Shown here piece after piece: positions 1-26,132 of a DNA stretch of 26,132 bases. The notes beneath the pieces are model-generated. The model was not told the origin of the DNA, ran no database searches, and was given only the letters and a program-made list of their open reading frames with translations. The first letter of the stretch is position 1. Every line of letters starts with the position of its first letter. This DNA comes from a virus, in IMG/VR virus record IMGVR_UViG_3300036671_000284, positions 1 through 26,132 of that record; one strand, given 5' to 3'. The position numbers and the translations under genes were made by a program.

Positions 1-1
1 G

Positions 2-73
2 TTCAGCAGTAAAGAAGCCATGATGGCTACACTGTACGGAAATCTTGCGCAATTTTTAGATAATTATTACTAG
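2..73 (+). CDS. C-terminal end of a truncated upstream gene
   Basis: An open frame runs from the window edge to a TAG at 71-73 and encodes 23 residues ending FLDNYY. No start is in the window. The coding look (no stop, ordinary composition) suggests the tail of a real gene, but the family cannot be told from 23 residues. Confidence 0.5.
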   Translation, partial: FSSKEAMMATLYGNLAQFLDNYY

Positions 74-81
74 CAACTAAT

Positions 82-99
82 TGTTGCTAAAAAACAACA
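82..99. promoter_or_regulatory. GTTG-N8-CAAC dyad upstream of promoter
   Basis: GTTG (83-86), eight A/T-rich bases, then CAAC (95-98), flanked by T and A. The same dyad with the same 8-nt spacer lies upstream of promoters at 14228, 16535, 16796 (one half-site degenerate) and 23352. It could be an operator or a short hairpin; function is inferred only from recurrence. Confidence 0.4.
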
Positions 100-124
100 G
101 TAAAAATCCTTCATTTTTCTCTAG

Positions 125-153
125 TTGACCAGAAAATGCACTTACAGTATAAT
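125..153 (+). promoter_or_regulatory. sigma70-type promoter
   Basis: TTGACC (125-130), 17-nt spacer, TATAAT (148-153). The predicted transcription start is near 160, which is also the A of an ATG. The message for the GIY-YIG gene may therefore be leaderless. Confidence 0.75.
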
Positions 154-159
154 AGTTGT

Positions 160-504
160 ATGGATGCAAAAACAACGCCCCGCAAAAAACGCTCAGATCG
201 TACTCATATTGTTTACATGATCGAGTCCGGCACAGACTTCTACATTGGCGTCACTGCCAAAACAGCAAGCACTGTAAACCGTAGCGTTCAGGTTCGTTTC
301 AACAAGCATGTATATCGTTCACGTAACGAAAACAAATCGTGGTTGTTGTACGAAGCCATGCGTGAACGTGGTGTTGAAGCATTTGACTTGTATATTTTAG
401 CAGTGGTACGTGGCAAGACCGAAGCACATCATGCAGAACGTGAGATGATTCGTGAGTATCGTCCCACACTCAATACTGATGTACGTGGTATGTCGGTCGA
501 CTAA
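160..504 (+). CDS. GIY-YIG nuclease-fold protein
   Basis: A 114-residue protein. The N-terminal VYMI (18-21) and FYIGVT (27-32) match the paired strands of the GIY-YIG nuclease fold. A basic Arg/His stretch follows, then a C-terminal [14 protein letters not shown] segment that supplies the conserved Glu and Asn of the family. It is short for a homing endonuclease and has no visible DNA-binding domain, so it may be a stand-alone phage nuclease. An in-frame ATG at 136 lies upstream of the -10 box of the only visible promoter, so 160 is preferred. Neither start has a Shine-Dalgarno. It ends with tandem TAA stops. Confidence 0.7.
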
Positions 505-525
505 TAACTTTGTAGTTGTTATAAT
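497..525 (+). promoter_or_regulatory. sigma70-type promoter
   Basis: TCGACT (497-502) is one base from TTGACT and is followed 17 nt later by TATAAT (520-525). It overlaps the end of the GIY-YIG gene and would transcribe the small-gene run that begins at 560. Confidence 0.6.
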
Positions 526-559
526 ACAATGTGCAATATAAAACACATCGAGGAATTCA

Positions 560-796
560 ATGCAATTACACGGACTGACATTAGAACAAATGATCATGTG
601 TGACCAAATATGGGCATGCAACACACAGGCCGATATTTTGGCATGGTTTGATCAACTTGAAGACGGAGAAAAATTTCAAGCTTGGTCATTAATACAGTTG
701 ATGACTATTGAACAACTAGATACTGCAACCGAACACATGCAGGCCAGCGATATGATACTGGCCGAAGAAATTATTTCTCAAATTAAAGGACAATGA
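560..796 (+). CDS. hypothetical protein, 78 aa
   Basis: Acidic, largely helical protein with no recognised domain. The start is fixed by GAGGAA about 7 nt upstream of the ATG. Its TGA overlaps the next ATG, so it is probably translationally coupled to the two following genes, in one transcript from the promoter at 497. Confidence 0.8.
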   Translation: MQLHGLTLEQMIMCDQIWACNTQADILAWFDQLEDGEKFQAWSLIQLMTIEQLDTATEHMQASDMILAEEIISQIKGQ

Positions 797-1089
797 TGCT
801 TGACTTTTTAAAATCTCGATCACAACGCGAAGATGAAGTTGCCATGCAAAAGTTCATGGAAACCCGTTTACATAGAATTCAAGCTGAACTGATTGAAAAT
901 TCTTATGTATGGACAGACGTCGATACTGGACAGTTTATAGCACAAGGCCAGTCTGACAGTGAAATTAGAGATGTACTAAAATCCGTATGGGCCAATCATG
1001 TTTTTGTTGTTGGGCCTAAACACATGATCATGGGACCGGACTTTGAACAACCGATTGAATTTGACACTGCCGAAGAGGAATTATCATGA
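793..1089 (+). CDS. hypothetical protein, 98 aa
   Basis: Not recognised. It begins at an ATGA overlap with the preceding gene; an ATG directly after (796) is an equally good start. The N-terminus is charged and helical; the C-terminal half is acidic. It overlaps the next gene by 4 nt. Confidence 0.8.
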   Translation: MMLDFLKSRSQREDEVAMQKFMETRLHRIQAELIENSYVWTDVDTGQFIAQGQSDSEIRDVLKSVWANHVFVVGPKHMIMGPDFEQPIEFDTAEEELS

Positions 1090-1313
1090 CCAGCCCTACT
1101 CAAGTACACTTTGCACCTGGATGTTTTGACACATTTGACGGTACCCAAGAAGAACTGGATGAGTTGATCACTGAGATTCAATCCTGGGGCAATGGCACAA
1201 ACAACTTGTCGTTTGAAGTGATAGAGTTTGGCGATCTATGTGATGCTGATCCAGATGTGGCTGAATATTATCAAGATTTAGCAGACGCAAGTCAGGCACG
1301 GCGTTGCCACTGA
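1086..1313 (+). CDS. hypothetical phage protein, 75 aa
   Basis: Very acidic small protein with the N-terminal pattern HFAPGCFDTFDGTQEELDEL. I believe this type of protein recurs among large phages, but no function is known to me. It starts at a 4-nt overlap with the previous gene. Confidence 0.8.
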   Translation: MTSPTQVHFAPGCFDTFDGTQEELDELITEIQSWGNGTNNLSFEVIEFGDLCDADPDVAEYYQDLADASQARRCH

Positions 1314-1336
1314 ATACAATTTTACAGGAGAATTGA

Positions 1337-1540
1337 ATGCATGACATCATGAAAAGGTTGGCTCTACAGGCTGGTGGTAGTCACTACCCAAATGTGAACA
1401 CTCAACAGCTTGAGTACTTTTACAAATCAGTTGTGACGGAATGTGCTGACTGGGCAGTTGCCAATTCAGACGTCATGGCAACTGCTGGACCTGACAGTTT
1501 TGCAACTGAAATGAAAAAACAGTTTGGGGTTGGCATATAA
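1337..1540 (+). CDS. small protein of the LAxxAG...KxxFGV family
   Basis: 67 residues. It shares a layout with proteins at 12845, 13002 and 13590: an N-terminal LALQAG motif, a central aromatic plus helix ending in TECA, and a C-terminal basic motif (KKQFGV). The four appear to be paralogues. AGGAG lies upstream of the ATG. Function unknown. Confidence 0.75.
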   Translation: MHDIMKRLALQAGGSHYPNVNTQQLEYFYKSVVTECADWAVANSDVMATAGPDSFATEMKKQFGVGI

Positions 1541-1542
1541 AA

Positions 1543-1809
1543 TTGCAATCGGTACGCTCCTTTGTTGATGATGTTTTCAAAGCAGCGCATGAGCACGGCG
1601 ATGTCCATTATGGAAACATAGACTGGAATCAACAGTTGGAAACACATGGATACGTGCCGGTTGTTGTTCGATCCGATGGAGAGTTGTGGAAATTAATACA
1701 TCAGTGGTGCGAGAAGCAGTTTGGACAAGATCACTATGCTTGGACAGGAAGTGTTTTTTGGTTTGAATCAGAATCCGATGCCACCATCTTTGCATTGAGA
1801 TGGGGTTAG
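1543..1809 (+). CDS. hypothetical protein with C-terminal ALRWG motif
   Basis: 88 residues, read from a TTG 2 nt after the previous stop because no ATG or GTG is in frame near the start; this implies translational coupling. It ends in SDATIFALRWG, a tail nearly identical to the gene at 12645 (DATLFALRWS) and similar to genes at 5035, 5329 and 12238. The middle is rich in Trp and His. Function unknown. Confidence 0.7.
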   Translation: MQSVRSFVDDVFKAAHEHGDVHYGNIDWNQQLETHGYVPVVVRSDGELWKLIHQWCEKQFGQDHYAWTGSVFWFESESDATIFALRWG

Positions 1810-1838
1810 ATTGTTTATTAACATACATGAGAGTTTAA

Positions 1839-2111
1839 ATGAAAAAAATTAATTTAATCGAAGTTTGCAACTTTTCAAAATGGTTACTTAGATCTGCAGT
1901 GAAGGATGTGGGATTTTATGGTTTCCTGATTGTCATAACAGGTGTGGTTGCTGCTGCATTTGGTTGTCCAATGCCAATTCCCAAGTACATCATTGCAACA
2001 GGAGCAGGTATTGTTCTACTGGATCTGCTGAGATCAATGATACAAGTGGGATATGGATTTTATTGCCTTGACAGAGATCGAGTTTTCGATCTTGTTAAAA
2101 AGAAAGATTAA
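1839..2111 (+). CDS. small membrane protein, 90 aa
   Basis: Two hydrophobic segments (about residues 24-42 and 49-64) separated by a Pro-rich turn suggest two membrane spans. The C-terminus is basic (VKKKD). Upstream sequence ATGAGAGTTTAA offers a GAGAG ribosome site. No family recognised. Confidence 0.7.
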   Translation: MKKINLIEVCNFSKWLLRSAVKDVGFYGFLIVITGVVAAAFGCPMPIPKYIIATGAGIVLLDLLRSMIQVGYGFYCLDRDRVFDLVKKKD

Positions 2112-2113
2112 AC

Positions 2114-3025
2114 ATGGCTACTCGCAAACAAAAAGAAGACTTACTCAAAGTCTTGTCGTTTACTCCGCACACAGTGGAAATTTCACTTTCGGGTTACGGT
2201 GGCGAAATAGTCATGGGGCGTGTTGACGCTGATACTTACGACTACTGGAATTATCATGGCAATGCAAAACTAGTAGACTTTGCGCAGTTGAACTATGTTG
2301 ACGCTGATCCAACTTTTGCTCTTGTGCCAAAACAACATCAATTTATAACGCCAGGCAGTTGGTACGATTGCGACGATTTGGCTCATGCAACTGGGGTAGA
2401 GATGAGCAGTCATTGCCGTCTTGTGGTATATGACACCACACACAACCGACACATGTTTGAATGTGACTTGGATCTTGCCAATTTAGACTCAGCTGGAATA
2501 AAAGCACAACGCCAGTCTGATGTTGATCTTGTGGCGCCTGGAACTGCTGTATTCGTTGGGCAGAGCATTGAAAAAGGAACATTCTTTTCAGCTGAACTTG
2601 AACTGACAAAACCATTTGATCTGGGCCAACTGTCAATTGCCTACAGCAATTACAACGGCTGGACATTGGCAAATGGAGTTGAATATCAAGGTCAGTATCT
2701 TGACGGGTACGACAATGGATCAACTGTTGGCAAAAGCTTTAATTTTGAAATGTTCGTAACAGAATCTGCAGAAGCCGCACACCCAGACAGCAGTGCCAAA
2801 ACAACACCACATCCTACAAAAGTTGATGAGTCTGTCATGACTGGCTGGTTTACGTTTAGAAAACACCAGCCAGTCTATCCTGGACTGTATCAAGTCCTAC
2901 TGGAGTCCACGTTGTACCCTGTGCAGTTTGCAACATGGAAAAACAATCAGTGGCAATACAACAACACAACTCCAGTTGAATTTCCTGTTTCTGCCTGGCG
3001 TGGGCTGAATTATTGTACTGTTTGA
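2114..3025 (+). CDS. hypothetical protein, 303 aa
   Basis: Largest gene of the first block, starting 2 nt after the previous stop. It is Tyr-, Asp- and Gly-rich and mostly beta in character. The last about 65 residues (VMTGWFTFRKHQPVYPGLYQ, then a Trp-rich strand) resemble the small DUF551-like fold seen in phage proteins; this is a loose resemblance. It is followed by a new promoter, so it probably ends this transcription unit. Confidence 0.75.
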   Translation: MATRKQKEDLLKVLSFTPHTVEISLSGYGGEIVMGRVDADTYDYWNYHGNAKLVDFAQLNYVDADPTFALVPKQHQFITPGSWYDCDDLAHATGVEMSSHCRLVVYDTTHNRHMFECDLDLANLDSAGIKAQRQSDVDLVAPGTAVFVGQSIEKGTFFSAELELTKPFDLGQLSIAYSNYNGWTLANGVEYQGQYLDGYDNGSTVGKSFNFEMFVTESAEAAHPDSSAKTTPHPTKVDESVMTGWFTFRKHQPVYPGLYQVLLESTLYPVQFATWKNNQWQYNNTTPVEFPVSAWRGLNYCTV

Positions 3026-3026
3026 C

Positions 3027-3055
3027 TTGACAAATAATGATATTGTTGCTGTAAT
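3027..3055 (+). promoter_or_regulatory. sigma70-type promoter
   Basis: TTGACA (3027-3032), 17 nt, TGTAAT (3050-3055). It would transcribe the 58-residue gene and then read into the first two tRNAs, for which no other promoter is visible. Confidence 0.65.
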
Positions 3056-3093
3056 AGTACTTGTAGTGATAAATTAACTCTTAAGGAAATACT

Positions 3094-3270
3094 ATGCAAA
3101 TGTTCGAAGTTTCTTACACAGTATACAAGGGTCAAGGTAACCAAGTACTTACTGAAGGACGACAGGTTATCCCATCATCTACAGGTAGAATGGGTGCTGA
3201 GAATGCCATCAAGGGCATGTTCAATAACAACCATGTAGCTATTCGCAGCGTATTCCCCATCAATAAATAG
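3094..3270 (+). CDS. small hypothetical protein, 58 aa
   Basis: ATG at 3094 preceded by TAAGGAA at a good distance. The protein begins MQMFEVSYTVYKGQG and ends in FPINK. It has a promoter of its own and stops 6 nt before tRNA-Met. It looks like a single small beta/alpha domain. Not recognised. Confidence 0.65.
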   Translation: MQMFEVSYTVYKGQGNQVLTEGRQVIPSSTGRMGAENAIKGMFNNNHVAIRSVFPINK

Positions 3271-3276
3271 TATCCT

Positions 3277-3351
3277 GCTCCTCTAGCTTAATGGTAAAGC
3301 GGTCGACTCATAATCGAAAGAGTCTGTGTTCAATTCACAGGGGGAGCACCA
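3277..3351 (+). tRNA. tRNA-Met(CAT)
   Basis: Seven-bp acceptor (GCTCCTC with GGGGAGC, one G-U), D-arm with TGG, anticodon loop CTCATAA, T-arm CTGTG/CACAG, A73 and encoded CCA. CAT could also be an isoleucine tRNA modified to lysidine; sequence alone does not settle this. Confidence 0.9.
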
Positions 3352-3355
3352 AGAA

Positions 3356-3431
3356 TCTGGTGTTAGTATAATGGATAATACAGGGGATTTCTACTCCCTT
3401 AATAGAGGTTCGATTCCTCTACGCCGGACCA
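3356..3431 (+). tRNA. tRNA-Arg(TCT)
   Basis: Acceptor TCTGGTG pairs with CGCCGGA (two G-U), anticodon stem GGGGA/TCCCT with loop TTTCTAC, T-loop TTCGATT, encoded CCA. Reads AGA/AGG. It follows tRNA-Met by 4 nt. Confidence 0.88.
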
Positions 3432-3457
3432 ACTTTACCTATCACACACAAAATACT

Positions 3458-3730
3458 ATGAATACACGGTTAAACGAAATATTAATTATAGCCCAGGAAG
3501 AAGCAGCTGAAGTAATCCAAGAGATTTCCAAGTGTTTTAGATTTGGGCTAGACGCAGATCAAAACACAGGTATATCGCATCGAGACAGGTTGGAGCAAGA
3601 AATAGCTGACTTTTTGGTCATGGTTGACTTGCTGGAACAAGAAGGCATTGTTACACCGGACGGACTGGCATCTGCAAAACTGAGGAAAATCAAGAGGTTG
3701 CAGATCTGGAGCAAAATTTACCGCTCGTAA
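3458..3730 (+). CDS. MazG-like NTP pyrophosphohydrolase domain protein
   Basis: 90 residues of all-alpha character. The motif EEAAEVIQEISKCFRFG near residues 13-29 followed by EIADFLVMVDLL (about 51-62) matches the EExxE...ExxD metal-binding pattern of MazG-type nucleotide pyrophosphohydrolases. Such phage enzymes are thought to act on non-canonical or alarmone nucleotides. It begins 27 nt after tRNA-Arg and has no clear ribosome site. Confidence 0.7.
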   Translation: MNTRLNEILIIAQEEAAEVIQEISKCFRFGLDADQNTGISHRDRLEQEIADFLVMVDLLEQEGIVTPDGLASAKLRKIKRLQIWSKIYRS

Positions 3731-3769
3731 ATAAAAAATAACTAAATTGCTCATAAATAAAAAAAGTAC

Positions 3770-3798
3770 TTGACAAGATATATAAATAGTTGTATAAT
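3770..3798 (+). promoter_or_regulatory. sigma70-type promoter
   Basis: TTGACA (3770-3775), 17 nt, TATAAT (3793-3798): a consensus promoter 21 nt upstream of the 49-residue gene. Confidence 0.8.
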
Positions 3799-3818
3799 TT
3801 AGTTTAATAGGAAAACAA

Positions 3819-3968
3819 ATGTTAGATCAACAACGCTATTGCAATTCACATAACACAGCCAAACAGGCGGACATGGTGTCCATCGCTTGGCAGGTATGTG
3901 AATTTAATAGTAATGATCGTACACCAGAAGGGATCAAGGCGGAGTCTAGAGAAGTCTGTGTTGTGTAG
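3819..3968 (+). CDS. small hypothetical protein, 49 aa
   Basis: Short frame directly downstream of a consensus promoter and ahead of a strong terminator, so it is a self-contained transcription unit. AATAGGAAAAC supplies a ribosome site. The sequence begins MLDQQRYCNSHN and has four Cys. No family recognised. Confidence 0.5.
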   Translation: MLDQQRYCNSHNTAKQADMVSIAWQVCEFNSNDRTPEGIKAESREVCVV

Positions 3969-3995
3969 AAGATACATAGCGCAATAACTTTAAAA

Positions 3996-4025
3996 GACTC
4001 CAGGAATAAAAACCCTGGAGTTTTT
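3996..4025 (+). terminator. rho-independent terminator
   Basis: ACTCCAGG (3997-4004) pairs perfectly with CCTGGAGT (4014-4021), A-rich loop, followed by TTTTT. Confidence 0.85.
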
Positions 4026-4026
4026 C

Positions 4027-4202
4027 ATTTGTACAGCAGTAAAGTGTTATAGGAAACGAGATCCTGGAACCACTATAAAAGTTCCAAATGGGCGGACTGT
4101 GTGATGGAGTTACTCTTGTGTAACGAAAAACCACAGTGTATTAAAATAGATTATGATTAGTCTACTTTAATACACACATTCTCAAGAGTGTGTTAAAATT
4201 AT
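4027..4202 (+). other. structured non-coding segment before tRNA-Tyr
   Basis: No credible gene. It holds several hairpins: TGGAAC/GTTCCA near 4065-4088, GTTAC/GTAAC near 4109-4123, and GTGTATTAAA (4136-4145) with TTTAATACAC (4166-4175), extended inward by TAGA/TCTA. A further ACAC-type hairpin follows to 4198. It may be a leader or processing region for the tRNA cluster. Confidence 0.5.
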
Positions 4203-4285
4203 GGATGAGATGCTCTAATGGCAGGGCAAGTGGCTGTAACCCACCCGTCTTTGACAAGTAGGTTCGATCCCTACCTCATTCACCA
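4203..4285 (+). tRNA. tRNA-Tyr(GTA)
   Basis: Acceptor GGATGAG/CTCATTC, anticodon loop CTGTAAC, extended variable arm as expected for a class II bacterial tRNA-Tyr, T-stem GTAGG/CCTAC, encoded CCA. Confidence 0.9.
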
Positions 4286-4289
4286 GTAT

Positions 4290-4365
4290 GCCGCTTTAGC
4301 TGATATGGTTATAGCAGGTCCCTGAAGAGGACATGAACGTGGTTCGATTCCACGAGGTGGCACCA
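4290..4365 (+). tRNA. tRNA-Phe(GAA)
   Basis: Acceptor GCCGCTT/AGGTGGC, anticodon loop CTGAAGA, T-stem CGTGG/CCACG, A73, encoded CCA. Confidence 0.88.
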
Positions 4366-4373
4366 GAAATTTA

Positions 4374-4448
4374 GGTCTCAAAGTGTTCATGGACGCACAC
4401 TTGCCTGTCACGTAAGAAGAAGGGGATCGTTACCCCTTGAGACCGCCA
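4374..4448 (+). tRNA. tRNA-Asp(GTC)
   Basis: Perfect acceptor GGTCTCA/TGAGACC, D-stem GTGT/ACAC, anticodon loop CTGTCAC, T-stem AGGGG/CCCCT with an unusual loop ATCGTTA, G73 and CCA. This is the intact Asp tRNA; a chimeric Asp copy lies at 5749. Confidence 0.85.
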
Positions 4449-4454
4449 GTTTAT

Positions 4455-4529
4455 TCCTCGATAGCTCAGTGCTAGACTGTCGTACTTTAAGTGCAAGCGT
4501 CGCTGGTTCAAGCCCAGCTCGAGTAGCCA
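4455..4529 (+). tRNA. suppressor-like tRNA, apparent anticodon TTA
   Basis: Acceptor TCCTCGA pairs with TCGAGTA except at position 2-71. The best anticodon stem (TCGTA/TGCAA, one mismatch) leaves the loop CTTTAAG, giving anticodon UUA (4487-4489), which reads UAA and by wobble UAG. U1-A72, G73 and a loop one base away from the Gln anticodon UUG are glutamine-like features. The D-stem is imperfect, so a decayed tRNA is possible. Its 3' part (from 4505) is duplicated at 5801. Confidence 0.6.
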
Positions 4530-4611
4530 GTTTTACTATCTATTGCGTAATCAGGTAGCGCACTGCGTTTGGGACGCAGGAGTCTAGGTTCAAATCCTAG
4601 TAGATAGACCA
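4505..4611 (+). repeat. 107-nt direct repeat, copy 1
   Basis: Identical to 5801-5907. It starts in the T-arm (GGTTCAAGCC) of the suppressor-like tRNA and runs to the CCA end of tRNA-Pro. The two copies are 1296 nt apart. Confidence 0.9.
4536..4611 (+). tRNA. tRNA-Pro(TGG), copy 1
   Basis: Perfect acceptor CTATCTA/TAGATAG, anticodon stem CTGCG/CGCAG with loop TTTGGGA, T-stem CTAGG/CCTAG, A73, CCA. Identical to the copy at 5832. Confidence 0.9.
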
Positions 4612-4618
4612 AGTTTAT

Positions 4619-4718
4619 GTGTCTGTAGCTCAGTTGGTAGAGCAGGAACCGGTTCATGGCGAAGGGCCTAATTGCTGCCGGGTAAACCAAGCCGTTGGTT
4701 CGAGTCCAACCAGACACA
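4619..4718 (+). tRNA. aberrant tRNA with expanded anticodon/variable region
   Basis: Acceptor GTGTCTG/CAGACAC, D-arm GCTC/GAGC and T-arm GTTGG/CCAAC are all perfect. Between D-arm and T-stem there are 51 nt (4643-4693) instead of about 23, or 31-39 in class II tRNAs. CCGG occurs at both ends of the extra piece. No anticodon arm with U33 folds cleanly (CAT at 4655-4657 is one candidate). The 3' end is A-CCT, not CCA. Either an insertion or a recombination product. Confidence 0.55.
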
Positions 4719-4719
4719 C

Positions 4720-4835
4720 CTAGTTAAGTGGTAATCAGTCAATCTGTGTAAAAGGTATTGCGGATCCCAAATCAGGATTGTTAAACATCGGAGCGCAAGT
4801 TAAATGAAATGTGTGTCAGCCTGCCACTTATTAGT
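4720..4835 (+). ncRNA. structured non-coding element between tRNAs
   Basis: TAAGTGG (4725-4731) pairs with CCACTTA (4824-4830), with CTA/TAG continuing the stem outward past a small bulge. Inside, TTGCG (4758-4762) pairs with CGCAA (4794-4798) around an ATCC/GGAT hairpin. No coding frame. Function unknown. Confidence 0.45.
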
Positions 4836-4861
4836 TGGAGTATCTTTAGTACACCAGTAGT

Positions 4862-4943
4862 AGTAAAGGAAGGCCAAGCCAACTGGAGATGGCATCTGTC
4901 TTGAAAACAGCCGAGTGTTAATAGCGCCTTTAGAGTTCGACTC
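4862..4943 (+). repeat. 82-nt direct repeat, copy 1
   Basis: Identical to 7544-7625. It covers a short leader plus tRNA-Ser(TGA) up to the T-loop (GTTCGACTC), where the copies diverge. Confidence 0.9.
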
Positions 4944-4958
4944 TCTAGCCTTCCGCCG
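4868..4958 (+). tRNA. tRNA-Ser(TGA)
   Basis: Perfect acceptor GGAAGGC/GCCTTCC, D-stem GCC/GGC, anticodon loop CTTGAAA, long variable arm, T-stem TAGAG/CTCTA, G73. The genome encodes CCG instead of CCA at the 3' end, so maturation would need trimming and CCA addition. Confidence 0.88.
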
Positions 4959-4970
4959 AGTTTTAAACAG

Positions 4971-5000
4971 TTGACACACACGAGTCATCAAGTGTATAAT
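4971..5000 (+). promoter_or_regulatory. sigma70-type promoter
   Basis: TTGACA (4971-4976), 18-nt spacer, TATAAT (4995-5000); drives the two genes at 5035 and 5329. Confidence 0.75.
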
Positions 5001-5034
5001 TGTGTTGTTAACTTCAACTGAAGATCACGTTAAA

Positions 5035-5325
5035 ATGATTAAATCACCTCAACCCAAATGCGTTATTGAAGATGATGGCACACAAGCATGGTGGTTAAAT
5101 GGTCGACTTCATCGTGAAGACGGTCCAGCTGAAATTTTTCCAAACGGTACACAAGCGTGGTGCATACATGGGAACAAGCATAGAACAGACGGCCCTGCTC
5201 TTATATGGGCAGATGGAAGAAAGACTTGGTGGTTGAATGATCAACCTTATTCTTTCAACGATTGGCTAGCATCTATTCCCGCATCGGAACAAGAACGTAC
5301 ATTTTTAATTTTGAAATGGAGTTAA
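5035..5325 (+). CDS. HREDGPA-repeat protein
   Basis: 96 residues with two tandem units: GTQAWWLNGRLHREDGPA and GTQAWCIHGNKHRTDGPA, then a partial third (GRKTWWLND). Such aromatic/Gly/DGPA repeats resemble MORN-like beta-hairpin repeats common in small phage proteins. It ends ERTFLILKWS, the shared C-terminal tail described for the gene at 1543. ATG 5035 is preferred over an in-frame GTG at 5002, which lies at the predicted transcription start. Confidence 0.75.
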   Translation: MIKSPQPKCVIEDDGTQAWWLNGRLHREDGPAEIFPNGTQAWCIHGNKHRTDGPALIWADGRKTWWLNDQPYSFNDWLASIPASEQERTFLILKWS

Positions 5326-5328
5326 TAA

Positions 5329-5565
5329 ATGATCAAAATAATATGGCCAGAGTTTACAGGATCACAGACAGACAAGTGTTTTGACAAGTGGTACGAGAAT
5401 TTATACGACCGAGAAATTCAGTATGAAGGTGGCTTCCCTGACGCGAGAATCCTTAACAAGAATCTCGAACCAGCAGGTGCTACTGTACAAAGTCGAGGAG
5501 CTTTTTTTGAAATTACTTTTGAGAAAGATTCTGATTTCACATGTTTCTTATTAACATGGAGTTAA
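5329..5565 (+). CDS. hypothetical protein with C-terminal LLTWS motif
   Basis: 78 residues, 3 nt after the preceding stop, so co-transcribed. The preceding gene's end (GGAGTTAATAA) supplies the ribosome site. It ends FTCFLLTWS, closely like the neighbour's FLILKWS and 12238's FLLEWS. Otherwise unknown. Confidence 0.75.
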   Translation: MIKIIWPEFTGSQTDKCFDKWYENLYDREIQYEGGFPDARILNKNLEPAGATVQSRGAFFEITFEKDSDFTCFLLTWS

Positions 5566-5569
5566 CGTT

Positions 5570-5744
5570 TATTATTGAGAGTCCTGTAACGAGGTGTCTA
5601 ATCAACAACCTGACTGCCGAGGGTTGACTTATCCCTTTCTTTTATTATGTCATGATCTGACATAGACCCGTGATAGGTCGTACATTAGATTGGGAGCGTG
5701 TAGTTATGTGCGCTTAAAAGGATATGGCAGTACTCTCAATAATA
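5570..5744 (+). ncRNA. 175-nt structured non-coding element
   Basis: TATTATTGAGAGT (5570-5582) pairs with ACTCTCAATAATA (5732-5744), continued by CTG/CAG after one mismatch. Enclosed hairpins include TATGTCA/TGACATA with a 5-nt loop (5645-5663), CAACC/GGTTG (5606-5626) and GACC/GGTC near 5666-5680. The multibranch shape ends 4 nt before the chimeric tRNA-Asp. No promoter or coding frame. Function unknown. Confidence 0.6.
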
Positions 5745-5748
5745 TTTT

Positions 5749-5825
5749 GCACCGTTAGATCAGTTGGTTAGATCGCTTGCCTGTCACGCAAGAGGCCAGA
5801 GGTTCAAGCCCAGCTCGAGTAGCCA
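5749..5825 (+). pseudogene. chimeric tRNA: Asp(GTC) 5' part joined to 3' end of the suppressor-like tRNA
   Basis: Positions 5749-5800 are a normal tRNA-Asp 5' region (acceptor GCACCGT, anticodon loop CTGTCAC with stem CTTGC/GCAAG). From GGTTCAAGCC at 5801 on it is identical to the 3' end of the tRNA at 4455. As a result the acceptor strands GCACCGT and TCGAGTA do not pair and the T-stem is broken. It is very unlikely to be functional. Confidence 0.85.
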
Positions 5826-5907
5826 GTTTTACTATCTATTGCGTAATCAGGTAGCGCACTGCGTTTGGGACGCAGGAGTCTAGGTTCAAATCCTAGTAGA
5901 TAGACCA
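5801..5907 (+). repeat. 107-nt direct repeat, copy 2
   Basis: Second copy of 4505-4611. Its 5' edge is the crossover point inside the chimeric tRNA-Asp; its 3' edge is the CCA of tRNA-Pro. Confidence 0.9.
5832..5907 (+). tRNA. tRNA-Pro(TGG), copy 2
   Basis: Identical to the tRNA-Pro at 4536; all arms intact. Confidence 0.9.
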
Positions 5908-5914
5908 GTTATTT

Positions 5915-5988
5915 GGGGAATTAGTTAAATGAGATAACATTGGCTTTGCATGCCGAAATTAAGAGTTTGATTCTCTTATTCTCCACCA
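5915..5988 (+). tRNA. tRNA-Ala(TGC)
   Basis: Acceptor GGGGAAT/ATTCTCC contains the G3-U70 wobble that marks alanine tRNAs. Anticodon loop TTTGCAT, T-stem AAGAG/CTCTT, encoded CCA. Confidence 0.9.
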
Positions 5989-5996
5989 TAGTATTT

Positions 5997-6070
5997 GCTC
6001 TGTTAGTTAAATGGTATAACAGTTGCCTTGTAAGCATCAGTCGTTGGTTCAATTCCATCACGGAGCACCA
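5997..6070 (+). tRNA. tRNA-Thr(TGT)
   Basis: Acceptor GCTCTGT/ACGGAGC, anticodon loop CTTGTAA, T-loop TTCAATT, A73, CCA. Follows tRNA-Ala by 8 nt. Confidence 0.88.
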
Positions 6071-6088
6071 TAATTAATGAAACTTTTT

Positions 6089-6164
6089 TGGCCAGTAGCT
6101 CAGTTGGTAGAGCAACGGACTGTTAATCCGTCGGTCGGTGGATCGTGCCCACCCTGGCCAGCCA
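6089..6164 (+). tRNA. tRNA-Asn(GTT)
   Basis: Perfect acceptor TGGCCAG/CTGGCCA, anticodon stem ACGGA/TCCGT with loop CTGTTAA, G73, CCA. Confidence 0.9.
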
Positions 6165-6170
6165 ATCAAT

Positions 6171-6246
6171 ACAGCGTTCGTCTAGAGGCCAAGGACTCCC
6201 GCCTTTCACGTGGGTAACACGGATTCGAATTCCGTACGCTGTACCA
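6171..6246 (+). tRNA. tRNA-Glu(TTC), copy 1
   Basis: Perfect acceptor ACAGCGT/ACGCTGT, anticodon loop CTTTCAC, T-stem ACGGA/TCCGT, CCA. A second, different Glu tRNA is at 23141. Confidence 0.9.
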
Positions 6247-6252
6247 ATCAAT

Positions 6253-6327
6253 ATGTCCTTAGTGTCAACGGCAGCACAGGAGCCTCCAAAACTTCTGGTC
6301 AAGGTTCGAATCCTTGAGGACATGCCA
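6253..6327 (+). tRNA. tRNA-Trp(CCA)
   Basis: Perfect acceptor ATGTCCT/AGGACAT, anticodon loop CTCCAAA, T-stem CAAGG/CCTTG, G73, CCA. The anticodon stem has one mismatch. Confidence 0.87.
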
Positions 6328-6334
6328 AAACAGT

Positions 6335-6412
6335 GTACGGATGCCCGAGTGGCCCAAGGGAACAGTCTGCAAAACTGTAAAACCGTGAGTTCAAATCTCA
6401 CTCCGTACTCCA
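6335..6412 (+). tRNA. tRNA-Cys(GCA)
   Basis: Perfect acceptor GTACGGA/TCCGTAC, anticodon stem ACAGT/ACTGT with loop CTGCAAA, U73 as expected for Cys, CCA. Confidence 0.9.
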
Positions 6413-6463
6413 CTACAAAAGTTATAGATTATGTTATAATTGTATATCAACTGGAAAAGATTA

Positions 6464-7522
6464 ATGGATAAAATTTATTGTAAAGCACCGTGGGTAAGTG
6501 TTAGCTACATGCCAGGCGGCAAATACGCACCCTGTTGCGCATGGGGAGGGGATTTGTTTGACAGCCAAGAAGAAATGACCAACTCAGTTGGTGGTGCATT
6601 TCTGCGTGGAGAAGTGCCTCGTGAATGTGGCAATGCATGCAAGCCGGATCAGACAAGCTGGCGAACACAGTTTGATGATTTTGAGACCAATTTTGATACT
6701 CATCAGATTCAACTTTTAGATTTTCGCAACAATAATCTTTGCAATTTAAAATGCAGATCATGTGGACCGGCATTCAGCACCAGCTGGTCTAGTGAAGCCA
6801 AGTTGACAGACATCAGTTTGTATGATCCAATCAACCTGTTGGACATGGATTTGAGCCGTTGTAAGGAAGTGTATTTTGCCGGAGGTGAACCGTTGTTGAA
6901 CCCGCAACACTACGAAGTTCTTGAAAAACTAATTGAACAAAATATCGATCCTGTACTAATGTACAGTACCAACATGACAGTAATGGAGTCACGAGGGAAA
7001 ACTGTACGTGATCTCTGGCCTGCGTTTAGTAGAATCAATGTGAATGCCAGCATAGATGCTGTTGGGAAATATGCAGGTATTGTTCGTAGTGGTAGTGATT
7101 GGGAGAAAATTGAAAAAAACTTAGAATGGATGCGTTCTCAACCAAATATCGTATTTCGTGTTGCACCAGTACTCAGTGCAATCAATATCTGGTGGTTGCC
7201 TGATTTATTGCAACAGTTTAGTTGGATGCAGACAGACCAATTTCAACCTGTATTAGCTAATATTGGTAGCCCACTGGGATTAAGTGTTATTCCCATGCAG
7301 TATCGTGCTGCGTTAATTGATACCCTCGAAAGCAGCAAATTTAAAAATCATGCAAATATGGTAGCAGCTATAACAGTGTTGCGCACAACAGATCACAGCA
7401 ATCAATGGTATCGTTTCTTGACTCAACAACTAATACAGGACAATTACAGGAATGAACAGTGGTTTGATAACTTACCCATCAAACATGCTGTATATAAAGA
7501 AAGTCTGATTAACTACTCATGA
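6464..7522 (+). CDS. radical SAM protein with N-terminal Cys-rich segment
   Basis: 352 residues. The core has the 4Fe-4S/SAM motif CNLKCRSC (Cys 93, 97, 100) and FAGGEPLL (138-145). The N-terminus carries extra cysteines (C6, C24, C25, C55, C59), typical of twitch/SPASM-type radical SAM proteins with an auxiliary cluster. Such phage proteins are often placed near tRNAs or metabolism genes; the substrate is unknown, and peptide, tRNA or queuosine-type chemistry cannot be told apart here. ATG 6464 is preferred, with GGAAAAG upstream and TATAAT at 6435-6440. Confidence 0.85.
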   Translation: MDKIYCKAPWVSVSYMPGGKYAPCCAWGGDLFDSQEEMTNSVGGAFLRGEVPRECGNACKPDQTSWRTQFDDFETNFDTHQIQLLDFRNNNLCNLKCRSCGPAFSTSWSSEAKLTDISLYDPINLLDMDLSRCKEVYFAGGEPLLNPQHYEVLEKLIEQNIDPVLMYSTNMTVMESRGKTVRDLWPAFSRINVNASIDAVGKYAGIVRSGSDWEKIEKNLEWMRSQPNIVFRVAPVLSAINIWWLPDLLQQFSWMQTDQFQPVLANIGSPLGLSVIPMQYRAALIDTLESSKFKNHANMVAAITVLRTTDHSNQWYRFLTQQLIQDNYRNEQWFDNLPIKHAVYKESLINYS

Positions 7523-7543
7523 GTAATCAGCATCAACCATACA

Positions 7544-7625
7544 AGTAAAGGAAGGCCAAGCCAACTGGAGATGGCATCTGTCTTGAAAACAGCCGAGTGT
7601 TAATAGCGCCTTTAGAGTTCGACTC
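7544..7625 (+). repeat. 82-nt direct repeat, copy 2
   Basis: Copy of 4862-4943; divergence begins within the T-arm of the tRNA. Confidence 0.9.
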
Positions 7626-7640
7626 CCACCTGTTCCGCCA
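7550..7640 (+). pseudogene. chimeric tRNA-Ser: Ser(TGA) body with Ser(GCT)-like 3' end
   Basis: Identical to tRNA-Ser(TGA) at 4868 until GACTC, then CCACCTGTTCCGCCA. Its last 14 nt equal the end of tRNA-Ser(GCT) at 23222. The acceptor GGAAGGC/CTGTTCC keeps only the outer four pairs plus a G-U, and the T-stem TAGAG/CCCAC is broken. Probably non-functional, although it gains an encoded CCA. Confidence 0.8.
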
Positions 7641-7646
7641 AGTAAT

Positions 7647-7721
7647 ACCAGATTAGCTCAGTGGTAGAGCAGCAGACCGATAATCTGTTGGTCACTGGTT
7701 CAAATCCAGTATCTGGTACCA
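7647..7721 (+). tRNA. tRNA-Ile(GAT)
   Basis: Perfect acceptor ACCAGAT/ATCTGGT, anticodon stem GCAGA/TCTGT, loop CCGATAA giving GAT. Position 33 is C, whereas nearly all tRNAs have U33. T-stem ACTGG/CCAGT, CCA. Confidence 0.87.
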
Positions 7722-7734
7722 TTTTTAATTTTAC

Positions 7735-7818
7735 ACAAGTGTGGTGAAACGGTATACACGCTGGTCTTAGAAACCAGTGCCGAAAGGCGTGAGAGTTCAA
7801 ATCTCTCCACTTGTACCA
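7735..7818 (+). tRNA. tRNA-Leu(TAG)
   Basis: Perfect acceptor ACAAGTG/CACTTGT, anticodon stem CTGGT/ACCAG with loop CTTAGAA, class II variable arm (GCC/GGC), A73, CCA. Confidence 0.9.
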
Positions 7819-7824
7819 ATCGTT

Positions 7825-7899
7825 GCCTCGTTAGCTCAGTGGTAGAGCAGTGCCTTTACACGGCGAAGGTCGGCAGTTCGAAACTGTCACGAGGTACCA
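7825..7899 (+). tRNA. tRNA-Val(TAC)
   Basis: Acceptor GCCTCGT/ACGAGGT (G-U at 1-72), anticodon loop TTTACAC, T-loop TTCGAAA, A73, CCA. Confidence 0.88.
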
Positions 7900-7907
7900 T
7901 TTTCTGG

Positions 7908-7936
7908 TTGACGCAAAAATCAATCTTTTGTATAAT
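7908..7936 (+). promoter_or_regulatory. sigma70-type promoter
   Basis: TTGACG (7908-7913), 17 nt, TATAAT (7931-7936), directly after tRNA-Val and upstream of the 96-residue gene. Confidence 0.8.
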
Positions 7937-7961
7937 ATATTTTTACATAGGAGATTGTGCC

Positions 7962-8252
7962 ATGCAAGCATGTAACTACATCAGCAAGTACAACATCAGC
8001 AACAAGTCCACAGGCTTCAGCACATACGATCGTATAAAAGCCACAGAAAAATGGCTGGAGTATGCTTTGGACATTGTAGATATGCAAGATGCCATGATGC
8101 GTTCGCTAGACTTTGATCAAAAATATCAACTGGCACAGGCGTTGGTTGTTGTGGAACGCAAAAAAGCCTACATGTACAATCACAAAAACTTTGATTCTAA
8201 ACGTGCGTTCACACTGTTTAGTGCAGTTAAAAACTGTAAAAAAACAGTTTAA
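7962..8252 (+). CDS. hypothetical protein, 96 aa
   Basis: ATG at 7962 follows TAGGAGATT and a consensus promoter. The protein is helical, with basic and aromatic residues (WLEYALDIVDMQDAMM; VVERKKAYMYNHKNF). Not recognised. It heads a short unit with the next basic protein and tRNA-Lys. Confidence 0.75.
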   Translation: MQACNYISKYNISNKSTGFSTYDRIKATEKWLEYALDIVDMQDAMMRSLDFDQKYQLAQALVVVERKKAYMYNHKNFDSKRAFTLFSAVKNCKKTV

Positions 8253-8269
8253 TTTAAAGGAGTAGTAAA

Positions 8270-8416
8270 ATGAAGTCAAAACTGATCGTACCCCGACGTA
8301 ATCCCTTCGTCAGTCTGGTACTTAAAAAAACAGGGGCAGGTAGTCATCGTAAGAGTAACAAGGCAGCACGTAAAGAAGTAAAGCAACGTCAATGGGAGAG
8401 TAGCTCAATTTGGTAG
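8270..8416 (+). CDS. small basic phage protein, 48 aa, overlapping tRNA-Lys
   Basis: Strong AAAGGAG 10 nt upstream. Sequence begins MKSKLIVPRRNPFVSLVLKK, then GAGSHRKSNKAARKE. The RNPFV...HRKSNKAxR pattern is, to my recollection, common among small conserved phage proteins of unknown role. The last seven residues and the stop are encoded inside the tRNA-Lys gene (from 8394), so the coding end is constrained by the tRNA. Confidence 0.65.
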   Translation: MKSKLIVPRRNPFVSLVLKKTGAGSHRKSNKAARKEVKQRQWESSSIW

Positions 8417-8470
8417 AGCAAGAAACTTTTAATTTCGAGGCTGTGGGATCGTGCCCCATCTCTCCTACCA
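8394..8470 (+). tRNA. tRNA-Lys(TTT)
   Basis: Acceptor GGGAGAG/CTCTCCT (G-U at 1-72), anticodon loop CTTTTAA, T-arm GTGGG/CCCCA region with loop ATCGTGC, A73, CCA. The CCA also forms the first three bases of the long hairpin that follows. Confidence 0.87.
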
Positions 8471-8545
8471 TATTAAAGCACACTCTTTAAGGTCTTGGTC
8501 GTTACCAGCGTAGCAAAAACGGCGACAGAGTGTGCTTTAATATGG
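8468..8545 (+). ncRNA. CCA-anchored hairpin element (19 bp, perfect)
   Basis: Arms 8468-8486 (CCATATTAAAGCACACTCT) and 8527-8545 are perfect reverse complements, with a 40-nt loop. The 5' arm begins with the CCA of tRNA-Lys. Related arms occur at 16862, 17113, 17213, 17465 and 24302. Confidence 0.75.
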
Positions 8546-8618
8546 TAATGAAGGTATCGTATGTCCGCTGTGCCGTCGGAGCCCGAGAGCGATACTATAA
8601 ACGGCATTGCCATAGTAT
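8546..8618 (+). ncRNA. second structured segment before tRNA-Met
   Basis: GTATCGT pairs with GCGATAC (one G-U) around a GC-rich loop, and ATACTAT pairs with ATAGTAT just before tRNA-Met. These pairings share bases and would be alternatives. No coding frame. Confidence 0.35.
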
Positions 8619-8693
8619 GGTAGAATAGCATAATGGTAGTGCGCCAGATTCATATTCTGTAAAGTGAAAGTTCAACTCTTTCTTCTACCACCA
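8619..8693 (+). tRNA. tRNA-Met(CAT), second
   Basis: Perfect acceptor GGTAGAA/TTCTACC, anticodon loop TTCATAT, T-stem GAAAG/CTTTC, A73, CCA. Different from the CAT tRNA at 3277, so one may serve as the lysidine-type Ile tRNA. Confidence 0.87.
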
Positions 8694-8699
8694 ATCAGT

Positions 8700-8773
8700 T
8701 GGCTCATAGTGTAATGGTAGCACTATAGATTTTGATTCTATCAGTCAAGGTTCGAACCCTTGTGAGCCTGCCA
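8700..8773 (+). tRNA. tRNA-Gln(TTG)
   Basis: Acceptor TGGCTCA/TGAGCCT with an unpaired U1-U72, G73 as in bacterial Gln tRNAs, anticodon loop TTTTGAT, T-stem CAAGG/CCTTG, CCA. Confidence 0.88.
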
Positions 8774-8783
8774 ATCACATCAA

Positions 8784-8860
8784 CCGCCCTTAACTCAGCT
8801 GGACAGAGTGCTTGTCTTCGAAACAAGAAGCCGTAGGTTCGAATCCTGCAGGGCGGACCA
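8784..8860 (+). tRNA. tRNA-Arg(TCG)
   Basis: Perfect acceptor CCGCCCT/AGGGCGG, anticodon stem CTTGT/ACAAG with loop CTTCGAA, CCA. Reads CGN codons and complements tRNA-Arg(TCT). Confidence 0.9.
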
Positions 8861-8916
8861 ATGTATCAATACTGCATAGTTATTATATAAATAATATCGA
8901 GAGGCAGGAAAAATAC

Positions 8917-9579
8917 ATGAACATAACAGAAATTGTCAACATACCCAAGATTAAAGGCGGCAAGGCAGCGTTGAACACTGCAACATTTGACCCATCAAAA
9001 CTAATACCGTTACCAGGCGGCAGCGGCTTTTGGTATACTACAACTGCCACCTCAGTTAGGATAATTGACTCTGGCAAAACTAAAGTAGTTGCTAAATTAG
9101 ACCTGGCAAAACCCAAACGGTTTGTTCCTGATATAGATGCAGTTTCTGTAGAATACATCACAGTGGATGAAGATTTTCGTGGGCAAGGACTAGCCAGATC
9201 ACTTTACGGCATAGTACTGACAATCATGAAGAAAACATTGGTTGCAGGATCATTGCAGACTAGAGACGGAAAGCGCAACTGGAACAGCATAGCACAAATA
9301 CCCGGAGTAGTGGTCAAAGGTTACACAGGTATTACCGCTCAAGCCATGACAAGCAACAACAAAAAGAATTTTGACTGGCTAGCAGACGAACTTATGAAAA
9401 TGGGCGGCGACTATATTGGAAAAAGTCGAAGTTGGTACTACTGGGCATTTGATGTTGTGCCAGGCACTAACAGATTATCTCCAGCAGTTTCAACGTATTT
9501 TAGTAAAATATACCACGACGACGAGTGGTGGTCGTCACACAGTACAAATGTAGGTTTATATGCAGTCTGGGAAAGATAG
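8917..9579 (+). CDS. GNAT-like acetyltransferase domain protein
   Basis: 220 residues. VEYITVDEDFRGQGLARSLYGIVL (about 76-99) matches strand 4 and the acetyl-CoA-binding R-G-x-G-L/A loop of GNAT acetyltransferases. The C-terminal half (Trp/Tyr-rich) is not recognised. Substrate unknown. ATG 8917 follows GAGGCAGG; an upstream in-frame ATG lies inside tRNA-Arg and is rejected. Confidence 0.65.
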   Translation: MNITEIVNIPKIKGGKAALNTATFDPSKLIPLPGGSGFWYTTTATSVRIIDSGKTKVVAKLDLAKPKRFVPDIDAVSVEYITVDEDFRGQGLARSLYGIVLTIMKKTLVAGSLQTRDGKRNWNSIAQIPGVVVKGYTGITAQAMTSNNKKNFDWLADELMKMGGDYIGKSRSWYYWAFDVVPGTNRLSPAVSTYFSKIYHDDEWWSSHSTNVGLYAVWER

Positions 9580-9600
9580 TGCAGTAATAAGTTCAACATA

Positions 9601-9625
9601 AATGCGCTGTCAGGCGCATTTTCAT
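9601..9625 (+). terminator. terminator after the GNAT gene
   Basis: AATGCGC (9601-9607) and GCGCATT (9614-9620) with a 6-nt loop, followed by TTC and ATT. Confidence 0.65.
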
Positions 9626-9632
9626 TATCAAT

Positions 9633-9707
9633 GGTGTCTTTGGTGTAATGGTAGCACCCAATCCTGTGAAGATTGTAGCATGAGATCGAAACTCATAAGG
9701 CACCCCA
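9633..9707 (+). tRNA. tRNA-His(GTG)
   Basis: Has the histidine hallmarks G-1 (9633) opposite C73 (9704). Acceptor GTGTCTT/AAGGCAC, anticodon stem CAATC/GATTG with loop CTGTGAA, T-stem ATGAG/CTCAT, CCA. Confidence 0.92.
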
Positions 9708-9726
9708 TGATCAAGTAATTGCACGA

Positions 9727-9765
9727 AATCCCACTGTTGTTTCACTGCAACAGTGGGATTTTTTT
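9727..9765 (+). terminator. strong rho-independent terminator
   Basis: AATCCCACTGTTG (9727-9739) pairs perfectly with CAACAGTGGGATT (9748-9760), followed by T7. It ends the tRNA-His unit; the T-run merges into the next promoter. Confidence 0.9.
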
Positions 9766-9768
9766 GAC

Positions 9769-9797
9769 TTGACTTTTCAGCAAACTTCCAATACAAT
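9769..9797 (+). promoter_or_regulatory. sigma70-type promoter
   Basis: TTGACT (9769-9774), 17 nt, TACAAT (9792-9797). A second TTGACT at 9764 is off by 5 nt. Start of the long small-gene block. Confidence 0.75.
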
Positions 9798-9832
9798 AGC
9801 TATATTGAAACACTAATTAAGTAGAGACAGAA

Positions 9833-10051
9833 ATGAAAACAAAACTCAAAAGACTAGATGTCGTGCGTACACAATTTGGTACGGTGTGTGTTGTTTCTGC
9901 AGTTTCAGGTGGTAGGGTCAGCCTGGAACTTCCAGACGGTAGCTTTCAGAAAGCTGCATGGTACGAGCCGGAAGAGTTGACTTTGATTGGCAACATAACA
10001 CAGCTAGTCAACTCCCATGAACACAGTGTACTTGACATGAAGGTTGGTTAA
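9833..10051 (+). CDS. hypothetical protein, 72 aa
   Basis: Small beta protein: LKRLDVVRTQFGTVCVVSAV, then GGRVSLELPDGSFQKAAWYEPEEL. This layout resembles the short SH3-like beta proteins found often in phages. First gene after the promoter at 9769; GTAGAGACAG precedes the ATG. Confidence 0.75.
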   Translation: MKTKLKRLDVVRTQFGTVCVVSAVSGGRVSLELPDGSFQKAAWYEPEELTLIGNITQLVNSHEHSVLDMKVG

Positions 10052-10055
10052 CCAA

Positions 10056-10211
10056 ATGAAAGAAATCATCTTGACAGCACTATATGTGGCCATGCCCATC
10101 AGTGTCATGAGCATGGCTGCATTCTTGATATATTGTCAATCTCCTGGGTGGGGATGGTTCTTGGCAGTTGCTGCAGTGTATGTACTGTCTGTAAAATGGT
10201 CAATAAAGTAA
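10056..10211 (+). CDS. small membrane protein, 51 aa
   Basis: MKEIILTALYVAMPISVMSM starts the first hydrophobic segment; a second (WGWFLAVAAVYVLSV) follows a GW-rich turn. Two predicted spans and a basic tail. Starts 4 nt after the preceding stop. Possibly a membrane effector; no family recognised. Confidence 0.6.
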   Translation: MKEIILTALYVAMPISVMSMAAFLIYCQSPGWGWFLAVAAVYVLSVKWSIK

Positions 10212-10245
10212 CACATGATAACCACAACTGTAAAGGCATAATACC

Positions 10246-10605
10246 ATGATAAACAAAATTAAATTGACTAGGTCGACGATTTTTAAATTGAACGAAATCG
10301 TGGATCATTTTTACGAGATAAATGACTTCACTGTAATCACAGGCAGTGATTCTGGTGTATCAATCTGTTTTGATCTGTTTCCAGCAGAAACAGAGCTTGA
10401 TGAAGCTGACAAAAAACACAAGGCAGTTCCTATTGATGAAGCCGACAGGATCACTGTGGACACTCTAATTGAATCACGACGGTGTCTACAGAAAGAACTT
10501 GATCATCACAAGAACGGTGGTTGGCTACATGAAGATGATGTTGTTGGTAACAAAGTGTTGATTGACGCGTCCACACAGTTGATTGAATACTACGGTGGCG
10601 AATAG
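10246..10605 (+). CDS. hypothetical protein, 119 aa
   Basis: AAAGG lies upstream of the ATG. N-terminal basic segment, a beta-rich middle, and a His/Gly-rich stretch (DHHKNGGWLHEDD). Not recognised. Confidence 0.75.
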   Translation: MINKIKLTRSTIFKLNEIVDHFYEINDFTVITGSDSGVSICFDLFPAETELDEADKKHKAVPIDEADRITVDTLIESRRCLQKELDHHKNGGWLHEDDVVGNKVLIDASTQLIEYYGGE

Positions 10606-10627
10606 CATATTATAATGGAGCATTAAA

Positions 10628-10855
10628 ATGAACAGAAATAGAATAGAGTATATGGTTATCCCCAAGTTACAAGAAGGTGAACGATGTATTATTCATGTTG
10701 AGGTTGGGGATTTGCCCAGAGAAAAGCAGTTAGAATATATAAAATCAGTAAAAGAAACGTTTGCCAAAATGAATTTAGAACGAAACGACTCTCACCAGTT
10801 TGTAATCGCTCCGATGAAGAATGGTGAAAAAAGTGTTATTACAAATATTATCTGA
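10628..10855 (+). CDS. hypothetical protein, 75 aa
   Basis: GGAG precedes the ATG. Alternating beta and helix (MVIPKLQEGERCIIHVEVGD; LPREKQLEYIKSVKETFAKM). Not recognised. Confidence 0.75.
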   Translation: MNRNRIEYMVIPKLQEGERCIIHVEVGDLPREKQLEYIKSVKETFAKMNLERNDSHQFVIAPMKNGEKSVITNII

Positions 10856-10872
10856 TTGAACGGAATATCGGC

Positions 10873-11574
10873 ATGACAACAAACTTATACATTGATACAG
10901 AGTTCAACGACTTTCGTGGTGAACTCATTAGTATGGCCATAGTCTCTGAACGTGGTGACGAGTTCTATGAGGTTCTAGAATGTAAAGAACCAAGTCCATG
11001 GGTAGCTGAACATGTCATGCCAATTCTGGAAAAAGACTCAGTTGACATGGACTTGTTTCAGTATAGGCTACAGGTATTTCTTGGCCAGTTTCAACGCATT
11101 AATCTGATTGCAGATTGGCCTGAAGATATCAAACACTTTTGTCAATCACTAATTGTTGGCCCAGGAATTACACTGACTCATCCTCCTATCACAATGGAAA
11201 TTAGACGAGATCTCAGTTCAGCACAAAGTAAAGTGCCACACAATGCACTATGGGATGCCATGGCAATCATGGTATCAGATGTTGAAAAAGATGCAGATTA
11301 TGAACAAACCGAAGCCTTGACAAGAATCAGTGAAGGCTATTCATATCAAAGGAGAAATAAAATGAACGTATTGGATACAGTTGGTATAAAAGATGCACGA
11401 GCTATAGAATTTTGTTATGCAACAGAAGTGAACGGAACAACAACAACGCATAAACATTTATTACCATTTTTCAAAGCTGACAACGGTCGTTACATCCTTT
11501 CATTAACAGAGGACGATTTAGGCGACTTGCAATACCTGTTGAACAAGGCCACTTTACCGGCAGAAGCACAATGA
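10873..11574 (+). CDS. DEDDh-type 3'-5' exoribonuclease with extra C-terminal domain
   Basis: 233 residues. YIDTEFN gives D8 and E10, IADWPED gives D81, and PHNALWDAM gives H123 and D128: the four-acid-plus-His pattern of DEDDh nucleases, most like the small Rv2179c-type 3'-5' exoribonucleases. After residue 163 an unrelated 70-residue segment begins at an in-frame ATG (11362) preceded by AAAGGAG, so this segment may also be made as a separate protein, or two genes have been fused by stop loss. Confidence 0.8.
   Translation: MTTNLYIDTEFNDFRGELISMAIVSERGDEFYEVLECKEPSPWVAEHVMPILEKDSVDMDLFQYRLQVFLGQFQRINLIADWPEDIKHFCQSLIVGPGITLTHPPITMEIRRDLSSAQSKVPHNALWDAMAIMVSDVEKDADYEQTEALTRISEGYSYQRRNKMNVLDTVGIKDARAIEFCYATEVNGTTTTHKHLLPFFKADNGRYILSLTEDDLGDLQYLLNKATLPAEAQ
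11349..11364 (+). promoter_or_regulatory. internal ribosome binding site with in-frame ATG
   Basis: AAAGGAG (11348-11354) and ATG (11362-11364) inside the exonuclease gene, same frame. It would yield a 70-residue C-terminal product starting MNVLDTVGIKD. Confidence 0.45.
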
Positions 11575-11657
11575 ATGAAGTAGAATTTGTGGCAGAAGAT
11601 ACTGTAGTAGGTATTGAAACATGGATATCTGAAACCAAAAAAAATACACGATGGTAA
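11571..11657 (+). CDS. very small protein, 28 aa
   Basis: ATG overlaps the TGA of the exonuclease gene (ATGA). Acidic peptide ending NTRW. Translational coupling makes expression plausible, but the length gives little support. Confidence 0.35.
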   Translation: MNEVEFVAEDTVVGIETWISETKKNTRW

Positions 11658-11680
11658 ATTTAAATTATAGGAATTCGGTC

Positions 11681-12238
11681 ATGCCATTTATACAAAACGT
11701 ATCCATGAGTGCAGTAAGGTCGGGACACCATCAAGATCCTGGCAACAATGCAGTGCTGATCCAAATTGTGGATCCTGACACTGATTGGCCGAAAGAACAT
11801 TATGAGTATGATACAATATATCGTTTTAGGTTTTTAGATGCTGAAGTCAAGGATGCAGTTCCGGGCAATCAAAAGATCAATACAGGTCAAGCCAAAAGCA
11901 TAACTGACGCATTGACCACAGCACTAGAATTTGGCCACAATGTGATTGTGCATTGCCATGCTGGAATTTGTCGCTCAGGTGCAGTATGCGAAGTTGGGAT
12001 CATGATGGGGTTTGAGGATACAGGTGTTTTCCGTAGTCCCAATCTAATGGTCAAACATGCGTTAATGAAACAAATGGGATGGCTGTATGATGAGCAGGAG
12101 GAACACAGCTTTAATGGGTACGAAACTACCAACGGAGTTGTAGTTCCTCCACAGCCGGTATCTTGGGAAAACGATAATGAAAAAGTATTTGCTTTGGCTG
12201 CTGCTAGAAAACAACGCAGAGAACAAACAGGTGAATAA
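11681..12238 (+). CDS. Cys-based (dual-specificity/tyrosine-type) phosphatase
   Basis: 185 residues from the ATG at 11681, chosen because TAGGAATTC sits 8 nt upstream; an ATG at 11651 is possible. NVIVHCHAGICRSGAV contains the HC-x5-R-S phosphate-binding loop of protein tyrosine phosphatases and related Cys phosphatases. The expected general-acid Asp may lie upstream (DAEVKDAV). It could act on host phosphoproteins or RNA 5' ends; the substrate cannot be seen. Its TAA overlaps the next ATG. Confidence 0.75.
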   Translation: MPFIQNVSMSAVRSGHHQDPGNNAVLIQIVDPDTDWPKEHYEYDTIYRFRFLDAEVKDAVPGNQKINTGQAKSITDALTTALEFGHNVIVHCHAGICRSGAVCEVGIMMGFEDTGVFRSPNLMVKHALMKQMGWLYDEQEEHSFNGYETTNGVVVPPQPVSWENDNEKVFALAAARKQRREQTGE

Positions 12239-12648
12239 TGGATGTAGTCCAAGTATGGAAGGACTGGCGTGAAAGAAGATTCCTAAAGCAACACAGTTGT
12301 GACACTAGGGAGGAGTACGACCATAAGTACGACCCCGAATATAATCCCAAAGGATACTCCATTCGTGATTATTATCACGGGTATCCATACTTTCATTGTT
12401 TCGACAATATCGATCACTATGCATATCGCATGACATTTGACTGTGGTCCAGGTGGACGCTTCTATGGACTTGACAATATTCGTACATGGATTGCAGAAAA
12501 TTGCCAGAACAAAAGACGAGTTGACTTTTTAAGTGTGACCTGTTACAATAACGAATATGAACAAAACAGTATAACTGGTGAGAATAGAATTTTTATAGCA
12601 TTTCAAGATCAGCAAGATTATTTGTTATTTTTATTGGAGTGGTCATGA
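12238..12648 (+). CDS. Tyr-rich hypothetical protein with C-terminal LLEWS motif
   Basis: 136 residues, starting at a TAATG overlap. The N-terminal half is remarkably rich in Tyr, His and Asp (YDHKYDPEYNPKGYSIRDYY). The C-terminus, IAFQDQQDYLLFLLEWS, belongs to the shared tail family. The next gene overlaps it by 4 nt and carries the same tail. Confidence 0.75.
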   Translation: MDVVQVWKDWRERRFLKQHSCDTREEYDHKYDPEYNPKGYSIRDYYHGYPYFHCFDNIDHYAYRMTFDCGPGGRFYGLDNIRTWIAENCQNKRRVDFLSVTCYNNEYEQNSITGENRIFIAFQDQQDYLLFLLEWS

Positions 12649-12842
12649 TTAACATAGCATTCAGTAAACGACATAGAGATGCCATACATGACATAGGTTT
12701 CTGGTTAGATGTAAATATACCTAATCCACCTTTGCCAGAACCACAGCGATGGGATATAGAATACAGTCAAGATTCCAAGTTGTATGGTATTAGGTTTGCT
12801 GATGATAAAGATGCTACGTTATTTGCATTAAGGTGGTCATAA
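12645..12842 (+). CDS. small protein with C-terminal FALRWS motif
   Basis: 65 residues starting at the ATGA overlap (12645). RWDIEYSQDSKLYGIRFADD and DATLFALRWS align well with the C-terminal half of the 1543 gene. This is the clearest pair in the tail family. Function unknown. Confidence 0.75.
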   Translation: MINIAFSKRHRDAIHDIGFWLDVNIPNPPLPEPQRWDIEYSQDSKLYGIRFADDKDATLFALRWS

Positions 12843-12844
12843 CT

Positions 12845-13009
12845 ATGAGAGCCAATGTACCCAGCTATGAAAAAGACATGCATTATGTTGAAAGTAGACA
12901 TATGAATAAGAAGGAGCAGGCGTTGACAAAGTTTGCCCAATCAATCATCAAAGAGTGCACCGAGGTGGCTCTACGTGAAGATCACAATCTGGAGTGGAAA
13001 AATGAATGA
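12845..13009 (+). CDS. small protein of the FAxxIIxEC family, 54 aa
   Basis: Starts 2 nt after the preceding stop. NKKEQALTKFAQSIIKECTE matches the central helix of the 13002 and 13590 proteins (KFAELIVRECAR, KFANSIIAECIG). It lacks their C-terminal KRHFG part, so it is a short or degenerate paralogue. Overlaps the next gene by 8 nt. Confidence 0.6.
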   Translation: MRANVPSYEKDMHYVESRHMNKKEQALTKFAQSIIKECTEVALREDHNLEWKNE

Positions 13010-13247
13010 ACAAATTAAATTATTAGCCGAACAAGCTGGCATAGGTTATTATAACTTGAGTACTGGCAATGGTGACAACTGGCGATTAGGTGGCACCCCG
13101 GAAGAGTTAAGAAAGTTCGCCGAGTTAATTGTGCGAGAATGTGCTCGATCATTGTGGACGGAAGAATGTCATGTCAGTGACCTTGCAGTGGAAGAATATA
13201 ACCGCAATGCCAACAAAATCAAACGACATTTTGGAGTTGAATCGTGA
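13002..13247 (+). CDS. small protein of the LAxxAG...IKRHFG family
   Basis: 81 residues: MNEQIKLLAEQAGIGYYN, then EELRKFAELIVRECAR, then NANKIKRHFGVES. Full-length paralogue of 13590. ATG 13002 is chosen by the match of its N-terminus to that paralogue; it follows GGAG. Function unknown. Confidence 0.8.
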   Translation: MNEQIKLLAEQAGIGYYNLSTGNGDNWRLGGTPEELRKFAELIVRECARSLWTEECHVSDLAVEEYNRNANKIKRHFGVES

Positions 13248-13441
13248 ACAGCAATTACATTGAACAATATAAAAACGACTGGGCCAAAGAATTTGCTGAA
13301 CTGGCTGATGTTGATTATCGCCCAGAGCACGACGAAATTGCAGCCATGGGCTGTTACACACTGTTGTACCACATTGCTGACAACTTTCGTGACGGCGAGT
13401 TTAGAGCAGAAATTTTAAAAATGTGTGGAGTTGACCAATGA
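13244..13441 (+). CDS. hypothetical protein, 65 aa
   Basis: Begins at GTG in a GTGA overlap. Acidic and helical (YKNDWAKEFAELADVDY), with a Cys/His-containing middle. Not recognised. Overlaps the next gene by 4 nt. Confidence 0.7.
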   Translation: MNSNYIEQYKNDWAKEFAELADVDYRPEHDEIAAMGCYTLLYHIADNFRDGEFRAEILKMCGVDQ

Positions 13442-13593
13442 ATTCAGACGATTGGTTAATACTATTCAGCTTGCTACTTGTTTGGGCACAAGGATTATGG
13501 GTTGGCTGGTATATCTGGCATAGGCCTCAACTGCTACGCAAGATAAAGTCTTTACAACAACTGTTAGACGAAACACTAGGGGCAAAAGAATGA
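13438..13593 (+). CDS. single-span membrane protein, 51 aa
   Basis: ATGA overlap at both ends. A hydrophobic segment rich in Trp (WLILFSLLLVWAQGLWVGWY) is followed by a basic helical tail (RPQLLRKIKSLQQLLDE): one membrane span with a cytosolic coiled-coil-like tail. Unknown role. Confidence 0.65.
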   Translation: MNSDDWLILFSLLLVWAQGLWVGWYIWHRPQLLRKIKSLQQLLDETLGAKE

Positions 13594-13868
13594 ATGAACG
13601 ACTTAAACAACTGGCAAGAGAAGCTGGGTTGCTGCATTATAATCCTAATAGAGAACCAAACAAGTTAGAAAAATTTGCCAACTCAATCATTGCAGAATGT
13701 ATTGGTGTGGTAGAGAACGGAAGCGTCATGCACGATCAAGCACCAGATGCTGAGTTTGCTCGTGCATGTAGCAACGCTATTAAACGACATTTTGGCGCAC
13801 TTGACGCTGACATTGCGTTAGACGCAATGTCAGAAAACGCTAGACAAATTGGATTAGATTATGATTAG
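13590..13868 (+). CDS. small protein of the LAxxAG...IKRHFG family
   Basis: 92 residues: MNERLKQLAREAGLLHYNPN, KFANSIIAECIG, CSNAIKRHFGALDAD. Paralogue of 13002, with an added C-terminal tail. Starts at an ATGA overlap and overlaps the next gene by 8 nt. Confidence 0.8.
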   Translation: MNERLKQLAREAGLLHYNPNREPNKLEKFANSIIAECIGVVENGSVMHDQAPDAEFARACSNAIKRHFGALDADIALDAMSENARQIGLDYD

Positions 13869-14151
13869 ATTAGGATTTACCATTACGAATCCCTGGAGCG
13901 ACAATTTTGATTCGGGTCGATGCTGGAGCGGCAACATATCTAAAAATAAATGGTGGGAACTGCAACTATGTCGACAACCTGTAATTGCAGAAGTGCAACT
14001 GCAATATTCTTTTAGGCAAGACCATGCTGGACTCAAAATTGACTTGGGGTTGTTTGGTCACAGCATACTATTCAATATATACGACAGCCGACACTGGAAC
14101 ACTGAACAAAATCGCTGGAACACAGACGCCGAAAGTCGTGGCGATAAATAA
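13861..14151 (+). CDS. hypothetical phage protein, 96 aa
   Basis: MIRLGFTITNPWSDNFDSGR, then KNKWWELQLCRQPVIAEVQL, a Trp-rich beta protein. It ends the overlapping block that began near 12238. I recall similar phage proteins of this layout but no function. Confidence 0.75.
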   Translation: MIRLGFTITNPWSDNFDSGRCWSGNISKNKWWELQLCRQPVIAEVQLQYSFRQDHAGLKIDLGLFGHSILFNIYDSRHWNTEQNRWNTDAESRGDK

Positions 14152-14203
14152 AAATAATAATAACTAGAATTCATCCAAGATCAAAATTCTACAACTCTGC
14201 AAC

Positions 14204-14219
14204 GTTGTATTTTAACAAC
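14204..14219. promoter_or_regulatory. GTTG-N8-CAAC dyad
   Basis: GTTG (14204-14207), TATTTTAA, CAAC (14216-14219), 8 nt upstream of the -35 box. Same spacing as the other dyads. Confidence 0.45.
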
Positions 14220-14227
14220 ACCGGTGG

Positions 14228-14256
14228 TTGACAAATAACTTGATATAGGGTATAAT
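14228..14256 (+). promoter_or_regulatory. sigma70-type promoter
   Basis: TTGACA (14228-14233), 17 nt, TATAAT (14251-14256); a second TATAAT at 14263. Drives the RNA-repair set. Confidence 0.85.
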
Positions 14257-14291
14257 GTTGGGTATAATTAAGCATAACAGGTATAATTGCA

Positions 14292-14864
14292 ATGAAAACA
14301 TATGTGACTTCAGACCTTCATTTTGGACATAAAAACATTTTTAAATTTTGTGCAGAGGCTCGTGCCAAGTATCTGAATGACGGCATTGAAGATGTTGATT
14401 ACATGAACGAAGCAATGATACAAGACTGGAACAGCATTGTTGAACCTGGTGATGTTGTTTACATTCTTGGTGATGTTGCATTTTTGCCAACGCTGAAAGC
14501 AATCGAAATTATGAAGAGACTCAATGGTAAAAAGATTCTCATTGCAGGCAACCACGATAAAAAGACGCTGAAAGATCCGGTATTTCAAAGATGTTTTGAA
14601 TCAGTGCAGGATTACCTTGAAGTGAATTATGACGGTAACAAGATCTGCATGTTTCATTATCCCATTGCAGAATGGAATCAGATGCACCGTGGGGCTTTGC
14701 ACTTGCATGGGCACTTGCATGGATCTGTTTCCGGTATGGAAGAATACCGTTGCCGTGACATGGGCATGGATGCAACAGGTGAAATTGTCATCACAATGGA
14801 ACAGGCAATTGAATCAGCATTGAAAGGTAAAATTAAAGAACATCATCAGAAGGGAGAAATGTGA
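14292..14864 (+). CDS. calcineurin-like metallophosphoesterase
   Basis: 190 residues with all family motifs: DLHFGH (D8, H10), GDVAF, GNHDKK, FHYP, and HGHLHG. These bind two metal ions. Together with the kinase and ligase that follow, it could supply the 2',3'-cyclic-phosphate/3'-phosphatase step, since bacterial Pnkp uses a metallophosphoesterase module for this. Alternatively it is a general phage phosphoesterase. First gene after a consensus promoter. Confidence 0.85.
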   Translation: MKTYVTSDLHFGHKNIFKFCAEARAKYLNDGIEDVDYMNEAMIQDWNSIVEPGDVVYILGDVAFLPTLKAIEIMKRLNGKKILIAGNHDKKTLKDPVFQRCFESVQDYLEVNYDGNKICMFHYPIAEWNQMHRGALHLHGHLHGSVSGMEEYRCRDMGMDATGEIVITMEQAIESALKGKIKEHHQKGEM

Positions 14865-15520
14865 TGATTGATGAATCGCATTTACCATATGAACAACAAA
14901 GTCTGTTGTATCGACTCAAGACTCGTGCTCATATTCGGCGACAAATTAGCTCACGTAAAAGTGTTCAGGAAGGTAAGCCTGACCGATTAGCAGACCTGTT
15001 AGATGAGGCAGCTAAAGAGATTGAAGCAACAACTCCAACTTCCTTTCAGTTTTATATGTTGGTTGGACTCCCCGGAACTGGCAAGTCTACGTGGATTGAT
15101 GATCACAAGTACCTGTTTAGCGATAAGTATGCAATTCTCTCCACTGATAATTATATTGAAAGAATTGCAGAACTTCAAGGCACCACATATGATCGTGCCT
15201 TTGCACACAACATAAAAGATGCCACAGACCAAATGGAAGAAGATGCAGTTTCTGCTTTTTCCAACAAGACGCCAATTGTGATATGGGATCAAACTAATTT
15301 ATCGGTTAAGTCACGAGCACAAAAGTTAAGAATGGTACCTTTGTGTTATCGCAAAATTGCTGTGGTGCTTGCGGCACCAAGTGAAGAGGAATTACAAATG
15401 CGATTATCTTCACGTGTAGGTAAAACAATACCAGATCATGTTGTTAAACGTATGATGGGAAGTTTTGAATTTCCAGCATCAAGGGAAGGTTTCGACGAAG
15501 TACATGCTAGAATTAACTGA
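14864..15520 (+). CDS. P-loop kinase (polynucleotide kinase-like)
   Basis: 218 residues. An N-terminal helical region is followed by VGLPGTGKST (about 67-76, Walker A), STDNYIE, WDQTNL and RVGKTIPDHVVKRM, as in the 5'-polynucleotide-kinase family (AAA_33 type). No phosphatase domain is attached, unlike T4 Pnkp. ATG 14864 sits in a TGATG overlap after GGGAG. Predicted role: phosphorylating 5'-OH RNA ends for the ligase. Confidence 0.8.
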   Translation: MIDESHLPYEQQSLLYRLKTRAHIRRQISSRKSVQEGKPDRLADLLDEAAKEIEATTPTSFQFYMLVGLPGTGKSTWIDDHKYLFSDKYAILSTDNYIERIAELQGTTYDRAFAHNIKDATDQMEEDAVSAFSNKTPIVIWDQTNLSVKSRAQKLRMVPLCYRKIAVVLAAPSEEELQMRLSSRVGKTIPDHVVKRMMGSFEFPASREGFDEVHARIN

Positions 15521-15534
15521 AAGGAGATCATGCC

Positions 15535-16470
15535 ATGATTGATAGCAACAGCCTGATGGAATATGTTGTAAATAACCCCAATTTGGTCAAGATGCGCGAA
15601 TGTGCTAACTATCCTGGGTTATTTGTTTTGAAGTATTCTAAAAAAGTTTTCTATGACAACCTTTGGAACAACTACCTTGAGGAATGTCGTGGCACTATAG
15701 TTGATAAAGACTTCACTGTGATGTCACGCCCTTTCACCAAGATCTATAATTATGGCATTGAAAGCCAAGCACCTGTCCTAGACGATGCTACGCCTGTTAC
15801 TGCTTACCGTAAAGTAAACGGATTTATGGTGGCTGTTACAGTACATCGCGGCAAGTTGTTGGTGTCTACCACTGGTACTACAGACAGTGAATACGTTGAC
15901 ATGGCAAAAGAAATGATGGAATATCATATGCCCCTTGACGAATGGTTACAGGTGTTGAGCAACGAAAGTAATACTGGCATGACTTTTATGTTTGAGTGTG
16001 TACATAAAAATGATCCACATATTATTCCTGAAAAAGAAGGAATGCATTTCCTAGGGTGGCGTGTCAAAGCATGGGAAGGTACTGTGCATGGATACAGCAA
16101 GTTGACTGCCGACTTGTGGCGTGACTTTGCAGTATCTGAATTAAATTGTTATACGCCTGAATGTTACTTCACTACTATTGGCGGATTACAGCAAATGGCC
16201 AAAACCTGTCAGCATGAAGGATTTGTATTTTATACCAACGATGGTATCAGTGCAAAGATCAAGTCGCCATACTACTTGACTCAAAAATGGTTGGCACGTA
16301 ATCCGTCAACTGATAAAATTGTAGATACAAAGAAGGACATTAAAAAGAATCTTGATGAAGAGTACTACAGCTTGGTAGATGCTATTCGAGAAAACATTGA
16401 AGTCTACACTGCACTAAATGAGCAAGATAGATTGTCTTGGATTCGGAATTATTATAACTCAGAAATTTAA
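15535..16470 (+). CDS. ATP-dependent RNA ligase (T4 Rnl1-like)
   Basis: 311 residues. YRKVNGF (K93) is the nucleotidyl-transfer motif I, preceded by CRGTIVD and RPFTKIYNYG as in Rnl1 proteins. TFMFECV, EGFVFY and AKIKSPYYL match the later motifs (III, IV, V). AAGGAG lies 8 nt upstream of the ATG. T4 Rnl1 reseals tRNA cut by host anticodon nucleases; with the kinase and phosphoesterase upstream the same job is likely. Confidence 0.88.
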   Translation: MIDSNSLMEYVVNNPNLVKMRECANYPGLFVLKYSKKVFYDNLWNNYLEECRGTIVDKDFTVMSRPFTKIYNYGIESQAPVLDDATPVTAYRKVNGFMVAVTVHRGKLLVSTTGTTDSEYVDMAKEMMEYHMPLDEWLQVLSNESNTGMTFMFECVHKNDPHIIPEKEGMHFLGWRVKAWEGTVHGYSKLTADLWRDFAVSELNCYTPECYFTTIGGLQQMAKTCQHEGFVFYTNDGISAKIKSPYYLTQKWLARNPSTDKIVDTKKDIKKNLDEEYYSLVDAIRENIEVYTALNEQDRLSWIRNYYNSEI

Positions 16471-16534
16471 AAACGAGTATCTCGATAGGGCATCCTATTG
16501 CAATTAGTGTTGCGTATATACAACACTGAATCGG
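16471..16534 (+). other. intergenic region with weak hairpin
   Basis: Holds ATAGG-GCAT-CCTAT (about 16486-16499), a possible weak terminator, and the GTTG-N8-CAAC dyad (16509-16524). Confidence 0.4.
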
Positions 16535-16563
16535 TTGACTATAAACTCCTTTTAGCATACAAT
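16535..16563 (+). promoter_or_regulatory. sigma70-type promoter
   Basis: TTGACT (16535-16540), 17 nt, TACAAT (16558-16563), preceded by the dyad GTGTTG/CAACAC. Its leader ACTAAACAAACAGGAG is repeated at 23570. Confidence 0.8.
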
Positions 16564-16597
16564 ATACTATACACTAAACAAACAGGAGACACATACA

Positions 16598-16732
16598 ATG
16601 ATCACTAAAATTACCACAGCAGATTGTAAAAAAATGCTGATTCAAGAGATTTCGAAGTATCCTAGTATCATTAGCGAGATATTCCAAGATACATTCACTG
16701 CTGTTGCAGAGGCGATGAATCCGAAGAAGTGA
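16598..16732 (+). CDS. small hypothetical protein, 44 aa
   Basis: Consensus promoter, AGGAG and correctly spaced ATG support expression. Helical peptide: MITKITTADCKKMLIQEISK, ending NPKK. Not recognised. Confidence 0.6.
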   Translation: MITKITTADCKKMLIQEISKYPSIISEIFQDTFTAVAEAMNPKK

Positions 16733-16770
16733 CTGGAAACGTATCGCACTAGCAAAATTAAACTAAAAAT

Positions 16771-16786
16771 GCTGTAAATATACAAC
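16771..16786. promoter_or_regulatory. GTTG-N8-CAAC-type dyad (degenerate)
   Basis: GCTG, TAAATATA, CAAC, 9 nt upstream of the -35 box at 16796. One half-site differs by one base. Confidence 0.35.
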
Positions 16787-16795
16787 ACTAGTAGG

Positions 16796-16824
16796 TTGAC
16801 AGGTAACCAGTAAAGCATTATAAT
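16796..16824 (+). promoter_or_regulatory. sigma70-type promoter for the non-coding island
   Basis: TTGACA (16796-16801), 17 nt, TATAAT (16819-16824). The transcript would start near 16831 and enter the first long hairpin at 16862 with no gene in between. Confidence 0.8.
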
Positions 16825-16861
16825 AGTTATATAGTAAGAAATCGTTCTTTAACAATACAAG

Positions 16862-16973
16862 CCATATTGAAGTGCATTACATGACGCCTCGGCGAAGGGA
16901 TTCTAGAAGCCCAGTAGCGATTAATAATTAAACATGTAGATGGGTTCGCATGGTGTAATGCACTTCAATATGG
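16862..16973 (+). ncRNA. long hairpin element (20 bp, perfect)
   Basis: 5' arm CCATATTGAAGTGCATTACA (16862-16881) is the exact reverse complement of 16954-16973; the 72-nt loop contains GGG-ATTCTAGAAG-CCC. CCA at the start and TGG at the end match the other members. The 3' arm ends just before the 5' strand of the tRNA-like sequence. Confidence 0.75.
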
Positions 16974-16974
16974 T

Positions 16975-17116
16975 GTCAACGAAGACGACATGGAAAGTTA
17001 GAGATAAGTTATATAAAAGGACTGGTTCGAAACAGAGTAAACCTTTTGTATGGTGAGCTGATCTCAACCAGCATCGCACTGGCAGTTAGTGGGTTCGATT
17101 CCCATCGTTGATGCCA
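16975..17116 (+). tRNA. tRNA-like sequence, interrupted or degenerate
   Basis: GTCAACG (16975-16981) pairs with CGTTGAT before G-CCA (17114-17116), with one G-U. The 3' side has a good T-arm (GTGGG, loop TTCGATT, CCCAT). The 5' side has a possible D-arm with a TGG loop. The total of 142 nt is about 66 nt too long. The nearest anticodon-arm candidate (CCAG/CTGG, loop CATCGCA) lacks U33. An AAAAGG/CCTTTT hairpin sits in the excess piece. Decay, insertion or an unusual RNA are all possible. Confidence 0.4.
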
Positions 17117-17185
17117 TATTCAAGTACACTGCGATGGTAGATCTAGACTACCGACTACAACGAGAGCAGTGTACTTGAATATGGC
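17113..17185 (+). ncRNA. CCA-anchored hairpin element (20 bp, perfect)
   Basis: 5' arm GCCATATTCAAGTACACTGC (17113-17132) is the exact reverse complement of 17166-17185. The 5' arm includes the CCA of the tRNA-like sequence. The 33-nt loop contains GGTAG, a 7-nt loop ATCTAGA, and CTACC. Confidence 0.75.
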
Positions 17186-17212
17186 AACCAACTAGTATTA
17201 CTAGTGAGTTGG

Positions 17213-17292
17213 GCCATATTAAAGTACACTAGTTCTGAGGGTTGTTCCAAAGGTAATTATCTCCATTGGTGTCCTAGTGTACTTCAATATGG
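17213..17292 (+). ncRNA. long hairpin element (19 bp, one mismatch)
   Basis: CCATATTAAAGTACACTAG (17214-17232) pairs with 17274-17292 apart from one A-C. Loop of 41 nt. It follows a palindromic ACTAGT-ATT-ACTAGT mini-hairpin (about 17190-17204). Confidence 0.7.
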
Positions 17293-17442
17293 TAGCAATA
17301 CCATAATACTGGGTGCCAAGGCTATGTCAGATAATCCCTATTCCGTTATCCTTAAACTGGCGAAAAACACAATACTAGTGACGCAGTAACGTATCCTATA
17401 TCAGTCTGAGGGTTGTCGCCCAATAACAAAAAGACAATATTT

Positions 17443-17464
17443 CGCCCTGTTTAGGGACAGGGCG
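17443..17464 (+). terminator. GC-rich hairpin, possible terminator
   Basis: CGCCCTGT (17443-17450) pairs with ACAGGGCG (17457-17464), loop TTAGGG. No T-run follows; it abuts the next hairpin element, so termination is uncertain. Confidence 0.35.
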
Positions 17465-17551
17465 CATATTCAAGTATACTGTGGCGGGTTCTTAAATATG
17501 GGTCGCATTCTAAAGAGTGCCCTCGGACTGGACATAGTGTACTTGAATATG
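17465..17551 (+). ncRNA. long hairpin element (16 bp)
   Basis: CATATTCAAGTATACT (17465-17480) pairs with AGTGTACTTGAATATG (17536-17551), one G-U, loop of 55 nt. The CCA/TGG ends are not kept in this copy. Confidence 0.7.
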
Positions 17552-17579
17552 ATAAAGAACTGTTTAGAAAATAAAAAGG

Positions 17580-17608
17580 TTGACTTATCAGATGTTGTGT
17601 AGTACAAT
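17580..17608 (+). promoter_or_regulatory. sigma70-type promoter for tRNA-Gly
   Basis: TTGACT (17580-17585), 17 nt, TACAAT (17603-17608), 11 nt before tRNA-Gly. Confidence 0.75.
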
Positions 17609-17619
17609 CATTTAAGAGT

Positions 17620-17691
<72 letters not shown>

Positions 17692-17694
<3 letters not shown>

Positions 17695-17886
17695 TTAAGT
17701 TTGTTGTTTTGGAAAATTCGATGTATACGATACGCGCACTCTCACTGTCGTCACTGTCTGCAGGCACACGATACGAGTTGGACTATGACGAGATTGGACT
17801 GATCCTCCTATACAGTAAGCATAGAACGATAAAAGCCAAAGAATAGGGTTGAGCCTATTCCATAACAAAACAACAAACTTAATGGT
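17692..17886 (+). ncRNA. CCA-anchored 20-bp inverted repeat with 155-nt interior
   Basis: CCATTAAGTTTGTTGTTTTG (17692-17711) is the exact reverse complement of 17867-17886. Like the 8468 element it begins at a tRNA CCA, but the arm sequence is different. Inside are a 41-codon frame and a GAATAGG/CCTATTC hairpin. Confidence 0.7.
17721..17846 (+). CDS. possible small protein inside the inverted repeat, 41 aa
   Basis: MYTIRALSLSSLSAGTRYEL, ending HRTIKAKE. The peptide looks plausible but the ATG has no ribosome site and would be in a large RNA stem-loop. Kept as a low-confidence candidate. Confidence 0.3.
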   Translation: MYTIRALSLSSLSAGTRYELDYDEIGLILLYSKHRTIKAKE

Positions 17887-17939
17887 AAGAGTAGGGTGGT
17901 ATGTAGGTGCTCTCTTAGCACCGAGGACCGGGATTCCTG

Positions 17940-17968
17940 TGCCAGCAACACTGGCACCATTATTATTT
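17940..17968 (+). terminator. hairpin, possible terminator
   Basis: GTGCCAG (17940-17946), loop CAACA, CTGGCAC (17952-17958), then an A/T-rich tail without a clean T-run. Ends the tRNA-Gly unit before the gene at 17992. Confidence 0.45.
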
Positions 17969-17991
17969 AAAATTCAGCAAAGAAAACACAA

Positions 17992-18411
17992 ATGAGCAAC
18001 GCCGAATTCTACATAGACGAACAGTACTTGGTCAATGAAACTGTGACTACAACTCACTTTCGATATAACGATCAAACAGTACTGACTGACCAGCAACTGA
18101 TAGAAACCATATCAGGGCATGCTACATACTGTATTACTCACAGTCAAGACCATCCTGAATTTGATCGGCTAAGAACTCAGTTGGAAAAACAAGGCTACAT
18201 CAGCATACAGAGAAACAGTTGGAATGGAGATACTGTATTGAAATCTTTTTCAGTTAACCAGTGCCAGTTCAAAGTAGGTGAATGTTTTTTATGCGCAGGA
18301 GCGTTGGGAATAAAGATCCAGGTAGCCGAACGTCATGCCAGGGCTGTTGCACAAGAACAAAAATTGTTAATTGCACAAAAACCACAGCAGAAGAATTTGA
18401 TCATGTTGTGA
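17992..18411 (+). CDS. hypothetical protein, 139 aa
   Basis: Helix/beta mix with a two-Cys segment (VGECFLCAGALG) and a basic Gln-rich C-terminal tail. AAAGAAA lies upstream of the ATG. Not recognised. First of four same-strand genes leading to the ABC-ATPase/GNAT gene. Confidence 0.75.
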   Translation: MSNAEFYIDEQYLVNETVTTTHFRYNDQTVLTDQQLIETISGHATYCITHSQDHPEFDRLRTQLEKQGYISIQRNSWNGDTVLKSFSVNQCQFKVGECFLCAGALGIKIQVAERHARAVAQEQKLLIAQKPQQKNLIML

Positions 18412-18459
18412 TCAAAAACAAATACCACAATCCAGATAACCAACAACCATGAGGCAACA

Positions 18460-18690
18460 ATGAACAAAACATTAAGCAGAACGCTGGAATTGGACACACA
18501 ACAATGTGTCAAGAATGTTGGCAACAACAAGTATGACCTGGTGCTGATTGCTTCAGCACGAGCAAGAGAATTGTCTAGGCAAAATCGAGAAGATCCAAAC
18601 TTGATCACCAAGGGGTCAGTTATATCTGCACTACTAGAAATTCAACAAGGCTTAGTAGGTCGAGAGTATCTACTGAAGGTTAAAAAATAA
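18460..18690 (+). CDS. rpoZ: RNA polymerase omega subunit homologue
   Basis: 76 residues. VGNNKYDLVLIASARARELS (20-39) and KGSVISALLEIQQGLV (51-66) align with bacterial omega (GNRFDLVLVAARRARQM; TTVIALREIEEGLI). Omega supports folding and assembly of the beta-prime subunit. GAGG sits 6 nt before the ATG. A phage copy may modify or stabilise host polymerase during infection; that role is inference. No other polymerase subunit is seen. Confidence 0.85.
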   Translation: MNKTLSRTLELDTQQCVKNVGNNKYDLVLIASARARELSRQNREDPNLITKGSVISALLEIQQGLVGREYLLKVKK

Positions 18691-18722
18691 CTTTCAACAC
18701 AACATTTTACAACAGGTGATTT

Positions 18723-19208
18723 ATGCATGCCAAGATTGATCTTGAAGCAGTACAACAGTTTATTGAACAACAAGGGCCCAATACTCGTATCTATGTGGGC
18801 GGCGACAGTGAACGTTACTCAATTAAAAATGACTGGTATGCTGATTACACCTTGGCCATTGTGGTCCACGTCAACGGAAATAACGGTTGCAAAATTTTTG
18901 GAGAAGTACAGACTGAGCGAGATTGGGACCAAAAACGAGATCGTCCCAAGATGCGGCTCATGAACGAAGTGATGAAAATTGCAGACCTTTACTTGAAATT
19001 GCAGGAGGTACTGAAAGATCGAGAAATAGAAGTACATCTCGACATCAATCCAGTTGAATCACACGGAAGTAATTGCGTGATAAACGAAGCTGTTGGCTAT
19101 ATCAAGGGCATGTGTAATGTGGTGCCATTAGTTAAACCGCAAGCGTTTGCTGCCAGTTATGCAGCAGATCGACTTAAGGATGTATTAAGCGGGCGCCGTA
19201 TTGCATGA
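18723..19208 (+). CDS. YkuK/DUF458-like RNase H-fold protein
   Basis: 161 residues. YVGGDSERYS, later EVHLDINP with HGSNCVINEAVGYI, and VKPQAFAASYAADRL match the YkuK family, predicted to have an RNase H-like fold with Asp residues as candidate catalytic residues. Substrate unknown. ATG 18723 follows CAGGTG. Confidence 0.75.
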   Translation: MHAKIDLEAVQQFIEQQGPNTRIYVGGDSERYSIKNDWYADYTLAIVVHVNGNNGCKIFGEVQTERDWDQKRDRPKMRLMNEVMKIADLYLKLQEVLKDREIEVHLDINPVESHGSNCVINEAVGYIKGMCNVVPLVKPQAFAASYAADRLKDVLSGRRIA

Positions 19209-19242
19209 CCATTTGCCACAACAACATAATCCGGAACAATGT

Positions 19243-20292
19243 ATGAACAACTATATCGATACTATTCGTGCCAAATATGACATCCAAGACCATGTTGAGG
19301 CCCCGGTAGTTGTGCCAAAGTTGCCTGTGACAGGTATTGTGTTGATTGTGGGCACATCTGGATCAGGTAAAACAACAATCTTAAAAACGATTGATCGGCC
19401 CAAATCAACAACTGTTGATCAGTCTGCAACTGTGCTGGAAAATTTCAGCTCAGCCGAGCAAGGTGAGGAACTGTTGCTGGCTTGTGGCCTACGTACTATC
19501 CCTGCTTGGTTTCGTTCACCAGCCACTCTGAGCAACGGTGAATACCACCGTTTTGAGATTGCGCTGGGACTGGATCAAGGGCATGTCATCATTGACGAGT
19601 TTACCAGTGTAGTTGACCGCGACACTGCCAAAAGCCTGGCATTGAGTGTTCGCTGTTACTTTGACCGACATCCTGGTGTGTTGTATATTGCATCGTGTCA
19701 TCGTGACATCATTGATTGGTTAGATCCAGAATGGGTCTACGACACTGATCTGCAAAAACTTGAAAACCGGAGGTCACTTCATCGACTGGGGACAAAACCC
19801 GAGCTCTCACTCACCCTCACAAGCACAACTCCGGACTATTGGCGCTATTTTTCAAAGTATCACTATCTAGACACCAACATGAGCCGCAGTGTTCATTGTT
19901 ATGCGTTGCTGTTGGGGGAGAAACCCATAGCATTTCATGCTGCAATACATTCCACCAATCGCGACATTCACAGCTATTGGCGTGGTCATAGAACCGTGGT
20001 GTTGCCCGAGTTTCAAGGCATGGGAATTGGCACTACTTTCAGTGATGCCATTGCTGAAATATATGTTAGTCGTGGGTTGCGTTATTTTAGCAAAACTGCG
20101 CACCCCAGTTTCGGTGAGCATCGAGAGCGATCAGACTTGTGGCGTCCAACATCAACAAACAAAAAAAGCCGTTTGGGAAGCTACTTGCTCAAGGATGGGT
20201 CAGCACGTAAGATGCCCGGTTATGGAGGCACTACCACTGCACGTGATGCAGGGCGCATATGCTACAGTCATGAGTACATTGGCAAGAAATAA
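19243..20292 (+). CDS. ABC-type ATPase fused to GNAT acetyltransferase domain
   Basis: 349 residues. N-terminal ATPase: GTSGSGKTT (37-45, Walker A), LSNGE (96-100, ABC signature), HVIIDEFTS (114-122, Walker B), SCH (151-153, H-loop). C-terminal half: VVLPEFQGMGIGTTFSDAI (252-270), the acetyl-CoA loop of GNAT enzymes. No membrane segments, so not a transporter. A TTG at 19201 would overlap the previous gene; the ATG at 19243 with GGAA upstream is preferred. Substrate unknown. Confidence 0.8.
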   Translation: MNNYIDTIRAKYDIQDHVEAPVVVPKLPVTGIVLIVGTSGSGKTTILKTIDRPKSTTVDQSATVLENFSSAEQGEELLLACGLRTIPAWFRSPATLSNGEYHRFEIALGLDQGHVIIDEFTSVVDRDTAKSLALSVRCYFDRHPGVLYIASCHRDIIDWLDPEWVYDTDLQKLENRRSLHRLGTKPELSLTLTSTTPDYWRYFSKYHYLDTNMSRSVHCYALLLGEKPIAFHAAIHSTNRDIHSYWRGHRTVVLPEFQGMGIGTTFSDAIAEIYVSRGLRYFSKTAHPSFGEHRERSDLWRPTSTNKKSRLGSYLLKDGSARKMPGYGGTTTARDAGRICYSHEYIGKK

Positions 20293-20730
20293 TCACTTGC
20301 ACCAACTTTGTTTTTTATCCCCGTAATACTCTCTTGCATAGCCTTGATCAATCAGCAAGTTACGCAGACTCTGTCCATCAACAATGACATCACCCAACAC
20401 TCGACCGCCATACTTGTCCCATGACATTATGGCAATACTCACTTGTTTGGCCTGCTTGATCACCGTTTGAGTGAATTTGCTAGCAGCTTGACCTTTGGCA
20501 TTTTCTTTATCGCACTGTGCTCGCCAACCTTTTTCTGGTGTGTCAACTCCGTAGATTCTGACCAGCAGTTCTTTCTTCAGAGGCTCAGGCAAAAAGTCAG
20601 CACGGAACCCCACTGTGTCACCATCAACCACACGTGTGATTTGGAAATTGTATATTTCAACTGCAGGCTCTCGCGGTGATGCAAATGATACCAAGGGTAT
20701 CATTACCAGCATTAATAAGATTTTTTTCAT
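20293..20730 (-). CDS. secreted SNase-like (thermonuclease) nuclease
   Basis: 145 residues with an N-terminal signal peptide (MKKILLMLVMIPLVSFASPR). RVVDGDTV, LVRIYGVDTPE and YGGRVLGDV match staphylococcal-nuclease motifs with the catalytic Arg/Asp/Glu set. Likely calcium-dependent and exported to periplasm or medium. Converges tail to tail, with no gap, on the ABC/GNAT gene. It may degrade host or competitor DNA around lysis. Confidence 0.85.
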   Translation of the reverse strand: MKKILLMLVMIPLVSFASPREPAVEIYNFQITRVVDGDTVGFRADFLPEPLKKELLVRIYGVDTPEKGWRAQCDKENAKGQAASKFTQTVIKQAKQVSIAIMSWDKYGGRVLGDVIVDGQSLRNLLIDQGYAREYYGDKKQSWCK

Positions 20731-20765
20731 GTTGACCTTGTTGTTGTTTATTTATTTTGCCAAAG

Positions 20766-20833
20766 ACTCAGTAGAAACCATTAGTTTGTTGCAGTGCAAG
20801 GTAAATAACTCAGTAGAAACCATGAGTTCTACT
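20766..20833. promoter_or_regulatory. paired 16-bp direct repeats, likely operator
   Basis: ACTCAGTAGAAACCAT occurs at 20766-20781 and 20808-20823, 42 bp apart (four helical turns). The second copy is part of AGTAGAA/TTCTACT (20812-20833). They lie between the divergent SNase and 20853 genes. Confidence 0.55.
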
Positions 20834-20852
20834 AACACAAGGAAGACACAAA

Positions 20853-21020
20853 ATGTTTTTAGCAAACTTAATTGAAAGATTATCGGAAATGTTTCCCAAG
20901 CAGGACTATCAAAGTCGCCTAGAGCGTTACATTGAATCACATCAACCTGAGAATTGTTCTGATGTGGAACGATTACAGAAAAGATTTGAGCATGAAGAAT
21001 TCAAAGGATTGGTATTATGA
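20853..21020 (+). CDS. DUF3563-like small protein, 55 aa
   Basis: MFLANLIERLSEMFPKQDYQ, then SRLERYIESHQPENCSDVER. The ERYI...DVERL pattern resembles DUF3563-type bacterial and phage proteins of unknown function. AAGGAAG precedes the ATG. Its TGA overlaps the next ATG. Confidence 0.65.
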   Translation: MFLANLIERLSEMFPKQDYQSRLERYIESHQPENCSDVERLQKRFEHEEFKGLVL

Positions 21021-21109
21021 AAAATCTTTTTTATAAAATTCTTGCCTATTTTGAAGACTACTGCACCAAAAAGGCACAAGACCGTATCAAACAAGGCAAT
21101 TGGATGTGA
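21017..21109 (+). CDS. very small protein, 30 aa
   Basis: Starts at an ATGA overlap: MKNLFYKILAYFEDYCTKKA, ending GNWM. Amphipathic and basic. A second frame (21042-21188, TTG start, ending IWLG) overlaps it, and which is translated cannot be decided here. Confidence 0.45.
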   Translation: MKNLFYKILAYFEDYCTKKAQDRIKQGNWM

Positions 21110-21188
21110 GCAATTTGAGAACCTGGCTGGCATTGTCGAACAGTTGTTATCAGCTGATTTGGAAGTACCTTGCATCTGGCTCGGTTAA
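21042..21188 (+). CDS. alternative overlapping frame, 48 aa
   Basis: Open from a stop at 21018. It reads through KRHKTVSNKAIGCEQFENLAG and on to EVPCIWLG. The second half (EQFENLAGIVEQLLSADLEV) looks like a real helical protein. Only TTG starts are available and there is no clear ribosome site; it is +1 relative to the 21017 frame, so a frameshift product is another option. Confidence 0.35.
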   Translation: MPILKTTAPKRHKTVSNKAIGCEQFENLAGIVEQLLSADLEVPCIWLG

Positions 21189-21229
21189 GGCATCATAAAT
21201 TGGCCAGACAATATAACAATCAGGTATAG

Positions 21230-21658
21230 CTACCTGGGTGGTCTATCTTCGTAGTCAGGGCGGTCAGAATCAAAATTGCCAGGGCGGTGAGATCTGTACT
21301 TGTTGGGATCGGAACCGTACCTGTTGGAATTGGATCCATTCATTCTGTGATCAAGTATGGCATTGGTGACCCAAACTCCCATGTAACCCAAGAAATACCA
21401 CTCAGGCAAACTGTCTGGGTGTTTTATCATGATGTATATAAATCCCCAACTGCTGAGTACCCAAGCGCCAAATCTGGTAAATTTCTTTTCATCCAACTTG
21501 CCGTCGGTTGTGACTAAATCTTCAAGATCAAACGCAGAGTCTTTGTTTAAATGCAATCGAACTAGTATATAAAACACACCCATAATCAAGCCCAACAACA
21601 TGATGGCCATGCTATTGGTTTGGTTAAAGTAAGTTAATACAGTATCTATCCAGTTCAT
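21230..21658 (-). CDS. holin-like membrane protein
   Basis: 142 residues with hydrophobic segments at about 17-35, 66-80 and 88-104, and a long charged Arg/Asp/Ser-rich tail (SNRYGSDPNKYRSHRPGNFD). Position in a cassette with endolysin and spanin-like genes suggests a holin or lysis regulator. No family match is recognised. Overlaps the upstream gene by 4 nt. Confidence 0.55.
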   Translation of the reverse strand: MNWIDTVLTYFNQTNSMAIMLLGLIMGVFYILVRLHLNKDSAFDLEDLVTTDGKLDEKKFTRFGAWVLSSWGFIYIMIKHPDSLPEWYFLGYMGVWVTNAILDHRMNGSNSNRYGSDPNKYRSHRPGNFDSDRPDYEDRPPR

Positions 21659-21918
21659 TTTACGCTCTCAAAGATAACTTTCTGTTCTGCATACCAAGCA
21701 GACCATGCATCATTCAATGCTCTACAACCGTTGTACTGAGCATAGTTTTCGGTGACCACTGTGATGACATCACTCAGCTTGGTGGTGCCAGGTGGAACCA
21801 AGATCAGCTCGCCGCAACTTTGTTTCAATGCTGGAGGAATACTGGGAAATTCCCTTGTTACCGGAGTTGACACACACCCAGTTAGTACTAGACAACACAA
21901 CACAAGTGACAGTTTCAT
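21655..21918 (-). CDS. lipoprotein, probable outer-membrane spanin (Rz1-like)
   Basis: 87 residues. MKLSLVLCCLVLTGC is a lipoprotein signal with lipobox LTGC, cleaved before Cys15. The mature part is short and Pro-containing. Next to a membrane-anchored coiled-coil protein and an endolysin, this fits an o-spanin. 4-nt overlaps on both sides. Confidence 0.65.
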   Translation of the reverse strand: MKLSLVLCCLVLTGCVSTPVTREFPSIPPALKQSCGELILVPPGTTKLSDVITVVTENYAQYNGCRALNDAWSAWYAEQKVIFESVK

Positions 21919-22358
21919 TTTTTCTTTTCTCCAGTGTTGGACTGAGTTGCCTGATTTAATATGTCCACGGCCAAGGGTATAACTGTGCAGTTTGCATCCA
22001 TTGCTGTGCTGTATTCCCGTATGGCACTGATAACTTGATAGCGAACTTTTTCCACAATCTGTACACGGTCTCGATAGACATATTCAATTTGAGTGTTGGC
22101 TTCGGCTGATTTCTTTTCAGCTGCGGCCACACGTAGTTGCAGTGCAGAAATGCGTTCTCGATATTCACGCTCCTGAGAGATGCCGCCGGCAAACCAAACA
22201 CCCACCACAGTCAGTAATATGCCCAACAACCAAATTGGAGTTTGATAATGGCCAACTACTGGTATATTTTTCAAAAACATGCTGACCACAATGGCCAATA
22301 TTCCAATTATCAGCAGTAGGTAAAATATCCAGTCAGGCAAGAAGTTTATCAACCACAT
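21915..22358 (-). CDS. membrane-anchored coiled-coil protein, probable inner-membrane spanin
   Basis: 147 residues. Two hydrophobic segments (about 10-29 and 41-58) are followed by a long heptad-like helix (ISQEREYRERISALQLRVAA onward) typical of Rz-type spanins. Most i-spanins have one span, so this two-span form is a variation. Lies between endolysin and lipoprotein genes. Confidence 0.6.
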   Translation of the reverse strand: MWLINFLPDWIFYLLLIIGILAIVVSMFLKNIPVVGHYQTPIWLLGILLTVVGVWFAGGISQEREYRERISALQLRVAAAEKKSAEANTQIEYVYRDRVQIVEKVRYQVISAIREYSTAMDANCTVIPLAVDILNQATQSNTGEKKK

Positions 22359-22359
22359 G

Positions 22360-23010
22360 TTATATAATCCCCATGGCTCTACGGTATTGATTCATTCGAT
22401 CTTGATAACCATGTGCATCTCCCTCGGCTGATGTTTTTCTGCCAAGATTAATGCTGTCACTAAGACCGTCAAAGTCTCCAGAATCTACCCAGCGGTTTAA
22501 ATCGTTGGTTTCCCAAAACCAACAAGCTGATTCCACTGCACCGTTGTAGGTTCCCAGGTAATCCACCATGTCTGACAATGGCCGGTCAACATCAGTGGCA
22601 AATCGCAACTGATTGTCTTTGCCGGTCAACTGAATCAATCCCTGCCCTCTATAACGCCAACCATCACCAGATGCTTCGTTACCGTTGCCCATGCGGTCAG
22701 CATAGGCTTTGTTAGCAATGCGTTCTGGGTTGTGTGCATACTGTTTGGCAATTTCATCAGTGGGAAAACGTCTGGACCAGACTCTTCTCAGGCTTTCCCA
22801 CCTATAATTGAGATTTTCAGACAGATGACGGTATCCAGCAGACTCGTGATGTGTCTGTGCCAAAAATGCACAGACTTGTTCACGTGTGGTGATGTTGCAT
22901 TCAGGTAAAAATACCACCAGTGATTTATACCAGTTTTCGTAGTTGGGCAAGTTGTTTAAAAATATGCGCAACTGATCCTGTGTAAAATCAAACGATAAAG
23001 AAGTTGCCAT
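22360..23010 (-). CDS. GH19-type endolysin
   Basis: 216 residues. LAQTHHESAGY carries the catalytic Glu (E56). NRMGNG-type and WRYRGQGLIQLTG motifs place it in the glycoside hydrolase 19 / chitinase-like lysozyme group, which cuts peptidoglycan in many phages. No signal peptide, so it needs a holin for export. First gene of the minus-strand lysis cassette; GGAAC lies upstream of the ATG. Confidence 0.9.
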   Translation of the reverse strand: MATSLSFDFTQDQLRIFLNNLPNYENWYKSLVVFLPECNITTREQVCAFLAQTHHESAGYRHLSENLNYRWESLRRVWSRRFPTDEIAKQYAHNPERIANKAYADRMGNGNEASGDGWRYRGQGLIQLTGKDNQLRFATDVDRPLSDMVDYLGTYNGAVESACWFWETNDLNRWVDSGDFDGLSDSINLGRKTSAEGDAHGYQDRMNQYRRAMGII

Positions 23011-23064
23011 GCGGTGTTCCTTGTTGTATAAACGTATTTATGGTGAAACACTGTCAATGATGAC

Positions 23065-23093
23065 TTGACATCTAATGCATAACTTGCTACAAT
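23065..23093 (+). promoter_or_regulatory. sigma70-type promoter for tRNA-Glu/Ser
   Basis: TTGACA (23065-23070), 17 nt, TACAAT (23088-23093). It lies divergent to the endolysin gene. Confidence 0.75.
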
Positions 23094-23140
23094 TGTTTTG
23101 TTGTTGAATATATGTCATATTTTTAACAACAGTTGTAACT

Positions 23141-23216
23141 ACACCTATCATCTAGCGGCCAAGGATCCCGTCCTTTCATGGCGGTCACACCGGTTCAAGT
23201 CCGGTTGGGTGTACCA
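23141..23216 (+). tRNA. tRNA-Glu(TTC), copy 2
   Basis: Acceptor ACACCTA/TGGGTGT, anticodon stem CCGTC/GGCGG with loop CTTTCAT, T-stem CCGGT/TCCGG-type arm, A73, CCA. Sequence differs from the Glu tRNA at 6171. Confidence 0.88.
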
Positions 23217-23221
23217 ATTAT

Positions 23222-23313
23222 GGAACAGTGGCTGAGTGGCCGAAGGCAACGGTTTGCTAAACCGTCGAGTGGGTTATACTGCTCCGTGAGTTCGAATCTC
23301 ACCTGTTCCGCCA
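23222..23313 (+). tRNA. tRNA-Ser(GCT)
   Basis: Perfect acceptor GGAACAG/CTGTTCC, anticodon stem ACGGT/ACCGT with loop TTGCTAA, long variable arm, T-stem GTGAG/CTCAC, G73, CCA. Its 3' end matches the 3' end of the chimeric Ser tRNA at 7550. Confidence 0.92.
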
Positions 23314-23322
23314 AACCTTGAT

Positions 23323-23338
23323 GTTGCAATAAAACAAC
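23323..23338. promoter_or_regulatory. GTTG-N8-CAAC dyad
   Basis: GTTG (23323-23326), CAATAAAA, CAAC (23335-23338), 13 nt upstream of the -35 box. Confidence 0.4.
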
Positions 23339-23351
23339 AATATTTTGCTGG

Positions 23352-23380
23352 TTGACCGATAATTCAATCTACGCTATAAT
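23352..23380 (+). promoter_or_regulatory. sigma70-type promoter
   Basis: TTGACC (23352-23357), 17 nt, TATAAT (23375-23380); leader contains TAAACAAACAGGA. Confidence 0.8.
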
Positions 23381-23409
23381 AGTTTTATAGTAAACAAACA
23401 GGATAAATC

Positions 23410-23553
23410 ATGCAATACACACTGATTACCAAGACCGGAAAAATCCACATTTTCTCAGTTAAATCCTGTGCAGAACAGTTCCAAATGGCTTATGGTAGAG
23501 TTATTGTAGTTGCTGACATTTTGGTTGACACAAAAACTCAATTGGCTGTATAA
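23410..23553 (+). CDS. small hypothetical protein, 47 aa
   Basis: MQYTLITKTGKIHIFSVKSC, then a helix and a beta strand, ending TQLAV. AGGA precedes the ATG and a consensus promoter lies upstream. Similar in size and start to the 3094 protein, without clear homology. Confidence 0.6.
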   Translation: MQYTLITKTGKIHIFSVKSCAEQFQMAYGRVIVVADILVDTKTQLAV

Positions 23554-23594
23554 TACACTACACACTACACACTAAACAAACAGGAGTTACACAA

Positions 23595-23852
23595 ATGAAA
23601 GAACTCAAAGCGTATGTTGAACAAGAGAACAAGTGGTCGGCTGTTTTTGGCAAAGTGCCCTTGGATTTAAACTCAGCTGAAGACCGTCAACGTATTGCAG
23701 ATCGCATTGATTCGCAACTGAGTCCAGAAAACTTGACCTGTGATGGTGAACTCAGCCGTAGTCAAGTCAACGCTCGCTACCGTCAACTAAACCGAGTTGC
23801 AACACAGTTGCGAGCACTAGACCCAGCGATCAAGTTTGACGAGGTGTTTTGA
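23595..23852 (+). CDS. hypothetical protein, 85 aa
   Basis: AGGAG precedes the ATG, within the repeated leader ACTAAACAAACAGGAG. Helical, charged protein (QRIADRIDSQLSPENLTCDG; SRSQVNARYRQLNRVATQLR). Not recognised. Confidence 0.75.
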   Translation: MKELKAYVEQENKWSAVFGKVPLDLNSAEDRQRIADRIDSQLSPENLTCDGELSRSQVNARYRQLNRVATQLRALDPAIKFDEVF

Positions 23853-23916
23853 CTGTAGCTGACCTAGTGCATAACAAAGATTTAAGAATCAGAAACTAGC
23901 ATAATTGGAGAAGCCC

Positions 23917-24171
23917 TTGCATTTTAAACCTAAAAAACATCATGAGCCTACACAATTAGACAGCCAGCGACAGGTGATACAGGCAGGTGACTTTGTGCTG
24001 TACTCATCATAGTGGGGAACTCTGAGCCCAGGGCGTATAGAAAAAGTTACACCAAAACGGGTCGTGGTACGTGGTTTAAAATTTCATTGGCACGGCGGTC
24101 TTTGCCAACCTGCCAAAGTAACTAAGATCAGTGAGCAACAAGCTGTGATGGAAATGTTAAGGTTGCGCTAA
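23917..24171 (+). pseudogene. 84-codon frame interrupted by an in-frame TAG
   Basis: From a TTG at 23917 (GGAG 6 nt upstream) a coding-like frame runs to TAA at 24169, broken only by TAG at codon 32 (24010-24012). It reads GDFVLYSS, stop, WGTLSPGRIEKVTPKRVVVR. A single transition from CAG (Gln) would explain the stop. It is either a recently inactivated gene or one read through by suppression; the apparent UUA tRNA at 4455 could decode it. Confidence 0.6.
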
Positions 24172-24296
24172 ACAGCAGAGTATTAGTCTTATCAACCCAA
24201 TTGGTAGTGAACATAGTTTGTAATAAATATTTAAGAACAGCGTAAACCTGCTGAGGAAACATTGGCGACACCCGGGTTCAACTCCCGGCATCTCCA

Positions 24297-24379
24297 CCAG
24301 TAAGTATATTGTGACGAAGGAACTCAACTTTGGGAACCGGAAGTAAGGGCACTAGGCACACAGTATACTTTCTAATGGG
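24297..24379 (+). ncRNA. intervening segment of the tmRNA, hairpin family member
   Basis: AAGTATATTGTG (24302-24313) pairs with CACAGTATACTT (24359-24370), one G-U, between the acceptor CCA and the coding-piece 5' end. The arm nearly equals AAGTATACTGTG of the element at 17465. It should be removed when the tmRNA matures. Confidence 0.65.
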
Positions 24380-24485
24380 GATGATATTGGCAATCGACCG
24401 GCAAGATAGTACAAGGACAGGCGCTCGGCAATGTAGAAGTCGTTAGGATTAGGGTATCCTGGTCGTAGAAACAAAAAACGTAAAT

Positions 24486-24524
24486 GCAAACGATGAACAA
24501 TTCTTGATGGCTGCAAATGCTTGA
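24486..24524 (+). other. tmRNA tag reading frame, ANDEQFLMAANA
   Basis: GCA at 24486 is the probable resume codon, preceded by TAAAT (compare TAGTC in E. coli). It reads ANDEQFLMAANA then TGA TAG. ANDE is the classic tag start. The end AANA departs from the usual LAA/VAA/MAA. Confidence 0.75.
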
Positions 24525-24563
24525 TAGCGAAGTAGGTTTTGCTTTGTAAAAGAAAAAACCCTC

Positions 24564-24590
24564 ATAGGAGCTTCGGCTCCTATTTGTTTG
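24564..24590 (+). terminator. terminator of the tmRNA, possibly bidirectional
   Basis: ATAGGAGC (24564-24571), TTCG, GCTCCTAT (24576-24583), then TTGTTT. On the other strand it sits at the stop of the HNH gene, preceded by a run of Ts in that direction (AAAAAACC on plus). Confidence 0.75.
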
Positions 24591-25215
24591 GATATTCCCA
24601 AGTCCATGTTCCATCGGGCAATATTTTCTTTTTTCTACCAGTAACGGTTGCTGATAATTTAACGGCACTTTTTTTCCCGTTTTCGGCAGATGTAGGACTT
24701 GGGAGTCCTTTGTTCCAGGCAACCCTTCCCATCATCGATTCGCTAAGTTTTGTATTTTTCTTACCTGCTGTTTTTTTACCATTTCGTGCTCCGTTACATC
24801 TGTGTCCACACACAAACTCAGATTTAATAAGATGATGACAAAACTCTAATCTAACAAATATTCCATTACATATAACACACTTGTATGTTCTATCTTCCTT
24901 TGGCTTAGTTTTAGTTCGTTTATTTTGCTCAGATAATAATTTAGAATGTTCCAACCTTGCTTTCTCGTAGTATCTATTAGAATATTGTTTGATCCTCCCC
25001 ATCATATTAACAGCATGCCATAGTTTACCTCCGTATATCTTTGCTAGAAAGATATGAGCTATATAATGTTCTCTTGCGGTAAGATTTACTAGATTGGTTG
25101 GGTCATCTGTACCACCTATACATCTAGGAATAATATGATGGTTTTCCTTGTATCCAGCAAGGGTTCGAGTCTTTGCTCGTTCTATTAAAAAATGATATTG
25201 TTTAGTATAATTCAT
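24580..25215 (-). CDS. HNH homing-type endonuclease
   Basis: 211 residues. ENHHIIPRCIGGTDDPTNLV and AREHYIAHIFLAK (about 24-58) form the HNH catalytic core. A zinc-ribbon-like stretch (YKCVIC ... EFVCGHRC) and a C-terminal GRVAWNKGL...SAENGKK segment like NUMOD DNA-binding motifs follow. Free-standing homing endonucleases of this type spread by cutting genomes lacking them. It stands beside the tmRNA gene on the opposite strand, between two TTCG hairpins. Confidence 0.85.
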   Translation of the reverse strand: MNYTKQYHFLIERAKTRTLAGYKENHHIIPRCIGGTDDPTNLVNLTAREHYIAHIFLAKIYGGKLWHAVNMMGRIKQYSNRYYEKARLEHSKLLSEQNKRTKTKPKEDRTYKCVICNGIFVRLEFCHHLIKSEFVCGHRCNGARNGKKTAGKKNTKLSESMMGRVAWNKGLPSPTSAENGKKSAVKLSATVTGRKKKILPDGTWTWEYPNK

Positions 25216-25334
25216 AACTTTATTTATGCTCTAGCAGCATAAGCCCCGAGGTAGACTATACCTCGTAACCAAAAATAGCAGTAGGCTCTTCGGAGCCTAC
25301 TTTACTGAGTGGCCAAATTATTGCTCAAATGATA
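25216..25334. other. intergenic region with two hairpins
   Basis: CGAGGTA/TACCTCG (about 25238-25256) and GTAGGCTC-TTCG-GAGCCTAC (25281-25300) followed by TTTACT. The second is a likely terminator. No gene seen. Confidence 0.55.
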
Positions 25335-25363
25335 TTGACACAACGCAAATTTTATAATAAAAT
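25335..25363 (+). promoter_or_regulatory. sigma70-type promoter
   Basis: TTGACA (25335-25340), 17 nt, TAAAAT (25358-25363); a TATAAT at 25353 is too close. Upstream of the two tiny genes that follow. Confidence 0.65.
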
Positions 25364-25384
25364 AACGTATTGTGAGGAAATAAC

Positions 25385-25474
25385 ATGATGTCATCTAGTA
25401 ACAAACAGTGCCTGCACGTTGTAGAGATACTCCAGTGTCCTGCCCGGCCAACCAGTCTGAAAGACCTGTTATGA
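25385..25474 (+). CDS. very small protein, 29 aa
   Basis: AGGAAATAAC before the ATG. MMSSSNKQCLHVVEILQCPA, ending SLKDLL. Its TGA overlaps the ATG of the next frame, so it may act as a leader for coupled translation. Confidence 0.4.
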   Translation: MMSSSNKQCLHVVEILQCPARPTSLKDLL

Positions 25475-25590
25475 ACGGTCCTGAATTGGTCAAATTCTTA
25501 ACTCTGTTGTACCGGACCGGCGGACTCAATGCCTATTGGCGAGGTCGTGTTCGTTCTGCAATTGAGCAATTTGGTGGTCGTGTTGAATAA
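25471..25590 (+). CDS. small basic protein, 39 aa
   Basis: Starts at an ATGA overlap. MNGPELVKFLTLLYRTGGLN then RGRVRSAIEQFGGRVE. Helical and basic. Not recognised. An in-frame ATG at 25408 would overlap the whole previous frame. Confidence 0.5.
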   Translation: MNGPELVKFLTLLYRTGGLNAYWRGRVRSAIEQFGGRVE

Positions 25591-25778
25591 ATTTTATTGA
25601 TTAAATCCAAAGTATAAATACTGCTTGCAACGCCGAGATCATCTCGACGTCGGATTCAAATTGACGCTGGACATATCAATGTCTTTATTGTAGTGTTACT
25701 ACACAACGCCTACCGTTAGATACATTCTGTGTCAAGCACCTTTAACCTAATTTAAGAAACTTATACCTGGGTCACAGA
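25591..25778 (+). other. leader region with start-codon hairpin
   Basis: No gene. Contains CGAGA/TCT-CG and GTAGTGT/ACAC hairpins, and CATTCTGTG (25723-25731) which pairs perfectly with CACAGAATG (25773-25781), the latter containing the start ATG of the next gene. Confidence 0.5.
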
Positions 25779-26132
25779 ATGATTTGCTATCGTCTCAAAG
25801 ACAAAATATTTTTCAATCCTTATACTGCATTCTTGCATGCAGCTCATAATTGTCCACACGAGCATGTGTACTTTGATGTTCATGACCAAGTCTTCGATTG
25901 CCAGGACTGGACCAATTACCCAACTGAATCGTACAGAGACATGTATAAACGCAGAGCTCAGCAAATTAGAAACAAATACGAAAAAATTGTATTGGCGTTT
26001 TCGGGTGGTACTGACAGTACCACCATGCTGTCTGCGTTTTTTGACAACAACATTCACGTGGATACTATTTACATAGGTCATCACAACAAGAGCAAGCATT
26101 ATGCTGATTCATATGTAGGTGATGTAGATGAA
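25779..26132 (+). CDS. PP-loop ATP pyrophosphatase (asparagine synthase/QueC-like), 3' end outside window
   Basis: 118 codons are in the window with no stop. KYEKIVLAFSGGTDSTTMLS holds the PP-loop SGGxDS of N-type ATP pyrophosphatases, which adenylate substrates (amidotransferases, tRNA thiolation, 7-deazaguanine synthesis). The Tyr/His/Asp-rich N-terminus is not a glutaminase domain. The exact family cannot be called from a truncated gene. The ATG is embedded in a 9-bp inverted repeat and has only a weak GGG upstream. Confidence 0.75.
   Translation, partial: MICYRLKDKIFFNPYTAFLHAAHNCPHEHVYFDVHDQVFDCQDWTNYPTESYRDMYKRRAQQIRNKYEKIVLAFSGGTDSTTMLSAFFDNNIHVDTIYIGHHNKSKHYADSYVGDVDE

Follow-up and report, generated by a model that had tools for sequence, protein, structure and literature searches.

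A phage-borne gene for a circularly permuted, two-piece-type tmRNA with an extended tag peptide

The tmRNA locus and its genomic setting

The DNA analyzed here (the window) is a 26,132-base record, a fragment of one metagenome virus. It encodes an endolysin, spanin-like genes, an RNA ligase, a polynucleotide-kinase-like protein and homing endonucleases, and ARAGORN predicted 25 tRNAs covering all 20 amino acids (positions 3277-23313), in line with the sequence-only reading, which had described a phage-like genome with many tRNAs. At positions 24239-24583 the same reading had placed a circularly permuted tmRNA gene, in which the 3' half precedes the 5' half. The following parts of this region were distinguished:

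24239-24271, + strand: 5' flank of the acceptor piece (RF04321 alignment)
24239-24242 (AGCG), 24247-24250 (CCUG) and 24262-24267 (UUGGCG), + strand: P2 strands, with partners at 24399-24404 and 24418-24425
24272-24288, + strand: T arm with the stem CCGGG/CCCGG (5 of 5 pairs) and the loop UUCAACU, read from the sequence
24289-24299, + strand: 3' acceptor strand CATCTCC (24289-24295; 7 of 7 pairs with 24377-24383), discriminator A (24296) and CCA (24297-24299)
24299, + strand: predicted 3' end of the acceptor piece
24300-24376, + strand: intervening segment that separates the two pieces and is predicted to be cut out, with ends that fold into a long hairpin
24377, + strand: predicted 5' end of the coding piece
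24377-24404, + strand: 5' acceptor strand GGGGATG (24377-24383), D-loop-like region and 3' strand of P2 (RF04321 alignment)
24426-24464, + strand: PK1-region helices CGGC/GTCG (24426-24442) and GATTAGG/CCTGGTC (24447-24464)
24486-24527, + strand: tag reading frame GCA...TGA TAG, encoding the peptide ANDEQFLMAANA followed by two stops (ARAGORN)
24535-24560, + strand: 3' hairpin GGTTTT/AAAACC, 3' of the tag, read from the sequence
24564-24583, + strand: terminator hairpin ATAGGAGC-TTCG-GCTCCTAT, able to serve either strand (terminator scan)
24580-25215, - strand: homing endonuclease-like ORF of 211 aa (phrog_655, E 3.2e-47)

In an Rfam search of the whole window, positions 24239-24524 matched the model RF04321 (tmRNA_permuted) with 66.1 bits (E 6.7e-11), the alignment spanning model positions 1-213 of 213 and exceeding the gathering score of 47. 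ARAGORN likewise returned a permuted tmRNA (24206-24615), whose tag is read from GCA at 24486 to TGA TAG, after the 5' half, where a tag frame had been expected. The gene has the make-up of the RF04321 family: (i) the segment order of 3' half followed by 5' half, (ii) a 7-bp acceptor stem, (iii) a T arm, (iv) CCA, and (v) a tag frame of 12 codons that begins with the resume codon GCA and is closed by TGA TAG. The resume context TAAATGCAAACGATGA is conserved. These matches, together with the covariation described below and the phage genes nearby, support the central claim of the sequence-only reading, namely that the gene encodes a circularly permuted tmRNA of the two-piece type and belongs to a phage.

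The details of that reading were largely borne out. The acceptor stem is complete and includes the G3-U70 alanine identity pair (24379 G/24293 U), which is invariant in 14 viral sequences; the predicted ends of the two pieces agree with the acceptor strands and CCA; and the proposed right-hand limit of the gene, 24583, is the exact end of the bidirectional terminator hairpin. The P2 helix is imperfect at one position by the junction (24268 A/24398 C), where the bases do not pair. The model RF01850 (beta_tmRNA) aligned over its full length with positions 24188-24586 (66.6 bits, E 4.6e-20, in a 501-base stretch); since its gathering score of 84 was not reached, the gene is not filed as beta_tmRNA. 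A BLAST search of the tmRNA against GenBank phages yielded just short chance-level or ssrA-3'-end matches. The neighboring homing endonuclease-like ORF, which gave no Pfam match at E 0.001, is convergent with the tmRNA gene, abuts it and shares its terminator region.

Several observations concern other parts of the window. Two tRNA-like matches of Rfam, one at 4619-4718 that spans about 100 nt and contains a long insertion and one at 5749-5821, had no ARAGORN call. The tRNA-Pro(UGG) gene is duplicated (4536-4611 and 5832-5907), with a common upstream sequence, and the regions by the two copies (4609-4830 and 5618-5811) share 95-97% identity with a virus contig (L401) that also has a permuted tmRNA. 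The genes of a metallophosphoesterase, the polynucleotide-kinase-like protein and the RNA ligase stand in a row (14292-16470) near the tRNA cluster and possibly form a tRNA repair set; another contig (L409) has relatives of these genes as well as a permuted tmRNA. With 42-43% identity, the RNA ligase is nearest to ligases from Variovorax and Acidovorax phages. These relatives hint at a betaproteobacterial host, which would fit the beta-like tmRNA gene; no permuted tmRNA was found in the ligase relatives ACP17 and V45v66.

Structural constraint and mosaic make-up

The named structure comprises 36 pairs, which were counted over 14 viral tmRNAs. In this set 86.3% of the cells are paired and 22 pairs have changed on both sides, and the covariation score is 0.492, compared with 0.182 for shuffled and 0.04-0.123 for slid alignments. 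The acceptor stem and the T arm are paired in every one of the 14 sequences, and the T arm covaries. The inner P2 is 90% paired, with all 5 of its pairs changed on both sides, and the PK1-region helices reach 95-96%, with changes that compensate each other. Support for the outermost two P2 helices, which are weak over the set (48-55% paired), comes chiefly from the window itself.

The closest relative, L327 (IMGVR_UViG_3300017917_003030), shares with the window gene 76.5% identity over 24222-24428, the type of terminator hairpin, and the unusual variant GGCAATCGACC in the D-loop-like region. It differs in having another intervening segment and another PK1 region. Between the two genes the T-arm stem changes from CCGGG/CCCGG in the window to AAGGG/CCCTT in L327 (two fully compensated pairs), and P2 also differs by paired changes. 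The counterpart of the 3' hairpin in L327 (ACTAT/ATAGT) consists of other bases and is still paired, and its terminator, ATAGGGAC-TTCG-GTCCCTAT, shows two compensated pairs relative to the window. Taken together, the comparisons argue that the tmRNA structure is maintained under constraint and has not decayed.

The intervening segment lies within a 92-nt tract of the window (24293-24384) that agrees with positions 417-508 of contig L408 in all 92 positions, whereas the flanks of this tract are 63.5% identical over 52 aligned bases and 77.4% identical over 133. Since the identical part is a discardable segment, expected to diverge fastest, this points to recent recombination, and it means that tmRNA segments move between phages. 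The spacer had no BLAST match in phages and plasmids. The acceptor stem of L408 has a G4-U69 wobble where the window pairs Watson-Crick, which suggests L408 as the recipient of the tract. In a tree, L408 was placed as sister to the window gene; this placement reflects the shared spacer tract, and the tree is therefore no evidence of descent. Positions 24426-24503 share 91% identity with L379 and L396, which carry a tag of another class (FALAA), so that the gene looks mosaic.

Homing endonuclease-like ORFs abut tmRNA genes in the window (24580-25215), in L008 (7512-7898) and in L216 (954-1496). Of 11 such ORFs, 6 lay within 1 kb of a tmRNA, with about 2.5 expected, two of the four queries having been chosen because they abut tmRNAs. 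As a lead only, homing endonucleases could drive the exchange of segments.

With its 66 bits, the window gene has the lowest RF04321 score in the set of viral relatives that were compared along the whole model (others 74-135). This score, the mosaic make-up and the altered tag end (see below) would suit the remnant of a decayed or captured tmRNA, such as a non-functional, passive by-product of recombination. Such an origin is improbable: every acceptor and T-arm pair is intact, the changes relative to L327 are compensated in several helices, and the insertion or deletion in the tag is in frame and followed by double stops. Decay was also dropped as the cause of the low score, given that L327 shows divergence by compensated changes; because the odd D loop is common to L327, the score instead reflects divergence of the lineage.

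The tag peptide

The tag of L327 is ANDEQFLMAA, of the same FLMAA class as that of the window. The window tag is this peptide extended by six in-frame bases (two codons), and it ends in -AANA instead of -AA. Because the difference is in frame, a frameshift error is unlikely; a one-base deletion at the tag end, considered by comparison with L008, was dropped on the same grounds. The window tag departs from the canonical SsrA degradation tag, which has an -AA end of the LAA or MAA type.

The degenerate pattern ANDE[R/Q/H]FLMA, with arginine codons of the CGN type, was found in 34 IMG/VR contigs in a search covering contigs of 3 kb and more. Several of these are near-identical copies from different samples, so that the number of lineages is smaller, with 13 distinct sequences called by ARAGORN. 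All 34 contigs read ANDE[R/Q/H]FLMAA and then a stop, after a tmRNA-like resume context. A scan of 84,980 prokaryote genomes with the same pattern found no FLMAA-class tag in a tmRNA: the sole match continues in frame as part of a normal protein-coding gene (MASVNEFE) and is not a tmRNA tag. The class thus seems confined to viruses so far. A literature search returned no match to tags of the FLMAA type. Among 139 distinct viral permuted tmRNAs, all correctly framed tags except that of the window end in -AA (L068 and L212 seem to deviate, probably because they were read in the wrong frame); this sample was partly picked by tag patterns, and the first scan, which was blind to the tag end, agrees with it. 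Within these 139 sequences the two-codon extension is unique to the window phage.

The tag class also bears on whether the gene is a host tmRNA fragment left in a prophage at an ssrA attachment site. Fragments of this kind are known in prophages (PMC9004378); in the present case such an origin is highly improbable, as the gene is complete and ends in a terminator of its own, the window ORFs examined include no integrase, the tag class is absent from the prokaryote genomes searched, and the relatives sit within large virus contigs.

In E. coli, ClpX contacts the C-terminal LAA residues of the tag. By analogy, weaker recognition by ClpXP would be expected for an -ANA end, and the two-residue extension probably changes how host ClpXP handles the tagged proteins, an effect on which we can only speculate. 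The altered tag makes it plausible that the phage tag could override that of the host, as the sequence-only reading had proposed.

A narrower version of the mechanism proposed below, overlapping with it, is a dominant-negative or decoy tmRNA, which would draw SmpB and ribosomes away from the host tmRNA and, through its poorly recognized -ANA end, leave tagged proteins released and not degraded. The window tag end, unlike the -AA of other distinct viral tmRNAs, and the role of the LAA terminus in ClpX contact speak in its favor. A tag-less tmRNA of phage DS6A is also reported, as cited in PMC11915505, to inhibit the tmRNA of the host on expression in E. coli. We consider a decoy rather unlikely, as the C-terminal residue remains Ala and the extension occurs in one phage only, the tags of other phages ending in -AA.

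Proposed function and comparison with known systems

The best overall explanation is, very probably, a working phage-encoded circularly permuted tmRNA. The form, structure and covariation of the gene, its tag frame and its location in a phage are given above; by analogy with the family, we infer processing into two pieces, charging, use of SmpB and a function in rescue. A single precursor transcript would end at the terminator (24564-24583), and host tRNA-processing enzymes would excise 24300-24376, leaving an acceptor piece whose terminal CCA reaches to 24299 and, from 24377 on, the coding piece. The two-piece pair would be charged with alanine by AlaRS via G3-U70, bind host SmpB and enter stalled ribosomes, where (A)ANDEQFLMAANA would be added before termination at UGA-UAG. 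Ribosomes would in this way be kept free during infection, when mRNA decay makes many broken messages.

No match to SmpB (PF01668) was found in 17 records including the window, the window and most of the others being fragments; SspB, also searched in phage records, was not found. SmpB would then probably come from the host, and the gene would likely give the phage its own ribosome rescue, dependent on this host protein.

The contig of L327 encodes a full ClpX about 3 kb from the tmRNA (7634-8863, - strand; TIGR00382, 505 bits, cut-off 371). Among seven contigs longer than 300 kb with a permuted tmRNA, ClpX scores above the cut-off in six, and a close homologue of ClpP is present in six, with 240-301 bits against an equivalog cut-off of 308.6 that none of them reaches. 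All 14 phage ClpX sequences retain the pore loop GYVG, and some of them, including that of L327, retain RKH-type and IGF-type motifs. Neither ClpX nor ClpP was seen in the window, a 26-kb fragment. Full-length ClpX was recorded in L327, G012, G017, G046, G055, G100, G101, G103, G104, G107, G111, G014, G034 and G050, and in many of these virus contigs a ClpP homologue and a permuted tmRNA are found as well. ClpX and tmRNA genes are not adjacent in the jumbo contigs (in G012, for example, they lie at 323 and 182 kb). A tie of ClpX to the FLMAA tag class found no support: ClpX also occurs in phages with FALAA tags, and a 163-kb FLMAA contig is without ClpX.

An ABC-type ATPase fused to a GNAT acetyltransferase (phrog_11143; window 19201-20292) is 68-85% identical across jumbo-phage contigs that otherwise share little with the window, suggesting recent spread. 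Of 50 contigs carrying this gene, 7 exceed the RF04321 cut-off, including all 4 that are longer than 300 kb, and the jumbo phages of that group thus seem to carry a permuted tmRNA as a rule. Because the ATPase-acetyltransferase gene is the only one that strongly links the window to the group, the window phage was not assigned to it.

In a wider and quite tentative picture, to which we give little weight, freshwater phages would keep a tagging lineage of their own, with FLMAA tags unseen in cellular genomes and swapped piecewise between phages, and in some lineages it would be paired with phage ClpX and ClpP. Proteins from stalled ribosomes would then escape host proteolysis and be dealt with under phage control, and the -AANA end of the window tag would represent an extreme case, in which rescue no longer leads to degradation. 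The question at issue is whether phage tmRNA only frees ribosomes or also redirects which proteins are degraded, and a tag class seemingly confined to viruses, a natural extension at the critical end of the degron and the ClpX and ClpP of jumbo phages allow a direct test of it.

Phage two-piece tmRNAs as a kind have been known since 2022 and are uncommon: one was described in the Methylophilales phage Melnitz (Buchholz et al., 2022; PMC9004378), and ARAGORN found 53 in phages among 18,146 genomes (PMC9004378). Many permuted tmRNAs were returned by our IMG/VR scans. For huge phages, tmRNA and SmpB are on record (PMC7162821), and ClpX and ClpP have been reported in jumbo phages (PMC7824862). For the Sinorhizobium jumbo phage AP-J-162, a phage different from that of the window, a tmRNA and Clp proteins including ClpX are reported, and the account given there ties ClpX to replication (PMC11242549). 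Melnitz likewise encodes a permuted tmRNA, for which roles in phage takeover were proposed; its gene is of the alphaproteobacterial type and linked to a glutamine riboswitch (PMC9004378), whereas the window gene is nearer to the beta type, no riboswitch was matched in the window by Rfam, and the tag is ANDEQFLMAANA. With the families RF04321 and RF01850 (Rfam 15; PMC11915505) the window gene shares the segment order, resume context and 3' hairpin, and it differs from them in its D loop, PK1 region and tag end. What is unusual here is the tag class, so far seen only in viruses, with a two-residue extension, the identity of the 92-nt spacer tract, and the presence of ClpX in contigs of tmRNA-bearing relatives.
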